64,000 nucleotides of DNA from Chromohalobacter marismortui. Lineage in GTDB: Bacteria; Pseudomonadota; Gammaproteobacteria; Pseudomonadales; Halomonadaceae. A program made the translations under genes and the position numbers. Location of the stretch: contig NZ_SOBR01000001.1 of NCBI RefSeq assembly GCF_004364315.1, forward strand, positions 1 through 64,000, in the 5' to 3' direction. Of the stretch, positions 1 to 64,000 are shown one piece after another (positions within the stretch are counted from its first letter, which is position 1; each line of letters starts with the position of its first letter). Under the pieces are notes generated by a model that ran no database searches, had not been told where the DNA came from, and was given only the letters and a program-made list of their open reading frames with translations.

Positions 1-773
1 TCGAGAAAAGCCTCTCGGTGGATAACCTGTTCGTGTTCGTGATCATCATGGCCAAGTTCGCGGTGCCCCGGGTTCACCAGCAGAAGGCGCTGCTGATCGG
101 TATCGTCATTGCGTTGATCATGCGCGGCATCTTCATTGCCGTGGGCGCGGCGGCGATTCATCAGTTCAGTTGGGTGTTCTATATCTTCGGTGCCTTTCTG
201 TTGTGGACGGCCTACAAGCTCGGTAAGGAGGGCTTCGAGGACAACAATGAAGAGGAGGAAGAGTATCGCCCCAACCTGGCCGTGCGTCTGGCGCAGCGCT
301 GGTTGCCCGCGACCGAGCAATATCATGGCCAGCGCCTGATCGCGAAAGTCGACGGCAAGCGGTTGGTGACGCCGCTATTCATGGTGGTCGTGGCGTTGGG
401 CTTCACGGATCTTCTGTTCGCGCTGGATTCCATTCCCGCGATTTATGGGCTGACACGTGAGCCCTACATTGTCTTCACGGCGAACGCTTTTGCACTGCTG
501 GGATTGCTGCAGCTTTACTTCCTGCTGGGCGGCTTGCTGTCACGTTTGGTCTATCTGGGGCTAGGGCTGTCGGTCATTCTGGGGTTCATCGGCGTCAAGC
601 TGGTACTCGATGCGCTGCATGCGAATACGCTGCCATTCATCAACGGCGGCCATCCCATCGAGTCGATTCCCGAGATCCCCATCTGGCTGTCGATGAGCGT
701 GATCGTCGGGGCGCTGGTGGTGACCAGCGTGGCAAGCTTGATCAAGGATCGTCGCGACCGGGCGCGTGCCTGA
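1..773 (+). CDS. TerC family integral membrane protein (5' end outside window)
   Basis: The reading frame is open from base 3 to the TGA at 771-773, so the gene enters from the left. The first visible residues, EKSLSVDNLFVFV, match the conserved early segment of TerC proteins, where acidic residues lie in a membrane helix. A GTG at 18 could be mistaken for a start but lies inside this motif. The visible part has about seven hydrophobic segments, a charged loop rich in Glu (NNEEEEEY, roughly residues 75-85), and a second acidic membrane motif (FALDSIPA). TerC proteins are linked to tellurite resistance and metal (often manganese) export, but the substrate cannot be read from sequence. A convergent gene begins 26 bp downstream and I see no clear terminator between them. 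Confidence 0.9.
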   Translation, partial: EKSLSVDNLFVFVIIMAKFAVPRVHQQKALLIGIVIALIMRGIFIAVGAAAIHQFSWVFYIFGAFLLWTAYKLGKEGFEDNNEEEEEYRPNLAVRLAQRWLPATEQYHGQRLIAKVDGKRLVTPLFMVVVALGFTDLLFALDSIPAIYGLTREPYIVFTANAFALLGLLQLYFLLGGLLSRLVYLGLGLSVILGFIGVKLVLDALHANTLPFINGGHPIESIPEIPIWLSMSVIVGALVVTSVASLIKDRRDRARA

Positions 774-799
774 TGGTATGAGGGGAGGGCGGCAGGGCT

Positions 800-2380
800 T
801 CAGTGGGCCTCGACGCCATACAACCGGTGCAATAGCCCGCGCAGCTCGTCCATTGCGCGCGCGGGCGTGTCGCGAGGCGGCTGCATCCCGCGCTTGAAGC
901 CATGCGCCAGAAAGGGGGCGATCAGCGCCGGATCGCCACTGATGACGTGGATCGGTACTTCTTTATTGGGTGTGAAGCCCAGCATGCCCGGCGCCGCCTG
1001 ATGGTCACCCATGAGAATCAGCAGGGTGTCTTCCTCCACGAAACGCGTGGCGTACTCGCCGGCAACCGCCAACGAGTACGCCAGTGCCGGGCCGTAGCGT
1101 TGACGCATGCCGGCGTTGTCCCCCCAGAGTTCGTAAAAGTTGCGCCCGTCGCCCTCCCAACGCGCGAACGCCTTGCCGTCTTCGAGTTCGTCCCAAGGCA
1201 GCGGTTCGATCACCGGTACCCAGGGCGCATGGCTGCTGATCAGCGCCAATTCGGCGAATACTGGTTCATGGTGTGTGTTTCGCACCTGGCGGAGGCGATG
1301 CCAGACGAACTGATCGGGAATCGTCACCCAGCCCAGGCGGGGCCCGCGATAGTCGAGCCTTGAATCGTCGTGAATCTCGTCGTAGCCGAGTCGCTGCCCT
1401 GCGGGCCAATCCCGATAGATCGCCGGCATCATGGCCACGCTGGTGTGTCCGGTTTGTTCGAAGTCGTCGATCAAGGTGGCGCGTGGACTGTCGAGGAAGA
1501 GGTCGTAGCGCAGTGTGGAGTCGATCCATAAGCCACTGAGCACGCTAGCATGCGCCAGGCGCGACTGACCGCCGAGCGTGGGCGACATGAGCCGGCCGCT
1601 GGCCACACTGAGCCCGGCTTGTGCAAAAGCCTCGGCCATGGCGTCGAGGCGGGCGTTCACCGGCCCGGCGAAGGGAGCACGTTCGAGCGCGGCCATGCCG
1701 TAGGATTCCACGAACGCCAGGATGACATCGCGGCCCGCCAGCCCAGGCAGGGGCTGACCCTGGGCGGCGTCCAGAGGGCTCTCGCGCTGTGTCAGGCGTG
1801 CCTCGAAGTCGCTCACCGCGGCATGCGTCGCATAGGCGCGCGAGGTTTGGCCGGCGAGCAGACTGACGCCGGGCGTGCCCAACCATGGTATGTGCTGTGT
1901 GAGGCCGAGCAATGTGAGGCCCGCGCTCAGGAGGAGCATGCCTGTGAGTCCCGTACGTGCTGCGGCATGGCGTGGGCGCGGCAGGGTGGCAAGCAGGTGC
2001 GCAACGCCGGCGCCGAAAGCGAGCAGGATGATGAGGGTTGCCGTCACCAGTACCAGGCTAAGCGTCAGCCCCAGGTTATCGCGCAAAAGCGCCAGGAAAA
2101 TAGGCAGTTGCGCAGGATCGAGATAGGGGTTGAAGAGACGGCCGCGAATTTCTTGGGTGACCGTGTCACCTAATGCACCGAGCAAGGCGATGGTGATGAG
2201 CGCACCGCCTAGGTAGCCCAGCCAGCGTCGACCGTGGTGGCGTGGCCACAGGCTCAGCATGGCAATCAGTACCACGCCCTCCAGGGCCAGCCACGGCATG
2301 GCGTCGATGCCGAGGCGGGGGATCGCCGTGGCGATCAGTGCAAGGTTGACGAGTAATAGTGTCAGCCACCAGCGAGCCAT
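800..2380 (-). CDS. Membrane-anchored sulfatase/LTA-synthase-fold protein
   Basis: A 526-residue protein with five N-terminal hydrophobic helices (to about residue 170) followed by an alkaline-phosphatase-fold domain. Visible motifs are FVESYGM (metal-binding Glu near residue 225) and MGDHQAAPG (metal-binding Asp-His near residue 460). The overall plan resembles lipoteichoic acid synthase and phosphoglycerol transferases, which move glycerol-phosphate or similar groups at the outer face of the inner membrane. The segment where such enzymes carry the nucleophilic Thr reads GGQSRLAHAS here, so a Ser may take its place; that alignment is by eye. It stands alone, convergent with terC and divergent from the SLC13 permease. 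A role in envelope glycan or lipid decoration is inferred; the substrate is unknown. Confidence 0.75.
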   Translation of the reverse strand: MARWWLTLLLVNLALIATAIPRLGIDAMPWLALEGVVLIAMLSLWPRHHGRRWLGYLGGALITIALLGALGDTVTQEIRGRLFNPYLDPAQLPIFLALLRDNLGLTLSLVLVTATLIILLAFGAGVAHLLATLPRPRHAAARTGLTGMLLLSAGLTLLGLTQHIPWLGTPGVSLLAGQTSRAYATHAAVSDFEARLTQRESPLDAAQGQPLPGLAGRDVILAFVESYGMAALERAPFAGPVNARLDAMAEAFAQAGLSVASGRLMSPTLGGQSRLAHASVLSGLWIDSTLRYDLFLDSPRATLIDDFEQTGHTSVAMMPAIYRDWPAGQRLGYDEIHDDSRLDYRGPRLGWVTIPDQFVWHRLRQVRNTHHEPVFAELALISSHAPWVPVIEPLPWDELEDGKAFARWEGDGRNFYELWGDNAGMRQRYGPALAYSLAVAGEYATRFVEEDTLLILMGDHQAAPGMLGFTPNKEVPIHVISGDPALIAPFLAHGFKRGMQPPRDTPARAMDELRGLLHRLYGVEAH

Positions 2381-2500
2381 GATAGTCCCTTGTCTGTATA
2401 GATCAAAAAATATATAAGGCCATTCCTACAAATAACTTCCTGGAATATTCGCGATTCGTCACAATGCGGGCATCGTATCTCTTGTCAGGACATTAGCGGT

Positions 2501-4270
2501 ATGGCGTTCGATGCTTGGTTGACGTTGGCCATCGTGGCGGCGTCTTTTTTATTGATGGCGACGAGTCGTCTCGGTCCCGATGTCATTCTCATGGGGGCGG
2601 TGATCGTGCTGTTCGGCGCCGGGATCATAGATGCCGACGAAGCCATCGCCGGCTTTTCCAATACCGGGTTATTTACCGTCGCCTTCATGTACATCCTCGT
2701 GGCCAGCATACGCGAGACGGGCGGCGTCGATCTGCTCATCCGCTATGTATTGGGTCGTCCACGTCGTGAGCTAGGAGCTCAGGTGCGTTTGCTGCTTCCT
2801 GTCACGGCGACCAGTGCTTTCCTCAACAACACGCCGGTGGTCGCGACGTTCTTGCCGGCGGTGCTGAGCTGGAGCCGGCGGTTGCGCTTGCCGGCACATC
2901 GTTTGCTGATGCCGCTGAGTTTCGCCTCCATCCTGGGCGGTACCTGCTCGTTGATGGGCACCAGCACCAATCTAGTGGTGGATGGTCTACTGCGCGAGCG
3001 CTACCCCGAGCGGGCCTTGCATTTGTTCGACATCGCTTGGGTCGGTATCCCCGTGGCGCTGGCCGGGCTGGCCTACCTGATGCTGGTAGGCCGCTGGTTG
3101 CTGCCCAAGCGTCGCACGGCGTCGGACGTCTTCGAGAATCCGCGTGAATACACCATCGAGATGCAGGTCGATCCGCAAGGTCCCATCGTCGACAAGAGCG
3201 TCGAGGAGGCCGGGCTTCGCCATCTCGATGGCTTGTTCCTGGTCGAGATCGAACGCGACGGCAACGTGGTCTCGGTGGTGGGGCGTGGCGAGCGTCTCAA
3301 GGCCAACGATCGCCTGGTCTTCGCCGGGACGACGGAAGCGGCGGTGGAGCTGCAACAGATTCGCGGTCTGCGGCCCACCGGACAGGGACAGTCGAGCCTC
3401 AAGAAATCCTTCGCCGAGCGGCGTCTGGTCGAAGCGGTCGTTTCGGAACAATGCCAATTCTTGGGGCGGCGTCTGCGCGAGGGACATTTTCGTACCTTCT
3501 ACGGCGCCTCGGTGCTGGCCGTTTGTCGCCATGGCGAGCGGGTGTCCGGCAATCTGGGGCAGATCCAGCTACAGGCGGCGGACGTGCTGCTCATGGAAGT
3601 GCGCCCCGCCTTCATCGAGCGCCATCGCCAGTCGCGGGATTTCCTGCTGATCAGTGAACTCAACGGCCAGGCGCGCCCGCATCACGAACGCGCCTGGGTC
3701 GCCTGGTCGATCATGCTGGGCGTCGTCGCCCTGGCGGCGTTCGGTGTCTTGAGCTTGCTCAAGGCGGCGATGCTCGGTGCCGCCCTGGCGCTGGTGACGG
3801 GCTGCTGCACGGTCAGTGCCGCGCGGCGGGGGCTGGATACGCAGGTGTTATTGACCATCGCGGCCTCCTTCGGGGTGGGGGCGGCGATGGAAAGCTCCGG
3901 CGCCGCCGCGGCCCTGGCCGAGGGGGCGTTGACGTTGGCCGACGGCAATCCGTATTTGTTGCTGATTGGTGCTTATCTGGTGGTGGCGCTGCTGACCGAG
4001 ATCGTCACCAACAATGCCGCGGCGGTGATCAGCTTTCCCATCGTCACGGGGGCGGCGCAGCAGTTGGGCGTGGATATCATGCCCTTCGTGATTGCGGTGA
4101 TGTTTGCCGCTTCGGCGAGTTTTCTGACGCCCATCGGCTATCAGACCAACTTGATGGTCTATGGGCCCGGCGGATATCGCTTCAGCGATTATCTGCGCGT
4201 GGGCGGCGGGATGAGTGTATTGGTGGGCGCGGTGACGTTGGTGCTGGTTCCGATGATCTGGCCGTTCTGA
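2501..4270 (+). CDS. SLC13/DASS-type permease with two internal RCK-C (TrkA-C) domains
   Basis: A 589-residue inner-membrane transporter. It has hydrophobic segments in the first 200 residues, two soluble TrkA-C-like domains (about residues 205-295 and 300-380), then further helices to the C-terminus. Family signatures are NNTPVVATFLP and MGTSTNLVVDG in the first half, and EIVTNNAAAVISFPI and FLTPIGYQTNLMVYGPGGY in the second. Proteins of this design carry dicarboxylates, sulfate or other anions with sodium; the RCK domains suggest ligand gating. The start follows an AGGA-type ribosome site in the region shared with the divergent sulfatase-fold gene. The substrate is not evident. Confidence 0.85.
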   Translation: MAFDAWLTLAIVAASFLLMATSRLGPDVILMGAVIVLFGAGIIDADEAIAGFSNTGLFTVAFMYILVASIRETGGVDLLIRYVLGRPRRELGAQVRLLLPVTATSAFLNNTPVVATFLPAVLSWSRRLRLPAHRLLMPLSFASILGGTCSLMGTSTNLVVDGLLRERYPERALHLFDIAWVGIPVALAGLAYLMLVGRWLLPKRRTASDVFENPREYTIEMQVDPQGPIVDKSVEEAGLRHLDGLFLVEIERDGNVVSVVGRGERLKANDRLVFAGTTEAAVELQQIRGLRPTGQGQSSLKKSFAERRLVEAVVSEQCQFLGRRLREGHFRTFYGASVLAVCRHGERVSGNLGQIQLQAADVLLMEVRPAFIERHRQSRDFLLISELNGQARPHHERAWVAWSIMLGVVALAAFGVLSLLKAAMLGAALALVTGCCTVSAARRGLDTQVLLTIAASFGVGAAMESSGAAAALAEGALTLADGNPYLLLIGAYLVVALLTEIVTNNAAAVISFPIVTGAAQQLGVDIMPFVIAVMFAASASFLTPIGYQTNLMVYGPGGYRFSDYLRVGGGMSVLVGAVTLVLVPMIWPF

Positions 4271-4358
4271 CAGACCTTCGGGAGGCGTGGACAGTGCCAC
4301 GCGTTTGGCACATCCTGTGCCTTCTCATCCGTGTAAATCGTCTCAAGGAGTCCAGCCG

Positions 4359-5036
4359 ATGGCCGATTCTTCGCCTCTGATCATCGAACCCCGCCAGGCA
4401 CGCGCGGCCGATGCCACGGTCATTCTCCTGCATGGGCTGGGCGCCGACGGACATGATTTCGAGCCGCTGGTGCCGGCCTTGCCGCTGAATGACTCGCTGG
4501 CGGTGCGCTTCATTCTGCCTCATGCGCCACGCCTGGCGGTGACGGTGAACGGTGGCATGGAGATGCCGGCGTGGTACGACATCCTCGACATGAATCTTGG
4601 CCGGCGCATCGACGAGGCCCAACTCAAGGCCTCGGCCGACAGCGTGCATGCCCTGATCGATGCTGAAATCGCCAAGGGGATCGACAGCCGCCGCATCGTC
4701 GTGGCCGGCTTTTCGCAGGGCGGCGCGGTGGCCTACCATGCGGCATTGACCTATCCTCAGCCACTGGCGGGCCTGCTGGCGCTGTCGACCTACTTCGCCA
4801 CGGCCGAGTCGATCCAGCCCAGCGATGCCAATCGCGCGTTACCCATCGAGGTGCATCACGGCAGCTTCGATCCGGTGGTGCCCGAAAAATTGGGCCACGA
4901 GGGCGCCGAACGGGCCGAGGCGCTGGGCTATGCCGTGCATTACCGTACCTATCCCATGCAGCATGCGCTGTGTCCCGAACAGATTGGTGACATCGGCCAC
5001 TGGCTGAACGCACGCCTGGGAGCGCAGGAGGCCTGA
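4359..5036 (+). CDS. Alpha/beta-hydrolase carboxylesterase (acylthioesterase-like)
   Basis: A 225-residue serine hydrolase of the bacterial phospholipase/carboxylesterase family. The catalytic triad is visible: Ser in GFSQGG (about residue 115), Asp in GSFDPVVP (about 169) and His in MQHALCPE (about 201). HGLGADGHDF forms the oxyanion region. I chose the ATG at 4359 because AAGGAG lies 9 bases upstream and because the family begins here; an upstream in-frame ATG at 4287 adds non-homologous residues. It overlaps the next gene by one base (TGATG), implying translational coupling. The protein is cytoplasmic, with probable action on short acyl esters. Confidence 0.9.
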   Translation: MADSSPLIIEPRQARAADATVILLHGLGADGHDFEPLVPALPLNDSLAVRFILPHAPRLAVTVNGGMEMPAWYDILDMNLGRRIDEAQLKASADSVHALIDAEIAKGIDSRRIVVAGFSQGGAVAYHAALTYPQPLAGLLALSTYFATAESIQPSDANRALPIEVHHGSFDPVVPEKLGHEGAERAEALGYAVHYRTYPMQHALCPEQIGDIGHWLNARLGAQEA

Positions 5037-5677
5037 TGCAGACGATGGAAACATCCGATCCCGGTGAGGGCGTGCGCCTTTCCACACCTGCCGCGAAGCG
5101 CAATCGCGAGCCGATCCTGGCCTTGTTGCGCGAGGTATTGCCCGCCACGGGGCGCGTCCTCGAAATCGCCAGCGGCAGCGGCGAGCATGCCGTGTATTTC
5201 GCTCAACATCTTCCGGCGCTGATTTGGCAACCCAGCGATCCCAGCGCGCAGGCTCGTCGTTCCATCGATGCCTGGCGGCGTCACGCGGCGTTGACGAATA
5301 TCGCGTCGCCGCTCGCACTGGACGTCACTCAGCCCTGGCCCGACGAAGCCGGTGAGCCGTCCGCCATGCTGTGCATCAACATGCTGCACATCTCGCCCTG
5401 GGCCGCGACCCGGGCGCTCTTGCGCGAGGCCGGTCGGCGTCTGCCTGTGGGCGGCGTGCTGGTGGTGTACGGCCCCTTCATGCGTGACGGCGAACACACC
5501 GCCGCGAGTAACGCGGCCTTCGATGCCGACCTGCGCCAGCGCGATCCAGCCTGGGGTATACGTGAGTTGGACGATGTCGACGCCGAGGCCCGGCAACACG
5601 AACTCGTATTGCAACGCGTCGAGGCGTTGCCGGCGAATAATCTGGGCGTGGTCTTTCGGCGTGCGGCGAATGCTTGA
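5036..5677 (+). CDS. SAM-dependent methyltransferase, DUF938 family
   Basis: A 213-residue protein with the methyltransferase motif VLEIASGSGEHAVYFA near residue 38, matching the SAM-binding loop, followed by WQPSDPS, typical of the DUF938 family. The start codon overlaps the stop of the carboxylesterase gene; an internal ATG at 5045 is also possible. The middle part (MLCINMLHISPW and GGVLVVYGPFM) corresponds to core strands 4 and 5. The acceptor substrate of this family is not established as far as I know. It probably forms an operon with the esterase upstream. Confidence 0.85.
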   Translation: MQTMETSDPGEGVRLSTPAAKRNREPILALLREVLPATGRVLEIASGSGEHAVYFAQHLPALIWQPSDPSAQARRSIDAWRRHAALTNIASPLALDVTQPWPDEAGEPSAMLCINMLHISPWAATRALLREAGRRLPVGGVLVVYGPFMRDGEHTAASNAAFDADLRQRDPAWGIRELDDVDAEARQHELVLQRVEALPANNLGVVFRRAANA

Positions 5678-5785
5678 ATTCTCGGCCACGGCCCCAAACA
5701 CTAGGGGCAGTACCGGAATCGTGGCAGCGTCTGCACAAGCGGCGTGGGTCTCGATCCCTTTCCGCAGTCTCATGGAGGAATGGCG

Positions 5786-6028
5786 ATGAACGAAGACTTT
5801 TCCATCGAGTTTCGTTTGCCCAAGGGATGCCCGAATTGCGGCAGCCACAAGGTGACGGTCTCCCAGGCGCAACAACCCGACGATATCGTGTTCTGCAGCT
5901 CGTGCAATACCGAGATCGGCGATTACCAGACCGCCAAGAAAATGCTCGATGAGATGCCGCGCAGCGAGAACGAGAAACTCATCGAGGATGTCGTCAATAA
6001 TCGCAAGCCGTCCTCCACCGAAGAATAA
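5786..6028 (+). CDS. Small zinc-ribbon protein
   Basis: An 80-residue protein with two Cys pairs, CPNC and CSSC, about 20 residues apart, which form a probable zinc ribbon. The C-terminal 35 residues are charged and likely helical. The start at 5786 is favoured by GGAGGA six bases upstream; an ATG at 5780 is too close to that site. It resembles small zinc-binding proteins of enterobacteria of unknown role, an identification from memory. It sits 108 bp after the methyltransferase gene. Confidence 0.8.
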   Translation: MNEDFSIEFRLPKGCPNCGSHKVTVSQAQQPDDIVFCSSCNTEIGDYQTAKKMLDEMPRSENEKLIEDVVNNRKPSSTEE

Positions 6029-6079
6029 CTCCGCCATCGGGTTGGCGGTGCCCTCGCTTCGCCACTCCCCATGACATGG

Positions 6080-6104
6080 TGCCCCGGCCGTTCAGGCCGG
6101 GGCA
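6080..6104. terminator. Bidirectional hairpin between convergent genes
   Basis: A ten-base-pair perfect stem (TGCCCCGGCC with GGCCGGGGCA) and a five-base loop lie between the zinc-ribbon gene and convergent phoH. The U-tract is weak on both strands (TGTGTGTTT on the plus strand), so efficiency is uncertain. Confidence 0.6.
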
Positions 6105-6155
6105 TGTGTGTTTCAGGGGGGACAGTGCAGGAACAACAGGTCTCGAGACGCGGTG

Positions 6156-7568
6156 TCAGAGCAGTTCCTCGGCAGCCAGTGCCAGGCGTGAGCGCTCGAC
6201 GCTTTTCAGCGTCACGTGGCCGGCATGCGGCCAGTCGCGGAAGCGTTCCACGGCGTAGGCCATGCCACAGGTATTGGCGGTGAGATAGGGTGTGTCGATC
6301 TGCCCGACGTTGCCCAGCAGTACCAGCTTGGTATTGCGCCCCGCCCGAGTGATCAGTGCCTTGAGCTGCTTGGGCGTGAAATTCTGTGCTTCGTCGATGA
6401 TCAGGAAGGTGTCGCTCAGGGTACGCCCGCGCATGAAGCTCGGTGAGCGGATTTGCACGCGGGAGCCGATCAATTGGCGGGTGGCGCCGTCGCTCCAGCT
6501 TGAGCTGCCGTGTTGTTCGTCACGTAGCAGGTTGTCCATGTTGTCGTGGAAGGCCCCCATCCAGGGCGACATTTTTTCTTCCTCGGTGCCGGGGAGAAAG
6601 CCGATGTCCTCGCCCATGGGGATCGGGGCGCGGGTGAAAACGATGCGCTCGAAGCGTTTGCTGTCCAGGGTTTGCTGGAAGGCCGCCGCCAGCGTCATGT
6701 AGGTCTTGCCGGTGCCGGCGTTGCCGGCGATGGTGACCAGATCGATCTCGGGGTCCATCAGTAGATTGAGGGTGAAGTTCTGGCGGCTGTCGTGGGCGTG
6801 GACGCCCCATACGCCGTTGTGATGGCGGTAGTTGGTCAGCAGTTGCAAGGTGGCGCGGCGTGGCGCGAGCGAACGCACCACTGCCTCGAAATCGGCGCCA
6901 TTGTCGCTGTCGGAGACCAGCATGCCGACGTGCCAATCCTTGGGCAGCTCACCGGCGAGATGGTAGAAGGTACCGTCTTGCGTGCGCTCGACATCGACCT
7001 CGACGTTCAGCCGATCCCACAGCCCGCGTCCCTCCTGGCCGGCCTCGGCATAGACCTTGGTGCCCTCGATCATGGCGTCGATGTCGTCAAAGGCACGGTC
7101 GTTGAGGTAATCCTCCACCGGCACATTCAGCGCCGCCGCCTTGACGCGCAGGTTGATGTCCTTGGTGATCAGAATCACCGACGCGTCGGGACGTTCATTG
7201 CGCAGTCGGCAGGTCTCGGCCAATAGTCGGTTATCGGGGGAGTCGACCAGCGGGTCGAGTCTCTTGAGATCGGTGTAGCAGAGAAAGCGCAGACGGCCGC
7301 TGGGGCCATGGCTGACGGGCAGGGGAATACCGTCTTGAATCTGCTCGGGAGTGAAACGAGACGTCAGGTCGGACAAGGTACGGCTGACTTGCCGCGCGGT
7401 CTGAGCGATTTCACGAACCCCATTCTTGTGCTTGTCGAGTTCCTCGAGCACCGTCATGGGGATGACGACATCATGTTCCTCGAAATGGTAAAGGGCGGCG
7501 GGATCATGGATCAGGACATTGGTATCCAGCACATAGAGCCGGGTCGCTTTCTTGTCGAGTCTCACCAT
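6156..7568 (-). CDS. PhoH family protein with N-terminal PIN domain
   Basis: A 470-residue protein. The N-terminus (YVLDTNVLIHDP) is a PIN-type nuclease domain with its acidic residues. The C-terminal half is a PhoH ATPase: GNAGTGKTYMTLAAA is the Walker A loop, FLIIDEAQNF is Walker B and GNVGQID follows. PIN-PhoH fusions are proposed RNA helicase/nucleases (PhoH2 type). The frame stays open to 7862, but the ATG at 7568 begins the conserved domain and has AAGGAG upstream, so the extra 98 codons are not included. It is transcribed in the same direction as the hydrolase upstream, 212 bp apart. Confidence 0.88.
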   Translation of the reverse strand: MVRLDKKATRLYVLDTNVLIHDPAALYHFEEHDVVIPMTVLEELDKHKNGVREIAQTARQVSRTLSDLTSRFTPEQIQDGIPLPVSHGPSGRLRFLCYTDLKRLDPLVDSPDNRLLAETCRLRNERPDASVILITKDINLRVKAAALNVPVEDYLNDRAFDDIDAMIEGTKVYAEAGQEGRGLWDRLNVEVDVERTQDGTFYHLAGELPKDWHVGMLVSDSDNGADFEAVVRSLAPRRATLQLLTNYRHHNGVWGVHAHDSRQNFTLNLLMDPEIDLVTIAGNAGTGKTYMTLAAAFQQTLDSKRFERIVFTRAPIPMGEDIGFLPGTEEEKMSPWMGAFHDNMDNLLRDEQHGSSSWSDGATRQLIGSRVQIRSPSFMRGRTLSDTFLIIDEAQNFTPKQLKALITRAGRNTKLVLLGNVGQIDTPYLTANTCGMAYAVERFRDWPHAGHVTLKSVERSRLALAAEELL

Positions 7569-7779
7569 CGGGGGAAGCACTCCTTGGTTAACGGCTTCTC
7601 CGACCCTGACAGAATGGTGTTGCGCGCATGTGGCACTCGACTCATTCTGGCAGCGTCGCCTGCGAAACAGTCCGGTCGAGGTGGAGTGTCGGGCATTCTC
7701 CTTGCGTGTGTTACATGCACTAAGCATGGCCGAGCGACACGAAAATGCAATCCCTGGTCGCTGTCGACGCCATACGCCT

Positions 7780-9822
7780 CTAGACGAGGTCGCGTGGGAT
7801 CTCCTCATCCCAGCTCTTGGCGAAGACACGGCTATCGTCCTCGTAGGCATCCAGTGTGGCACGCAGTCGAAAGCTGTCCGCAGTGGAGGTCATCAAGGTA
7901 CGCGTCACGCTGCGCACCGCCCAGTCGCCACGCCGGAAACACCGCTCCCATTGTGTCCATCCACTGAGGCTGTCGTAGTTGCCGTAGGCATAGGTGTAGC
8001 GCTCGGTGATGCGTACCGAGAGTTCAAGATCGATGTCATCCAGGCGGTAGGTGCCCTCGTCATTGATGACTTCGAGCGTGGTCTGGTCATTGGCGAGATC
8101 GCGTATCACCCGCCACGTTTCCTGGCTGGGTTGTATCAGTGTCTTGGCGAGCGGTGGGGCGGCCTCGGGTAGCGCAAATTCGGGCAGTGCGGCTTCCTCT
8201 TGGGGCTGAGGGTCGCGATACGGTAATAATAACCGGCTGTCGCCGGGGTGAATCGTCAGCTTGACCGGGGCCGGCGAAGGCCAGGCCAGCGGCCAGTAGC
8301 TGCTCGAGATCGATAAGCGAATGGCGTTGCCTGCGGGGAACTGCTGGGCGATATGCTTGAGTAGCACGCGCACCCGATAGCGTGTGCCCGGCTCGAGTGG
8401 CTGCGGATGCTCGTCGCTGTCACGGTGGGTCAAATTGAGCAGGCCATAGGAAATGCGCGTGGCCTTGTCGTCCGCGGCGATGTCACTGAGGCGTATGGCG
8501 ACCATTGCCACCGGTTGGTCGGCCTCGATTTCGAGTTCGACCACGGGCTGCCCGCAGATCTCGATGTCCCGATCGAGTCGCGCCGTCTGGAAGACCAGCG
8601 CGCCGCCGTCTTCGTCGCGTTGGTCGTGGGGCAGATCCGGTGGTGCGTTGTAGGAGCACCACTTGCCGGCGAACAGTCCCACCGACAGCGGTGAACGTAT
8701 CGTGAGTGGTATCTCGTCGTGGTCTGCTGAGCGTGTGGAGGTCGCCGTCGCCGGTAGCAGATCGTGACCGCTGGTCAGGCGAAAGGGCTGCATGTCGATG
8801 CGCGGCGATGGCCAAGTGGGTTCCGATACCCAGCGCCCGGGACGTGTTTCGTAACGCGCCGAAGGGGGTACCGATTCCTGCATCCAGACGCGCAGCATCG
8901 GCTCATCCATGATCCCGGTCGCCTTGCCCTTCAGCCAGTGATCCCACCAGCGCAGCGATTCCTGCAGAAAGCCGATGGCGGGACCCGGCACGCCCAGATG
9001 GGGATACTTGTGCGACCAGGGGCCGACCAGCCCCTTGCGGGGTACCTCGAGCCCCGCGAGCAGGCGAAACACGGCGTTGCAGTAGCCATCGGCCCAGCCG
9101 CTGACGGCGTAGACGGGGCAGCGAATGCGCGAGAAGTCCTCGCACACCGAACCGTGCTTCCAATAGGCGTCACGGCGTTGATGCTGGAGCCATTTGGCCA
9201 GCCACAGGCCGCTGCCCTCGAGGCGTTCCTGCCACATGTCGCGCCAGCGATCGCCGACCAGCAATGGGTCGGGGGGGCAGGCATTGGCATCGAACATGGT
9301 CGAGGCCCAGGACAGGTTGTCGCCGAGCAGACAGCCGCCCATGTGGTGGACATCGTCGGCGTAGCGGTCATCGGTCGAGCACAGAGTAATGACGGCCTTG
9401 AGTTCGGGGGGCTGCAACGCCGCGATCTGCAGGCCGTTGAAGCCGCCCCAGGAAATGCCGATCATGCCGACATGTCCGGTGCACCATGTTTGTTGCCCCA
9501 ACCACTTTAGAATCTCGACGCCATCGTCGAGTTCTTGCTGGAGATATTCATCTCGCAGTACGCCATCCGATTCACCACTGCCGCGAATATCGACGCGTAC
9601 CCCGGCATACCCGTGGCCGGCCCAGTAAGCGTGTGACTGAGCATCGCGCATCGCCGTCAGGTCGCGTTTGCGATACGGCAGATACTCGAGTATTGCCGGT
9701 ACGGGGTCGCGTTCGGCATCTATCGGGCGCCAGATGCGCACGGCCAGCCGGCAGCCATCGGCGAGCGTGATCCAGTCTTCCTCCTCGTGAATCTGGCGGG
9801 GAAAATGGCTGACGATGTGCAT
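7780..9822 (-). CDS. CocE/NonD family (peptidase S15-type) hydrolase
   Basis: A 680-residue protein with an alpha/beta-hydrolase domain in the first 320 residues, followed by a jelly-roll X-Pro dipeptidyl-peptidase C-terminal domain. The nucleophile is the Ser in GISWGG, the Asp lies in SGWADGY and the His in GPWSHKYPH; RVDIRGSGESDG precedes them. The family cleaves acyl bonds such as X-Pro amides, cocaine esters and cephalosporin esters; the substrate here is not deducible. The ATG at 9822 has AGGGAG upstream and is preferred to the TTG at 9867. It begins 75 bp after the ATP-grasp gene in the same direction, so ligase and hydrolase are probably co-transcribed. Confidence 0.85.
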   Translation of the reverse strand: MHIVSHFPRQIHEEEDWITLADGCRLAVRIWRPIDAERDPVPAILEYLPYRKRDLTAMRDAQSHAYWAGHGYAGVRVDIRGSGESDGVLRDEYLQQELDDGVEILKWLGQQTWCTGHVGMIGISWGGFNGLQIAALQPPELKAVITLCSTDDRYADDVHHMGGCLLGDNLSWASTMFDANACPPDPLLVGDRWRDMWQERLEGSGLWLAKWLQHQRRDAYWKHGSVCEDFSRIRCPVYAVSGWADGYCNAVFRLLAGLEVPRKGLVGPWSHKYPHLGVPGPAIGFLQESLRWWDHWLKGKATGIMDEPMLRVWMQESVPPSARYETRPGRWVSEPTWPSPRIDMQPFRLTSGHDLLPATATSTRSADHDEIPLTIRSPLSVGLFAGKWCSYNAPPDLPHDQRDEDGGALVFQTARLDRDIEICGQPVVELEIEADQPVAMVAIRLSDIAADDKATRISYGLLNLTHRDSDEHPQPLEPGTRYRVRVLLKHIAQQFPAGNAIRLSISSSYWPLAWPSPAPVKLTIHPGDSRLLLPYRDPQPQEEAALPEFALPEAAPPLAKTLIQPSQETWRVIRDLANDQTTLEVINDEGTYRLDDIDLELSVRITERYTYAYGNYDSLSGWTQWERCFRRGDWAVRSVTRTLMTSTADSFRLRATLDAYEDDSRVFAKSWDEEIPRDLV

Positions 9823-9897
9823 AGAGAGGGTGCTCCCTGAAATGTCATGAGCCGGCCCGGTGGCCAAGCGTGTCGATGCTATCGGTCGCTGGGCGGC

Positions 9898-11199
9898 CTA
9901 GCCTACGATGTCGTCGAACTCGAAATGTAGCTGCTCGGCGAGCCGCGCGTAGTTTTCTTCCAGCGCAATGTCATCGTCCGCGCCCATCCACACATAGGCC
10001 AGGGCGAAACTGTAGCTATCCTGCTCGGGGAGAGAAGACAGCCGCGTGCCGATCTCGGCCTGTAACGCGATCACGGCACCGGGAAACGCTTTCTCCAAGG
10101 CCTCTATTTCCTCTTCCGTCGGCACGCGGCTGATGGTGGCGTCGACGAAGAAGACTCGGTAGAAGAATTTCGCCGCTACCTTGAACGCTCCTTGCCGATA
10201 GGGCATGTCGGGCAGTTGGCCCAGTGCCAGGTCCACCGTTATCTGCTGGTGACTGATCCCGTCGACCTTTTCGAATAGATCGCAATGCGATTGCGCGATA
10301 CGTGTATTGATTTCCAATAACCAGATGCGATCTTGCACTTCGTCCCAGAAATATTCGATGTTGAAGGCGGCGTTGTCGTAGCCGATATGGCTCATCACTT
10401 GGCGCGTCAGCTCTCGCATTTTTTCCTGAATATGATCAGGTAGTCGCGAGGGATATCGGTAGTAAAAAAAGCTTAGAACTTGCGGATAACGAATCGAATC
10501 GACGATGCCGTAGGGCACGACGTCGCCTTGAAAGATGTAGCCTTCTACCGTGCACTGCCAGCCACCTATGATCTCTTCTGCCATGCAATGACCGCCATCG
10601 ATGGCGCGCACTTCATCGGGTAGCTTGGCGTGATCGAGGACGAAGTTGAAAGGCTCGGAAATCGTGCCGATGTCTTCGCATAGCCGTGAGATGGCCTGTT
10701 CGAAATCTTCAGGACTTTCAATGCGAAATCCCAGTCGTGAACCCGATGATTTGATCGGTTTGACGAAGAAGGGGAAGTAAAGACCTTCTTCACCAATTGC
10801 ATGCAGTGCCTCAGGATTGAAGGGATCGAAGGCGGTAAAACGCGGGATGTAATCCCCGATGACTTCACGTTGAACACGTCGACTCCAATACTTGTGCTCG
10901 CATTTGAGCAGGCTTTCCAGGCTGGTGGAGCGCGTACCGAAGCGCTCGCAGAGCAGGGGTAGCATGGTCGACACGGGAAAATCCATGTAGCCGACGATGG
11001 CGTCGATCGGGCCATGGAATTCGTTCAGTTGCGCTTCGGCCCGGGACAGCATGTCCTCGATGGGAAAAATCTCGGTGTCGTAGACCTCCGAGGGGTCGAT
11101 TACACCATGGAACTGGTAGTGCTCGGCACCACGCAGGTGGTTGAGTCGCTTTCTGTTCAGCTCATCTAACCCGACAACGAAAATATTTCGATCGTTCAT
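9898..11199 (-). CDS. ATP-grasp superfamily ligase
   Basis: A 433-residue protein with an N-terminal Rossmann-like preATP domain (FVVGLDELNRKRL) and an ATP-grasp core: FPFFVKPIKSSGSRLGFRI holds the ATP-binding Lys and glycine-rich loop, and IWLLEINTRIAQSH holds the metal-binding Glu/Asn pair. Such enzymes join a carboxylate to an amine through an acyl-phosphate. The start at 11199 has AGGAGGCG upstream; the open frame to 11364 adds unlikely residues. It is divergent from the cyanophycin operon and heads a probable two-gene unit with the CocE/NonD hydrolase. Substrates are unknown, but its position suggests peptide or amino-acid amide metabolism. Confidence 0.8.
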   Translation of the reverse strand: MNDRNIFVVGLDELNRKRLNHLRGAEHYQFHGVIDPSEVYDTEIFPIEDMLSRAEAQLNEFHGPIDAIVGYMDFPVSTMLPLLCERFGTRSTSLESLLKCEHKYWSRRVQREVIGDYIPRFTAFDPFNPEALHAIGEEGLYFPFFVKPIKSSGSRLGFRIESPEDFEQAISRLCEDIGTISEPFNFVLDHAKLPDEVRAIDGGHCMAEEIIGGWQCTVEGYIFQGDVVPYGIVDSIRYPQVLSFFYYRYPSRLPDHIQEKMRELTRQVMSHIGYDNAAFNIEYFWDEVQDRIWLLEINTRIAQSHCDLFEKVDGISHQQITVDLALGQLPDMPYRQGAFKVAAKFFYRVFFVDATISRVPTEEEIEALEKAFPGAVIALQAEIGTRLSSLPEQDSYSFALAYVWMGADDDIALEENYARLAEQLHFEFDDIVG

Positions 11200-11480
11200 A
11201 GCCGCCTCCTGGCGATAAAACCGCACCTTCTTTCCCTGACGACGAGATGCGTAAGCATTGTGTCTATATGGCACGCACGGTCTGAGAATCGGCAGCCGAG
11301 GATGCCGATGACTGAAGAATAGCGGGTTATCGGCGGTGTGCAGAAAAAAAGAAGAGATACTCAAAAAAACATTGCGTCACGTGTTCGTGATCACCGTTAC
11401 AAAAGCGCGTCACTTGTCTGGCAGGAAGGGGGCGGGGCTGTTATAAGTGAAGAATCGGGTTCGGTTGTCACGCGATAGGA

Positions 11481-11503
11481 CATTACCCATTGGTAAGGTA
11501 ATG
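11481..11503. promoter_or_regulatory. Inverted repeat ahead of the cyanophycin operon
   Basis: CATTACC and GGTAATG flank nine bases, 44 bp before the cphB start. Placement suits an operator or a leader stem-loop; no regulator can be named. Confidence 0.35.
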
Positions 11504-11546
11504 GTTCAGTATTTCCTTAACAGCGTCGCCAGGCGGCGGGAGGAAC

Positions 11547-12401
11547 ATGACGTCAAGACCCCCTACCCTATGTGGCCATATCGTGGCCATTGGCGGTGCC
11601 GAGGACAAGACCTCGGAACTGGCCATTCTCAAGCGGGTCTTCGAGCTCGCGCCCGAGGATAGCCATGAAGTCGCCATCATCGCCACGGCGAGCAGCATTC
11701 CAGAACAGCTTTTGCCCAGCTACGAAGCCGCCTTCAGGCGCCTGGGCGCCAGCCAGGTGCATTCACTGGACATCCAGGATCGCTACCAGGCCAGCGAGGC
11801 CGAGATCGTGAGCTTGATCCAGCGCAGTGGGGTGATTTTTTTCACCGGCGGTGACCAGTTGCGCCTGACCACGGTGCTGGGAGGCTCCGCCACGCTGCGC
11901 GCGGTGCGCGAGCGCTTGCGAGCCGGCGCCGTGGTCGCGGGGACCAGTGCCGGGGCGGCGGCGATGCCCAGTACCATGATCTACAACGGTGCGGCGTCGG
12001 ATGCCTTGCGCAAGGGCGCGGTGAACATGACCTTCGGGCTCGGCTTCGTGCGCGGGATGGTCATCGACAGCCATTTTCTCGAACGGGGACGATTCACGCG
12101 CCTGATGGAAGTCGGTGCCAGCAATCCCGAGCAACTCGGCATCGGCCTCGGCGAGGACGCTGCCGTCATCATCTATCCCAATCGTATCCTCGAAACCATT
12201 GGGCCGGGGCACGTCATCATCATCGATAGCCGCGATCTGGCGAGTTCCAATATCGCGGAACTGGAAATGGGCGCGCCGGTCGCCGTCGAGAACATGATCC
12301 TGCATGCCATGGTCAGCGGCCATGGCTACGACCTCGATGCGCGACGTTACCTGGTCGCCGATGAACTGGAAGCGGTATTGACAAGGAGGCGCCAAGGATG
12401 A
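11547..12401 (+). CDS. cphB: Cyanophycinase
   Basis: A 284-residue serine peptidase of family S51. GTSAGA near residue 134 carries the nucleophilic Ser, with FFTGGDQLRL upstream and IDSHFLERGR downstream, all characteristic of CphB. It cleaves cyanophycin (multi-L-arginyl-poly-L-aspartate) to beta-Asp-Arg dipeptides. No signal peptide is visible, so action is intracellular. The gene overlaps cphA by four bases (ATGA), showing tight coupling of the degrading and synthesising enzymes. Confidence 0.95.
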   Translation: MTSRPPTLCGHIVAIGGAEDKTSELAILKRVFELAPEDSHEVAIIATASSIPEQLLPSYEAAFRRLGASQVHSLDIQDRYQASEAEIVSLIQRSGVIFFTGGDQLRLTTVLGGSATLRAVRERLRAGAVVAGTSAGAAAMPSTMIYNGAASDALRKGAVNMTFGLGFVRGMVIDSHFLERGRFTRLMEVGASNPEQLGIGLGEDAAVIIYPNRILETIGPGHVIIIDSRDLASSNIAELEMGAPVAVENMILHAMVSGHGYDLDARRYLVADELEAVLTRRRQG

Positions 12402-15037
12402 AGATTCTCGAGCATCGCGCGTTGCGAGGACCGAACTATTACAGCCGCTATCCGGCTATTTTCATGCGTTTGGATATCGAGGCGCTCGAGGAGAGGCCGA
12501 GCGATACCGTACCCGGCATTGTCGAGCATCTCACCGAACTCATGCCGACATTGCAGGAACATCGTTGTTCGGTGGGGCGTCCCGGGGGCTTTCTGGAACG
12601 GCTGGCACGGGGTACCTGGGCCGGCCATGTCGTCGAGCATGTGGCGATCGAGCTGCAGAACCTGATCGGCTTCTCGGTCGGATATGGCAAGACGGTCGAT
12701 TCCTACGAAACCGGGATCTACAACGTCGTCTATCGCTATCGCGACGAGGCTTGCGGGCTGGCGGCGGGCGTCGAGGCGGTGGAGATCGTCACCCGGCTGT
12801 TCGCGGGCGATGCGGTGGATATCGCCCCGATCGTCGCCCGCCTCAAGGATGTGCGTGACGCCCACATGCTGGGGCCATCGACGGCCTCGATCGTGGCGGC
12901 CGCGCAGCGTCGAGGGATTCCCTATGCGCGCCTCGATGAAGATACCAGCTACGTACAACTCGGGCATGGTCATCGTCAGCAACGCTTTCAGGCCACGGTG
13001 ACCTGTCGCACCAATCTGATCGGCCATGGCATCGCGCATGACAAGGATTGGACCAAGCGAGTGCTCGGTGAGGCGGGCATCCCGGTGCCGCGCGGATACG
13101 TTTGTCATTCACGCGATGAGGCGCTCGCCACGGCGCACGAGATCGGCTATCCAGTCGTCGTCAAACCCTTGATCGGCAACCACGGTCGCGGTGTCAGTAC
13201 GGACATCGAGGATGACCAGGCCCTGGAAAACGCCTTCGCCGTCGCGTCAGGTCACCATGATGGCGTCATCATCGAGCAGTATGTGCGGGGCGAAGATCAC
13301 CGTCTGCTGGTGATCGACGGCAAGCTCGTAGCGGCGGCTCGGCGGCGTCCGGCCCATGTGATCGGCGACGGCAAGAGCACGCTGCAGACATTGATCGACA
13401 ACGAGAACCGCGATCCGCGGCGTGGCATCGGCCATGAAAATCTGCTCACGCAGATCGATGTCGACGCCCAGACGCTTCGGCTGCTGGCGCAGCAGAACCT
13501 GACCCTGGACAGCGTCATCTCACGCGAGGAGATCGTCTACCTCAAGCCCACTGCAAATCTGAGTACCGGCGGCACGGCGACGGATGTCACCGAGGACGTG
13601 CATCCCGATGTGCTCTACACCGCGGAGCGCATCGCCCGCCTGGTGGACCTCGATATCATCGGCATCGACCTGCTTGCCGAGACGTTGACGCGTCCGTTGG
13701 AAGAGCAATCGGCGGCCGTGGTCGAGGTCAATGCCGGACCGGGCTTTCGCATGCATCTTTCCCCGACCCATGGCGCCGGCCGCGATGTTGGCCAGCACGT
13801 GGTCGATATGCTGTTTCCGGAGAGCGAGGATAACGGCCGTATTCCCATCGTGGCGGTCACCGGCACCAACGGCAAGACGACCACGGTACGTCTGATCTCG
13901 CATTTATTGCGCCAGGCGGGGCGCAGCGTTGGTACGGCGTGCACCGGGGCCATCGAGGTCGATAATCACGTCATCATGCGCGGCGACTACAGCGGCCCGC
14001 AGGCCGCCACGACGGTGCTGCGCGAGCCCACCGTCGAGTATGCCGTGCTCGAGGTCGCGCGTGGCGGCATCATGCGTCGGGGGCTGGGGTTCGATGAATG
14101 CCAGGTCGGCGTGTTGTTGAATATCGCCAGCGATCACCTGGGCGAGAGCGACATCCATACCCTGGACGAACTGGCGCGTTGCAAGAGCGTGGTGATCGAT
14201 GCGGTCGGCGAGTCCGGCACGGCGGTGCTCAATGCCGACGACCCGCGCGTGCTGGCGAGTGGCGAATGGGCGCGTGGCGACATCATCTACTTTGCGCTGG
14301 ACCCTGATTCGCCGGTCATACGCGAGCATGTAAGCGACCATGGCGTCGCGTTCACGGTGCATCACGGTCATATCGTGATGCTGCAGGGCCAGGTGGTGGC
14401 CGAGGTGCTTCCCGTGGCCAACGCGCCCATCACCTTCGATGGGTTCGCGCGCTTCAATATCGCCAACGCCTTGGCGGCAAGTGCTGCCGCGCATGCGCTG
14501 GGGCTGAGTATCGCCGATATCCAACTGGGTTTGCAGACCTTCCATCCGACGCCGGGGCAGAACCCCGGTCGTACCAACCTGATCGATGCCGGGGGCGTGA
14601 AGGTACTGATCGATTATGGCCACAACGTGCCGGCACTCGAGGCCTTGAGCGAGCTGGTCAGCCGTATCCCGGCGCAACGGCGTATCGGCGTGGCCAGTGC
14701 CCCGGGCAATCGGCGTGACGAGGATCTGGTCGCGCTGGGGGCGATGCTTGCGCATATGCATGACGTCGTTTTCTTGTGCGAGACTGCACCGCGGGGGCGC
14801 CCTGAGGGTGAAACCATCGAGTTGCTGCGTGAGGGGGCGGCGTCGGTGCCGAATGCGTGTCGGATCGAGACCGTCATGCAAGAGGCCGATGCAGTTGACC
14901 GGGCGCTCGACGAGGCTGCCGAAGGCGATCTACTGGTGTTGCTGGTGGATGATGTCGATGCCGTCACCGAGCGTTTGCGTGGGCAGCGTTTCGAGCCGCC
15001 GGCGTCCTCAAACGGCGGCGCAGGAGCCCATCCATGA
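12398..15037 (+). CDS. cphA: Cyanophycin synthetase
   Basis: An 879-residue enzyme of normal CphA length with three parts: an N-terminal region (1-160) with the HVVEHVAIELQ motif, an ATP-grasp domain (about 210-470; VVKPLIGNHGRGVS and VEVNAGPGFRMH), and a Mur-ligase-like domain (from about 485) with the P-loop TGTNGKTTT. It adds Asp to the backbone and Arg to each side chain at the expense of ATP, building an insoluble nitrogen reserve. It overlaps cphB and iadA by four bases each. The complete motif set suggests an active enzyme. Confidence 0.96.
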   Translation: MKILEHRALRGPNYYSRYPAIFMRLDIEALEERPSDTVPGIVEHLTELMPTLQEHRCSVGRPGGFLERLARGTWAGHVVEHVAIELQNLIGFSVGYGKTVDSYETGIYNVVYRYRDEACGLAAGVEAVEIVTRLFAGDAVDIAPIVARLKDVRDAHMLGPSTASIVAAAQRRGIPYARLDEDTSYVQLGHGHRQQRFQATVTCRTNLIGHGIAHDKDWTKRVLGEAGIPVPRGYVCHSRDEALATAHEIGYPVVVKPLIGNHGRGVSTDIEDDQALENAFAVASGHHDGVIIEQYVRGEDHRLLVIDGKLVAAARRRPAHVIGDGKSTLQTLIDNENRDPRRGIGHENLLTQIDVDAQTLRLLAQQNLTLDSVISREEIVYLKPTANLSTGGTATDVTEDVHPDVLYTAERIARLVDLDIIGIDLLAETLTRPLEEQSAAVVEVNAGPGFRMHLSPTHGAGRDVGQHVVDMLFPESEDNGRIPIVAVTGTNGKTTTVRLISHLLRQAGRSVGTACTGAIEVDNHVIMRGDYSGPQAATTVLREPTVEYAVLEVARGGIMRRGLGFDECQVGVLLNIASDHLGESDIHTLDELARCKSVVIDAVGESGTAVLNADDPRVLASGEWARGDIIYFALDPDSPVIREHVSDHGVAFTVHHGHIVMLQGQVVAEVLPVANAPITFDGFARFNIANALAASAAAHALGLSIADIQLGLQTFHPTPGQNPGRTNLIDAGGVKVLIDYGHNVPALEALSELVSRIPAQRRIGVASAPGNRRDEDLVALGAMLAHMHDVVFLCETAPRGRPEGETIELLREGAASVPNACRIETVMQEADAVDRALDEAAEGDLLVLLVDDVDAVTERLRGQRFEPPASSNGGAGAHP

Positions 15038-16203
15038 GTGCTGACAAGGCACGCCCTGCCGATACGATGACGCTATTGCGTGTCGGCGAGGCGTTTACGC
15101 CCGAACGCCGCGAGGCGACGGATATCCTCATGGCCGGTGGAAAAATCGTGGCACTGGGACAGGATCTCGACGTTCCCCGTGGCTGGCCCGTCCGCGAAGT
15201 GGAGGCGCGCGATCTGATCGCCGTGCCTGCCTTCATCGATCAGCACGTGCATGTCACCGGTGGCGGCGGCGAGGGCGGTTGCGGCACACGCTGCCCGCCG
15301 ATCGGTGTCCATGACATCGTCTCGATGGGCATCGGCACGCTGGTGGGCGTGCTGGGGACCGACAGCATCAGCCGCTCGCCGGCCGATTTGCTGGCCGCGG
15401 TGCGGGGGCTGGCGGCCGAGGGGCTAGCCGCCTACATGTACACGGGGGCATATCGCGTGCCGGCGCCGACCCTCACCGGCGATATCCAGCGCGATCTGGC
15501 CTGGATCCCCGAGGTCATCGGGGTAGGCGAAATCGCCATCTCGGATCACCGCTCCAGCCAGCCGCGCCAGGACGAGCTCGAACGGCTGGTGAGCGAGGCG
15601 CGGGTCGGTGCCATGCTGGCCGGCAAGCGGGGCATCTGTCATTTCCATCTCGGCGACGGCAAACGCGGCCTGGCGCCTCTGCGGCGTTTGCTGGAAGAGA
15701 CCGAGATTCCGCCCGACCAGATCATCCCGACCCATGTGAACCGTCGCCCTGAATTGCTCGAGGAGGCGGCGGAGTATGCGCTGGCGTTCGATGCCAGTGT
15801 GGATGTCACTGCATTCGAAGATGCCGGCGACGGGCTTTCCGCCTTCGACGCAGTGTCGCGACTCCTGGCGCGTGGCGTTCCGTCGGCGCGCATCACCCTG
15901 AGTTCCGACTGCAATGGCAGTCTGCCGGAATTCGATGCCGATGGCGCCTACGTGGGGATGCAGGTGGCGCGCAATACGGCGCTGATCGGGGATTGGCAAC
16001 GCCTCGTGCAGGACGAGGTATTGCCACTCGAATCGGCGCTGGAACTGCTGACCACTAACGTTGCCCGCGTGCTGGGCCTGCATGCTCACAAGGGACGCCT
16101 GGCGCTGGGGTTCGATGCCGATATCACCTTGCTCGATCGCGCCCTGCGTCCCCAGCGCACCTTCGTCGCGGGGCGCTGTCTGTATGGTGACATAGGCGAA
16201 TAG
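15034..16203 (+). CDS. iadA: Isoaspartyl dipeptidase
   Basis: A 389-residue amidohydrolase-superfamily enzyme. Metal ligands are visible in DQHVHVTGG (about residue 70), HFHLGDG (about 203), THVNRRP (about 231) and SSDCNGS (about 290). It hydrolyses beta-aspartyl dipeptides; here the natural substrate is probably the beta-Asp-Arg released by CphB, yielding free Asp and Arg. It overlaps cphA by four bases and ends the operon, convergent with nirD. Confidence 0.93.
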   Translation: MSADKARPADTMTLLRVGEAFTPERREATDILMAGGKIVALGQDLDVPRGWPVREVEARDLIAVPAFIDQHVHVTGGGGEGGCGTRCPPIGVHDIVSMGIGTLVGVLGTDSISRSPADLLAAVRGLAAEGLAAYMYTGAYRVPAPTLTGDIQRDLAWIPEVIGVGEIAISDHRSSQPRQDELERLVSEARVGAMLAGKRGICHFHLGDGKRGLAPLRRLLEETEIPPDQIIPTHVNRRPELLEEAAEYALAFDASVDVTAFEDAGDGLSAFDAVSRLLARGVPSARITLSSDCNGSLPEFDADGAYVGMQVARNTALIGDWQRLVQDEVLPLESALELLTTNVARVLGLHAHKGRLALGFDADITLLDRALRPQRTFVAGRCLYGDIGE

Positions 16204-16216
16204 ATGATGGCAGACG

Positions 16217-16579
16217 TCATGTGCTGATCATGACGTCGTTGCCTTCGATCTTGACCTCCCAGGTACGCAGATGAACGCTTTCGTCCTCGACGCAGACGCC
16301 GTCGCGCAAGCGGAAGTGCTGCTTGTAGAGTGGCGAGGCGATGACCGGCTCGCCCTTGATATCGCCGACGATGCCGCGGGCGAGGACGTTGGCGTTGGAG
16401 AACGGATCGTGGTTGGCCACGGCGTAGATCTCGGGCGTCCGGCCGGGCAGGTACAGAAGCGCGACTTGCGTGTCGGTGCCGTCCAGCCAGGCGGCCACAC
16501 CGGAATGCGCCACCAGATCGGCCTTTGCGCACAGCGTCTGCCAGGTCACTTCGCTCTTGAGGGCTGTTGCAGTGTTCAT
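16217..16579 (-). CDS. nirD: Assimilatory nitrite reductase small subunit
   Basis: A 120-residue Rieske-fold protein of the NirD type. The Cys and His ligands for a [2Fe-2S] cluster are absent, as is normal for NirD. Motifs are YAVANHDPFS and SPLYKQHFRLRDG. I chose the ATG at 16579, preceded by GAGGA at good spacing, over the in-frame ATG at 16603. It partners NirB in reducing nitrite to ammonium in the cytoplasm and is the last gene of the reductase-nirB-nirD operon. Confidence 0.92.
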   Translation of the reverse strand: MNTATALKSEVTWQTLCAKADLVAHSGVAAWLDGTDTQVALLYLPGRTPEIYAVANHDPFSNANVLARGIVGDIKGEPVIASPLYKQHFRLRDGVCVEDESVHLRTWEVKIEGNDVMIST

Positions 16580-16607
16580 GGTGTTTTCCTCATTAGTGTC
16601 CAATAGC

Positions 16608-19175
16608 TTAGGCCGGCCGGAGCTGGCCGCGCTCCTCGGTCACGATGATGTCCGGATCGGGGCGGCTGTCATTGACGAAGGTGCGAAAGCGCGTGAGCTT
16701 CTCCGGACTGGAGAGGGTGTTGGCCCATTCGCACTCATAGGTGTCGATGACGTGTTGCATCTGGGCCTCCAGCGCGTCGCCGAGGCCGAGACTGTCGTCG
16801 AGTACCACGTCCTTGAGATAGGCGAGTCCCCCGTCGAGGTTCTCGCGCCACACCGAGGTGCGCTGCAGGCGGTCGGCGGTGCGGATGTAGAACATCAGGA
16901 AGCGGTCGATGGTGCGGATCAACTGCGCGTCGTCGAGATCGGTGGCGAACAGCTCGGCATGACGCGGACGCATGCCGCCGTTGCCGCACACGTAGAGGTT
17001 CCAGCCGTGTTCGGTGGCGATCACGCCGACATCCTTGCTTTGCGCCTCGGCGCACTCGCGGGTACAGCCGGAGACGGCGAACTTGAGCTTGTGCGGCGAG
17101 CGCAGCCCCTTGTAGCGTTCCTCGAGGCGGATCGCCATGCCCACGCTGTCCTGCACGCCATAGCGGCACCAGGTGCTACCCACGCAGGATTTCACCGTGC
17201 GCGTGGCCTTGCCGTAGGCGTGGCCGGTCTCGAAGCCGGCCTCGATCAGTTCGCCCCAGATGTCGGGGAGCTGATGCAACTGGGCGCCGAACAGGTCGAC
17301 GCGCTGTCCGCCGGTGATCTTGGTGTAGAGCCCGTACTTCTTGCCGACTTCGCCCAGCACGATCAGCTTCTCGGGTGTGATCTCGCCGCCGGGGATGCGG
17401 GGCACCACGGAGTAGGTACCGTTCTTCTGCATGTTGGCCATGAAGGTGTCGTTGGTGTCCTGCAGCGGCACGTGGGCGGCATCGGTGATTGGCTCGTTGA
17501 AGCAGGCCGCCAGGATCGAGGCCACCGCGGGCTTGCAGATATCGCAGCCGAGCTTCGGGGCTGATGAAGAGCCAAGCTTCGGGGCTGATGAAGAGCCGAG
17601 GCCGTGACCGGTGGTCGTGCCGTGCTTTTCGATCAGTTCGCTGAAGGTCTTGATGCCCTCCACGCGGACAATGGAATAGAGCTCTTGGCGGGTGTGAGCG
17701 AAGTGCTCGCACAGCGATTGATCGACCTCGACACCGCGCGCTTCCAGTTCATGATCGACAACACTCTTGAGCAGCGCCGCGCAGCCGCCGCAGCCGGTGC
17801 TGGCCTTGGTCTCGCCTTTGACGCTGGCCAGATCCAGGGCGCCGTCGTCGAGCGTGGCGCAGATATCGCCCTTGGTGACGTTGTGGCATGAGCAGATCGT
17901 CGCCGTTTCGGGCAGCGCGTCCGGCCCCAGGGTGGGGGCGCCATCACTGGAGGGCAGGATCAGCGAGGCCGGGTCCTCGGGGAGCTCGAGGCCGTTGGCG
18001 TAGTACTGCATCAGGGTGTCGTAGGTCGCGTTGTCGCCGACCAGCATGGCGCCGAGTAGTTTCTTGGCGTCGCTGGACACCACCAGCTTGCGGTATTCCT
18101 GCTTGATCTCGTCCAGGTAGCGGAAGGTGCGCGCGCCCGGCGTGCGATCACCATGGGCGTCGCCGATGGCACCGACATCCACGCCCAGCAGCTTGAGCTT
18201 GGTGCTCATGTCGGCGCCGGTGAAGGTCGCATCGCCCTCGGTCAGCGTGGCGGCGGCGACTTTCGCCATCTGATAGCCCGGCGCGACCAGCCCGAAGATG
18301 CTTTGATTCCACAATGCGACCTCGCCGACGGCGAGGATCGCGGGGTCGCTGGTCAGGCAGCGGTCATCGATGACCACGCCACCACGTTCGCCGATTTCCA
18401 GGGCGCAGTCTCGCGCCAGTTGATCGCGAGGCCGGATGCCGGCGGAGAACACGATGAGATCGGTTTCCAGCATCTTGTCGTCCTGGAAGACCATGCGGTG
18501 AAAGCTCGTCTCGCCGGCCTCGATACGCTGCGTGGCGCGATCGGTGAGCACCTGCACGCCCAGGGCTTCGATCTTCTCGCGCAGCAACTTGCCGCCTTCG
18601 GCGTCCACCTGCATGGGCATCAGACGGGGCGCGAACTCGACCACGGCGGTATCCAGGTTCAGGCCGCGCAGGGCATTGGCGGCCTCCAGGCCCAGCAGGC
18701 CACCGCCGACGACCACGCCGGTGGTGGCGTCTTCGGCGGCCTCGCGAATGGCATCGAGGTCATCCAGGGTGCGATAGACCAGGCATTTCTCGCGGTCGTT
18801 GCCGGGAATCGGCGGCACGAACGGGTAGGAGCCGGTCGCCAGAACCAGGCGATCATAGGGATGACGGCCAGATTCGGTGACGACCTCGTTGGTGTCGCGA
18901 TCGATGGCGGTCACGCTGTCGTGAATGCGCAGTTCGATGCCGTGCTCGGCGTAGTAGTCGGTACTCGAGAGCGCCAGTGACTGGGCATCACGGCCGCTGA
19001 AGTATTCAGAGAGGTGTACGCGGTCGTAGGCCGGATGGCGCTCCTCGCCGAACACGATGATGGCGTATTGGCGATGGGCGCCGAGCTCGACGAGCTGCTC
19101 GATCAGGTGATGGCCGACCATGCCGTTGCCGATCACGATCAAGCGCGGTGCGTTGGGGGGTGTGGGCATGCTCAT
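16608..19175 (-). CDS. nirB: NADH-dependent assimilatory nitrite reductase large subunit
   Basis: An 855-residue protein with an N-terminal FAD/NAD reductase (to about residue 400; GNGMVGHHLIEQ, GGGLLGLEAA), a BFD-like [2Fe-2S] domain (CSCHNVTKGD and GCGGC), and a C-terminal sulfite/nitrite-reductase region whose siroheme-[4Fe-4S] cysteines appear as CVGSTWC and CTREC. It reduces nitrite to ammonium with six electrons. Residues about 526-541 consist of an eight-residue unit, SSSAPKLG, present twice, just before GCDICKPAV, where other NirB proteins as I recall them run straight through. The start overlaps the upstream reductase stop by four bases. Confidence 0.95.
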   Translation of the reverse strand: MSMPTPPNAPRLIVIGNGMVGHHLIEQLVELGAHRQYAIIVFGEERHPAYDRVHLSEYFSGRDAQSLALSSTDYYAEHGIELRIHDSVTAIDRDTNEVVTESGRHPYDRLVLATGSYPFVPPIPGNDREKCLVYRTLDDLDAIREAAEDATTGVVVGGGLLGLEAANALRGLNLDTAVVEFAPRLMPMQVDAEGGKLLREKIEALGVQVLTDRATQRIEAGETSFHRMVFQDDKMLETDLIVFSAGIRPRDQLARDCALEIGERGGVVIDDRCLTSDPAILAVGEVALWNQSIFGLVAPGYQMAKVAAATLTEGDATFTGADMSTKLKLLGVDVGAIGDAHGDRTPGARTFRYLDEIKQEYRKLVVSSDAKKLLGAMLVGDNATYDTLMQYYANGLELPEDPASLILPSSDGAPTLGPDALPETATICSCHNVTKGDICATLDDGALDLASVKGETKASTGCGGCAALLKSVVDHELEARGVEVDQSLCEHFAHTRQELYSIVRVEGIKTFSELIEKHGTTTGHGLGSSSAPKLGSSSAPKLGCDICKPAVASILAACFNEPITDAAHVPLQDTNDTFMANMQKNGTYSVVPRIPGGEITPEKLIVLGEVGKKYGLYTKITGGQRVDLFGAQLHQLPDIWGELIEAGFETGHAYGKATRTVKSCVGSTWCRYGVQDSVGMAIRLEERYKGLRSPHKLKFAVSGCTRECAEAQSKDVGVIATEHGWNLYVCGNGGMRPRHAELFATDLDDAQLIRTIDRFLMFYIRTADRLQRTSVWRENLDGGLAYLKDVVLDDSLGLGDALEAQMQHVIDTYECEWANTLSSPEKLTRFRTFVNDSRPDPDIIVTEERGQLRPA
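17551..17598. repeat. In-frame 24-bp tandem duplication inside nirB
   Basis: Two 24-bp copies, identical except at the last base, lie head to tail in the linker between the BFD-like domain and the CDICKP motif. Each encodes SSSAPKLG in a shifted register, so the frame is preserved. Confidence 0.9.
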
Positions 19176-20437
19176 GCGGCTTCCTCCGATAGAGTGTCGG
19201 GCGTATCGAGTAACGGTTGCGCGTCGTGCTCGCCGAATAGCAGCGCTTGGCGGCCGGCGCTCAGGTCATGGCCGGCCAGGGCGCATTGGAAGTACCACGG
19301 GCCGGCGGCGGTATCGCCGTAGAGGACAGCGCCTTCCAGGCGGCCATCGCGAAGCAGTAGGCGGCGGTAGTCGCCGTGCTGCGGGTCGTGATAAGTGAGC
19401 ACGTCGTGCTCGGGCGCGGGCGTGATGGGGCCGAAGGCGTACAGCGAGATCCCGCTGACCTTGAGCTTGGTGGCGCAGGGGCGTTCGCGGTAGGGCTCGG
19501 GTGTGTCGCCGCACAACCGTGCGGCGAGTACTTCGACCTGGCGCCAGATGGGCTCGATCAAGCCGTAGGTGGTGCCCTCGAACTCACAGCATTCGCCGAG
19601 CGCTGAAATGTGCGGATCGGAAGTGGTCATGAAGGCATCGACCTGAATGCCGCGCGCGGTCGTCAGGCCGGCGCGTTCGGCGAGTGAGGTGTTGGGCACG
19701 ATGCCGATCGCCGCGACGACGCAGTCGGCCGCGAGCGTGGTCCCGTCGCTCAGGACGACACCGGTGGCGCGCTGGCCGTCGGCATTCGGGGCATAGGCCG
19801 CGAGGTCGGCGCCGGTGTGGATCTCAAGGCCGCGGGCGCGCAGCTCGGCGGCGAGCATGCCGGCGGCAGTGGCGTCGAGCTGGCGGTTCATCAGGTGCGT
19901 CGCGCGGTGCACGACGCTGACCGTCATGCCGCGCTTGCGCATGCCTTCGGCGGCTTCCAGGCCGAGCAAGCCGCCGCCGATGACCACGGCGCGGCCGCCT
20001 GCGTCGGCCAGGCTGGCCAGCCGCTCGCCGTCCTCGAGATCACGAAAGGCGTGGATGCCGTCGAGGTCGCTGCCCGTCACCGAGGGGCGTGCGGCACGCG
20101 ATCCGGTGGCGAGCACCAGCCGGTCGTAGGCGAGTCGGCGTCCCTGGTCGGTGGTCAACGTCCGGCATCGCCGATCGATGGCGGTGGCGCGCTCGCCGGC
20201 GATCAGGGTCACGCCTTGCGCCGTGTACCAATCGCGCTCGCGCAGCGTCAGTGCCGAGCGGTCCATCTCGCCGGCCAGCCAGGGCGAGAGCAGGATGCGG
20301 TTATAGGCCGTCTCCGGTTCGTCGCCGAGGATGGTGATGTGACGCGGACGATGGGGATGCGCCAGCACGCGCTCAAGCAAGCGATGCCCGGCCATGCCGT
20401 TGCCGACGATCACCAGATGTTCGTCGTTTGCGCTCAT
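19172..20437 (-). CDS. FAD-dependent NAD(P)H oxidoreductase, probable electron donor for nitrate reductase
   Basis: A 421-residue flavoprotein resembling the N-terminal half of NirB and the NasB/NasC-type reductases that serve assimilatory nitrate reductase. FAD-binding VIVGNGMAGHRLLE lies near the N-terminus, the NAD-binding GGGLLGLEAAEGMRKRG near residue 145, and a C-terminal domain includes CATKLKVSGISLYAFG. No iron-sulfur motif is present. The ATG at 20437 has GGAGG upstream and is preferred to the codon at 20476. It is the first gene after the nir-side leader and overlaps nirB by four bases. The electron-transfer role is inferred from position. Confidence 0.82.
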   Translation of the reverse strand: MSANDEHLVIVGNGMAGHRLLERVLAHPHRPRHITILGDEPETAYNRILLSPWLAGEMDRSALTLRERDWYTAQGVTLIAGERATAIDRRCRTLTTDQGRRLAYDRLVLATGSRAARPSVTGSDLDGIHAFRDLEDGERLASLADAGGRAVVIGGGLLGLEAAEGMRKRGMTVSVVHRATHLMNRQLDATAAGMLAAELRARGLEIHTGADLAAYAPNADGQRATGVVLSDGTTLAADCVVAAIGIVPNTSLAERAGLTTARGIQVDAFMTTSDPHISALGECCEFEGTTYGLIEPIWRQVEVLAARLCGDTPEPYRERPCATKLKVSGISLYAFGPITPAPEHDVLTYHDPQHGDYRRLLLRDGRLEGAVLYGDTAAGPWYFQCALAGHDLSAGRQALLFGEHDAQPLLDTPDTLSEEAA

Positions 20438-20474
20438 GCCCCTGTGCCTCCCTGAAAATGTACTGCAGAAACGC

Positions 20475-20614
20475 AAAAGCGCCTGACACCCGATGGGGAA
20501 ATCGGATGCCAGGCGCCTTTGCCTGAAGGTAATCGTGTTGTCATGAACCGTGTGTCGGCTCCGGCCGGCGCGAGACGTATGTGCGTCTCAAGCCCAAGGG
20601 GTCGACGTTGACCC
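20475..20614 (-). promoter_or_regulatory. ANTAR-type attenuator leader of the reductase-nirB-nirD operon
   Basis: Read on the minus strand. P1 is at 20614-20599: stem GGGTC/GACCC, hexaloop AACGTC. An extra hairpin lies at 20589-20572 (GAGACG/CGTCTC). P2 is at 20525-20510: stem CAGGC/GCCTG, hexaloop AAAGGC. Both P1 and P2 loops have A at position 1 and G at position 4, the known recognition pattern for ANTAR proteins such as NasR and NasT. The terminator hairpin spans 20520-20475: about 20 consecutive pairs including wobbles, a six-base loop, then TTTT. Its 5' arm uses the loop and 3' arm of P2, so P2 and terminator exclude each other. Confidence 0.8.
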
Positions 20615-20630
20615 GCCTTGCCCTGAGTTA

Positions 20631-20646
20631 TGCCAGAGGCATGCCA
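20631..20646 (-). promoter_or_regulatory. Sigma-54 promoter for the nirB side
   Basis: The minus strand reads TGGCATGCCTCTGGCA, matching TGGCACG-N4-TTGCW with GG and GC at correct spacing. A transcript starting about 12 bases downstream would begin just before P1 of the leader. Confidence 0.65.
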
Positions 20647-20754
20647 ATCGTCCGCTAAGGCTTTCTTTTCAGTCGTTTGGGCGGTTTTGGTAGCCCGCGT
20701 CGGTGGCAGCGGATGGCGAGACGTGTGCGCTGGTTGTGCGAATGGCGCGCGGAT

Positions 20755-20771
20755 TGCACCAGGCTGGTGCC
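20755..20771. promoter_or_regulatory. NtrC-like binding site
   Basis: TGCACCAGGCTGGTGCC differs from the 17-bp enterobacterial NtrC consensus palindrome at essentially one conserved position. It lies between the two outward-facing sigma-54 promoters, roughly 110-140 bp from each expected start, a normal enhancer distance. Confidence 0.7.
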
Positions 20772-20847
20772 TCGGGGTGTGAGTAGGCACGGGACCGCCA
20801 GCCAGGTGCCAGTCCAAGTGGTTGTTTAAACGGCATTAGGCCCAAGA

Positions 20848-20863
20848 TGGCGCTGGATTTGCA
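20848..20863 (+). promoter_or_regulatory. Sigma-54 promoter for nasA
   Basis: TGGCGCTGGATTTGCA has the GG and TTGCA elements at correct spacing. Transcription would start near 20875, about 30 bases before P1 of the nasA leader. Confidence 0.7.
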
Positions 20864-20905
20864 AACAATGTATACGTCATCTTTTCGGCCACGGCGCGCC
20901 GAAAA

Positions 20906-21007
20906 CGCCAACGGCGGCGAGACGCAATTCATCATTGGCGGGCGGCCTGCACGGTCGCCCTACCAGGCAAAGAGGCCTGATCCTGCTGCGGCGGGGTCGG
21001 GCCTCTT
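20906..21007 (+). promoter_or_regulatory. ANTAR-type attenuator leader of nasA
   Basis: P1 is at 20906-20919: short stem CGCC/GGCG, hexaloop AACGGC. An additional eight-pair hairpin lies at 20940-20960. P2 is at 20964-20979: stem CAGGC/GCCTG, hexaloop AAAGAG. Both P1 and P2 loops have A1 and G4. The terminator hairpin runs from 20970 to 21007 with 17 consecutive pairs including wobbles and a TGCG tetraloop, followed by an interrupted T tract. The terminator's 5' arm overlaps P2. The design and P2 stem are the same as in the divergent nir-side leader. Confidence 0.8.
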
Positions 21008-21034
21008 GCGTTTGCAGGCGGAGGGCGAGACAGC

Positions 21035-23722
21035 ATGCAGCATCACACGACCTGCCCCTATTGCGGCGTTGGTTGCGGCGTCAAGGCAACCATCGAAGAC
21101 GGCGTCATGACCGGCGTCGAAGGCGATCGGGACCACCCCGCCAACTATGGACGGCTGTGCGTGAAGGGCTCGGCGTTGCATGAAACGCTGGGTGATCACG
21201 GACGCTTGCTCGCACCACGCGTGGACGGGCGCGAGGTGAGCTGGGGCGATGCGCTCGACCAGGTGGCGACACGCCTGGCGGCGGTGCGCGATGAACATGG
21301 CGGTCAGGCGATTGCCGGCTATCTCTCCGGCCAGTTGCTCACCGAGGACTATTACGCCGCCAACAAGCTGTTCAAGGGCTTTCTGGGTTCGCCGCACCTG
21401 GATACCAACTCGCGGCTCTGCATGGCGTCCGCAGTGGCGGGCTACAAGCGCGCCTTCGGTGCCGATGCCGTGCCGTGCAATTACGAGGATTTGGAAGAGG
21501 CCGAGCTGGTGGTGCTGGTGGGCAGCAACCTGGCCTGGAATCATCCGGTGCTCTTCCAGCGTCTGCGCACCGCCAAGCAGCGCAACCCGTTGATGCGTGT
21601 GGTGGTGATCGATCCCCGGGTGACCGACACCTGCGAGATCGCAGATCTCTATCTGCCGCTCAAGCCGGGCAGCGACGCGCGGATCTTCAATGGACTGCTG
21701 GCCTTCATGGCCGACAAGGACAAGCTGGATGCGGTCTATCTGGAACGCCATACCCAAGGGCTAGACGATGCCTTGGCGGCGGCCCGTGACGAAGCGACGA
21801 CGCTGGCGGGTATCGCCGACGATTGCGAATTGGACATCGAGGCCTTGGAAACCTTCTATTACTGGTTCGCTTCACAATTGCACGTGGTGACGCTGTATTC
21901 CCAGGGCGTCAATCAGTCCACCAGTGGCACCGACAAGTGCAACGCCATCATCAATTGCCATCTGGCGGGCGGCAAGCTGGGCCTGCCGGGTGCCGGGCCG
22001 TTTTCGATCACCGGCCAACCCAATGCCATGGGTGGGCGCGAGGTGGGAGGCCTAGCGAATCAACTGGCGGCACACATGGACTACCACACGCCGGGGGCTC
22101 AGGCGCTGGTAACGGAATTTTGGCATGCTCCTCACTTGCCGGAGGGCCCGGGCCTCAAGGCCGTCGAGCTATTCGAGGCCATCGAGCGTGGCGAGATCCA
22201 GGCGCTGTGGATCATGGCCACCAATCCCGTGGTCAGCCTGCCGGATGCCGATCAAGCCAAGCGCGCCCTGGCGAAATGCCCACTGGTGATCGTCTCCGAA
22301 TGCATGGCGGATACCGACACCCTGGCCTATGCCGACATCGTGCTGCCGGCCAGTTCCTGGGCGGAGAAGGATGGCACCGTGACCAACTCCGAGCGGCGAA
22401 TTTCGCGCCAGCGCGGCATGTTGCCGCCGCCCGGTGAGGCGCGCCACGACTGGTGGATCATCACCCAAGTCGCCAAGCATCTGGGGTATGAAGAAGCGTT
22501 CGAGTATCGCCATCCTCGCGATATCTTCGTCGAGCACGCGCGACTTTCCGGACACGCCAACCGGGCCGATGGAGTGCCGCGTGTGTTCGATATTTCCGCC
22601 CTGAGTGACCTGGACCGTCACGCCTATGACGCGCTGGTGCCGCTGCAGTGGCCGGTGACCGCCGAGGCGCCGCAGGGCACCGCCCGGTTGTTCGAGACGG
22701 GGCGCTTCGCCACCCCGGACGGTCTGGCGCGACTGGTGCCGGTGCGCCCGGCGCTGCCCGAACAGGCGGTGGAGGCTCGCTACCCGCTACGCCTCAACAG
22801 CGGACGCGTGCGCGATCAGTGGCACACCATGACGCGGACCGGTCGTGCCCCGCGCCTACTCAACCATCGCGCCGAACCCTATGTCGATATCCACCCGCAG
22901 GATGCCCGGGCGCACGCCCTCGTCGACGGGGGACTGGCGCGGGTCTTCAACCGTTGGGGCGAAGCCCGGGTACGGGTGCGTGTCGCCACGTCGCAGCGGC
23001 GTGGCGATGTCTTCATTCCCATCCACTGGAACGCCCAGTTCACTGGGGCCGGGCGTGTCGGCACGCTGTTCGCGCCGCTGACCGATCCGCTCTCGGGGCA
23101 GCCGGAGACCAAGCACGGCGCGGTGGCTTGCGAGCCGCTCGACGTGGCCGAGGAGGCGACGCTCCTGCTGGCGCCGATGTGCGCTCGAGCCCCCCTTCAG
23201 AGCGACGATGCCTACTGGGCGCGAATGCCGCTGAATCACGCCCAGCGCTGGCAGATCGCCAGCACCACGTCACGCGACTGGCTGGCCTGGTGCGCCGCGC
23301 GGTTCAGCGTCGAGGCGACGCTGTGGTGCGAGGACGCGACCAGCGGCCGTCTGCGGGCCGCGGGGCTTCGCAATGGGCGTCTGGTGTGGTGGCTGATGGT
23401 CGGGCCGCCCAGTGAACTGCCGGGGCTGGCCTGGCTCGATGCGCGGTTCGGCGACGCCGCGCTGACCGACGAACAGCGTCGCCGCGTCCTGGCGGGCAGC
23501 GCCTCGGGGCAGGCCGATACGGGCCCGGTGGTGTGCAGTTGTCACCAGGTCGGCGCCAAGACGATTCGCGAGGCCATCCGGCGTGGCGATACGAATGTCG
23601 ATGCGCTCGGCGCGCGTCTGGCCTGCGGGACGCAGTGCGGCTCCTGCACTCCCGAACTCAAGTCATTGCTCGACGAGGAGGTGACCCATGCTCGCGCTGC
23701 TGACACGCTGGAAACGGCCTGA
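21035..23722 (+). CDS. nasA: Assimilatory nitrate reductase catalytic subunit
   Basis: An 895-residue molybdopterin oxidoreductase. The N-terminal [4Fe-4S] motif has Cys at about 7, 10, 14 and 42 (CPYCGVGC and RLCVKG). TGQPNAMGGREVGGLANQL and ATNPVVSLPD are typical of NasA. A C-terminal BFD-like [2Fe-2S] domain (CSCHQVGAKT and CGTQCGSC, from about residue 830) receives electrons, as in Klebsiella-type NasA. It reduces nitrate to nitrite in the cytoplasm and has no signal peptide. Its end overlaps the SUMT gene by 35 bases. Confidence 0.95.
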   Translation: MQHHTTCPYCGVGCGVKATIEDGVMTGVEGDRDHPANYGRLCVKGSALHETLGDHGRLLAPRVDGREVSWGDALDQVATRLAAVRDEHGGQAIAGYLSGQLLTEDYYAANKLFKGFLGSPHLDTNSRLCMASAVAGYKRAFGADAVPCNYEDLEEAELVVLVGSNLAWNHPVLFQRLRTAKQRNPLMRVVVIDPRVTDTCEIADLYLPLKPGSDARIFNGLLAFMADKDKLDAVYLERHTQGLDDALAAARDEATTLAGIADDCELDIEALETFYYWFASQLHVVTLYSQGVNQSTSGTDKCNAIINCHLAGGKLGLPGAGPFSITGQPNAMGGREVGGLANQLAAHMDYHTPGAQALVTEFWHAPHLPEGPGLKAVELFEAIERGEIQALWIMATNPVVSLPDADQAKRALAKCPLVIVSECMADTDTLAYADIVLPASSWAEKDGTVTNSERRISRQRGMLPPPGEARHDWWIITQVAKHLGYEEAFEYRHPRDIFVEHARLSGHANRADGVPRVFDISALSDLDRHAYDALVPLQWPVTAEAPQGTARLFETGRFATPDGLARLVPVRPALPEQAVEARYPLRLNSGRVRDQWHTMTRTGRAPRLLNHRAEPYVDIHPQDARAHALVDGGLARVFNRWGEARVRVRVATSQRRGDVFIPIHWNAQFTGAGRVGTLFAPLTDPLSGQPETKHGAVACEPLDVAEEATLLLAPMCARAPLQSDDAYWARMPLNHAQRWQIASTTSRDWLAWCAARFSVEATLWCEDATSGRLRAAGLRNGRLVWWLMVGPPSELPGLAWLDARFGDAALTDEQRRRVLAGSASGQADTGPVVCSCHQVGAKTIREAIRRGDTNVDALGARLACGTQCGSCTPELKSLLDEEVTHARAADTLETA

Positions 23723-24590
23723 GGGCCGCGTCGCTTCCTGGGGCGCCTGGCTGGGACGCATGACCCACCGGCCGGAAAATGGCATGGCCACGATGTGCCG
23801 GGAGACACCCGCCACGCATGTGGCGCCGGTGGTGCGGCCAGGCCATGTGTATCTGGTAGGTGCCGGTGCCGGTCACGCCGATCTGCTGACCCTGCGTGCC
23901 TGGCGACTGCTCACGCAGGCTGATGTCATCGTCTATGACCGTCTGGTCGGCGACGATATCCTGGCCATGATTCCCCCGTCGCGCGAACGCTATTACGTCG
24001 GCAAGGCCCGCGGGCATCACAGCGTGCCACAGGCCGAGATCGGCGCCTTGCTGGCTCGGCTGGCGCGGGAAGGGAAGTCGGTCGTGCGTCTGAAGGGCGG
24101 CGACCCCGGGATTTTCGGTCGCATGGGCGAGGAACTCGCGATTCTCGGCGAGGCCGGCCTGCCCACGGAGGTCGTCCCCGGCATCACGGCGGCCTCCGCC
24201 GCCGCCGCCACCCTCGGCATGCCGCTCACCGACCGCGCCCACGCACAGCAGCTACGCCTGGTCACCGCCCAGCATTGCCGCGCCAGTGGCGAGCCGGACT
24301 GGCACGACCTGGCGCGGCGTGACGAGACGCTGGTGTTCTACATGGGGCTTTCCAGGGTCGACGCGATCTGTCGCGGATTGCGCGACGCCGGCCTGCCCGA
24401 TGACTGGCCGATCATGCTCGCCGCCAATGCCTCGCTGCCCGAGCAGCAAACCTTGATCGGCACGCTCGGCGACATGCCCGAAAGGCTCGCCGCCACGCCA
24501 CTTCCCTCGCCGTGCCTGATCGTCGTGGGCAGCGTGGTCACGATGGCCGACACGACCCGCCATGCAGACCGCGTCGTTACGCAGGCATGA
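23688..24590 (+). CDS. cobA: Uroporphyrinogen-III C-methyltransferase
   Basis: A 300-residue protein with the SUMT signature: VYLVGAGAGHADLLTLRAWRL, VIVYDRLV and VRLKGGDPGIFGRMGEE. It makes precorrin-2, needed for the siroheme of NirB, which explains its place behind nasA. The first 45 residues lie outside the family core, but the ATG at 23688 follows a strong GAGGAGGT site. There is no fused CysG-type dehydrogenase/ferrochelatase domain, so that step must be encoded elsewhere. Confidence 0.92.
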   Translation: MLALLTRWKRPEGRVASWGAWLGRMTHRPENGMATMCRETPATHVAPVVRPGHVYLVGAGAGHADLLTLRAWRLLTQADVIVYDRLVGDDILAMIPPSRERYYVGKARGHHSVPQAEIGALLARLAREGKSVVRLKGGDPGIFGRMGEELAILGEAGLPTEVVPGITAASAAAATLGMPLTDRAHAQQLRLVTAQHCRASGEPDWHDLARRDETLVFYMGLSRVDAICRGLRDAGLPDDWPIMLAANASLPEQQTLIGTLGDMPERLAATPLPSPCLIVVGSVVTMADTTRHADRVVTQA

Positions 24591-24606
24591 CGCTGGAACT
24601 GGCGTG

Positions 24607-25545
24607 TCAGCCAATGCCGCCGTCTCGAAACCTGGCCGCTTCGCCGAGCAGCCAGTCGATGAAACCCCGTATCGCGGGGGGCGCGTGACCGGTGCTCGGC
24701 AGGATCAGGTCGTAGGTAAAGGGCGAGTCGATCACGTGACGATCCCCGAAGGGGCGCACCAGGACGCCGCTGGCGTGGCGGTCGGCGACGACGGCGGGGT
24801 TGGCGAGCATCACGCCGCGCCCGGCGATCGCTTGGTCCAGGGCCAGGCCGTAGAGAGAGAAGCGCTGCTGAATCGGCAGTGTCCGGTCGGGTAGCCCGGC
24901 GGCGTCGAACCAGTCGCGCCAGCCGGGGAACGCGACGTTCTGGCGGGATTCCCAGACCACGTCGAGCAAGGGGTGGGCAAGCAGGTCGGCCGGCGTTGCG
25001 ACGGGAGAGCGCTCCAGCAACGCCGGCGCGCAGACCGGGAACAGCTTGTCGTCGAACAGGCGGTGGCTGTCGACGCCGGCCCAGGGGCCGCGTCCGTAGC
25101 GCAGGGCGAGCCGTGCGCCATCACCGTGCCATATCGGGGCGCTCAGGTCCTGGTCCGCGTCCAGGGAGATCTCGACGTGACTTTCCAGTGCTTCGAATGC
25201 CGCCAGACGCGGGAGCAGCCAGAATTGAGTGAAGGAGGGCGGGGCGCTGAGAGTCAGCGTGGTGGCCGCATGGGCGCGCTCATGAACGGCTTGTACGCCG
25301 GCGGCGATGCGCTCGAGCCCGGCATCGACATCGTGCGCCAACTGCCGGCCTGCCTGTGTGACGCTGACGCCGTGCGGGTGACGCTCGAACAGCGCGATGC
25401 CCAGCCGCGCCTCGAGCTGCTTGACCTGACGACTGATCGCCCCCGGCGTGACGTTCAAGCGTGCCGCCGCGGTTTTGAAACTGCCCTCGCGCGCGGCCTC
25501 GACGAAGGCGCGCAGGGCATTGAGGGGAAGTCGTTCGAGCGTCAT
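24607..25545 (-). CDS. LysR family regulator (GcvA/AmpR-like)
   Basis: A 312-residue protein. The helix-turn-helix lies at residues 5-65 (PLNALRAFVEAAREGSFKTAAARLNVTPGAISRQVKQLE), followed by a LysR substrate-binding domain. The open frame extends to 25869, but the family start is the ATG at 25545. It is divergent from the DMT transporter gene and 97 bp from it, so that gene is the likeliest target. Confidence 0.88.
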   Translation of the reverse strand: MTLERLPLNALRAFVEAAREGSFKTAAARLNVTPGAISRQVKQLEARLGIALFERHPHGVSVTQAGRQLAHDVDAGLERIAAGVQAVHERAHAATTLTLSAPPSFTQFWLLPRLAAFEALESHVEISLDADQDLSAPIWHGDGARLALRYGRGPWAGVDSHRLFDDKLFPVCAPALLERSPVATPADLLAHPLLDVVWESRQNVAFPGWRDWFDAAGLPDRTLPIQQRFSLYGLALDQAIAGRGVMLANPAVVADRHASGVLVRPFGDRHVIDSPFTYDLILPSTGHAPPAIRGFIDWLLGEAARFRDGGIG

Positions 25546-25642
25546 GAGTTGAGTTTTCCTGAGCCTGAGGCTGCAGATTAATCGTTTGGATTGCAGCGCG
25601 GCAAATGCTCCACTGAGTCTCGATTCAACAAAGGGTGGAAGC

Positions 25643-26356
25643 ATGAAGGAATCTTCCTTGGAGACTGTCGCGGCAAGGCCGGATGTGGCGTCGCCGCGAT
25701 TGCGACGCGGCCTGGATATGCCTGCCGGCATCGCGATGACCGGGTTTTGTCTGGTGCTGGGACTGCAGCAGGTGGCCATCAAGGCCGTGGCCGACGATAT
25801 CACGCCCTTGAGCCAGATCGCGTTGCGCTCGCTGCTGGCGGGGGTAATGGTGCTGATCGTCGCGCGCATTCAGGGCATGCTGGTCGCCATGGCGCCCTCG
25901 GCCGCCCCCGGGGCGCCGGCCGGCGACATTCTCCTGGGCGACGCCCTGGGCTTGCTGGCGGGGCTGTCATGGGCCGCCACCACCCTGGTGGTGCGTCGCT
26001 CCTCGCTTTCCGAGGCGCCCCCCGTGCAGACGCTGACGTACCAACTCCTGACGGCGGGCGCGCTGTTGTTGCCCATCACCCTGTGGCTGGGCGATTGGCA
26101 GCAGGCCACGCCCAGCGGCATGGCCGTGGCCAGCATGACCTTTCAGACGCTGGTCATCTCGTTCGGTGCCCTGCTGTTGTGGTTCGCCCTGCTGCGCCGT
26201 TACTGGGCCTCGCAACTGGGTGTGTTTTCGTTCCTGTCACCGATCTTCGGAGTGCTCTTCGGCGCCGCCTTGCTGGACGAGCCCTTGAGCTGGAACTTCC
26301 TGCTCGGCGGGGCGGCGATTCTGCTGGGGATCGTGCTGGTCAGTCGCCAGGCGTGA
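25643..26356 (+). CDS. EamA/DMT family transporter, lacking about three helices
   Basis: A 237-residue membrane protein; EamA exporters normally have about 290-300 residues and ten helices in two repeats. Here helices 1 and 2 (AGIAMTGFCLVLG and SQIALRSLLAGVMVLIVARI) are followed after a short linker by LGDALGLLAGLSWAATTLVVRR, which normally opens the second repeat. Helices 3-5 of repeat one appear to be missing, leaving seven. The frame is intact. The start at 25643 follows GGTGGAA. The 3' end overlaps the convergent LysR gene by 17 bp. Metabolite export is the family role; activity here is doubtful. Confidence 0.8.
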   Translation: MKESSLETVAARPDVASPRLRRGLDMPAGIAMTGFCLVLGLQQVAIKAVADDITPLSQIALRSLLAGVMVLIVARIQGMLVAMAPSAAPGAPAGDILLGDALGLLAGLSWAATTLVVRRSSLSEAPPVQTLTYQLLTAGALLLPITLWLGDWQQATPSGMAVASMTFQTLVISFGALLLWFALLRRYWASQLGVFSFLSPIFGVLFGAALLDEPLSWNFLLGGAAILLGIVLVSRQA

Positions 26357-27281
26357 TGGCAGAGGCCCGGGTCAGGCGACCCAGTTCCTCGAGGTAGCTT
26401 TCCACGACCAGATTGGGCGGCGCGCCCTTGCGAGTGATGGCGCTGTAGCGGGTCAGGTAATGCCAGCGTTCGGGGTTCAAGGCACGCATGCGGCCGTCGC
26501 GCACCCAGCGTTCGGCATAGTGGGTCGGCAAGTAGCCGATATAGCGGCCGGACAGGATCAAGAAGGCGATGCCTTCGCGGTCGGTCGCCGAGGCGGCGGC
26601 CTTGAGCGGAGCATGGCACGCCTTGACCTCCGGCGTCTGGGCGTAGGCGGGCACCACGGCGTCATGCGCAGCGAGTTGTTCCTCGTCCACGTCCTCGACG
26701 TCGAAGAGCGGATGATCGGCGGCGCAGTAGAGTCGCGACGCTTCCTCGTAGAGCGGCAGATACGCAAGCCCCGGCAATGTCTTGAGTGCCGGGATCACGC
26801 CGGTATGCAAGCGACCGTCCAGCACGCCCAGTTCGATGTCGCTGGGCGGCATCATGCGGATATTGATGCGCACCTCGGGCCCCCGCGCCTTGAGCGCGCT
26901 GAGGGCATCGGTGATATACATCTCGGGCATGGTCACCAGGTTATCGGTGATGCCGATGCTGAGCTCGCCCTTGAGACGGGCATGCAGGCCATTGATGCGT
27001 GTCCGGAATCCCGCCACGGCCGTCTGCAGCTGGAGGGTGGCAGCGTAGACCTCCGCGCCCTCGTCGGTGAGGGCGAAGCCGCCGCGTCCTCGCTGGCATA
27101 GCCGCAGGCCGAGCCGTGTCTCCAGGTCGTTCATCGCCATGCTGATCGCCGCACGGCTGATGTTGAGTTCCACTTCGGCGGCGGAGAACCCGCCGCACTC
27201 TACGACCTTGCGGTAGATCCTCAGCAGGCGCAGATCGGCATCGCTCGGCTGCCCCATCAGGGTCTCGCTGCGGGAAGGCAT
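26340..27281 (-). CDS. bauR: LysR family regulator, probable beta-alanine regulator
   Basis: A 313-residue LysR protein with the helix-turn-helix in the first 70 residues (LRIYRKVVECGGFSAAEVELNISRAAISMAMNDLE) and an effector domain. It is divergent from bauA, matching the Pseudomonas arrangement in which BauR activates beta-alanine catabolism. The ATG at 27281 has GAGGAA upstream; ATG 27257 and GTG 27311 are alternatives. The shared region contains AAGTTAA (27339) and TTAACTT (27380) in inverted orientation, a possible binding element. Confidence 0.78.
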   Translation of the reverse strand: MPSRSETLMGQPSDADLRLLRIYRKVVECGGFSAAEVELNISRAAISMAMNDLETRLGLRLCQRGRGGFALTDEGAEVYAATLQLQTAVAGFRTRINGLHARLKGELSIGITDNLVTMPEMYITDALSALKARGPEVRINIRMMPPSDIELGVLDGRLHTGVIPALKTLPGLAYLPLYEEASRLYCAADHPLFDVEDVDEEQLAAHDAVVPAYAQTPEVKACHAPLKAAASATDREGIAFLILSGRYIGYLPTHYAERWVRDGRMRALNPERWHYLTRYSAITRKGAPPNLVVESYLEELGRLTRASAITPGD

Positions 27282-27449
27282 GGCGGGATTCCTCATCTCG
27301 ACGGCGGACACCTGCGAGGATAGCCCTGCCGGCCCGTAAAGTTAACCAGTGACTTGAATGAGATTCAGTATTTCTGGATTTAACTTATCCGCCGCCCCGC
27401 CTAGATTTTCGGTAGCACCATTCATCACCGCCTATCGGCAGGAGAAGAC

Positions 27450-28793
27450 ATGTCGGATCGCGAGTTTCCCCCCATGGCGGGTTTGAGCCCGGAGCAGCTG
27501 GACGCCTACTGGATGCCGTATACCGGCAATCGGCAATTCAAGCGCGATCCACGCCTCATCGTGGGCGCCAAGGGCAGCTATCTTACCGATGCCCAGGGTC
27601 GCCAAGTCTTCGATGCGCTCTCGGGGCTGTGGACCTGCGGTGCGGGGCATTGCCGCCCCGAAATCACCGAGGCGGTCAGTCGCCAACTCGGCGAGCTGGA
27701 CTACTCGCCGGCCTTCCAGTACGGCCACCCCAAGGCCTTCGAGTTGGCGCATCGCCTGCGGGAATTGACGCCTCAGGGCCTCGATCATGTGTTCTTCACC
27801 GGCTCAGGCTCGGAGAGTGCCGATACCTCGCTGAAGATAGCGCGTGCTTACTGGCGCAAGAAGGGCAAGCCAAGCAAGACCAAGCTGATCGGGCGTGCCA
27901 AGGGGTATCACGGCGTCAACTTCGGCGGTTTCAGCCTGGGCGGCATCGGCGCCAATCGCACCATGTTTGGCCAGGGCGTGGATGCCGATCACCTGCCGCA
28001 CACGCTACTCCCGGAGAACGCCTTCACCCAGGGCATGCCTGAGCGGGGGGCCGAGCGCGCCGATGAGTTGCTGGAGCTGATCGCGCTGCATGATGCCTCC
28101 AACATCGCGGCGGTGATCGTCGAGCCGCTGGCCGGCTCCGCCGGGGTGATTCCGCCGCCCAAAGGCTATCTCAAGCGCCTGCGCGAGATCTGCGACCAGC
28201 ACAACATCCTGCTCATCTTCGACGAGGTCATCACCGGCTTCGGGCGCATGGGATCGATGACCGGGGCCGAAGAGTTCGGCGTGGTGCCGGATCTGCTCAA
28301 TGTCGCCAAGCAGTTGACCAATGGGGCGGTACCCATGGGCGCGGTGATCGTGCAGGGCGAGATCTATCGGACCTTCATGGAACAGGGCGGCCCCGACTAC
28401 ATGCTCGAGCTGCCCCACGGCTATACCTATTCGGGGCACCCGGTGGCTTGTGCCGCCGCCCTGGCCGCGCTGGATGTGCTCGAGAACGACCGCCTCATCG
28501 AGCGAGTCAGAGAGATGGCGCCGATCTTCGAAAATGCGCTGCATTCTCTCAAGGGGACGCGCTACATCAGCGACATCCGCAACTACGGCCTCGCCGGCGC
28601 TCTGCAGATCGAACCGTATCCCGGCGAGCCGGGGCGGCGTCCTTTCGAGATCGCCATGAAGTGCTGGGAAAAGGGCTTCTACGTGCGCTATGGCGGCGAC
28701 ACCCTCCAGCTCGGCCTGCCGTTCATCGTCGAGCGCGAGGAGATCGATCGCCTCGTCAATGGGCTGGGCGACGCCATCGGCGAACTGGAATAA
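27450..28793 (+). CDS. bauA: Beta-alanine:pyruvate aminotransferase (omega-aminotransferase)
   Basis: A 447-residue class III PLP aminotransferase. The N-terminus (YWMPYTGNRQFK) is typical of beta-alanine:pyruvate enzymes. FTGSGSESADTSLK binds phosphate, LIFDEVITGFGRMG contains the cofactor-contacting Asp, and the Schiff-base Lys lies in NVAKQLTNG. It converts beta-alanine and pyruvate to malonate semialdehyde and alanine. The next gene encodes the dehydrogenase that consumes malonate semialdehyde. AGGAGA lies before the start. Confidence 0.93.
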   Translation: MSDREFPPMAGLSPEQLDAYWMPYTGNRQFKRDPRLIVGAKGSYLTDAQGRQVFDALSGLWTCGAGHCRPEITEAVSRQLGELDYSPAFQYGHPKAFELAHRLRELTPQGLDHVFFTGSGSESADTSLKIARAYWRKKGKPSKTKLIGRAKGYHGVNFGGFSLGGIGANRTMFGQGVDADHLPHTLLPENAFTQGMPERGAERADELLELIALHDASNIAAVIVEPLAGSAGVIPPPKGYLKRLREICDQHNILLIFDEVITGFGRMGSMTGAEEFGVVPDLLNVAKQLTNGAVPMGAVIVQGEIYRTFMEQGGPDYMLELPHGYTYSGHPVACAAALAALDVLENDRLIERVREMAPIFENALHSLKGTRYISDIRNYGLAGALQIEPYPGEPGRRPFEIAMKCWEKGFYVRYGGDTLQLGLPFIVEREEIDRLVNGLGDAIGELE

Positions 28794-28984
28794 ATCAGGC
28801 GACGCCTGTCGAGATGCGCGCCGGGGATAATCCGTCATGGATGGCGGATGTAGTGCCCAGGGAAGGGGTGACGGGCCTCCTCGCGGCCCCGTCGACGGAG
28901 CAGCCCCGAGTACTCCGCCAGTGTCGACCACATGAATGGGCTGAAGAACTCAAGCCATATAACACTCCCTCAGAGAGGCAGCAT

Positions 28985-30475
<1,491 letters not shown>

Positions 30476-30479
30476 CGCT

Positions 30480-30508
30480 CGATGGCCCCGCTTCAAACGG
30501 GGCCATCG
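30480..30508. terminator. Terminator after mmsA
   Basis: An 11-pair perfect stem (CGATGGCCCCG with CGGGGCCATCG) with a seven-base loop, followed by CTTCCTT. It lies between convergent genes and may act in both directions. Confidence 0.75.
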
Positions 30509-30530
30509 CTTCCTTGGCTGGCAGCAGTGC

Positions 30531-30962
30531 CTAGCTGCCGGCACTGCCCGCGAATTGCGCGAAGACCTCGTCGCCGGTCAGGCACGGCGTGTCGTTGGCG
30601 AAATCGTAGAAGCTTGGTTTTTCGTCGATGAAAATCTGCTGTGCGATGGCCCAGGGTTCGCCGGCATCCAGCAAACCGACGGGAAAGGCGTAGTGCTGCC
30701 CATTGGCGAGACGGTAGAAAAGGTGCGTGCCGCACTGGCGACAGAAGCCGCGCTCGGCCCAGTCCGAGGAAGCGTAGACGCCGACGTTTTCCTCGCCCTC
30801 GAGGGTCATGGGCATCTCGCTTTCGACGGCGAACATCGGTCCGCCACTCCAAGTCTGGCACATGCGGCAGTGGCAAACGCTCACGTCATGACGCTCGAGC
30901 ATGACACGGATGCTGACGGCGCCGCACAGGCAGGTGCCTCGGCTCTCTTGGGATGCTGACAT
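30531..30962 (-). CDS. GFA/CENP-V domain protein
   Basis: A 143-residue protein with the zinc-binding layout of the glutathione-dependent formaldehyde-activating family: CLCG, CHCRMCQ and FCRQCGTHLF. These proteins bind zinc and sometimes glutathione; most have unknown reactions. The start at 30962 has AAGGAG six bases upstream, preferred to the ATG at 31001. It is convergent with mmsA. Confidence 0.88.
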   Translation of the reverse strand: MSASQESRGTCLCGAVSIRVMLERHDVSVCHCRMCQTWSGGPMFAVESEMPMTLEGEENVGVYASSDWAERGFCRQCGTHLFYRLANGQHYAFPVGLLDAGEPWAIAQQIFIDEKPSFYDFANDTPCLTGDEVFAQFAGSAGS

Positions 30963-31109
30963 GATGGGCTCCTTCTGGTGAGGGTCGATGAAGACCGGCA
31001 ATGTCGTCAGGAATGGGGGAGTCAGTCAATGGCCTCGATGATGTCGGCGACCAACGGCTCAGGCAATAGTGTGGCCGATGCCGAGCGATCCCCCCAACGT
31101 ATGAGATGC

Positions 31110-31135
31110 AAAAAAAAGTCCCCAAGAAGGGGACT
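31110..31135 (-). terminator. Intrinsic terminator, minus strand
   Basis: On the minus strand, stem AGTCCCC/GGGGACT with a TTCTT loop is followed by a run of T. This is the most textbook-like terminator in the window, yet no gene ends within 260 bp upstream of it. Confidence 0.8.
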
Positions 31136-31280
31136 AGGGGAGCACGCCAGCTCACTCGGTTCATCGCTGTCGTTCAGCGACGCTAAAAAGGGGGAAGGTA
31201 TCGCCTTGTATCATGGGTGACGTCCTTCGTGTCTTATAGATAGCGAAGCGCATGCCATGTTTGTTAATTCCCTTTAAATA
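31111..31280 (-). ncRNA. Candidate small RNA upstream of the GFA gene
   Basis: The 437-bp gap between the GFA gene and the SDR gene has no convincing ORF. On the minus strand it contains a TATAAT box (31292-31287), then about 170 bases with a hairpin CGCTG-AACGA-CAGCG, ending in a strong terminator with a long T tract. The -35 region is weak. It could instead be a long 3' untranslated region of the SDR transcript, although a separate strong hairpin (31352-31376) lies nearer that gene. Confidence 0.3.
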
Positions 31281-31399
31281 CAGTTAATTATATGGTTTAG
31301 CGAGTAGGAGAGGCGTGCAGGGACGTGCCGAAACGGAGGCGCCGTGCCCCAGGACGGGCAAAATGCCCGTCCCGTTGCACCACGCAAGGGCACGGTAGC

Positions 31400-32164
31400 C
31401 TAAATCACCGAGAGCAGGCCGCCATCGACATAGATGATCTGGCCGTTGACGAAATTCGAGGCGGGAGCAGCCAGATAGACCACGGTGCCGACCAGATCGT
31501 CCGGGGTGCCCCAGCGACGCGCGGGTGTCCGATTGATGATCCAGTCGTTGAACTCGGGCTTGTCGACGAGGGGCTGGGTCATTTCGGTGATCATGTAGCC
31601 GGGGCCGATGGCGTTGGCTTGAATGCCGTGCTCGGCCCATTCCGCGGCCATCGACTGCGTGATCAGGCGCACGCCTCCCTTGGCGGCGGTATAGGCACCG
31701 ACCGTGGGACGGGCTACCGAGCTCATCAGCGAGCCGATATTGACGACCTTGCCGCCTTGACCGCGAGCGATCATCCGCCTGGCCACGTGGCGTCCCATCA
31801 GGAAGGTACTGCTCAGGTTGGTGTCGAGCACTTTCTGCCATTCCTCGTGGGATGTCTCGACGAGCGGTTTGCGCAGCTGGATACCGGCATTGTTGACCAG
31901 GATGTCGATGTCGACGCCCTGGGCGTCGAGGTCGGCGAGCGCCCCCTCGATGGCGGCCTCGTCGGTGACATCGAACGAGGTGACGAGCACGTCGTGCCGC
32001 GTCTCGGCGAGGGCCTTTCGGGCCTGCTCGAGCTTCTCGGTGTTGCGTCCGTGCACGATCACGCGCGCGCCGGCTTCCGCCAGACCCTTGGCCATGGCAT
32101 ACCCGAGGCCGCCGGATGAACCGGTGATCAGGGCCGTCTTGCCGGTGAGATCGAATAGCGTCAT
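31400..32164 (-). CDS. Short-chain dehydrogenase/reductase, gluconate 5-dehydrogenase-like
   Basis: A 254-residue classical SDR. The NAD(P)-binding motif TGSSGGLGYAMAKGL is near the N-terminus, NNAG follows, and the active site has Ser in NIGSLMSSV and YTAAK. PGYMITEMTQPLV and the overall pattern resemble gluconate 5-dehydrogenase/IdnO proteins. It probably interconverts a keto-sugar acid and its alcohol; the substrate is an inference. The start follows GGAGATG. Confidence 0.82.
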   Translation of the reverse strand: MTLFDLTGKTALITGSSGGLGYAMAKGLAEAGARVIVHGRNTEKLEQARKALAETRHDVLVTSFDVTDEAAIEGALADLDAQGVDIDILVNNAGIQLRKPLVETSHEEWQKVLDTNLSSTFLMGRHVARRMIARGQGGKVVNIGSLMSSVARPTVGAYTAAKGGVRLITQSMAAEWAEHGIQANAIGPGYMITEMTQPLVDKPEFNDWIINRTPARRWGTPDDLVGTVVYLAAPASNFVNGQIIYVDGGLLSVI

Positions 32165-32256
32165 CGCGTGTCATCTCCTTGTCTTGTCGTGTGGCGGGTG
32201 TCATGACGAATGACCCGACCAGTCTAGCGCGAAATTTATCGGCACGATGATGCTTC

Positions 32257-32856
32257 TTACCCACCGATACCCAACACCGGATAGAGCGAGGCCACGAGCA
32301 ATACGGCCATGGCGATATTGAACGCGCGATGACGCCGGGCGCTTGAGAGCCAATGGCGAACCACCGTGCCCAGCCAGGCCCAGATGGAAATCGCCGGGAA
32401 GCAGACCAGGGCGAAGGCTGATGCCACCAGTGCGATGGATAGTAGCGAGCGGTCGGGCGCATAAAGCGTGATCGCCGACAGCCCCATAGCCCACGCCTTG
32501 GGATTCACCCACTGGAAAGCCGCGGCTTGCCAGAAGGTCATCGGTTGACCGCCGGTCGCCGTGTCTTTCAGCGGCGCGGCCGTGGCGATCTTCCAAGCCA
32601 GCCAGAGCAGATAACCGATGGAGATGACTTCCAGGACGTTACGCAGGAGTGGAAAGGCGTCGAACAGCGCCATCAGACCTACACCGGCCATCAGGGTCAA
32701 TACGGTCAAGCCGCCGACGATGCCTATCATGTGCGGCACGGTTCTGCGAAACCCGAAGTTGGCACCGGAAGCCATTAGCATGAGGTTGTTCGGTCCCGGG
32801 GTCGCGGTGGTGACCAGCGCGAAGCCCAGCAGGGCAGCGAGTGTGGAGAAATTCAT
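32257..32856 (-). CDS. LysE/RhtB family amino-acid exporter
   Basis: A 199-residue inner-membrane protein with about six helices and the family motif TPGPNNLMLMASGANFG close to the N-terminus; FQWVNPKAW is also typical. It exports amino acids or derivatives. It is divergent from an Lrp/AsnC gene 105 bp away, a common exporter-regulator pairing. Confidence 0.9.
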   Translation of the reverse strand: MNFSTLAALLGFALVTTATPGPNNLMLMASGANFGFRRTVPHMIGIVGGLTVLTLMAGVGLMALFDAFPLLRNVLEVISIGYLLWLAWKIATAAPLKDTATGGQPMTFWQAAAFQWVNPKAWAMGLSAITLYAPDRSLLSIALVASAFALVCFPAISIWAWLGTVVRHWLSSARRHRAFNIAMAVLLVASLYPVLGIGG

Positions 32857-32961
32857 GAACGATTCTCTCTTTGCATGTGGTGTGAAATTTTAAGAGAATC
32901 GTTACGCAATATTGGGTTTTATATCGTCTTTTATGCGCGTTTCATGCAATGAAGGAATGAA

Positions 32962-33405
32962 ATGGATGCTGTAGACCGCAGAATATTGCAAGAGCTCACG
33001 CAGGATGGTCGTGTCAGCAACGTGCAACTGGCCGAGCGCGTCGCATTATCGCCTTCGGCATGCCTGCGTCGTGTCCAGGAGCTCGAGCGCACGGGGGTGA
33101 TTCGCGGCTATCGCGCGGTGACCGATCCCCAGCGCATGGGACGCGGGTTCGTGGCGTATGTCACCGTGGGACTGTCATCGCACACCAAGGTCGCTCAGGA
33201 AACCTTCGAGCGAGCGATGCATGTCGCCTCCGACGTGGTCGAATGTCACAACATCGCCGGCACGTTCGAGTATCTCTTGCGAGTCGAAAGTCAGGACTTG
33301 GCAAGCTACAAACGCTTTCACACCGAAATGCTGGGGACGCAGCCCCACGTCAGCGCGATCACGACGCACATCGTGATGAGCTCACCGAAAGACGAGCGGC
33401 GTTGA
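32962..33405 (+). CDS. Lrp/AsnC family regulator
   Basis: A 147-residue regulator. The N-terminal helix-turn-helix (ILQELTQDGRVSNVQLAERVALSPSACLRRVQELE) is followed by a RAM/AsnC ligand-binding domain (GFVAYVTVGLS, FEYLLRVES). The start has GAAGGAA upstream. It probably responds to an amino acid and controls the adjacent LysE exporter. Confidence 0.9.
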   Translation: MDAVDRRILQELTQDGRVSNVQLAERVALSPSACLRRVQELERTGVIRGYRAVTDPQRMGRGFVAYVTVGLSSHTKVAQETFERAMHVASDVVECHNIAGTFEYLLRVESQDLASYKRFHTEMLGTQPHVSAITTHIVMSSPKDERR

Positions 33406-33482
33406 TCGGTCGGCCAGTGCCCGGATGCACCGGCCGAGGAGGGAAGCAGTAGCGAGCATCGGCAGGACGCCGATGCATAATC

Positions 33483-33959
33483 TTACAGATTGGCGAGAAT
33501 GGTTTCGGCGCTGCTCTTCTCGACGCCCTTTTCATCGACGCCCAGGTAGCTCACCACGCCGTCGTCGACGATCATGGCATAACGCTGGCTGCGGGTGCCC
33601 ATGCCGGCGCCGCTGGCATCCTTCTCCATACCGATGGCGCGAGTGAAGTCGGCGTGACCATCGGCGAGCATGGTGATCGCCTGGGCGTTTTGATCCTGCT
33701 GCCAGGCGCCGAGCACGAAGGCATCGTTGACGGCCAGGCAGGCGATGGCGTCCACCCCCTTGGCGAGAATGTCGTCGGCATTGATCACGAAGCCCGGCAT
33801 GTGAGTGTTGGAGCACCCCGGCGTGAAGGCACCGGGTACCGCGAACAGTACCACGCGCTTGCCGGCGAAGAACTCGCCGGTATCGAGGTCTTCCGGGCCA
33901 TTGGCACCGTTGGTCTTGAGGGTGATGCTGGGTAGCTTGTCGCCTTGCGCGATGGTCAT
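33483..33959 (-). CDS. Peroxiredoxin (Prx5/PrxII type)
   Basis: A 158-residue thiol peroxidase. The peroxidatic Cys is in PGAFTPGCSNTHMPGF; a second Cys lies in AIACLAVND and could resolve. MGTRSQRYAMIVDDGVV is the family C-terminal motif. It reduces hydroperoxides with glutathione/glutaredoxin or thioredoxin. The ATG at 33959 follows AGGAG; the ATG at 33992 lacks one. Confidence 0.92.
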   Translation of the reverse strand: MTIAQGDKLPSITLKTNGANGPEDLDTGEFFAGKRVVLFAVPGAFTPGCSNTHMPGFVINADDILAKGVDAIACLAVNDAFVLGAWQQDQNAQAITMLADGHADFTRAIGMEKDASGAGMGTRSQRYAMIVDDGVVSYLGVDEKGVEKSSAETILANL

Positions 33960-34063
33960 AGTGAACTCCTGTAGGTGGTCGATCCTGACCATTCACAATG
34001 CGCTAATCATGGCGGATGCCGCAACCCCTTGATGTGGTGTGGTGAGCGTCACCATGGCACCTA

Positions 34064-34083
34064 CCACCGCTCTTGGGCGGTGG
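34064..34083. terminator. Hairpin downstream of narK
   Basis: CCACCGC and GCGGTGG flank a six-base loop. The T run (CTTTT) follows on the plus strand only, so its use for the minus-strand narK transcript is uncertain. Confidence 0.4.
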
Positions 34084-34113
34084 CTTTTGCGTGCATCCAC
34101 GAGAGGATGAGGG

Positions 34114-35469
34114 TCAACGAGCGGCGATGGCGTCACTGGGCGTTGCGTTATCTGCTGCGGCATCACGGTAGGCGGCGTCTTCTTCGGCGAGAACCTGCGG
34201 CGAGAAGCGCACCAGCAAGGCACAAAACGAGGCAAGCAGCACGGCCAGGCCAAGATAAAACAGCCCTTGCTGATAACTCAGCGACTCGCTGCGGAACAGG
34301 AAGCCCGCCGCCACGGCCCCTGCGTTACCGCCCGCGCCGACGATGCCGGCCACGGCGCCGAGCGCTTTCTTGTTGATAAAGGGGACGACCCCGAAGGTGG
34401 CGCCCTCGGCCATCTGGGTGAACAGGCTGAAGACCAGCATGATGCCGATGGCGAGCGCCAGCGTCTGCATCTGGGCGAAGCCCATCAGGGCGACCCCTTC
34501 GCAGAGCATGGCGATGAACAGCCAGCGCACGCGCCCCTTGAGCCCCCCATGGCGGGCGAAAAGATCAGAGAAGATACCGCCGAGAGTGCGGGCGAACAAG
34601 TTCATTAATCCAAATAGCCCGGCGATGAGTCCGGCGGTGGCCAGATCGAGTTCGAAGGTGTCGAAGAAATAGATGGCCGCGATGTTGTTGATGGTCAATT
34701 CGACGCCGAAGCAGGCGGCATAGACGATGAACAGCGCCCATACACGCACGTCCCGCATGGCGGCGCCGAAGCTGTGTGCCATGCCATGTTCCTTCTCCGG
34801 GTAGGGAAGCTCGCCGCGCGCCCGAAGCGTATCGTAGTTGCCGTCGGGGGCGTCCTGGGTAAAGACGTAATAGGCAATGCCGGTCAAGAACAGCACGATG
34901 CCGGGAACGACCATGGCCAGACGCCAGCCGAGCGCTTCATTGACGCCCAGCATCACAATGCCGGAGAACACCAGGGGCATGAGGATTTGCGTGGTGCCGC
35001 CGCCCAGGTTGCCCCAGCCCGCCGTGGTGGCGTTGGCGGTGCCGACGACGTTGGGGCCGAACATCACCGAGGTATGGTACTGCGTGATGACGAACGAGGC
35101 GCCGATGGCTCCGATCGCCAGGCGTGCCAGCAGGAAGGTCTCGAAGCTGTCGGCGAAGCCGATCAGCATCACGGGCAGCGAGCCGAGGCATAGCAGCCAG
35201 GTGTAGGCCTTGCGTGGCCCGATCTTGTCGCAGAGTAGGCCGATGACCAAGCGGACCAGCACCGTGATGGCGACAGAGGCGATGATGGTGTTGCCGATCT
35301 GGGTCTTGGTCAGACCGAGATCGTCGCGTACCACTGCCATCAAAGGGGCGATACCGAACCAACCGAAGAAGCAGACGTGAAATGCGAACCACGACATGTG
35401 GAAGGCACGCATCTGCGGTGTCTTGAGGCTGAAAAGCCGTATCTTGTTGGCTTTGTTGCGGATTTCCAT
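34114..35469 (-). CDS. narK: Nitrate/nitrite MFS transporter
   Basis: A 451-residue, 12-helix transporter with the nitrate-porter signatures ATTAGWGNLGGG and GNAGAVAAGFLF, plus FFGWFGIAPLM in helix 1. It brings nitrate into the cell for NasA. It is transcribed away from nasT-nasS and preceded by a near-consensus sigma-54 promoter and an NtrC-like site. The start follows GAGGATGA. I found no ANTAR-type leader between promoter and gene. Confidence 0.93.
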   Translation of the reverse strand: MEIRNKANKIRLFSLKTPQMRAFHMSWFAFHVCFFGWFGIAPLMAVVRDDLGLTKTQIGNTIIASVAITVLVRLVIGLLCDKIGPRKAYTWLLCLGSLPVMLIGFADSFETFLLARLAIGAIGASFVITQYHTSVMFGPNVVGTANATTAGWGNLGGGTTQILMPLVFSGIVMLGVNEALGWRLAMVVPGIVLFLTGIAYYVFTQDAPDGNYDTLRARGELPYPEKEHGMAHSFGAAMRDVRVWALFIVYAACFGVELTINNIAAIYFFDTFELDLATAGLIAGLFGLMNLFARTLGGIFSDLFARHGGLKGRVRWLFIAMLCEGVALMGFAQMQTLALAIGIMLVFSLFTQMAEGATFGVVPFINKKALGAVAGIVGAGGNAGAVAAGFLFRSESLSYQQGLFYLGLAVLLASFCALLVRFSPQVLAEEDAAYRDAAADNATPSDAIAAR

Positions 35470-35605
35470 GGCTCATCCTCTAACGTTGGAGTAGCGGAGA
35501 TCGAACGCGACGTCGGCGACCTTCGGTTTGAAGGGCCGGGTCCTGGGGTTCGACGCACTCGTACTCACTTGGCGAGCCTGGTCCACGTCCTGCTGCCATA
35601 TAAAA

Positions 35606-35621
35606 GGCAAGAGGCGTGCCA
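35606..35621 (-). promoter_or_regulatory. Sigma-54 promoter for narK
   Basis: The minus strand reads TGGCACGCCTCTTGCC, matching TGGCACG-N4-TTGCW at every position but the last. The predicted 5' leader is about 125 bases. Confidence 0.75.
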
Positions 35622-35729
35622 ATGGAGCACGGCAATGATGAATGCCTTGGTTGATCATTCCAGAGCGGTGCATCGGCATGCGTTTGGTGCGCCTTGAGGC
35701 GTTATCGCACCGTTGTCATGCATCGATGG

Positions 35730-35746
35730 CGCACCGCTGATGTGCA
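35730..35746. promoter_or_regulatory. NtrC-like site between narK and nasT
   Basis: CGCACCGCTGATGTGCA keeps GCAC and GTGC arms at the right spacing. A weaker related sequence begins near 35706. Either could serve both divergent sigma-54 promoters. Confidence 0.5.
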
Positions 35747-35782
35747 AAGACGGTGTGGCATGGGCTGCCGCAGGGCATTACT

Positions 35783-35798
35783 TGGCATGCAACCTGCA
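35783..35798 (+). promoter_or_regulatory. Sigma-54 promoter for nasT-nasS
   Basis: TGGCATGCAACCTGCA has GG and GC elements correctly spaced, with one deviation in the -12 box. The predicted start leaves about 20 bases before nasT. Confidence 0.55.
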
Positions 35799-35827
35799 TT
35801 GCAGGGAGACAAGCACCCAGGAGAGAA

Positions 35828-36412
35828 ATGCGCATGACCGTGAAGGTGCTGATCGTGGATGCGCGGCCGGAGCGCTCCCGTGCACTGGAACAAGCGCTGC
35901 ACGAAGCGGGCTTCGACGTGGTGACGCGTGCCGACGAGCATGACGATCTCTACGCCATCATGACGCGCGTCACGCCGGATGCGGTGATCATCGATGCGGC
36001 GCTGCCCAGTCGCGATACCTTGGAGCACATGGGCCAACTGGGCCGCCGCTTTCCCAAGCCGATGATCATGCTGGCCGAGGAAGAAACGCCGAATTTGACG
36101 CGAGAAGCGACGAGCGTAGGCGTCAGTGCGTATGTGGTCGAGGACGTACAGCCGGCGCTGGTGCGTTCGATGGTCAACGTGGCGATTGCCAGCTTTGAAG
36201 CGCATCGCGCTCTCAAGGGAGAACTGACCAAGACTCAGACCACGCTCTCGCAGCGGCGCACCATTGAACGCGCCAAGAGCCAATTGATGGAAACGCACGC
36301 GTTCAGTGAAGACGCCGCTTATCAGTGGCTACGTAAGCACGCCATGAATCGTCGGCTGACCATTCACGAGGTCGCCCAGGCTGTCTTGGCCAGCGACGAT
36401 GTCGGCTCGTAG
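35828..36412 (+). CDS. nasT: ANTAR-domain response regulator (antiterminator)
   Basis: A 194-residue protein with an N-terminal receiver-like domain (VLIVDARPERS; AVIIDAAL carries the usual phospho-acceptor Asp position) and a C-terminal ANTAR RNA-binding domain (RRTIERAKSQLMETHAFSEDAAYQWLRKHAMNRRLTIHEVAQAVL). NasT binds paired hexaloop hairpins and prevents termination; two such leaders lie in the nirB-nasA control region. The ATG at 35828 follows AGGAG. It is followed after six bases by nasS. Confidence 0.93.
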   Translation: MRMTVKVLIVDARPERSRALEQALHEAGFDVVTRADEHDDLYAIMTRVTPDAVIIDAALPSRDTLEHMGQLGRRFPKPMIMLAEEETPNLTREATSVGVSAYVVEDVQPALVRSMVNVAIASFEAHRALKGELTKTQTTLSQRRTIERAKSQLMETHAFSEDAAYQWLRKHAMNRRLTIHEVAQAVLASDDVGS

Positions 36413-36418
36413 GAGAGA

Positions 36419-37651
36419 ATGATGAACGATCGCCGGATACCTCGAGGAGAATGGCCTTCTCCCGAGCGCGATACGCTGACCCTGGGCATGTTGCCGCTCA
36501 ACGATGCGGCGCCACTGGTGGTGGCGCGAGAACGTGGCTTGTTTGCAGCGCATGGTCTGGATGTGACGTTGCATGTCGAATCGTCGTGGGCCGGCCTGCG
36601 CGATGCTATGCAGCTCGGGCTTCTCGAGGGTGCACAGATGCTGCCCTTGATGCCGCTGGCCTCGACATTGGGGCTCGATGGACGCCCTACACCGATGCTT
36701 TCGGCGCTGACGCTGAATCTCGGGGGGAATGCCATCACCGTGTCCAATGCGCTGTATGCCAGCATGCAGGCGGCCGAGCCCGAGGCGATGATGCAGGCAC
36801 CGATTTCCGCCCGTGCATTGGCGGCAGTGGTGCGCCAACGGCGGACCGCCGGTCAGACGGCATTGCGTTTCGCTAGCGTCTATCCCTTTTCTTCACACCA
36901 CTATCAGCTGCGCTACTGGCTGGCGGAAGGGGGGGTCGATCCCGATCGCGATCTCGAATTGCGCGTGGTGCCCCCGCCCTTGGTGGCGGAGCAACTCGAG
37001 GCCGGGTGGCTGGATGGCTACTGTGTCGGCGAACCCTGGAACACGCTCGCGGCACGTCGCGAAAGCGGTCGTGTGCTGATCGGCAGTCATGCCATCTGGC
37101 AGCACGGCCAAGAAAAAGTCTTCGCGGTACGCGAGGCATGGGCCGATGCCCATCCGGCAGCGCACCGTGCGTTGCTACGAGCGCTACTCGAGGCATGCGC
37201 CTGGCTGGATAGGCCGGCGCAGCGTGTCGAGGCGGCACGCGTGATGTGCGAAAAGGGGTATCTGGATGTGCCCCCCAACGTGGTGGAGGAAAGCATGGCG
37301 GCGGGAGATACGCCGGCACCGCATGGCGTGAGTGTGTTCCATCGCCATGCCGCGAACTTCCCTTGGCGCTCGCACCTGGCGTGGTATGCCGATCAGATGC
37401 GGCGTTGGCAGCATCTGAATGTCGAGGAGTCGGTACTGAAGGCGTGCCTGGCCCGCTGCGTCCGGCCGGACCTGTTTCGCGAAGCGGCCGACGATCTTGG
37501 CTTCAATTATCCACTCGTCGATACCAAGCGCGAAGGTGAACATGCGACGGAATGGCCGCTGGCAGGGTGCCGCGGTGCCATCGCCATGGGGAGCGATCTG
37601 CTGTTGGGTGGCGGGCATTTTTCAGGGCGCGACGACGATAGCGAAAGCTGA
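36419..37651 (+). CDS. nasS: Nitrate-sensing regulator NasS
   Basis: A 410-residue protein of the NrtA-type solute-binding fold (LTLGMLPLNDAAPLVVARERGLFAAHGLDV; GYCVGEPWN) but with no signal peptide, so cytoplasmic. In known systems NasS sequesters NasT and releases it upon binding nitrate or nitrite. Two adjacent ATG codons (36419, 36422) are possible starts. The nasT-nasS spacing implies one operon. Confidence 0.93.
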   Translation: MMNDRRIPRGEWPSPERDTLTLGMLPLNDAAPLVVARERGLFAAHGLDVTLHVESSWAGLRDAMQLGLLEGAQMLPLMPLASTLGLDGRPTPMLSALTLNLGGNAITVSNALYASMQAAEPEAMMQAPISARALAAVVRQRRTAGQTALRFASVYPFSSHHYQLRYWLAEGGVDPDRDLELRVVPPPLVAEQLEAGWLDGYCVGEPWNTLAARRESGRVLIGSHAIWQHGQEKVFAVREAWADAHPAAHRALLRALLEACAWLDRPAQRVEAARVMCEKGYLDVPPNVVEESMAAGDTPAPHGVSVFHRHAANFPWRSHLAWYADQMRRWQHLNVEESVLKACLARCVRPDLFREAADDLGFNYPLVDTKREGEHATEWPLAGCRGAIAMGSDLLLGGGHFSGRDDDSES

Positions 37652-37654
37652 AAC

Positions 37655-37688
37655 GCAAACCGCCCCAGCGTTGGGTGGGGCGGTTTGC
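37655..37688. terminator. Bidirectional terminator between nasS and the M23 peptidase gene
   Basis: A 12-pair perfect stem (GCAAACCGCCCC with GGGGCGGTTTGC) and ten-base loop between convergent genes; A and T at the stem base give a short T run in each direction. Confidence 0.8.
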
Positions 37689-37722
37689 CGAACCAGTTAA
37701 GTACAGTAAGTAGGCCGGCGAC

Positions 37723-39384
37723 TCAGCCTTCGTCACCGGGCGCCTCGTCAAGCTGTACGCTGGCGATGGCCGGAATATCGCTGTCGCTTTCCAGCTTGGC
37801 GAGCAATGGCTTTGACTCTTTCTTGAACGCCGCCAGCTGCTTGCCTTTCAGGCTCTGGTTTTCGGGCAACTTGACGCGCATGGCATCTACGGAGCGGTTA
37901 TTGACCATCACCTCGTAATGCAGGTGCGGGCCCGTGCTACCGCCGGTATTGCCGGTCAGTGCGATTTTTTCGCCCATCTCGACACGCTCACCTTCCGACA
38001 CGAGTTGCTTGGAGAGGTGCATGTAGCGTGTCTTGTAGCCATTATCGTGGCGGATGACCAGATATTTGCCGGCGCCGCCCGCCTGAAAGGCGGACTTGAT
38101 GACGCGCCCGGCGGCCGGTGCTTCGACGGGGGTGCCGGTACGCATGGCGAAGTCCGTGCCGCGATGAGGACTGATGCGTCCGGTGATCGGATGGTGACGA
38201 CGCAGGTTGAAGGGGGAGCTGATGCGATAGTGACCCTCGAACGGATAGCGGTTGAACGCCGGGTCCAGGCCTTTTCCGTCGGGTGTGTAGAAGCGATCGT
38301 CGGCGCTGTTGCGGACCACGGTCAGGTCCATGCGCTCGCCCTTGTATTGCGCGGCGAGAATGCGCGAGTCGACGCTTTCGCCTTTCAGCATGTCGGATTC
38401 GACGAGTACCTGAAAATGATCGCCGTTACGCGTGTTGCGGCGAAAATCCAGTTTCTTCGACAGCAGGTTGGTCAGTTGAGCGACGTCGGCATTGGATAGG
38501 CCCGTGGATTGGGCCGATAACGTGAAGCTGCCACTGACCGTGCCGGCGAATAGACGTTGGGTGGTCTGGGTGGCCTTGGTGATGCTGGATACGTCGAAAT
38601 CGTCTTGAGGCGAGTGACGCTTGATCAGGTATCCCTTGCGGACATTTTTCATGACACGCAATGCCAGTAAGTCGCCATCCTCGTCTAGCTTGTAATCGAA
38701 CGAGCGACCCACGCGCCAGCGTGTCAAGACTTTCTTGTCAGGCATGCTGCCCAGGATTTGCATCACGGTGCTATAGCCGAGTCCCAGTGTACGTTCTGCC
38801 GTGACGGCGAACGTGTCACCAGGTTGCACGGTATAGGTCTGCCACTCCGGAACGAATTCTTGCTCGGCAGCGATTTCTCGTTCGAGCTCGGGAGAGCCAT
38901 CCGGATCGTGGAGCTCTGCCGGGTCGATGGAGAAGTCTTCGTAGGACGTACCGCCAAGCGCTTCGTCATCGAGCTCGTCCTCGGGTAACGTGTTCGGGAG
39001 CTGGATGGCAGTGTGAAGCGCTTTCGCAGCCAGATGAGGATGCGCGCCGCGTGCCTCGGAAGCCGATGTCCCGGGCATGGTGTCCTCGGCCGCATGTGCC
39101 TTGGCGACGATGTCGAGATCGACGATTTCCTGAGCCTTGAGGTCGCTCAGAGGGAGATTGCGCGTGGTGACGGTCTTCGAGGAATCGAGGGCATTGTCCG
39201 CGAGCGAAGGAGACGACGAATGAACATCGTCGGCCTCTTGAGTGATCTGGTGAGTGGCTGATTCACCACCCTTGTCGTCGATGACGGTGACGATTTGATG
39301 CGCGCCCAGCACAGTCACCATAGTGGCAACCGGTAACAAGAGTAATTTATGTGTGCGGGGGAGCGAATGAAGAATCCGCGACAT
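37723..39384 (-). CDS. M23 (LytM) peptidoglycan endopeptidase, MepM-like
   Basis: A 553-residue protein with an N-terminal membrane anchor (LLLLPVATMVTVLGA), a low-complexity acidic linker, a LysM/OapA-like segment (YTVQPGDTFAVTAE, about residue 188), and a C-terminal M23 domain with zinc ligands in HRGTDFAM and HLHYEV. It is periplasmic and likely cuts peptidoglycan cross-links during wall growth. Length and domain order match MepM (YebA). It stands alone between the nasS terminator and the pirin gene. Confidence 0.88.
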   Translation of the reverse strand: MSRILHSLPRTHKLLLLPVATMVTVLGAHQIVTVIDDKGGESATHQITQEADDVHSSSPSLADNALDSSKTVTTRNLPLSDLKAQEIVDLDIVAKAHAAEDTMPGTSASEARGAHPHLAAKALHTAIQLPNTLPEDELDDEALGGTSYEDFSIDPAELHDPDGSPELEREIAAEQEFVPEWQTYTVQPGDTFAVTAERTLGLGYSTVMQILGSMPDKKVLTRWRVGRSFDYKLDEDGDLLALRVMKNVRKGYLIKRHSPQDDFDVSSITKATQTTQRLFAGTVSGSFTLSAQSTGLSNADVAQLTNLLSKKLDFRRNTRNGDHFQVLVESDMLKGESVDSRILAAQYKGERMDLTVVRNSADDRFYTPDGKGLDPAFNRYPFEGHYRISSPFNLRRHHPITGRISPHRGTDFAMRTGTPVEAPAAGRVIKSAFQAGGAGKYLVIRHDNGYKTRYMHLSKQLVSEGERVEMGEKIALTGNTGGSTGPHLHYEVMVNNRSVDAMRVKLPENQSLKGKQLAAFKKESKPLLAKLESDSDIPAIASVQLDEAPGDEG

Positions 39385-39582
39385 GATTGATAGAAGCCGT
39401 ATACGTGAACGTTAAATAGATAAAAGGCATCGAAACGATAACTCAAGTAATATGAAATGCCTATCCTGTTCATGCATACAGCAAGGGCAAGCCGGTGTCG
39501 TCGGCTTGCTTATAGCCTAAAGTAAGTGGCTATGTTGGTAGTCCCTTACCGCTGCCACTCGTTGTACAGTATTGGTATAAAT

Positions 39583-40431
39583 TTAGTCGGTCAAGCTGCC
39601 ATCACGATAGGCCTGCATGGCGGCGTCCAGCTCGCTACGTGTGTTCATCACAAAAGGCCCATAATGAGCGATGGGTTCGCGATGCGGCGTGCCACGCAAG
39701 AGTAGGGCACCGGCCTCTCCATCGGCTTCCAGCGTGAGCGCATCACCGGCCTCCAGTACTGCGAGGTGACCGGCGTTTACCACTTGCTCACCCATCTTCA
39801 CCGTGCCCAGATAGGCATATACCAGCATGGTCTCGTCATCGAGCTGGGTCAGCGACAAAGTGCCTGAGTCGAGCCGCAGATCGGCGACCCCGGCGTTGCC
39901 GGCCAAGGCATCCAGAGGGCCATCGACACTGGCCGAGGCGTTTTGCCAGCGGCCTCCGAGCGCTATCAAATGGCCTGCTTGCCCCTCGAGATGCGGCATG
40001 TCCTGCGCGCGTATGTCGCGATAGGTGGCGGGACTCAGCTTGTCGCGAGCCGGCAAGTTGATCCACAGCTGAAAGGCGTGAAGCCCTTGGCTGTCGGTCA
40101 GTGGCATTTCAGAGTGGATCATGCCGCGTCCGGTATGCATCCATTGCGCATCGCCGGCATGAATGGTGCTGCTGTGGCCAAGATGGTCCTCGTGCGTCAG
40201 CCCGCCGTGAATGACGTACGTCAGCGTCTGCATACCTCGGTGGGGGTGTGGCGGAAAGCCCCCGATATAGTCGTCGGGCTGTTCGGACCCCAGTTCGTCG
40301 AGCATGAGAAATGGGTCGAGCCCGCCTTCGAAGTCGTGCAGTCGCTTGATCTTGACGCCATCCCCGTCCTGACTTGGATGGCTGGAGCGAATGTGCTTGA
40401 TTCGACGGTCTGTTTGCGTTGCGTGCGTCAT
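39583..40431 (-). CDS. Pirin family protein
   Basis: A 282-residue bicupin. The metal site is visible in FPPHPHRGMQTLTYV, with further ligands in the following THEDHLGH and HSEMP segments. Bacterial pirins include quercetin dioxygenases and regulators of central metabolism; function here is open. CAGGAGG precedes the start. It is divergent from a LysR gene. Between its stop and the M23 start lies a hairpin (39487-39509, GCAAGCCG/CGGCTTGC) of unclear role. Confidence 0.9.
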   Translation of the reverse strand: MTHATQTDRRIKHIRSSHPSQDGDGVKIKRLHDFEGGLDPFLMLDELGSEQPDDYIGGFPPHPHRGMQTLTYVIHGGLTHEDHLGHSSTIHAGDAQWMHTGRGMIHSEMPLTDSQGLHAFQLWINLPARDKLSPATYRDIRAQDMPHLEGQAGHLIALGGRWQNASASVDGPLDALAGNAGVADLRLDSGTLSLTQLDDETMLVYAYLGTVKMGEQVVNAGHLAVLEAGDALTLEADGEAGALLLRGTPHREPIAHYGPFVMNTRSELDAAMQAYRDGSLTD

Positions 40432-40523
40432 GGTGAACCTCCTGATGCCTATGGCTGGTATTTTAGTTCGTAATTTTCGAAAATTAATCGCATATTTTTG
40501 CTTTAAGCATTCGGGAGAGTCGA

Positions 40524-41438
40524 ATGGTCAGCGTCACGTTAGCGCAATGGCGCATGCTCGCTGCGGTGGTCGATCATGGCGGGTTCGCGCGTGCCGCGGA
40601 GGCCGTGCACAAGAGCCCTTCGACGCTCAACCACGCGGTGCACAAGCTCGAAGAGCAATTGGGGGTTCGGGTCCTGGAGCCGGTGGGGCGACAGGTACGT
40701 TTGACCGAGGCGGGGGATATGCTGCTGCGTCGTGCTCGGCAACTACTGGAAAGCGCCGAGGCCTTGGAAGATGTTGCCGGACGCCTCGGCGAGGGGCTCG
40801 AGGCCGAGGTGGTGATTGCCGTCGATCAGATATTTCCGCCGGATGCCTTGGCGCAGGCGCTGGACAGTGTGTCGCGGCTCTACCCCCACGTGCGCGTGCA
40901 ACTGCATGAAACCGTACTCAATGGCGGTGTCGAGATGCTTTACGACGGACGCGCTGATCTGGTGGTGTCCGGTATCGCCGCACAGGGCTTTTTGGGGGAG
41001 CCTTTGGTCAATGTGGAGTTTCTGGCCGTGTCGCATCCAGGCCACCCTTTGCAGCATTTGGGGCGTGAACTCGATCTGCGTGATCTGGAGCAGCACCGTC
41101 AACTGGTGGTGCGGGATTCGGCGCTACGTCAGTCGATGGACGCCGGGTGGCTCAAGGCCGAGCAGCGCTGGACGGTGAGCCATCTGGTGACGTCGTTCGA
41201 CATGTTGTGCCGTGGATTGGGGTTTGCCTGGATGCCGATCACTCGCATCCGAGAAGCATTGCGCATGGGAAGGCTTGTCCCTTTGCCTCTGGCGCTCGGG
41301 GGGCGTCGTGAAGTATCGATGCAGTTGATATTTCGTGACCGAGATCGTGCCGGACCGGCCACGCGGGCGCTGGCAGCGGCCCTGCACGAAGCCGTGAGCG
41401 GTTGCTGCGATGAACATTCGATAGAAACGAACGATTAG
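40524..41438 (+). CDS. LysR family regulator
   Basis: A 304-residue LysR protein with helix-turn-helix in the first 65 residues (QWRMLAAVVDHGGFARAAEAVHKSPSTLNHAVHKLEEQLG) and an effector domain. It is divergent from pirin with a 92-bp AT-rich gap, so pirin is the likely target. GGGAGAG lies before the start. Confidence 0.9.
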   Translation: MVSVTLAQWRMLAAVVDHGGFARAAEAVHKSPSTLNHAVHKLEEQLGVRVLEPVGRQVRLTEAGDMLLRRARQLLESAEALEDVAGRLGEGLEAEVVIAVDQIFPPDALAQALDSVSRLYPHVRVQLHETVLNGGVEMLYDGRADLVVSGIAAQGFLGEPLVNVEFLAVSHPGHPLQHLGRELDLRDLEQHRQLVVRDSALRQSMDAGWLKAEQRWTVSHLVTSFDMLCRGLGFAWMPITRIREALRMGRLVPLPLALGGRREVSMQLIFRDRDRAGPATRALAAALHEAVSGCCDEHSIETND

Positions 41439-41553
41439 GTCGCTTTAATGCGCTTGAGCGTCGAATCAATCATTTTATGCTGAGCGCCATCGAGGGCGGC
41501 CAAGCGCCGGCCATCCGTGCAATGCGCGTCAGGATCGCTGTAGGAGCAAAGAA

Positions 41554-42555
41554 ATGGGACTGTTGATCGAAGGTCGTTGGCACGACCAGTGGTATGACAC
41601 CAAGAAGCACGGCGGCGAGTTCGTGCGCGAGTCGGCGCAGTTGCGTGATTGGGTCACGGCGGACGGCATGCCGGGACCGCAAGGGCAGCCGGGGCTGGTC
41701 GCCGCGCCGGGGCGTTTTCATCTCTACGTCTCGTTGGCCTGTCCGTGGGCGCATCGCACCTTGATCATGCGCAAGCTCAAGGGGCTGGAGGACATGATCG
41801 GTGTGTCGCATACCAGCCCGCTGATGCTGGAGCAGGGGTGGTCCTATGCCATCGAGGAAGGCTCGAGTGGCGATCCGCTCAATGGCGTCGATTACCATCA
41901 CCAGCTGTATACGCTGACCGATCCTCAGTATACGGGGCGGGTCACGGTGCCGGCGCTTTGGGATCGCCAGACTGGACGCATCGTCAATAATGAGTCCGCC
42001 GAGCTGGTGCGCATGCTGGGGAGCGCCTTCGATGACCTGACCGGCAACCGCCTGGATTTTTACCCCGAGGACTTGCGCGACACCATCGATGCCGTCAATG
42101 CTGATGTCTACGACCATATCAACAACGGCGTCTACAAGGCTGGCTTCGCGACCGAACAGGCGGTCTACGACAAGCACGTTGCGGCGCTGTTCGCAGCCCT
42201 CGACCGGCTCGAGACGCGTCTCGATGCAGGCCGCTATCTCGCCGGGGAGTGGCTCACCGAGGCGGACATTCGGTTATTCACCACACTGGTACGCTTCGAT
42301 GCCGTCTATCATGGGCACTTCAAGTGCAACCTGCGGCGTATCGAGGACTATCCCAACCTGTCGAATTACCTGCGTGAACTGTATCAGTGGCCGGGCATTG
42401 CCGAGACGGTGAGTTTCGATCACATCAAGCGCCACTATTATTACAGCCACGACACCATCAACCCGACGCGTATCGTCCCTCAGGGGCCGCTGCTGGATCT
42501 CACGCGCCCCCATGATCGTGAGCGCTTGCCCGGTCGGGGGATCCGCGGCGCCTGA
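41554..42555 (+). CDS. yqjG: Glutathionyl-hydroquinone reductase
   Basis: A 333-residue Xi-class glutathione transferase (YqjG/ECM4/PcpF type). The catalytic Cys is in SLACPWAHRTLIMRKLKG; HHLYTLTDPQYTGRVTVPALWD-like sequence and DIRLFTTLVRFDAVY are family motifs. It reduces glutathionyl-hydroquinones with glutathione. Full length; cytoplasmic. It ends just before the repeats at the end of the DUF188 gene. Confidence 0.92.
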   Translation: MGLLIEGRWHDQWYDTKKHGGEFVRESAQLRDWVTADGMPGPQGQPGLVAAPGRFHLYVSLACPWAHRTLIMRKLKGLEDMIGVSHTSPLMLEQGWSYAIEEGSSGDPLNGVDYHHQLYTLTDPQYTGRVTVPALWDRQTGRIVNNESAELVRMLGSAFDDLTGNRLDFYPEDLRDTIDAVNADVYDHINNGVYKAGFATEQAVYDKHVAALFAALDRLETRLDAGRYLAGEWLTEADIRLFTTLVRFDAVYHGHFKCNLRRIEDYPNLSNYLRELYQWPGIAETVSFDHIKRHYYYSHDTINPTRIVPQGPLLDLTRPHDRERLPGRGIRGA

Positions 42556-42640
42556 GGCGCCGACTGTTCATCCCGCGGCGTTGTCAGTCGCCGCGTGCCC
42601 GAGCACGTGTCAGCCAGCGATCCAGGGCGTTGGCGAAGGC

Positions 42641-43027
42641 GCGGCGCTCGACATCGCCGTAGGGCTTGGGGCCGCCGGTGTGTTCACCGCTGGCGCGCAG
42701 AGTTTCCATGCGAATCTTGGATAGCCGCATCTGCACGGGGGCGCTGCCGCAAAATTAGCGATTCCTGGCCAGCCACCGATCGAGCGCATGGCGAACTCGC
42801 GGCGCTCGACATCGCCGTAGGGCTTGGGGCCGCCGGTGTGTTCACCGCTGGCGCGCAGAGTTTCCATGCGAATCTTGGATAGCCGCATCTGCACGGGGGT
42901 GCTGCCGCAAAATTAGCGATTCCTGGCCAGCCACCGATCGAGCGCATTGGCGAACTCGCGGCGCTCGACATCGCCGTAGGGCTTGGGGCCGCCGGTGTGT
43001 TCACCGCTGGCGCGCAGAGTTTCCATG
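42641..43027. repeat. Tandem copies of the 3' end of a DUF188 gene, period 158-159 bp
   Basis: A 70-bp block (42641-42710) recurs at the ends of two nearly identical units, 42711-42868 (158 bp) and 42869-43027 (159 bp). Each full unit encodes, on the minus strand, [17 protein letters not shown]-like sequence or its junction, then the [19 protein letters not shown] segment. The middle copy lacks one T, shifting the frame. Upstream of the first block (42584-42640) lies what looks like a different, ancestral C-terminus in frame ([17 protein letters not shown]). Confidence 0.9.
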
Positions 43028-43362
43028 AAGTCACGCATCTGTACCTGGGCACGAATGCTGTCGCGGGTCAGCGCTTCGCCACGATTGGTGATGACCTCGG
43101 CCTCGCGTGCCAACACGGCCTCCGCCAGAGGCAGGTCGGCGGTGACGACCAGATCGCCCGCTGCCACTCGGTCGACGATGGCGTCGTCGGCGGCATCGAA
43201 GCCACCGGGGACGGCCAGCGCGCTGACCCAGGCCGAGGGCGGCAGGGGCAGACGATGATTGGCGACGAAACGTGTCAGCGTCTGGGTGCGCTCGGCTGCA
43301 CGCACGATGATCTCGCGGGCTTGACGCGGACAGGCGTCGGCGTCGATCCACAGCGTCGGCAT
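42913..43362 (-). CDS. yaiI: UPF0178/DUF188 family protein (YaiI/YqxD)
   Basis: A 149-residue protein with the family signatures WIDADACPRQAREII at the N-terminus and VTADLPLAEAVLAREAEVITNRGEALTRDSI in the middle. The fold is PIN-like and the biochemical role is unknown. The ATG at 43362 follows GAGGGAG; the frame open to 43500 is upstream extension. Its last codons come from a tandemly duplicated segment, so the C-terminus ([13 protein letters not shown]) probably replaces an original tail now found at 42584-42640. Confidence 0.88.
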   Translation of the reverse strand: MPTLWIDADACPRQAREIIVRAAERTQTLTRFVANHRLPLPPSAWVSALAVPGGFDAADDAIVDRVAAGDLVVTADLPLAEAVLAREAEVITNRGEALTRDSIRAQVQMRDFMETLRASGEHTGGPKPYGDVERREFANALDRWLARNR

Positions 43363-43621
43363 GGGAAACTCCCTCGATAAGCGAATGGACGGGATGTACG
43401 AATAAGATTGAGCCAGGGCATTAGTCGATGGTAGTATGCCATTTCCTCGCATGTGTTGACCCCTCCATCCTGTATTCGTCCCTGTGCGATGTGCCTCCAC
43501 TCATCATGTGGTTCGGCTCTTAGGACGTTTCTGCGCAAGGCGCATTGCCCGCTCGCTTCGAGCCGGCCGTGAGAGCGCTTGCCGCATCGATGGCGCGCCA
43601 CGACGCGTAAGGTCGCCACAG

Positions 43622-43721
43622 CTGCCGCACATGCGGCAGGACGCAGGTGCTGCGACCGGCGCCTTTTGTTTCGATGCCCCAGGCCGAGCGGCCGATGGGC
43701 AATGAAGGCGCCTTGAATTTT
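43622..43721 (+). promoter_or_regulatory. Structured leader of the DEAD-box helicase gene
   Basis: The 393-bp gap upstream of the helicase contains a seven-pair hairpin (CTGCCGC/GCGGCAG, 43622-43639) and then a long nested hairpin whose outer arms are GGCGCCTT (43658) and AAGGCGCC (43705), followed by TTGAATTTTT. Helicases of the CsdA/DeaD type often have long regulated leaders; attenuation here is inferred from the hairpin plus T tract. Confidence 0.4.
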
Positions 43722-43755
43722 TCCGCCGGTTCGCGCCGGCCATCCAAGGTGTGAC

Positions 43756-45465
43756 ATGACCACAACTCCCGCTGACTCGACGACTTTCGCCGAGCTTTCG
43801 CTGCCGTCTGTTCTTCTTTCTACGCTCGACTCTCTGGGGTATGAGACACCCTCACTGATTCAGTCTAAAACCATTCCCGCGCTACTCGAAGGGCGCGATG
43901 TGCTGGGCCAGGCCCAGACCGGTACCGGCAAGACCGCTGCCTTTGCCTTGCCGCTATTGTCGCGTCTTGACCTCAAGCGTCGCGAGCCACAGGTGCTGGT
44001 GCTTGCGCCGACACGTGAGTTGGCGCAGCAGGTTGCCGCGTCTTTCGTTCAGTACGGTCGTGATCTCAAGGGTCTCGAGGTGCTCAGCCTGTGCGGTGGC
44101 CAGGAATATCGTGAGCAGCTCAGCGGGTTGCGCCGTGGCGCTCAGGTCGTCGTCGGCACACCGGGACGCGTGATTGACCACCTCGACCGTGGCAGCCTCA
44201 AGCTCGACGGTCTCAACGCGCTGGTACTCGATGAAGCCGACGAAATGTTGCGCATGGGCTTCATCGATGACGTCAAGCGGGTGGTCGCCGATACGCCGCA
44301 AGATGCGCAGCGGGTGTTCTTCTCCGCGACCTTGCCGAATGAAATCTCGCGTATCGTCGATCATTATCTGGTCGATCCGCTGAGGATCATGATCGAGACC
44401 AAGACCAAGACCGCCGAAGGCATCGAACAGCGGCTGGTACGTATCGAAGGCGGAGCCAAGCTGGAAGCGTTATCGCGCTTGCTCGAGGTCGAGCCGGTGG
44501 ATGCGGCCATCGTCTTCGTGAGAACGCGTGCCGCCTGCACCACCCTGGTCGAGCAGCTATTGCAGCGTGGCGTAAATGCGGCGGCGCTGTCCGGCGATCT
44601 CGACCAGAGTCTGCGTGAGCGAACCGTCGACCGCCTCAAGCGTGGCAAGGTCGATGTCCTGATCGCCACCGACGTCGCTGCGCGTGGCCTCGATGTGCCG
44701 CGTATCACGCATGTCTTCAATTACGATCTGCCGCAGGATGGTGAAGCGTACACCCACCGCATCGGGCGGACAGGGCGCGCTGGGCGCAAGGGTGTGGCGA
44801 TCACCTTCGCCGGGGGGCGCGAGCAGCGTCGCGTGCGTGACATGGAGCGTGTCACTGGCCAGCCGATGAAGGAAGTCGAGTTGCCCGATGAGTCTGTCAT
44901 CCGTGCGCATCGCGACGAGTTGTTCCGCAAGCGTGTGCTGGAGACGCTGGCGCGTGGCAGCGACTATCAGCGTGAGCTGATCGAGGGCTTGGTCGATGAC
45001 GGCTATGATGCCGTCGATCTGGCCTGTGCCATGGCCAGCATGGCGCGTTCCGGCGAGGCCCCCATCGGCCGCTTGCCGAAGCCCGGCGAGCGCCGTTCTC
45101 CGCGCCAGGGCGGCGGTCGCGACGACAAACCCAATCGTCGTGATCGTGGGCCGAGTGCCGGCATGACGCGTTACCGTGTATCGGTGGGGCACAAGGATGG
45201 CGTCAAGCCCGGCCAGCTGGTCGGCGCGCTGGCCAATGAAGGCGGTATCGATGGTGGCAAGATCGGCCGCATCGACATTCGCAACGCTTTCTCCGTGGTC
45301 GAGTTGCCGAATACGCTGCCGGCCGCCGTGCTCTCGCGCATCGGTCAGGCGCGTGTCGCCGGCCGTCCGCTGGAGATCGCCGAGGATCGTGGTGGTCAGG
45401 AGCGCGCGCCGCGTCGCAATCGTGACGATGACGACGGCTCCAAGCGTCGTCGCTCGCAGGCGTGA
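43756..45465 (+). CDS. deaD: DEAD-box RNA helicase, DeaD/CsdA type
   Basis: A 569-residue helicase. Motifs in order: Q motif, AQTGTGKTAA, PTRELAQQ, VLDEADEMLRMGF, FSATLP, ARGLDVPRI and HRIGRTGRAGR. A C-terminal DbpA-type RNA-binding domain (RYRVSVGHKDGVKPGQLVGALANEGGI) and a basic tail follow, as in CsdA. It remodels RNA in ribosome assembly and mRNA decay, mainly in the cold. A structured leader precedes it and a strong terminator follows. Confidence 0.95.
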   Translation: MTTTPADSTTFAELSLPSVLLSTLDSLGYETPSLIQSKTIPALLEGRDVLGQAQTGTGKTAAFALPLLSRLDLKRREPQVLVLAPTRELAQQVAASFVQYGRDLKGLEVLSLCGGQEYREQLSGLRRGAQVVVGTPGRVIDHLDRGSLKLDGLNALVLDEADEMLRMGFIDDVKRVVADTPQDAQRVFFSATLPNEISRIVDHYLVDPLRIMIETKTKTAEGIEQRLVRIEGGAKLEALSRLLEVEPVDAAIVFVRTRAACTTLVEQLLQRGVNAAALSGDLDQSLRERTVDRLKRGKVDVLIATDVAARGLDVPRITHVFNYDLPQDGEAYTHRIGRTGRAGRKGVAITFAGGREQRRVRDMERVTGQPMKEVELPDESVIRAHRDELFRKRVLETLARGSDYQRELIEGLVDDGYDAVDLACAMASMARSGEAPIGRLPKPGERRSPRQGGGRDDKPNRRDRGPSAGMTRYRVSVGHKDGVKPGQLVGALANEGGIDGGKIGRIDIRNAFSVVELPNTLPAAVLSRIGQARVAGRPLEIAEDRGGQERAPRRNRDDDDGSKRRRSQA

Positions 45466-45517
45466 TGTAGCCACCAACGGCTCGCGTATGCCGCTCGTTA
45501 TGTGACGGGCGGCCATG

Positions 45518-45556
45518 AAAAACGCCCCATGGCAAGGTGACTGCCATGGGGCGTTT
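45518..45556. terminator. Bidirectional terminator between deaD and the dehydrogenase gene
   Basis: A stem of at least 14 perfect pairs (AACGCCCCATGGCA with TGCCATGGGGCGTT) and seven-base loop, with A run before and T run after, between convergent genes. Confidence 0.88.
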
Positions 45557-45605
45557 GCGTTGGATAAGGCCCGTCCTCGAAGGGGGCGGGCCTGGCGTGT
45601 GAGCG

Positions 45606-47183
45606 TTATCCTTCGCGCTTGCCGTCGACGAGGCGCTTCAGATTCAGGCCGTTCGCTTCCTTGAGGGCTTCGGGAAGCAGCGAATCGGAAAGATTCTGAT
45701 AGCACACCGGACGCAGGAACCGGAAGATAGCGGCGCTGCCCACGGAGGTGGAGCGTGAATCGGACGTGGCCGGGAAGGGACCGCCGTGCACCATGGCATG
45801 GCAGACCTCGACACCGGTTGGCCAGCCGTTGGCCATGATGCGTCCCGCCTTGCGCTCGAGAATCGGCAGCAACTGTGCCGCGTCCTGCGTATCGCCTTCA
45901 TCCATCTGCAGGGTGGCGGTCAATTGGCCTTCCAGTGCTTCGGCCACGCGTTTCATTTCGTCCAGATCGTTGCAGATCACGACCAGTGACGTGGCGCCGA
46001 AGACTTCGTCCTGTAGCGATTCATCGGCCAGGAGGTCCGCCCCTTGTGTGGTGAAGAGACCGGCTTGGCACTGGTTCTCACCTTCGCCGGTGAGGCCACG
46101 GCCCACTTCGTTGACCTTGGGGTTGGCGGCCAGCTTGGCGACGCTTTGCTCGTAGGCTGAATGAATGCCCGGTGTCAGCATGGTGCTTGCGGGCGTGTCC
46201 TTGAGCGCCTTGCCAGCTTCCTCGATGAAGCTATCCAGCGCCGAGCTCTTGAGGCCGAGGACCAGACCCGGATTGGTACAGAATTGGCCTGCGCCCATGG
46301 ACACGGAGCCCACGAAAGACTGGGCGAGGTCGGTACCGCGCGCTTCGAGTGCCTTGGGCATCAGGAAGACGGGGTTGATACTGCTCATCTCGGCATAGAC
46401 GGGGATGGGCTCGGGGCGCGATTGTGCGGCTTGTTGCAGCGCCAGACCGCCCTTGCGTGAACCGGTGAAACCGACTGCCTTGATGTGGGGATGCTTGACC
46501 AGTGCGGTGCCTACCTCGTAACCGGCATCGAAGAGCATGGAGAACACGCCCTCGGGCATGCCGCACTTCTTGGCGGCGGTCTGTATGGCGCCTGCTACCA
46601 GCTCGGAAGTACCCGGATGCGCCGCGTGGGCCTTGACGATGACCGGGCAGCCTGCCGCCAGTGCGGACGCTGTGTCACCGCCGGCCACGGAGAAGGCCAG
46701 CGGGAAGTTGCTGGCACCGAAGACGGTGACCGGGCCCAGGGCGATGTGGCGCTGGCGCAGATCGGGGCGCGGCATCGGCGTGCGCTCGGGCAGGGCCGGA
46801 TCGACGCGCACATCGAGCCATTCTCCAGCGCGCACGACGTTGGCGAACAGACGCAACTGATTGCAGGTACGACCTCGCTCGCCTTCGAGACGCGCGACCG
46901 GTAGCCCGCTTTCACTCATGGCGCGCTCGATGAGCCCGCCGCCCAGGTGCTCGATTTCCTCGGCGATGGTTTCCAGAAACTTGGCACGCTCTTCCAGCGA
47001 GGTTTCGCGATATGCATCGAAGGCGTCCCAAGCAAGCTGACAGGCACGCTCCACCTGCTGGCTATCGGCGCTGGAAAACTCGGGAGGGAGCGTCTCGCCA
47101 TTGGCGGGATCGACCGCCTGGAAGCTGGCGCCGGGGCCGGCGACGGTATCTTGTCCGATGATCTGCTTGCCTTCCAATATCAT
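45606..47183 (-). CDS. Alpha-ketoglutarate semialdehyde dehydrogenase (2,5-dioxovalerate dehydrogenase)
   Basis: A 525-residue aldehyde dehydrogenase. The catalytic Cys is in [15 protein letters not shown], the catalytic Glu in [13 protein letters not shown], and [32 protein letters not shown] is characteristic of the ketoglutarate semialdehyde group. It oxidises 2,5-dioxopentanoate to 2-oxoglutarate, the last step of the non-phosphorylating pentose pathways. It is the third gene of a probable operon behind the XylX-like gene and the TRAP binding protein. Confidence 0.9.
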
Positions 47184-47357
47184 GCTTGCCTCCTGGCAGG
47201 GTGAACAACTCAGTAATGGCGATGGTACGTTCGGAATTCAACGGTGGCGCGCCACCGCCGCCGATCCGCAAAAAGAGCGAACGCCAGTCATCAGGACGCC
47301 TGATGATCTCACCAGGCGTCCATGAAGGATGGCGTTGCCCATTTTGGCCGCGGCAGA

Positions 47358-48377
47358 TTACAAGAGACCACGCGACTTGAGGAATTGAGTCACTGAATCA
47401 TAGTACTCTTTTGTGATTTCGTTCTTGTCGGCCCACACTTTCCATTCTTTCTCGGCGGCCTGACGGAACTTCTTGCGTTCCTCGGCGGAAAGGTCGACCG
47501 GGTGCACGTCAGGATCTTTCTTGAGCTTTTTGAGCGTCTTGAGATCGGCTTCCTTGAGCTGGGCGATCAGGTCATAGGCCATGGCATCAAAGGCCGTTTC
47601 AAGGGTGGTCTTGAGATCGTCCGACAGGCCATCCCAGATCTTCTTGTTGATTGAAACGGCGATCATGGGCATGGAGTGGAAGCCGGGATACAACGGATAC
47701 GATGCGAATTCATGAATCCCCTGTGCATCGTTGTTGGAAAGTACCGTCGAGTCGGCGGCGTCAATCACGCCTTTTTCCATCGCGGTATAGACTTCAGAGC
47801 CGGGCAGATTGACGGGCGTCGCGCCGATCCTCTCGAAGATGTTGTAAACCATGCCTTGGGGAGCACGAATCTTGAGGCCCTCGAAATCCTTGATTTCGTC
47901 GATCTTCACCGTCGAGGGAATGGACTCGAGGGGAAAGGTCGCTGAGGAAATCAGGTGAGTGCCGTAACGCTCGGCCAACTGATTGTAGATTTTCTCGCCA
48001 CCCCCGTGCTTCATGTACTCGAGAAAGTCATAGGGGTTGCTCCAGGCCCCGACCAGGTTGCCCATCATCCCGAACGCGGGGTTCTGTCCAGAGAAGTAGC
48101 TGGGATCCGTCATGTGACCTTGCAGGATGCCCGAGGAGACCGCCTGCAGTGTTTCGGTGGGGCCCACGACAGAGTTAATGGGCATGACTTCGATATTGAC
48201 CTTGCCATCGGTCATGGTTTCGATTTTGTCGGCCCATTTTTGTTTGATCTTGAAACTGGGCTCGCCCGCCGTTTCCGATGCCTGGAACTTCCAGTCATAT
48301 TGCGCTGCCTGTGCGCTGGTCATTCCCACCAACAGGAGGGAGCCGGTAGCGATGAGTGCTTGTTTTAGAGTGAGCAT
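47358..48377 (-). CDS. TRAP transporter solute-binding protein, DctP type
   Basis: A 339-residue periplasmic protein with a signal peptide (LKQALIATGSLLLVGMTSAQA, cleavage near residue 22). Conserved TRAP features are IRAPQGMVYNIFERIGATPVNLPGSEVYTAMEKGVIDAAD. The ATG at 48377 has GGAG upstream and gives a cleaner signal peptide than the ATG at 48389. No DctQ or DctM membrane subunit is in the window, so partners must be elsewhere. Its setting suggests a sugar acid such as xylonate or arabonate as ligand. Confidence 0.9.
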   Translation of the reverse strand: MLTLKQALIATGSLLLVGMTSAQAAQYDWKFQASETAGEPSFKIKQKWADKIETMTDGKVNIEVMPINSVVGPTETLQAVSSGILQGHMTDPSYFSGQNPAFGMMGNLVGAWSNPYDFLEYMKHGGGEKIYNQLAERYGTHLISSATFPLESIPSTVKIDEIKDFEGLKIRAPQGMVYNIFERIGATPVNLPGSEVYTAMEKGVIDAADSTVLSNNDAQGIHEFASYPLYPGFHSMPMIAVSINKKIWDGLSDDLKTTLETAFDAMAYDLIAQLKEADLKTLKKLKKDPDVHPVDLSAEERKKFRQAAEKEWKVWADKNEITKEYYDSVTQFLKSRGLL

Positions 48378-48513
48378 TTCGATCTCCATTGAAGCTTGTT
48401 GTTATGAATAAAGCGTTGGCATCGGCCTGATGCCGAGTCATGGACGTTCGCTTGGCGAACTCGCTGCCCATGTTGGAAGCGCATTGTCGGTACGCCCGGG
48501 GCGACACATCCTG

Positions 48514-49701
48514 CTAGTCGTCTCGCGCGGGGTCGATGTCTCGACTAATGCGCATTAGATAGTTGAGCAGGGCACCGCTGCCGAACTGCCAGGGCCGAAT
48601 GCGGTCGCTGGTGTCGACACGATTGACGAGTGCCCCGAGCGTTGGGGTGGCGATGGTCACCACGTCCTCGAGGTGATGAGTGAAGCCGCTGCCCTGGGTA
48701 TCACGGTCCTGAGTCGGCGCGAACAGAGTGCCCAGGAACAGCATGAAGCCATCCGGATACTGGTGATGGCTGCCTAACGTCTGGGCGACGAGATCCAGCG
48801 GGTCGCGGCTGATCTGATTCATCGAGCTCACCGCGTCCAGATGAAAGCCGTCCTCACCGCGAACGTCGAGGGTCACCTCCAGGGCGCGAACGCTATCGAT
48901 GTCGAAGTCCTCATCGAAAAGACGCACGAAGGGACCGATGGCACAGGACGCGTTGTTGTCCTTGGCCTTGCCCAGCAACAGGGCACTCCGCCCCTCGACA
49001 TCGCGCAGGTTGACGTCGTTACCCAGCGTGGCGCCGCGTACCTGCCCACGCGAGTCCACTGCCAGCACGACCTCGGGCTCCGGGTTGTTCCACTTCGAGG
49101 CGGGGTGAATGCCGACTCGATGCCCCAGCCCTACCGCCGACATGGGTTGCGATTTGGTGAACACCTCGGCGTCGGGGCCGATCCCGACCTCGAGGTATTG
49201 TGACCAGGCATCGAGTTCCACCAGCTTCGTCTTGAGGGCCTGGGCCTCGTCGGAGCCCGGGGTCAATTGGGACAGGTCGTCGCCGATCAGCGAGGTGACG
49301 GTCTCACGCAATGTCGCGGCCTTCTGGCTATCACCGCGCGCCTGCTCCTCGATCACCCGCTCCAGCATCGATGATGCGAATGTTACGCCACACGCCTTGA
49401 TCGCCTGCAAGTCGCAGGGCGCCAGGAGGTGCCAGGTAGCAGGGTCGCCCTCGGCTTCAAGCGATGCTTCCAGGCAGTCGCTGACCGCGAGGAGTGGGGC
49501 ATCCGGCGCCTGGGCGATCCGCGCTGACACGTCGTCGAATTCCAGCAGGGCACTGAACGTGGGGGCGAGGCCACTTATGTCGTGAAGCATGCCGTCGCGC
49601 ACGGTGACCAGGCGCGGACCTTGCACATCGGGATCCCACACACGGCCGATCAAGCGATCGTTGCCGGCGTCCTGGGGGAGAAACGGGTGAAATTCATTCA
49701 T
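48514..49701 (-). CDS. xylX: FAH-superfamily 2-keto-3-deoxy-pentonate dehydratase, XylX-like
   Basis: A 395-residue member of the fumarylacetoacetate hydrolase superfamily. VGIHPASKWNNPEPEVVLAVDSRGQVRGATLGNDVNLRDVEGRSALLLGKAKDNN-type sequence (about residues 195-250) supplies the metal-binding Glu and Asp and matches XylX of the Weimberg pathway as I know it. It dehydrates 2-keto-3-deoxy-xylonate or -arabonate to 2,5-dioxopentanoate. The ATG at 49701 is preferred; the frame upstream to 49857 runs through an operator. First gene of the operon xylX-dctP-dehydrogenase. Confidence 0.82.
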   Translation of the reverse strand: MNEFHPFLPQDAGNDRLIGRVWDPDVQGPRLVTVRDGMLHDISGLAPTFSALLEFDDVSARIAQAPDAPLLAVSDCLEASLEAEGDPATWHLLAPCDLQAIKACGVTFASSMLERVIEEQARGDSQKAATLRETVTSLIGDDLSQLTPGSDEAQALKTKLVELDAWSQYLEVGIGPDAEVFTKSQPMSAVGLGHRVGIHPASKWNNPEPEVVLAVDSRGQVRGATLGNDVNLRDVEGRSALLLGKAKDNNASCAIGPFVRLFDEDFDIDSVRALEVTLDVRGEDGFHLDAVSSMNQISRDPLDLVAQTLGSHHQYPDGFMLFLGTLFAPTQDRDTQGSGFTHHLEDVVTIATPTLGALVNRVDTSDRIRPWQFGSGALLNYLMRISRDIDPARDD

Positions 49702-49735
49702 GGGAGCGCCCTTGGCTTCATCACGTTGGTGATAA

Positions 49736-49766
49736 ATGTTGAACATAGAGCTCACATGTTCAACAT
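49736..49766. promoter_or_regulatory. Double operator ATGTTnAACAT ahead of xylX
   Basis: Two perfect 11-bp palindromes, ATGTTGAACAT (49736) and ATGTTCAACAT (49756), have centres 20 bp apart, 35 bases upstream of the xylX start. The same pair with the same spacing lies ahead of xylD. It is a probable GntR-family repressor site. The rest of the 368-bp gap to 50070 shows no other clear element. Confidence 0.75.
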
Positions 49767-50069
49767 AGACATTCGTATACCCGTGGCAACTGCCCAAGCT
49801 GCAGTGGGGCGCCACGACAGGGGGACAGACGAGCGTGGCCATGCCCCCTGAGGGCAAGAAATCATCGTTTTTTCAGTTGGTTGACGTTAAATACCGATAA
49901 GAAATAGACGCCGTGGCGGCACTCCTGAGAATGGAGGGCAAGCGCGTTTCGCCTTTGTTGATATTGCCATGTATATCAATCGAGGTGATTTTTGACATTA
50001 TTCGGTTATCAGGAAAGACGTTTATTGTGTCGGCAACGCTAATGCGAATGTCATGAGAAGGAGCCCCTG

Positions 50070-51815
50070 ATGAGTCAGTCCCCCCGCCGACTGCGCAGCG
50101 CCGAGTGGTTTGGTACCGCAGACAAGAACGGTTTCATGTACCGCAGCTGGATGAAGAATCAGGGCATTCCCGATCATGAGTTCCAGGGCAAACCGATCAT
50201 CGGCATCTGCAATACCTGGTCGGAGCTCACGCCCTGCAATGCGCATTTCCGCAAGCTTGCCGAACACGTCAAGAAAGGGGTGCTCGAAGCGGGCGGGTAC
50301 CCGGTCGAGTTTCCGGTGTTCTCCAACGGCGAATCCAATCTGCGCCCCACCGCGATGTTCACCCGCAACCTGGCGAGCATGGATGTCGAGGAAGCCATTC
50401 GCGGCAACCCGCTCGATGCCGTGATTCTGCTGGTGGGCTGTGACAAGACCACGCCGGCGTTGCTGATGGGCGCCGCGAGTTGCGATATTCCCACGCTGGT
50501 GGTCACCGGCGGCCCGATGCTCAATGGCAAGCACGAAGGCAAGGATATCGGCTCGGGTACCGTGGTGTGGAAGCTCTCCGAGGAAGTGAAGGCCGGTAAG
50601 ATTTCGCTGCATGACTTCATGGCTGCCGAGGCAGGCATGTCACGCTCCGCCGGTACCTGCAACACCATGGGCACCGCCTCGACCATGGCCTGCATGGCCG
50701 AATCACTGGGCACCTCGTTGCCGCACAATGCCGCGATTCCCGCTGTCGATTCGCGCCGCTATGTGCTGGCTCACCTGTCCGGCAACCGCATCGTGGAGAT
50801 GGTTCATGAAGATCTCAAACTCTCCAAGGTGCTCACCAAGCAGGCCTTCGAGAATGCCATTCGCACCAACGCGGCCATCGGCGGATCGACCAATGCGGTG
50901 ATCCATTTGCAAGCCATTGCCGGGCGTATCGGGGTCGACCTGACGCTGGATGACTGGACGCGTATCGGGCGTGGCACGCCGACCATCGTCGATTTGCAGC
51001 CTTCCGGCCGTTATCTGATGGAAGAGTTCTACTATGCGGGGGGCTTGCCGGCCGTATTGCGACGTCTGGGCGAGGCCGACCGGCTACCGCACAAGGAGGC
51101 GTTGACCATCAACGGCAAGACGCTATGGGAGAACGTTCAGGACGCGCCACTTTACAATGAGGCGGTGATTCGTCCTCTCGACACGCCGTTGCGCGAGGAC
51201 GGCGGCATGTGCGTGATGCATGGCAATCTTGCGCCCAATGGCGCCGTCCTCAAGCCTTCCGCCGCGACGCCCGAGTTGATGACGCACCGTGGCCGTGCCG
51301 TGGTTTTCGAGAATTTCGACGACTATAAGGCGCGCATCAACGACCCCGATCTCGATGTCACCGCCGACGACATTCTGGTGATGAAGAACTGCGGCCCCCG
51401 CGGTTACCACGGCATGGCCGAGGTCGGCAACATGGGGCTGCCCGCCAAGCTGCTCGAGCAGGGCGTCACCGACATGGTGCGGATCTCCGATGCGCGCATG
51501 AGTGGCACGGCGTATGGCACCGTGGTACTCCATGTGGCGCCGGAAGCCGCCGCGGGTGGCCCGCTCGCGGCGGTTCGCAATGGGGATTTGATCGCTCTCG
51601 ATGCCTATGCCGGCACGTTGCATCTGGAGGTCGACGATGCCGAGCTCGCCGCACGCCTGGCCGAGGCCGATCCTACCGCCGAGTCGACGCGCATCGCCAG
51701 TACCGGCGGATACCGCCAGCTCTACATCGAGCACGTGCTGCAGGCCGATCAGGGCTGCGACTTCGACTTCTTGGTGGGATGTCGCGGCGCGGAAGTTCCC
51801 CGCCACTCACACTGA
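50070..51815 (+). CDS. IlvD/Edd family dehydratase, probable L-arabonate dehydratase
   Basis: A 581-residue dehydratase. Cluster cysteines appear in [28 protein letters not shown] and [12 protein letters not shown]; a C-terminal swivel domain follows (RISDARMSGTAYGTVVLHVAPEAAAGGPLA). The N-terminus (RLRSAEWFGTADKNGFMYRSWMKN) matches the L-arabonate dehydratase branch rather than IlvD, from memory. It converts L-arabonate to 2-keto-3-deoxy-arabonate, feeding the XylX-like enzyme. AGAAGGAG precedes the start. Confidence 0.85.
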   Translation: MSQSPRRLRSAEWFGTADKNGFMYRSWMKNQGIPDHEFQGKPIIGICNTWSELTPCNAHFRKLAEHVKKGVLEAGGYPVEFPVFSNGESNLRPTAMFTRNLASMDVEEAIRGNPLDAVILLVGCDKTTPALLMGAASCDIPTLVVTGGPMLNGKHEGKDIGSGTVVWKLSEEVKAGKISLHDFMAAEAGMSRSAGTCNTMGTASTMACMAESLGTSLPHNAAIPAVDSRRYVLAHLSGNRIVEMVHEDLKLSKVLTKQAFENAIRTNAAIGGSTNAVIHLQAIAGRIGVDLTLDDWTRIGRGTPTIVDLQPSGRYLMEEFYYAGGLPAVLRRLGEADRLPHKEALTINGKTLWENVQDAPLYNEAVIRPLDTPLREDGGMCVMHGNLAPNGAVLKPSAATPELMTHRGRAVVFENFDDYKARINDPDLDVTADDILVMKNCGPRGYHGMAEVGNMGLPAKLLEQGVTDMVRISDARMSGTAYGTVVLHVAPEAAAGGPLAAVRNGDLIALDAYAGTLHLEVDDAELAARLAEADPTAESTRIASTGGYRQLYIEHVLQADQGCDFDFLVGCRGAEVPRHSH

Positions 51816-51836
51816 GCCGAGTGGCACGGACAGAGC

Positions 51837-51864
51837 AAGAGGGCGGCCGATCGGTCGCCCTCTT
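51837..51864. terminator. Terminator after the arabonate dehydratase gene
   Basis: AAGAGGGCG and CGCCCTCTT form a nine-pair stem around an inner GGCC-type structure, followed by TTTG, between convergent genes. Confidence 0.75.
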
Positions 51865-51927
51865 TGCGTATGGGGCATTGCGCGGCGTGAGACGCTGAGG
51901 CTCTACGCCTATTGGAGTATGTCGCGC

Positions 51928-53499
51928 TTATGGCAGAGGGCGATAGTCGAAGTAGGAGAAGTCCGCGGCTCGGCGCCGGCCACCTAGATCCTGTGCACAA
52001 AGTCCCACGAAAGTGCCGGTGAAACGTATGTAATCGGCAGCATCATCGGAAAGATGGCGGATATCTATCACGTCGCCAATGGTGCGCCACGCCTCATCGA
52101 TTGACGCAACGTGGAACTGCAGCCGTTCGTTGTGGATCGTTGCCATCAAGCAAATTGGGCCTTCCGGGAGGGCGATTCTCTCCGTCAGTAGCTCATCGTA
52201 TTGGCCATGGCGGGATTCGATGATGCCGAGACATCTTCCCCGTGCCTCATGATGCGTGACACACAAGTAGGCATAATCGGTCGTATCGTAATAGATGATC
52301 AGCCCTGCCATCTGTTGAAAATCTTCTGGCGAATACTCGAGCTGGGTTTCGATCTCGACATGGAAGTCCGTCAGTCGCCTTGCCAGCAGGCTTTGGCGAT
52401 GCATCGACTGCATCGATTCGCCCCCTTTGAGACGCAAGAAACCGGGACGCTCGGAGAGCGATATCCAGTCCTCGCCGAAGGCTCGCCGTAGTGAATTCCA
52501 GTAGCCCTTCAGCTCGGCAGAAGAGAATTCATCCCGATCGTTTTCCATCCGCATGGGGTGGGGCGGTAGCTTCGGTGCTTCTACGTTGATGCTGGGGTGA
52601 GGGCCATCCATGACACGTAGCCATCCGTCCTGGGTCCAATGACATTTTTGGATGGCGGTTTCGCGTCCGAGAATGCATTTGTTCTCCACGGCCGGGCGAG
52701 CGCATAGATGGGCCATATACCACTCTCCGTTTTGTGTCTCGACGAGGCTGGCATGCCCTGCCTTCTGCAATTCCCCCGGCTGGCCTGGATCGGAAGTCAG
52801 GACTGGGTTGTCAGGATCGACTTCGTAGGGCCCCGGCAGAGAAGCAGATCGCGCAACCGTGACGGCGTGAGTGTATCCGGTACCCCCTTCGGCTGTGATC
52901 AGATAATAATATCCGTTGCACTTGTAAAGGTGAGGGGCTTCCGTTACGCCGAGTCGAGTCCCTTTGAAGATGTTGTGCACGGGCCCCGTCAGAGATTGAC
53001 TGACCCTGTTGTAACGCTGGAGTGCGATGCCAGCGAAAGCGTTTTCCCCCTTGCGGAAATCCCATATCATGTTCAGAAGCCAGCTCGATCCATCATCATC
53101 ATGAAACAGGGAAGGGTCGAAGCCACTACTGTTCAGATAGACGGGGTCGGACCAGGGCCCTTCGATATTCTCGGCGGTGACGAGATAGTTATGGGTATCT
53201 TTGAAAGCGCCTTTTCGGCTTTTGACATCGGTATAGATCAGGTAGAAGATTCCAGCGGCATGGCTCAAGCAGGGTGCCCAGACACCGCCCGAGTCGATGT
53301 TGCCAACCATGTCGAGCTGAGTCGTTCGCGTCAGTGGATACGTGAGCAACCGCCAATGCACCAGATCTCTGGAATGGTGGATTTGCACGCCGGGAAACCA
53401 CTCGAACGTGGACACCGCGATATAATAGTCGTCGCCTACGCGTAGCATCGAGGGATCCGGATGATATCCAGGCAAGACGGGATTGGTAATGATCGCCAT
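51928..53499 (-). CDS. Glycoside hydrolase family 43, beta-xylosidase/arabinofuranosidase
   Basis: A 523-residue enzyme with a five-bladed propeller domain and a C-terminal beta-sandwich (from about 330). Catalytic acids are visible: Asp in PGYHPDPSMLRVGD, Asp in SGFDPSLFHDDDG and Glu in GVTEAPHLYK. No signal peptide, so it cleaves imported xylo-oligosaccharides or xylosides inside the cell. The true start is the ATG at 53499 with AAGGA upstream; the frame open to 53880 is not coding. It lies 34 bp after the transporter gene, in one operon. Confidence 0.92.
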   Translation of the reverse strand: MAIITNPVLPGYHPDPSMLRVGDDYYIAVSTFEWFPGVQIHHSRDLVHWRLLTYPLTRTTQLDMVGNIDSGGVWAPCLSHAAGIFYLIYTDVKSRKGAFKDTHNYLVTAENIEGPWSDPVYLNSSGFDPSLFHDDDGSSWLLNMIWDFRKGENAFAGIALQRYNRVSQSLTGPVHNIFKGTRLGVTEAPHLYKCNGYYYLITAEGGTGYTHAVTVARSASLPGPYEVDPDNPVLTSDPGQPGELQKAGHASLVETQNGEWYMAHLCARPAVENKCILGRETAIQKCHWTQDGWLRVMDGPHPSINVEAPKLPPHPMRMENDRDEFSSAELKGYWNSLRRAFGEDWISLSERPGFLRLKGGESMQSMHRQSLLARRLTDFHVEIETQLEYSPEDFQQMAGLIIYYDTTDYAYLCVTHHEARGRCLGIIESRHGQYDELLTERIALPEGPICLMATIHNERLQFHVASIDEAWRTIGDVIDIRHLSDDAADYIRFTGTFVGLCAQDLGGRRRAADFSYFDYRPLP

Positions 53500-53533
53500 A
53501 TTATCGGCTTCCTTGTTGCCAAGCGGTGTGAAT

Positions 53534-54940
53534 TCAAGCTCTTGCCTTGAGATCCTCGATGATGCTCGGATAGCGTTTATCGAGATCGTAAAAAAGCATG
53601 AGTACGATAAGAAGCACGCAAAGCGCGAGTGGCAGATAAATGAACAGCGTCTGGATCGATAGCAAGGCCGCGGCGCTCTGTTCACCACCCCCGCCGACAT
53701 AACCACCGAATGCCAGTACCCAACCAATGAGCGCCGTACCCAGGCCGCTGCCAATCTTGATACCCATGCTGCCGCCGCTATACACCATGCCTTCGTTGCG
53801 GATGCCGGTTTTCCATTCGCCGTACTCGATGGTGTCGCCGAGGATGGCAAACATGCTGCCATTGATCGGCGCCTTGCCAATGCCTCGAATAATGGTACCG
53901 GCGATGAGTAGCGTTACATTGCTTAGATCGATCAGCATCACGAAATATCCGCAAATGGTGATCAATTCGCCGACGATGATGGCATTGCGTTTACCGAAAC
54001 GCCTGGTGATCGGAGCCACGCAAGCCATCCCCACGAGGATGAAGGCGATGTAGGCCGTGGTGACGATCCCCACCATCCAGGTGTCGTCCAGGATATATTC
54101 TGCGTAATAGACCACGGCACCAGAGTTGAGCGCGTTGAAGATATAGGTCATGAGGATGAAAGAGGTGGCCAGCGCCCAGTATCGATTCTTGCACAGCGTC
54201 AGTAGACTTTCCTTGAGTGAAACGGTTGAATCTCGCTGGCTTTGACTGGCAGGCTTGACGCGTTCTCGTGTCGTCTTGAAGGTGAAGATGAAAAGCGCAG
54301 TACCGACCGAGCCAAAAATCATGAAAGTTACGACCCATCCGAATTGCCCGCCGCCGAACAATGTTGCAACCGGTAATGTCAGATTGCTTACCAACAAGAC
54401 CCCTATTAGGGCCAGGCTCATCCGGTAGACGTTCAGCAATGACCGTTGATATTGATCCTGGGTAATTAGCGAGTTCATCGTCCCGTAGGGGACGTTGAGT
54501 CCTGTATATACGAGGCATACCACGTTGTAAGTCACGGCAATGTAGACCACTTGCCAAAAGGGAGAAGCATCGGGTACGGCAAAGAGCATGACCGCTGACA
54601 AAGCGAAGGGCACTGCCAGCCATAACAGCCAGGGTCTCGCCTTGCCATGCCGGGAACGTGTCTTGTCGATGACATATCCCATGGCGATATCCGAGAAGCC
54701 GTCAAATACGCGCGAAAACAGCATGATCGAGCCGATGATGCCAGCGGCGACACCGATGACATCCGTGTAGTAATACACGATGAAAATACTCATCGCCTGC
54801 CATATGAAATTGCTTGCTAAGTCGCCACAGCCATAGCCGACCTTCTCGAGAAGGCCGATCTTTTCGGCTGGTGTCGCTGGAGAAGCGGTAGACGCTACGT
54901 GCTCGCCAGGAACGGTTGAAGTCTGTGAGCTTGCCGACAT
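53534..54940 (-). CDS. GPH-type sugar:cation symporter, probable xyloside transporter
   Basis: A 468-residue, 12-helix transporter. FSRVFDGFSDIAMGYVIDKTRSRHGKARPWLLW is the glycoside-pentoside-hexuronide family signature; YGTMNSLITQDQYQR is another. The pairing with an intracellular GH43 enzyme points to import of xylobiose or other xylosides. The ATG at 54940 follows GAGG; ATG codons further up (54958, 55006) are less likely. Confidence 0.9.
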   Translation of the reverse strand: MSASSQTSTVPGEHVASTASPATPAEKIGLLEKVGYGCGDLASNFIWQAMSIFIVYYYTDVIGVAAGIIGSIMLFSRVFDGFSDIAMGYVIDKTRSRHGKARPWLLWLAVPFALSAVMLFAVPDASPFWQVVYIAVTYNVVCLVYTGLNVPYGTMNSLITQDQYQRSLLNVYRMSLALIGVLLVSNLTLPVATLFGGGQFGWVVTFMIFGSVGTALFIFTFKTTRERVKPASQSQRDSTVSLKESLLTLCKNRYWALATSFILMTYIFNALNSGAVVYYAEYILDDTWMVGIVTTAYIAFILVGMACVAPITRRFGKRNAIIVGELITICGYFVMLIDLSNVTLLIAGTIIRGIGKAPINGSMFAILGDTIEYGEWKTGIRNEGMVYSGGSMGIKIGSGLGTALIGWVLAFGGYVGGGGEQSAAALLSIQTLFIYLPLALCVLLIVLMLFYDLDKRYPSIIEDLKARA

Positions 54941-55050
54941 GATGGACCTCGTTGTCATGGGAGAGGCACATGGGCCTCGAGTTTTCTGAAGACGCCATGG
55001 CGTCATGTCTGACGACTACCTGCGTATCCATTAAGGAGGGGTGGGGTTCT

Positions 55051-55071
55051 TTAGTTTTTAGCTTTAACTAA
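55051..55071. promoter_or_regulatory. Inverted repeat upstream of the xyloside operon
   Basis: TTAGTT and AACTAA flank nine bases, 110 bp before the transporter start, in an AT-rich part of the 525-bp divergent region. It differs from the ATGTTnAACAT operator, so a second regulator is possible. The rest of the region (55072-55350) shows only AT-rich sequence. Confidence 0.3.
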
Positions 55072-55350
55072 GTTGATGTTTGTAGATTAATAAAGCAGTT
55101 GCCATTATACGTTGGTCATAAATTCATAAATAATTGATACGGAAACCATGTGATGGTGGACTCAAATGCTCCTGCCAGCGCCGTCATGCCTGGGGTATAC
55201 GGAAACGCTTTGAATCAAGTGGTGGCGAGCAAGGTGATGGGGAGCGAGTGGGCCCCGAGACTGAGGACGGAGGCACCAGCCTTTTCTGGGGCTTGGTGGA
55301 TTGTCTCAGGGGGTACTGGGTGGCAATGAGTCTTAACGTGACGCGTCTGT

Positions 55351-55381
55351 ATGTTGAACATATAATCCTTTTGTTCAACAT
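55351..55381. promoter_or_regulatory. Double operator ATGTTnAACAT ahead of xylD
   Basis: ATGTTGAACAT (55351) and TTGTTCAACAT (55371, one mismatch) have centres 20 bp apart, 85 bases upstream of xylD. Same motif and spacing as at 49736-49766. Confidence 0.75.
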
Positions 55382-55465
55382 ACAGGCCGTTGCGTATAGA
55401 TTACGCTGACAGCAAGGCATGGCCTTTTTTCGAAAACGAGTGTCATTGAGCAAAGGCATCAGATC

Positions 55466-57268
55466 ATGAACGATCACAAGATCACCCCCGACCAACTGCG
55501 CTCGCGCTGGTGGTTCGACAACCCCGAGCATCCGGGGACCACGGCGCTGTGCATCGAGCGCTACATGAACTACGGCCTGACGCTGGAAGAGCTCAAGAGT
55601 GGCAAGCCGATCATCGGTATCGCCCAGTCGGGGTCCGACTTGACGCCTTGCAACCGTCACCACATCGATCTGGTGAAGCGCGTCAAGGATGGCATTCGTG
55701 CCGCCGGGGGCGTGCCGTTCGAGTTTCCGCTGCACCCCATCCATGAAAATGTGCGCCGGCCGACGGCGGCGCTGGATCGCAATCTGGCGTATCTGGGGCT
55801 GGTGGAGGTCCTGCATGGTTATCCACTCGATGGCGTGGTGCTGACCACCGGCTGCGACAAGACCACGCCGGCGTGCCTGATGGCCGCCGCGACCGCCAAC
55901 ATCCCCGCGATCGTGCTCTCCGGTGGGCCGATGCTCAATGGCTGGCGCGGCACCCAGGAGCGCGTAGGCTCGGGTACGATCATCTGGGAGCTGCGTAAGC
56001 GTTTGGCGGCGGGGGATATCGGCTACGAGGAATTCCTGTCCCGCGCCACCGATTCGGCGCCTTCCGTCGGCCACTGCAATACCATGGGCACCGCCTCGAC
56101 GATGAACTCCATGGCCGAGGCGTTGGGCATGAGCCTGCCCGGCTCGGCGATGATCCCGGCGCCCTACAAGGAGCGCTCGATGGTCGCCTATCAGACCGGG
56201 ACGCGCATCGTCGACATGGTCTGGGAAGACTTGCGTCCGCTGGATATCATTACCCGCGAGGCCTGCGAAAATGCCATCGTGGTGTGTTCGGCGCTGGGCG
56301 GTTCTTCCAACGCGCCGGTGCACATCAACGCCATCGCCCGTCATGCGGGGATCGAGCTGACCAACGACGACTGGCAGCGCCTCGGGCACGAAATTCCGCT
56401 GCTGGCCAATGTGATGCCGGCGGGGATCTATCTTTCCGAAGAGTTCCACCGAGCCGGTGGTGTGCCCGCAGTGCTCAGCGAGTTGATCAAGGCCGGGCGT
56501 CTGCATGGTGACGTGCCGACGGTCAACGGCAAGACGCTGGCGGAGAATACGGCCGGGCGTGAAACCCTGGATGACGATATCATTCGCCGCTACGACAATC
56601 CGCTGGTGGAAGAGGCTGGCTTCATCAATCTCAAGGGCAATCTGTTCGACTCGGCGTTGATGAAGACCAGCGTGATCGCCAGCGATTTCCGGCAGCGTTT
56701 CCTGAGCCAGGCCGATGATCCGGATGCCTTCGAAGGCAAGGTGGCGGTATTCGACGGCTCCGAGGATTATCATGCGCGCATCGACGATCCGTCACTCGGG
56801 ATCGACGAGAACACTATCCTGATCATGCGCGGGGCCGGACCGATTGGCCATCCGGGGAGTGCTGAAGTCGTCAATATGCAGCCGCCGGAGGCGCTGATTC
56901 GTCAAGGCATCGAGTCGCTGCCGTGCATCGGCGACGGTCGTCAGTCGGGGACCTCGGGGTCGCCCTCGATCCTCAACGCGGCCCCTGAAGCGGCAGTGGG
57001 TGGCGGCTTGGCGCTACTGGAAACGGGGGATCGAATTCGTATCGATCTCAAGCGCGGCGAAGCCAATCTGCTGGTCGATGACGCCGAGTTGTCACGGCGT
57101 CGCCAGGCGCTGGAGTCGCGGGGCGGTTATATCTATCCGGTGGACCAGACGCCCTGGCAGGAGATCCAGCGCGGCATGGTCGAGCAGCTTGATCGCGGCA
57201 TGACGCTGGGCCCGGCCACCAAGTACCGCGACGTCGCGCGTAAGAGCCCGCCTCGCGATAATCACTGA
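55466..57268 (+). CDS. xylD: D-xylonate dehydratase
   Basis: A 600-residue IlvD/Edd dehydratase. The N-terminus ([27 protein letters not shown]) and [16 protein letters not shown] are typical of Caulobacter-type XylD. Cluster cysteines lie in [19 protein letters not shown] and [11 protein letters not shown]. It turns D-xylonate into 2-keto-3-deoxy-xylonate. It is convergent with the GntR gene. Confidence 0.9.
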
Positions 57269-57322
57269 GTATCCATCACCCAGTACTCCCCGCTGAGCAC
57301 TCACTGCTAAGTACTTAGCTAC

Positions 57323-57355
57323 CGAAACGGGCGTCGCCATGCGATGCCCGTTTCG
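57323..57355. terminator. Terminator between xylD and the GntR gene
   Basis: CGAAACGGGC and GCCCGTTTCG form a ten-pair stem with a 13-base loop between convergent genes; TGTTG follows on the plus strand. Confidence 0.65.
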
Positions 57356-57397
57356 TGTTGCAGGAGCTAGAGTTGAGAGCATGGGACTTGATGCGTG

Positions 57398-58165
57398 TCA
57401 GGTTTCGGACAGCAGCTCGGTGCTATGTCCAAGGGGCGTGTCGGGGATTTCCAGCCCCAAGGCGCTGGCGGTGCCGGCGAGTACCGCCTGCGAGGCACGA
57501 AAGGCATCGCGTGGCCGGCGTGCACGGATGCTTTCCATCAGCAATCGGTGGCGCTCCAGACTCTCCGCCGGGTCGCTGGCACTCACGTTCGAGGTCTCGA
57601 TCAGCAGCAATATCGAGGGGCGCAGAATATGCGAGAGCTGTGACCAGACGATGTTGTGCGTGGCCTTGAAGATCGCCACATGGAAGGCGATGTCATAGCT
57701 GCTGTGCAAGCGGCCGTCACGGTTGGAAGCGGGGTCGTCGAGATCACTGCCCATACCGTTGTAGGCTTCCTCGATGGCGACCAAATCATGTGCCGTGGCG
57801 CGTTTGGCGGCGGTCATGGCGACATAGGGTTCCACGTCCAGGCGAAAGGCCAGGATCTCGCGTTGCACGCCGGGGTTGGGGGCGGCGTAGCGTGTCATCC
57901 ACTCGGTGACCTGGGCATCGAGAATGTTCCACTCGGGGTATTCGCGGACCTTCGAGCCATGCCCGGAGATACGCTCGATGATTCCGGCATCGACGAGCTG
58001 ACGGAGGTCGCTGCGAACCGCAGAACGGTTGAGGACGAAGCGCTCGCACAGATCGATTTCTCGGGGGACGAAATCGCCTGGCTGATAGACGCCGGAGAAG
58101 ATCTCTTTCGCCAGCGCCTCGGCGACGCTGGGACGTTTTGGGGATGAGGTTTGCTTGCTCTTCAC
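57398..58165 (-). CDS. GntR/FadR family regulator, probable repressor of the pentose genes
   Basis: About 255 residues. An N-terminal winged helix-turn-helix (FVPREIDLCERFVLNRSAVRSDLRQLVDAGIIERISGHGSKV) is followed by an all-helical FCD ligand domain with metal/ligand residues (ILAFRLDVEPYVAMTAAKRA; SYDIAFHVAIFKATHN). The start is uncertain: GTG at 58165 fits the domain edge; an ATG at 58213 would overlap the candidate operator. FadR-type regulators often sense sugar-acid intermediates. Its position beside xylD and the shared motif support local control. Confidence 0.85.
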   Translation of the reverse strand: MKSKQTSSPKRPSVAEALAKEIFSGVYQPGDFVPREIDLCERFVLNRSAVRSDLRQLVDAGIIERISGHGSKVREYPEWNILDAQVTEWMTRYAAPNPGVQREILAFRLDVEPYVAMTAAKRATAHDLVAIEEAYNGMGSDLDDPASNRDGRLHSSYDIAFHVAIFKATHNIVWSQLSHILRPSILLLIETSNVSASDPAESLERHRLLMESIRARRPRDAFRASQAVLAGTASALGLEIPDTPLGHSTELLSET

Positions 58166-58201
58166 GTGACATCGTTCCGAATCATTTCGCTCACGCTGGC
58201 A

Positions 58202-58212
58202 TATGTCGAACA
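58202..58212. promoter_or_regulatory. Possible single operator ahead of the GntR gene
   Basis: ATGTCGAACAT differs by one base from ATGTTnAACAT and lies about 40 bases upstream of the preferred GntR start, which would allow autoregulation. Only one half of the double site is present. Confidence 0.4.
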
Positions 58213-58299
58213 TTTCGACAAGACGCCGATGGTCGGTGGGCATGCACTGCGCACCTGGCAACGTGGAGCCAAGAGCGCAGGGCGTGATGACTGCCGACC

Positions 58300-59460
58300 C
58301 TAGCGGGGAGCGGCGAGACGTTGCCCGAGCATGGTCATGAAGGTATCGGCGGCCTCGAGCTGAGCGATGTCCAGGTATTCGTCGGGTTGATGTGCCTGGG
58401 CGATGCTGCCAGGGCCGCAGATGACGGTGGGCAGGCCGGCTTGCTGGAACTGACCGGCTTCGGTGGCGTACGCCACGGCTTCATTGTCGGCAGCGCTCAG
58501 AAGGGCATGGCAGAGCTCTAGCGCCGCCTGGTTGTCGCGATCGGCCAGGGCGGGCACGGTTTCGGTCAGGTGCTGGGTATGAATGTCGAGCTGAGGCGCG
58601 CGTGGGCGCAAGTCGTGTACCAATGACTCGGCGTAGTGCTGAAAGCGCTCGAACAAGGCCTCGAAGCCGTCCGTCGGCAGATGGCGGATCTCCCAGTCGA
58701 AATGGCACTCGCGGGCCATGATGTTGATCGCCGTACCGCCCTGGATCTTGCCCACGTGGAGGCTGGAGTGGGGGACGTTGAAGAGCGGGTCGACACGCCC
58801 CTCGCTGACCAGTTCCGCCATGATGTCCTCGATGCGGGTCACCAGGCGGGCGGCTACGTGCACGGCGGACACGCCTTGACGCACCTGGCTGGAATGCGCC
58901 TCGCGGCCGGTCACCGTGGTACGCAGGTTGGTAATGCCTTTCTGGGCCACCACCGGTGCCATCAGCGTGGGCTCGCCGACGATGACCGCTGCCGGCGTAG
59001 GCGCGTCGGCCATCAGGCGCTCGATCAAGCGCGGCGCGCCCAGGCAGCCCACTTCCTCATCGTAGGAAAACGCCAGGTAGATCGGCCGCTGCAAGTCGAG
59101 CGCTTGCCACTGGGGCACCTGCGCCAAGGCACTGGCGATGAATCCCTTCATGTCGCAACTGCCGCGCCCGTAGAGGCGACCGTCGCCTTGGTCGGTGAGG
59201 GTGAAGGGATCGCTGCTCCAAGGCTGGCCGTCCACCGGTACCACGTCGGTATGCCCGGACAGCACCACGCCCCCCGCGACCTCGGGGCCGATGCGGGCCA
59301 GCAGGTTGGCCTTGCTGCCGTCATCGTTGTCGATGCGGGTACAGGGCACGTCGTGCTCGGCGAGATAACGTTCGATGAAAGCGATCAGTTCCAGGTTGGA
59401 GTGGCGCGAGACGGTATCGAAGCCAACCAGGCGTTCGAGCAAGGCAATGGTGTCGGACAC
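58300..59460 (-). CDS. argE: Acetylornithine deacetylase-like M20 peptidase
   Basis: A 386-residue M20-family zinc amidohydrolase. Metal ligands appear in LSGHTDVVPVDG, GRGSCDMKGFIA, FSYDEEVGCLGA, VGEPT and GPGSIAQAHQPDE. Length and sequence match ArgE; related deacylases cannot be excluded. The GTG at 59460 follows GGGAGG and is preferred to the codon at 59499. It is cytoplasmic. Confidence 0.85.
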   Translation of the reverse strand: MSDTIALLERLVGFDTVSRHSNLELIAFIERYLAEHDVPCTRIDNDDGSKANLLARIGPEVAGGVVLSGHTDVVPVDGQPWSSDPFTLTDQGDGRLYGRGSCDMKGFIASALAQVPQWQALDLQRPIYLAFSYDEEVGCLGAPRLIERLMADAPTPAAVIVGEPTLMAPVVAQKGITNLRTTVTGREAHSSQVRQGVSAVHVAARLVTRIEDIMAELVSEGRVDPLFNVPHSSLHVGKIQGGTAINIMARECHFDWEIRHLPTDGFEALFERFQHYAESLVHDLRPRAPQLDIHTQHLTETVPALADRDNQAALELCHALLSAADNEAVAYATEAGQFQQAGLPTVICGPGSIAQAHQPDEYLDIAQLEAADTFMTMLGQRLAAPR

Positions 59461-59572
59461 GGCGGCCTCCCCAGACAATGTGTTGCGCCAGCCTAGCACG
59501 CTCGAGCTTTGACGCCACCCGCGCTTTGCCCCATCTTAAAGGGGTTCATTCACCCAGTGGGAGAGCACTCAC

Positions 59573-60178
59573 GTGAGTAAGGTTCTGGTTCTGTACTACT
59601 CCAGTTATGGGCATGTCGAAACATTGGCCAACGCCGTCGCCGAAGGCGCCCGGGGCGTCGCCGGCACCCAAGTGGACTTGTATCGCGTGGCCGAGCTGGT
59701 GCCCGACGAGGTGGCCGCCAAGTCGGGCTACAAGGAAGATAACACCGCCGCTGTGCTGGACGACCCCAGCGTGTTGGCCGAGTACGATGCGATTCTCGTC
59801 GGCACGCCCACGCGCTTCGGCAACATGGCCTCGCAGATGCGCAACTTCTGGGACAAGACAGGCGGTCTCTGGGCGCAAGGCAAGCTGATCGGCAAGCTGG
59901 GCGGCGCTTTCACTTCTACCGCCAGTCAGCACGGCGGGCAGGAAACCACACTGACCTCGATTCACACCACCTTGCTTCACCACGGCATGGCGATCGTCGG
60001 TGTGCCGTACTCCTGCGCGGCCTTGGCTGAACTCGGCGAGGTCTCCGGTGGCACGCCCTACGGCGCGACAACCATCGCCGCTGGTGACGGCAGTCGCCAA
60101 CCCAGCGAGAATGAGCTGACCATCGCCCGCTTCCAAGGCCAGCACACCGCTGAAATGGCCGCCAAACTCGCCGGCTGA
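59573..60178 (+). CDS. wrbA: NAD(P)H:quinone oxidoreductase, WrbA type
   Basis: A 201-residue flavodoxin-fold enzyme. [23 protein letters not shown] binds FMN phosphate; [22 protein letters not shown] and [26 protein letters not shown] are WrbA signatures. It reduces quinones with two electrons. It starts at a GTG preceded by GGGAG. Confidence 0.95.
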
Positions 60179-60210
60179 GCCCCGTTCGAAGCGCTTCGAA
60201 CGACGCCAAG

Positions 60211-60237
60211 ACGCCGTGCCTTCGGGCGCGGCGTTTT
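60211..60237 (+). terminator. Terminator after wrbA
   Basis: Stem ACGCCGTGCC/GGCGCGGCGT with a TTCG tetraloop is followed by TTTTA. A perfect 18-bp palindrome, GTTCGAAGCGCTTCGAAC, lies just before it at 60184-60201. Confidence 0.8.
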
Positions 60238-60272
60238 AGTGTCGGAGATATGTACACGAAACGTGATGCTTG

Positions 60273-60301
60273 TTGACAAGTGTCACGTGACAGAATACAT
60301 T
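60273..60301 (+). promoter_or_regulatory. Promoter of higBA with a palindromic operator in the spacer
   Basis: TTGACA (60273-60278) and TACATT (60296-60301) are 17 bp apart. The spacer contains the perfect palindrome TGTCACGTGACA (60281-60292). The expected transcript start falls at the higB ATG (60309), implying a leaderless or near-leaderless mRNA. HigA-type antitoxins commonly bind such sites. Confidence 0.65.
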
Positions 60302-60308
60302 TCAATGC

Positions 60309-60590
60309 ATGATCAAAACCTTCGCAGATAAACGTACCCAAGAGCTTTACTCCAAGGGGAGATCAAATAAGTTCCCCTCGGATGTAGCCTCAAGAGCGTC
60401 TCGCAAGCTGGAATACGTAAATCTGGCGGAGCAACTAGACGATTTGAAAGTGCCGCCTGGCAACCGTCTTCATTCACTTTCTGGGGGTAGACAGGGTCAG
60501 TATGCGATTTCAATCAATGCTCAATGGCGTATCTGCTTCTATTTTGAAGATGGTGACGCATACGATGTCGAGGTATGCGATTACCACTGA
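60309..60590 (+). CDS. higB: HigB-type toxin (RelE superfamily)
   Basis: A 93-residue protein. RLHSLSGGRQGQYAISINAQWRICFYF is the hallmark C-terminal half of HigB, with the basic and aromatic residues used for ribosome-dependent mRNA cleavage. Toxin-first order with a HigA-like gene 14 bp downstream is typical. No clear ribosome site precedes the ATG. Confidence 0.92.
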   Translation: MIKTFADKRTQELYSKGRSNKFPSDVASRASRKLEYVNLAEQLDDLKVPPGNRLHSLSGGRQGQYAISINAQWRICFYFEDGDAYDVEVCDYH

Positions 60591-60604
60591 GTGAGATTAC
60601 AACT

Positions 60605-60919
60605 ATGGCTATTTCTAACACCAACGGAATGCAACGCAAGCCGACGCATCCTGGCGAAATGCTGAGGGAGGACTTTCTCCCGGACTATGGCCTGACCGTT
60701 GCGGGATTGGCCGAATCTTTGGGCGTGTCTCGCCAATCCGTCAATGAGCTGTTACGTGAACGGCGTGCTGTCAGCCCTGAAATGGCGCTTAGGCTTGGCC
60801 GTTTGTTTGGTAACTCTCCGGAGTTTTGGCTGAATGCGCAGCGAGCCATCGATTTATGGACGGCAGCGCAATCGGTCAAGGAAGAGGTCGCCCGCATCAA
60901 GCCATTGAATGCAGCATGA
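60605..60919 (+). CDS. higA: HigA-type antitoxin (XRE family)
   Basis: A 104-residue protein. RKPTHPGEMLREDFLPDYGLTVAGLAESLGVSRQSVNELLRERRAVSPEMALRLGRLFG contains the HigA opening motif and an XRE helix-turn-helix. It neutralises HigB and probably represses the operon through the palindrome at 60281. The ATG at 60605 is preferred; an ATG at 60575 would overlap higB. Confidence 0.92.
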   Translation: MAISNTNGMQRKPTHPGEMLREDFLPDYGLTVAGLAESLGVSRQSVNELLRERRAVSPEMALRLGRLFGNSPEFWLNAQRAIDLWTAAQSVKEEVARIKPLNAA

Positions 60920-60955
60920 ATGTCCCTTCTTATCTTTCAGTCGCTCTCTGCCCGT

Positions 60956-61318
60956 TCAGCGCTTTTGTGTGGGGGCGACGGTGGCATCGATAGCGTCGGG
61001 GTCGAGTATAAGGCTGATGTGGTCGGTACCGGGCATTTGCTCGACCGCCATGTCGTCGTTGGTGCCGGAGGCTCCATGTCTCCGTATATCCAACGCATAT
61101 GTCGTGTAGCCTGCCGAAGCAAAGGCCTGGGCCAGTGAGTGCATGCTGAGGCAGTCGGCAGTGGAGCCGTGGAGAAGCACCACGCTGCCTTGTGATGCGT
61201 CGACAGAAGGCGAGTAGTGGCGAAATCCGAGAGGCGTGCCGTCTCTCGCTTGATAGGTACTGTCGGTAGGTCGCTATTGTCGAGTGCCTTGAAGGGGCAA
61301 GCCGATGGCGAATTTCAT
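60956..61318 (-). pseudogene. Decayed alpha/beta hydrolase
   Basis: On the minus strand one frame reads from an ATG at 61318, hits TAG after 14 codons, then continues with GTPLGFRHYSPSVDASQGSVVLLHGSTADCLSMHSLAQAFASAGYTTYALDIRRHGASG-type sequence, the N-terminal third of a lysophospholipase-like hydrolase. It then passes directly to VEQMPGTDHISLILDP, which looks like the C-terminal segment with the catalytic His. The nucleophile region between is missing. An internal deletion and a nonsense mutation are inferred. The sequence between 61319 and 61539 shows no clear gene. Confidence 0.75.
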
Positions 61319-61539
61319 GGGCACCTCGTGTCAGGTTTTCCAGATTTTTTATATCGCCACGCATTGCGTCATCACCAGTGTGGGCGAGTAGCGGATAGGG
61401 TGTCGATCAGCTCGGTAACGCGGATACCGCCTTCGTTGGCGGCAGGGTCGTTGATGCGGGAGTTCCGGGTGCTATGCTAAGCGCACATGAGACAAAGGGT
61501 TCAGTGAGAGGCCGTTGCTGCCCGACATGGAGGTAAGAG

Positions 61540-61830
61540 ATGAACAAATTGCAAACGCTGTCGTTACTGAAGCAGCATCTACCTGCCATGGTCCATCAAT
61601 TTGGTGTTCGGGACCTTGCTCTCTTCGGCTCTATGGTACGCGATGAGGCGGAAGAGCGCAGTGACGTCGATATCCTGGTGAGCTTTGAGGGCCCGGCAAC
61701 GGCAGATCGCTACTTCGGGGTGCAATTCTATTTGGAAGATCTCTTGGGGCGTCCGGTGGACTTGGTGACCGATAAGGCGTTGCGTTCCGAGCTTCGACCT
61801 TTCATCGAGCGCGAGGCCATGCATGTCTGA
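61540..61830 (+). CDS. mntA: MNT-type minimal nucleotidyltransferase (antitoxin)
   Basis: A 96-residue protein with ALFGSMVRDEAEERSDVDILV, the GS-x10-DxD active site of minimal nucleotidyltransferases. It is followed with an eight-base overlap by a HEPN gene. In characterised pairs MntA AMPylates and silences HepT. GGAGGT precedes the start. Confidence 0.9.
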   Translation: MNKLQTLSLLKQHLPAMVHQFGVRDLALFGSMVRDEAEERSDVDILVSFEGPATADRYFGVQFYLEDLLGRPVDLVTDKALRSELRPFIEREAMHV

Positions 61831-62173
61831 AAATAGACCACCACGAGAGTGGCGCTTCTACATCGATGACATGATCGGCTTCGCAGAAAAAGTGCTTGTT
61901 TACACTGATGGATTGGATCAAGAAGGTTTCATTAAGCACGACCTGACATATGATGCCACCCTCCGCAATCTGGAATTGATCGGGGAGGCGGCTACCCGCA
62001 TTCCAGATGATATACATGCCGCTCATCCGGAGATTCCATGGCGTCTGATCATCGCCACGCGGAACCGCCTCATTCATGCCTATCTCGGGATTGATGCCGA
62101 TACTGTCTGGAGCATCATTCAGACGCATATCCCGGAGCTTCGCGAACGGCTAGAGGCTTTAAAGTACACCTAG
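61823..62173 (+). CDS. hepT: HEPN-domain RNase toxin (HepT-like)
   Basis: A 116-residue helical protein with RNRLIHAYLGID near residue 93, the R-x4-H-x-Y motif of HEPN ribonucleases that is also the AMPylation site. It overlaps mntA by eight bases. Its stop shares bases with the stop of convergent sbcC in a CTAG. Confidence 0.92.
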   Translation: MSENRPPREWRFYIDDMIGFAEKVLVYTDGLDQEGFIKHDLTYDATLRNLELIGEAATRIPDDIHAAHPEIPWRLIIATRNRLIHAYLGIDADTVWSIIQTHIPELRERLEALKYT

Positions 62174-64000
62174 GTACTCACCAACCTCGCGCGACTCGTG
62201 CCATTGCCCAGCGGTTCGACCTGAATCTGCACCGGGATGCGTTCGTGCATTTCCTGCACATGGGATATCACGCCGACACGGCGACCCAGGGCTTGCAGGC
62301 CGTCGAGGGCGTCCATGGCCAGTGCCAGGGATTGCGGATCGAGGCTGCCGAAGCCTTCGTCGATGAACAGCGATTCGATGACGAGTTCGCCGGAGGCCAT
62401 GGAGGCGAGCCCCAGCGCCAGCGCCAGCGACACGAGGAAGGTTTCGCCGCCGGACAGCGAATGCACCGAGCGACGCTCGTCGCCCATGTCGCGGTCCTCC
62501 ACCAGAAGCCCCAGCTCGCTGCCGCCGCGAATCAGCTTGTAACGGCGACTCAACCCCGTCAGATGCGCGTTGGCGTGTTCCAGCAGTTGCTCCAGGTTGT
62601 AGGCCTGCGCGATGCGCCGAAAGACCTTGCCGTCGGCGGAGCCGATCAGCTCGCTGATGCGGCCCCAGCGGTGGTACTCGGCGCGCGCGGCGTCGAGCTC
62701 GGCTTGCCCCTCGCGTTGGCGCTGACGCTTGCGGTTGTCATCGCGCAGGGTGTGCAGGGCGTCGTCGCGACGTGTCTGGGCGGCATCGTGTCGGGGTGCC
62801 AGAGCGTCACGCTCGGTGTCGAGCGCCTCTCGGCGCTGATCGATCCGGGCGTCGACTGCCTCGCTCAATAGAGCGGCTGCGCTGGCGTCGTGCTCGGTCA
62901 AAGCCTGGTTGTGGCGATGCGCGATGAGGGCCTGGCGGCGCTCGGCGAGGGTGGCGCTGGTCTGCTGGCGGGCCTGCTCGGCCTGAGTCAGTTCCCGTTC
63001 CCGACGTTCGGTGGCGTCGTCGGTTTCGGCGAGTAGCCGCTGCAGGGTGGCGTCGTCCAGCTCAGGGTGAGCTTGACGCCAGGCATCCAGCTCACGGGTG
63101 AGAGTGTCGGCTTCCTGCTTGAGCTGGGCGAGTTGCTCGGCTTCATAGTGCGATTGTTGGGCAAGCCGCTGGGTTTCCCGCTCACTGTCATGGCATTTGG
63201 CAAGTGCCGTATCCCGCGCCTGGCGCGCGGAAGCCTGCCGCGTATCGAGCTGCTGCTGCCAGGCATCCGGCGAGGCATGCTCGCCGAGCAGGGCCTTGAG
63301 CCGGGCGGCGATGTCGTCGCGCTCGCGGCGCAACGGTGGCAGGCGCGCCGCGAGTTCTGTGAGTTCCTTGTCGAGGCGGGTGCGCTGGGTATCGAGTTGC
63401 GTCAGTGTCAGCTCGCTCTGGCGCAGTGCCTCGTCGAGCGGTGCCAGCTCGGCCTCGGCGCGAGCAAGGGCCTGAAGCGTCTCTGCGTGTTGCGCGCGCT
63501 GGGCGTCGCTTGTCTGGCGTTGCTCGGTCAGCCAGGCGTCGCGTCGGTCGTGATCGATGCTAGACAGCTCGGCGTATAACGGATGTTCGTCGAGCGCCTG
63601 GTGCGCCTCCTGGTGGCGCTTGTCGGCATCCGCACCGTCCTGGCGTTGTTGCGTGAGCGAAGCCTCGAGTGCGCGGTATTGGCCCAGCAGTTCGTCGCGC
63701 TGTTGCTGGGCGTGGTCGCGTTGTCGCTGGGCATCCGCCAACTGGCGGTCTTCGTCCGCTTGCTGCGCGGCAAGCTGGGCGGCTTCAGGTGTCTGCGGCG
63801 GCTGGTGGCGCCAAGGATGCTCGAGACCGCCGCACACCGGGCAGGGCTGGCCTTCCTCGAGGGCGGCGCGCAGATGTGTGACACTCTCGCTGCGCACCGC
63901 ACGACCGCGTTCGACGAATTCCAGCACGCTGCGATAGTGGCGCTCACGCTCATCGAGGTGCCGGCGCGCGGTCTGGCCTTGGGTGATCAACGCCTCGAGG
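62170..64000 (-). CDS. sbcC: SbcC exonuclease subunit, C-terminal two-thirds or less (5' end outside window)
   Basis: About 610 residues are visible and the frame runs off the right edge. The zinc-hook CPVCGG lies near the start of the visible part, then a long Gln/Arg/Glu-rich coiled coil, then the C-terminal ABC ATPase: LSGGETFLVSLALALGLA signature, SLFIDEGFGSLDPQSL Walker B and GVISHVQEMHERIP. With SbcD it cleaves DNA hairpins and protein-blocked ends. The Walker A half and sbcD, if adjacent, are outside. Confidence 0.95.
   Translation of the reverse strand, partial: LEALITQGQTARRHLDERERHYRSVLEFVERGRAVRSESVTHLRAALEEGQPCPVCGGLEHPWRHQPPQTPEAAQLAAQQADEDRQLADAQRQRDHAQQQRDELLGQYRALEASLTQQRQDGADADKRHQEAHQALDEHPLYAELSSIDHDRRDAWLTEQRQTSDAQRAQHAETLQALARAEAELAPLDEALRQSELTLTQLDTQRTRLDKELTELAARLPPLRRERDDIAARLKALLGEHASPDAWQQQLDTRQASARQARDTALAKCHDSERETQRLAQQSHYEAEQLAQLKQEADTLTRELDAWRQAHPELDDATLQRLLAETDDATERRERELTQAEQARQQTSATLAERRQALIAHRHNQALTEHDASAAALLSEAVDARIDQRREALDTERDALAPRHDAAQTRRDDALHTLRDDNRKRQRQREGQAELDAARAEYHRWGRISELIGSADGKVFRRIAQAYNLEQLLEHANAHLTGLSRRYKLIRGGSELGLLVEDRDMGDERRSVHSLSGGETFLVSLALALGLASMASGELVIESLFIDEGFGSLDPQSLALAMDALDGLQALGRRVGVISHVQEMHERIPVQIQVEPLGNGTSRARLVST

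Follow-up and report, generated by a model that had tools for sequence, protein, structure and literature searches.

The intergenic region between two back-to-back nitrate-assimilation operons very probably acts as an AND gate on both of them, built from one NtrC site, two sigma-54 promoters and two NasT-controlled ANTAR leaders with long linkers. This reading is carried by the anatomy of the region, its conservation, the covariation of its stems and the joint absence of leaders and ANTAR proteins, all of which are observed in the sequences described here. The region is a 597-bp gap (20438–21034) in the window, the whole 64 kb stretch of DNA that was analysed, from a genome whose nearest named relatives are Chromohalobacter species. 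It separates nasX-nirB-nirD on the minus strand from nasA on the plus strand (Table 1); a tetrapyrrole methylase gene is found downstream of nasA. The gene name nasX is a label coined in this analysis, and the ATG at 20437 is assumed to be its start.

By analogy with work in Klebsiella, Paracoccus and Enterococcus, from which we infer NtrC binding, the start sites, NasT binding and read-through, the gate would operate as follows. Under nitrogen limitation, phosphorylated NtrC at the one shared site would drive the two outward sigma-54 promoters, and each transcript would begin just upstream of its ANTAR leader. Without nitrate or nitrite, NasS would hold NasT and the terminator would stop transcription. 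With nitrate or nitrite, NasT would be freed, bind P1 and P2, keep P2 folded and block the terminator, and blocking of the terminator would permit read-through into nasX-nirBD and nasA.

NtrC, which scores above its curated cut-off, and RpoN are both encoded in the genome. NasT is the sole ANTAR protein detected there; its gene lies 14.7 kb from the gap and adjoins nasS, the product of which is presumed to be the nitrate/nitrite-binding partner of NasT. NasT can be aligned to EutV (6wsh/6ww6) across the receiver and ANTAR domains. Four of the five EutV loop-contact residues named in PMC8934654 are kept as read from this alignment (Arg168, Met172, Asn173 and Arg175), while Arg177 is not. The receiver, read in the same way, is without one pocket acid and without the lysine, which fits release by NasS.

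Anatomy of the divergent control region

The elements of this gap had been proposed in an earlier note made from the sequence, and each is present where it was placed or within a few bases. These include an NtrC-like palindrome, which matches all but one of the 12 consensus letters, and two outward-facing sigma-54 matches, both of which have the GG-N10-GC form. The palindrome sits between the two sigma-54-type sites, its centre being about 143 bp (minus) and about 111 bp (plus) from the starts estimated from the -12 elements. NtrC sites usually lie roughly 100–150 bp upstream of the transcription start. No sigma-70-type promoter was found in the gap. Consensus matches for NtrC (9 against 5.1 expected) and for sigma-54 (27 against 19.7 expected) are not clearly above chance in the window, which counts against the AND gate; it is through position and conservation, not rarity, that the matches carry weight. 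A second plus-strand sigma-54-like match at 20743–20758, overlapping the NtrC site, was dropped because it lacks conservation.

Table 1. Genes, promoter elements and leader hairpins of the locus, in window coordinates
Feature	Coordinates	Strand	Remarks
nirD	16217..16603	-	Rieske_2
nirB, assimilatory nitrite reductase large subunit	16608..19175	-	NIR_SIR, Fer2_BFD
nasX-like FAD/NAD(P) oxidoreductase	19172..20437	-	Pyr_redox_2; first gene of minus operon
Terminator hairpin, nasX leader	20478..20517	-	17-bp stem, then TTTGCGTTT; leader fold z = -5.5
P2 antiterminator hexaloop, nasX leader, CAGGC-AAAGGC-GCCTG	20510..20525	-	3' arm within terminator 5' arm
Two extra hairpins in P1-P2 linker, nasX leader	20545..20589 (20589-20572, 20561-20545)	-	MFE and centroid folds
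P1 hexaloop hairpin, nasX leader, GGGTC-AACGTC-GACCC	20599..20614	-	A1/G4, closing C:G
Sigma-54-type promoter TGGCATGCCTCTGGCA for nasX-nirB-nirD	20631..20646	-	Canonical GG-N10-GC; kept in genus alignment
NtrC-type palindrome TGCACCAGGCTGGTGCC, TGCACC-N5-GGTGCC	20755..20771	.	11/12 consensus letters; single shared enhancer candidate
Sigma-54-type promoter TGGCGCTGGATTTGCA for nasA	20848..20863	+	GG-N10-GC; perfect to TGGC-N7-TTGCA
Extra hairpin before P1, nasA leader	20882..20905	+	8-bp stem, 8-nt loop
P1 hexaloop hairpin, nasA leader, CGCC-AACGGC-GGCG	20906..20919	+	A1/G4, closing C:G
Extra hairpin in P1-P2 linker, nasA leader	20940..20960	+	Predicted fold
P2 antiterminator hexaloop, nasA leader, CAGGC-AAAGAG-GCCTG	20964..20979	+	A1/G4, closing C:G; overlaps terminator
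Terminator hairpin, nasA leader	20972..21005	+	15-bp stem; weak U run TTGCGTTT
nasA, assimilatory nitrate reductase catalytic subunit	21035..23722	+	Molybdopterin, Molybdop_Fe4S4
nasT	35753..36412	+	Receiver-like domain and ANTAR
nasS	36419..37651	+	NMT1-like

Both leaders conform to the definition of an ANTAR target, with two hairpins of at least 3 bp that have six-base loops with A1 and G4. A C:G pair closes all four hexaloops (P1 and P2 of both leaders), and the hairpin feature drawn from PMC7496416 is present in each of them. P2 overlaps a terminator with a stem of 15–17 bp in both leaders; its 3' arm lies inside the terminator 5' arm, so that P2 and the terminator are mutually exclusive. 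The proposed order of promoter, P1, extra hairpin, P2 and terminator holds on both sides, but the minus leader has two extra hairpins rather than one, and in the plus leader an additional hairpin precedes P1. The folds of the leaders have z scores against shuffles of -5.5 (minus) and -4.5 (plus). The weak U run of the plus terminator counts against the AND gate, as does a generic terminator scan of the region, which gives one site against 0.7 in shuffles.

A strict rule combining P1, P2 and an overlapping terminator identifies exactly two units on both strands of the 64 kb, both in this gap, and none of 1000 dinucleotide shuffles of the region contains a unit. This upholds the judgement of the earlier note that chance is an unlikely source of the arrangement.

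Conservation and covariation

The genus set consists of nine Chromohalobacter loci, the window and eight others; a tenth sampled genome is without this nasA. All nine retain the NtrC site, the two promoter sites and the four hairpins; the NtrC-like site matches 10 or 11 of 12 letters, and the plus sigma-54-like site reads TGGCG-N6-TTGC throughout. In the genus alignment, minus P1 has no variable column (0/16) against 19/73 in the linker (p = 0.019). The same is true of minus P2 (0/16), and the two together give 0/32 against 19/73 (p = 0.0006). Plus P1 is also invariant (0/14 against 8/44 linker columns), although this is not significant (p = 0.18) and counts against the AND gate. Plus P2 is present in all nine loci with 2/16 columns variable; P1 and P2 together give 2/30 against 8/44 (p = 0.19), a trend that is the same as on the minus strand and is not significant.

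Across the family, nasA matches at E <= 1e-70 were found in 152 of 201 genomes, and 90 loci were examined. The divergent gene is nasX in 55 of these and nasT-nasS in 32; the three loci with neither include one that has a nasA-side unit. Under the strict rule, the 55 nasX/nasA loci have both leaders (26), a leader on the nasX side only (14), on the nasA side only (3) or neither (12). The P1/P2 stems and A1/G4 loops are thus kept in relatives, as the earlier note had expected, in these 26 loci and in all eight relatives within the genus that have this nasA. The named species that carry the pair of leaders include seven Chromohalobacter, three Salinicola, Modicisalibacter xianhensis, Kushneria aurantia and Halomonas sp. 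EAR18. The 12 leaderless loci, which count against the AND gate, comprise three from genomes in which no ANTAR protein was detected, three with an ANTAR protein (L046, L091 and L117) and six outside the ANTAR-scanned set.

Two covariance models were built, R1 for the minus leader (trained on 13 loci) and R2 for the plus leader. R1 matches 20 of the 42 nasX/nasA loci outside its training set at E <= 1e-3, among them L091 and L118 on the nasA side only and L076 over P2 only. It has no match at this threshold in the 35 remaining nasA loci, where its best is 0.13. R2 matches 4 of those 35 non-nasX loci at E <= 1e-3 and is therefore not specific to the nasX/nasA arrangement, another point against the AND gate. 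The R1-fitted alignment, composed of 32 of the 55 loci (13 from training, the rest picked for having matches), contains two-sided changes in four of five P1 pairs and has a covariation score of 0.323, against 0.077 or less when slid. The compensatory changes anticipated in Halomonadaceae relatives are accordingly found, as two-sided stem changes in other genera. Fitted alignments lean towards structure, which is why an independent test of P1 matters: P1 lies upstream of P2 and terminator in 18 of 25 and 31 of 39 leaders from outside the genus, against 0.6 and 0.5 expected from shuffles.

Elsewhere in the genome, no further clear leader was found among the candidates scored (150 of 2710 for R1 and 150 of 3316 for R2). 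The plus leader was not among the R1 matches, and R2 picked up the minus leader only at E 0.43; a differently built leader could therefore be missed by this search. Two R2 matches elsewhere (E 1e-4 and 6e-4) were dropped because they lie inside long open frames and have no P1/P2/terminator unit, and three P2-like pattern matches without P1/P2/terminator were also dropped. No Rfam family reaches its gathering score in the region, which also counts against the AND gate.

Linker length and the proteins presumed to read the leaders

P1 and P2 are separated by 72 nt in the minus leader and by 44 nt in the plus leader, which breaks the spacing rule derived from EutV, a point absent from the earlier note. 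In eut leaders the linker measures 5–12 nt, and induction drops sharply at 14 nt (PMC3369931), while a 20-nt extension of the linker abolishes EutV antitermination (PMC8934654). A survey of actinobacterial ANTAR targets accepted 2–25 nt (PMC8164766). The leaders therefore lie outside the range described in the literature compared, and their excess over the spacing that EutV tolerates counts against the AND gate (PMC3369931, PMC8934654). The definition of an ANTAR target as given in PMC3369931 allows a variable linker, however, so that short spacing is a rule or a curation filter rather than part of the definition.

Long linkers are the usual state in nasX-type loci. All 27 nasA-side leaders have a shortest linker above 25 nt; the 42 nasX-side leaders have linkers above 25 nt in 31 cases, of 16–25 nt in nine, and of 12 and 15 nt in two. 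Overall, 58 of 69 nasX-type leaders exceed 25 nt, within a range of 12–109 nt. By comparison, all 11 leaders detected among the 32 nasTS-type loci have linkers of 4–9 nt. These loci had appeared leaderless, an artefact of the strict 4-bp rule; allowing 3-bp P2 stems reveals short-linker leaders in 11 of the 32. Other families of the class contributed 33 NasT regions, 16 of which contain 17 units in total, with linkers of 10 nt or less in 12 units and of 25–62 nt in five. Three NasT-linked loci from other families (L142, L153 and L154) have three apparent A1/G4 hexaloops; two of these precede P2, one distant from it (42–45 nt) and the other close to it (4 nt).

Given how far apart P1 and P2 are and how structured the linkers are, the distance has to be spanned either by linker folding or by another geometry of binding. 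Two exterior helices are predicted in each of the nine minus linkers of the genus. In 9 of 29 and 18 of 40 cases, no more than 5 out of 100 shuffled sequences reach the stability of the native linker; the genus rows in these sets are not independent. The median unpaired exterior length is no shorter than in shuffles (12 against 9.4 for plus, 12.5 against 10.8 for minus), and the idea that the linkers form compact bridges is thus unsupported, which counts against the AND gate. Linker stability generally exceeds that of shuffles, yet unpaired exterior bases are no fewer, so that a folded bridge is possible only.

The reader proteins vary within this one bacterial family, being one of two NasT types that are about 40% identical, a NasR-like NIT-ANTAR protein, or none detected. 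NasT matches at E <= 1e-20 are present in 82 of 201 genomes, 28 of them window-like (56–100% identity) and 54 distant (37–41%), the distant type being that found in nasTS-type loci. A scan of 30 genomes for ANTAR domains was positive in 27, and in 19 of those the best frame is of 413–504 aa. All eight such frames scanned have NIT and ANTAR domains and are NasR-like. Some genomes carry more than one ANTAR protein; a further ANTAR frame, of 424 aa, is present in G055, a genome of the nasTS type. Genomes with NasT and genomes with NasR-like readers both carry long-linker leaders, so either kind of reader occurs with them. This suggests that the sensor is exchangeable while the RNA design stays.

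Three nasX-type genomes (G043, G045 and G093, with loci L086, L102 and L098) had no ANTAR match in the scan, and neither strand of the gap in these loci carries a C:G-closed A1/G4 hexaloop whose stem reaches 4 bp. By a hand count that covers 45 of the 55 loci and pools related genomes, which are not independent events, at least one strict leader is present in 39 of 42 nasX-type loci with an ANTAR protein and in none of three without. Two loci outside the ANTAR-scanned set (L087 and L090) are also without such hexaloops. L086 has good sigma-54-like matches on both strands and a weak NtrC-like match (8/12); L098 and L102 have the NtrC-like TGCACCAGGCTGGCGCG and a good minus sigma-54-like match, with a weak plus match (8/12). 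These weak matches count against the AND gate. The retention of sigma-54-like sites in all three genomes without hexaloops is what a two-layer reading predicts. These three relatives are natural deletions by which the layer of nitrogen limitation would be told apart from that of nitrate.

Taking these distributions together, we incline cautiously towards regarding these leaders as an ANTAR antiterminator class of their own, marked by long linkers, whose P1 and P2 would cooperate across 12–109 nt against the EutV spacing rule. Such a class would go with mirrored nasX/nasA operons in genomes with NasT or NasR-like readers and be absent where no ANTAR protein is detected. The published ANTAR model includes the tight P1-P2 spacing of EutV, and the conserved linkers of 44–72 nt make this rule directly testable. 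The family also has short-linker leaders before nasA, which offer a direct contrast.

Alternative readings and known systems

The spacing also raises the prospect of single-hexaloop antitermination, with P2 alone as the working NasT site and the distant P1 as a separate recruiting hairpin or a relic. EutV is described as binding single hexaloops (PMC8934654), and the rule detects no P1 in 7 of 25 and 8 of 39 leaders from outside the genus that have P2 and terminator. P1 is nevertheless found far above chance in the remainder (18 and 31, against about 0.5), is invariant in the genus and covaries, which makes this reading unlikely. That the NtrC and sigma-54 sites are chance matches, with another regulator starting transcription, is a good deal less probable still: such matches are common in the window, but here they have canonical spacing, are conserved in nine of nine genus loci and stand in a region with no sigma-70-type promoter, and two relatives in which no ANTAR protein was detected keep the NtrC-like TGCACCAGGCTGGCGCG with a good minus sigma-54-like site. 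It is hardly credible that the hairpins are ordinary terminators between divergent genes and under no protein control. Their stems are strong and GC-rich, as this would have it, but each sits ahead of the gene that it would silence, A1/G4 hexaloops overlap the stem, and the hexaloops are missing from the three loci whose genomes gave no ANTAR match.

The AND gate has close counterparts. The earlier note took ANTAR leaders and NtrC control of nas genes to be established separately; the combination of Ntr control and ANTAR antitermination has itself been reported, for the nas genes of Klebsiella and, in a NasT-based form, for Paracoccus (PMC3369936, PMC5424462, PMC3795266). The nasFEDCBA operon of Klebsiella oxytoca is under general nitrogen control and nitrate induction through NasR (PMC5424462), and its leader has P1 and a P2 that overlaps the terminator (PMC3369936). 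It differs in being one operon with one leader and NasR, where the window has NasT/NasS and two mirrored leaders on a common NtrC site. In Paracoccus denitrificans, nitrate or nitrite releases NasT from NasS, and in the presence of nitrate NasT binds the leader RNA of nasA (PMC3795266), with hairpins HI and HII 137 and 91 bp upstream of nasA (PMC5424462). As described in these reports there is a single leader, and the NtrC site studied by mutation belongs to nasT rather than being common to two structural operons. The eut leaders of Enterococcus faecalis share dual A1/G4 hexaloops and a P2 exclusive with the terminator, and differ in linker length (PMC3369931). Nearer at hand, halomonad loci with divergent nasTS have an ANTAR leader before the same gene in the same family; they differ in their short linkers, in the 3-bp P2 stems of the leaders listed, and in having no divergent-side leader found.

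No description of a mirrored NasT leader pair or of long P1-P2 linkers was found in the open-access literature searched, subscription papers being outside it. Relative to that literature, the mirrored leaders on one NtrC site, the long structured linkers, the split of the family into short and long linkers, and the exchange or absence of the reader are new.

The Rfam consensus of narK RNA (RF03032) has two A1/G4 hexaloops, as GGCAGCC-AACGGC-GGCUGCC, about 7 nt, then CGAC-AAAGAC-GUCG, with only the first hairpin marked in its structure line. It may be an unrecognised ANTAR target; nothing describing it as one was found in the open-access literature searched. Weak matches to this family in the window (15.8 bits, gathering score 43.2) were dropped, since 13 of 14 control genomes also match at that threshold.

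An MFS gene beside nasT (34114–35469, minus) has a near-perfect sigma-54 match, TGGCACGCCTCTTGCC, at 35621–35606 (minus), and a weaker NtrC-like match is at 35730–35746. An ANTAR leader was looked for before this gene and none was found; the gene, which possibly encodes a nitrate transporter, may thus be under the Ntr layer alone. On the other side of the nitrate operons, ORFs at 11547–16203 resemble cyanophycinase, cyanophycin synthetase and isoaspartyl dipeptidase (names read from translations), a nitrogen-storage neighbour that flanks them.
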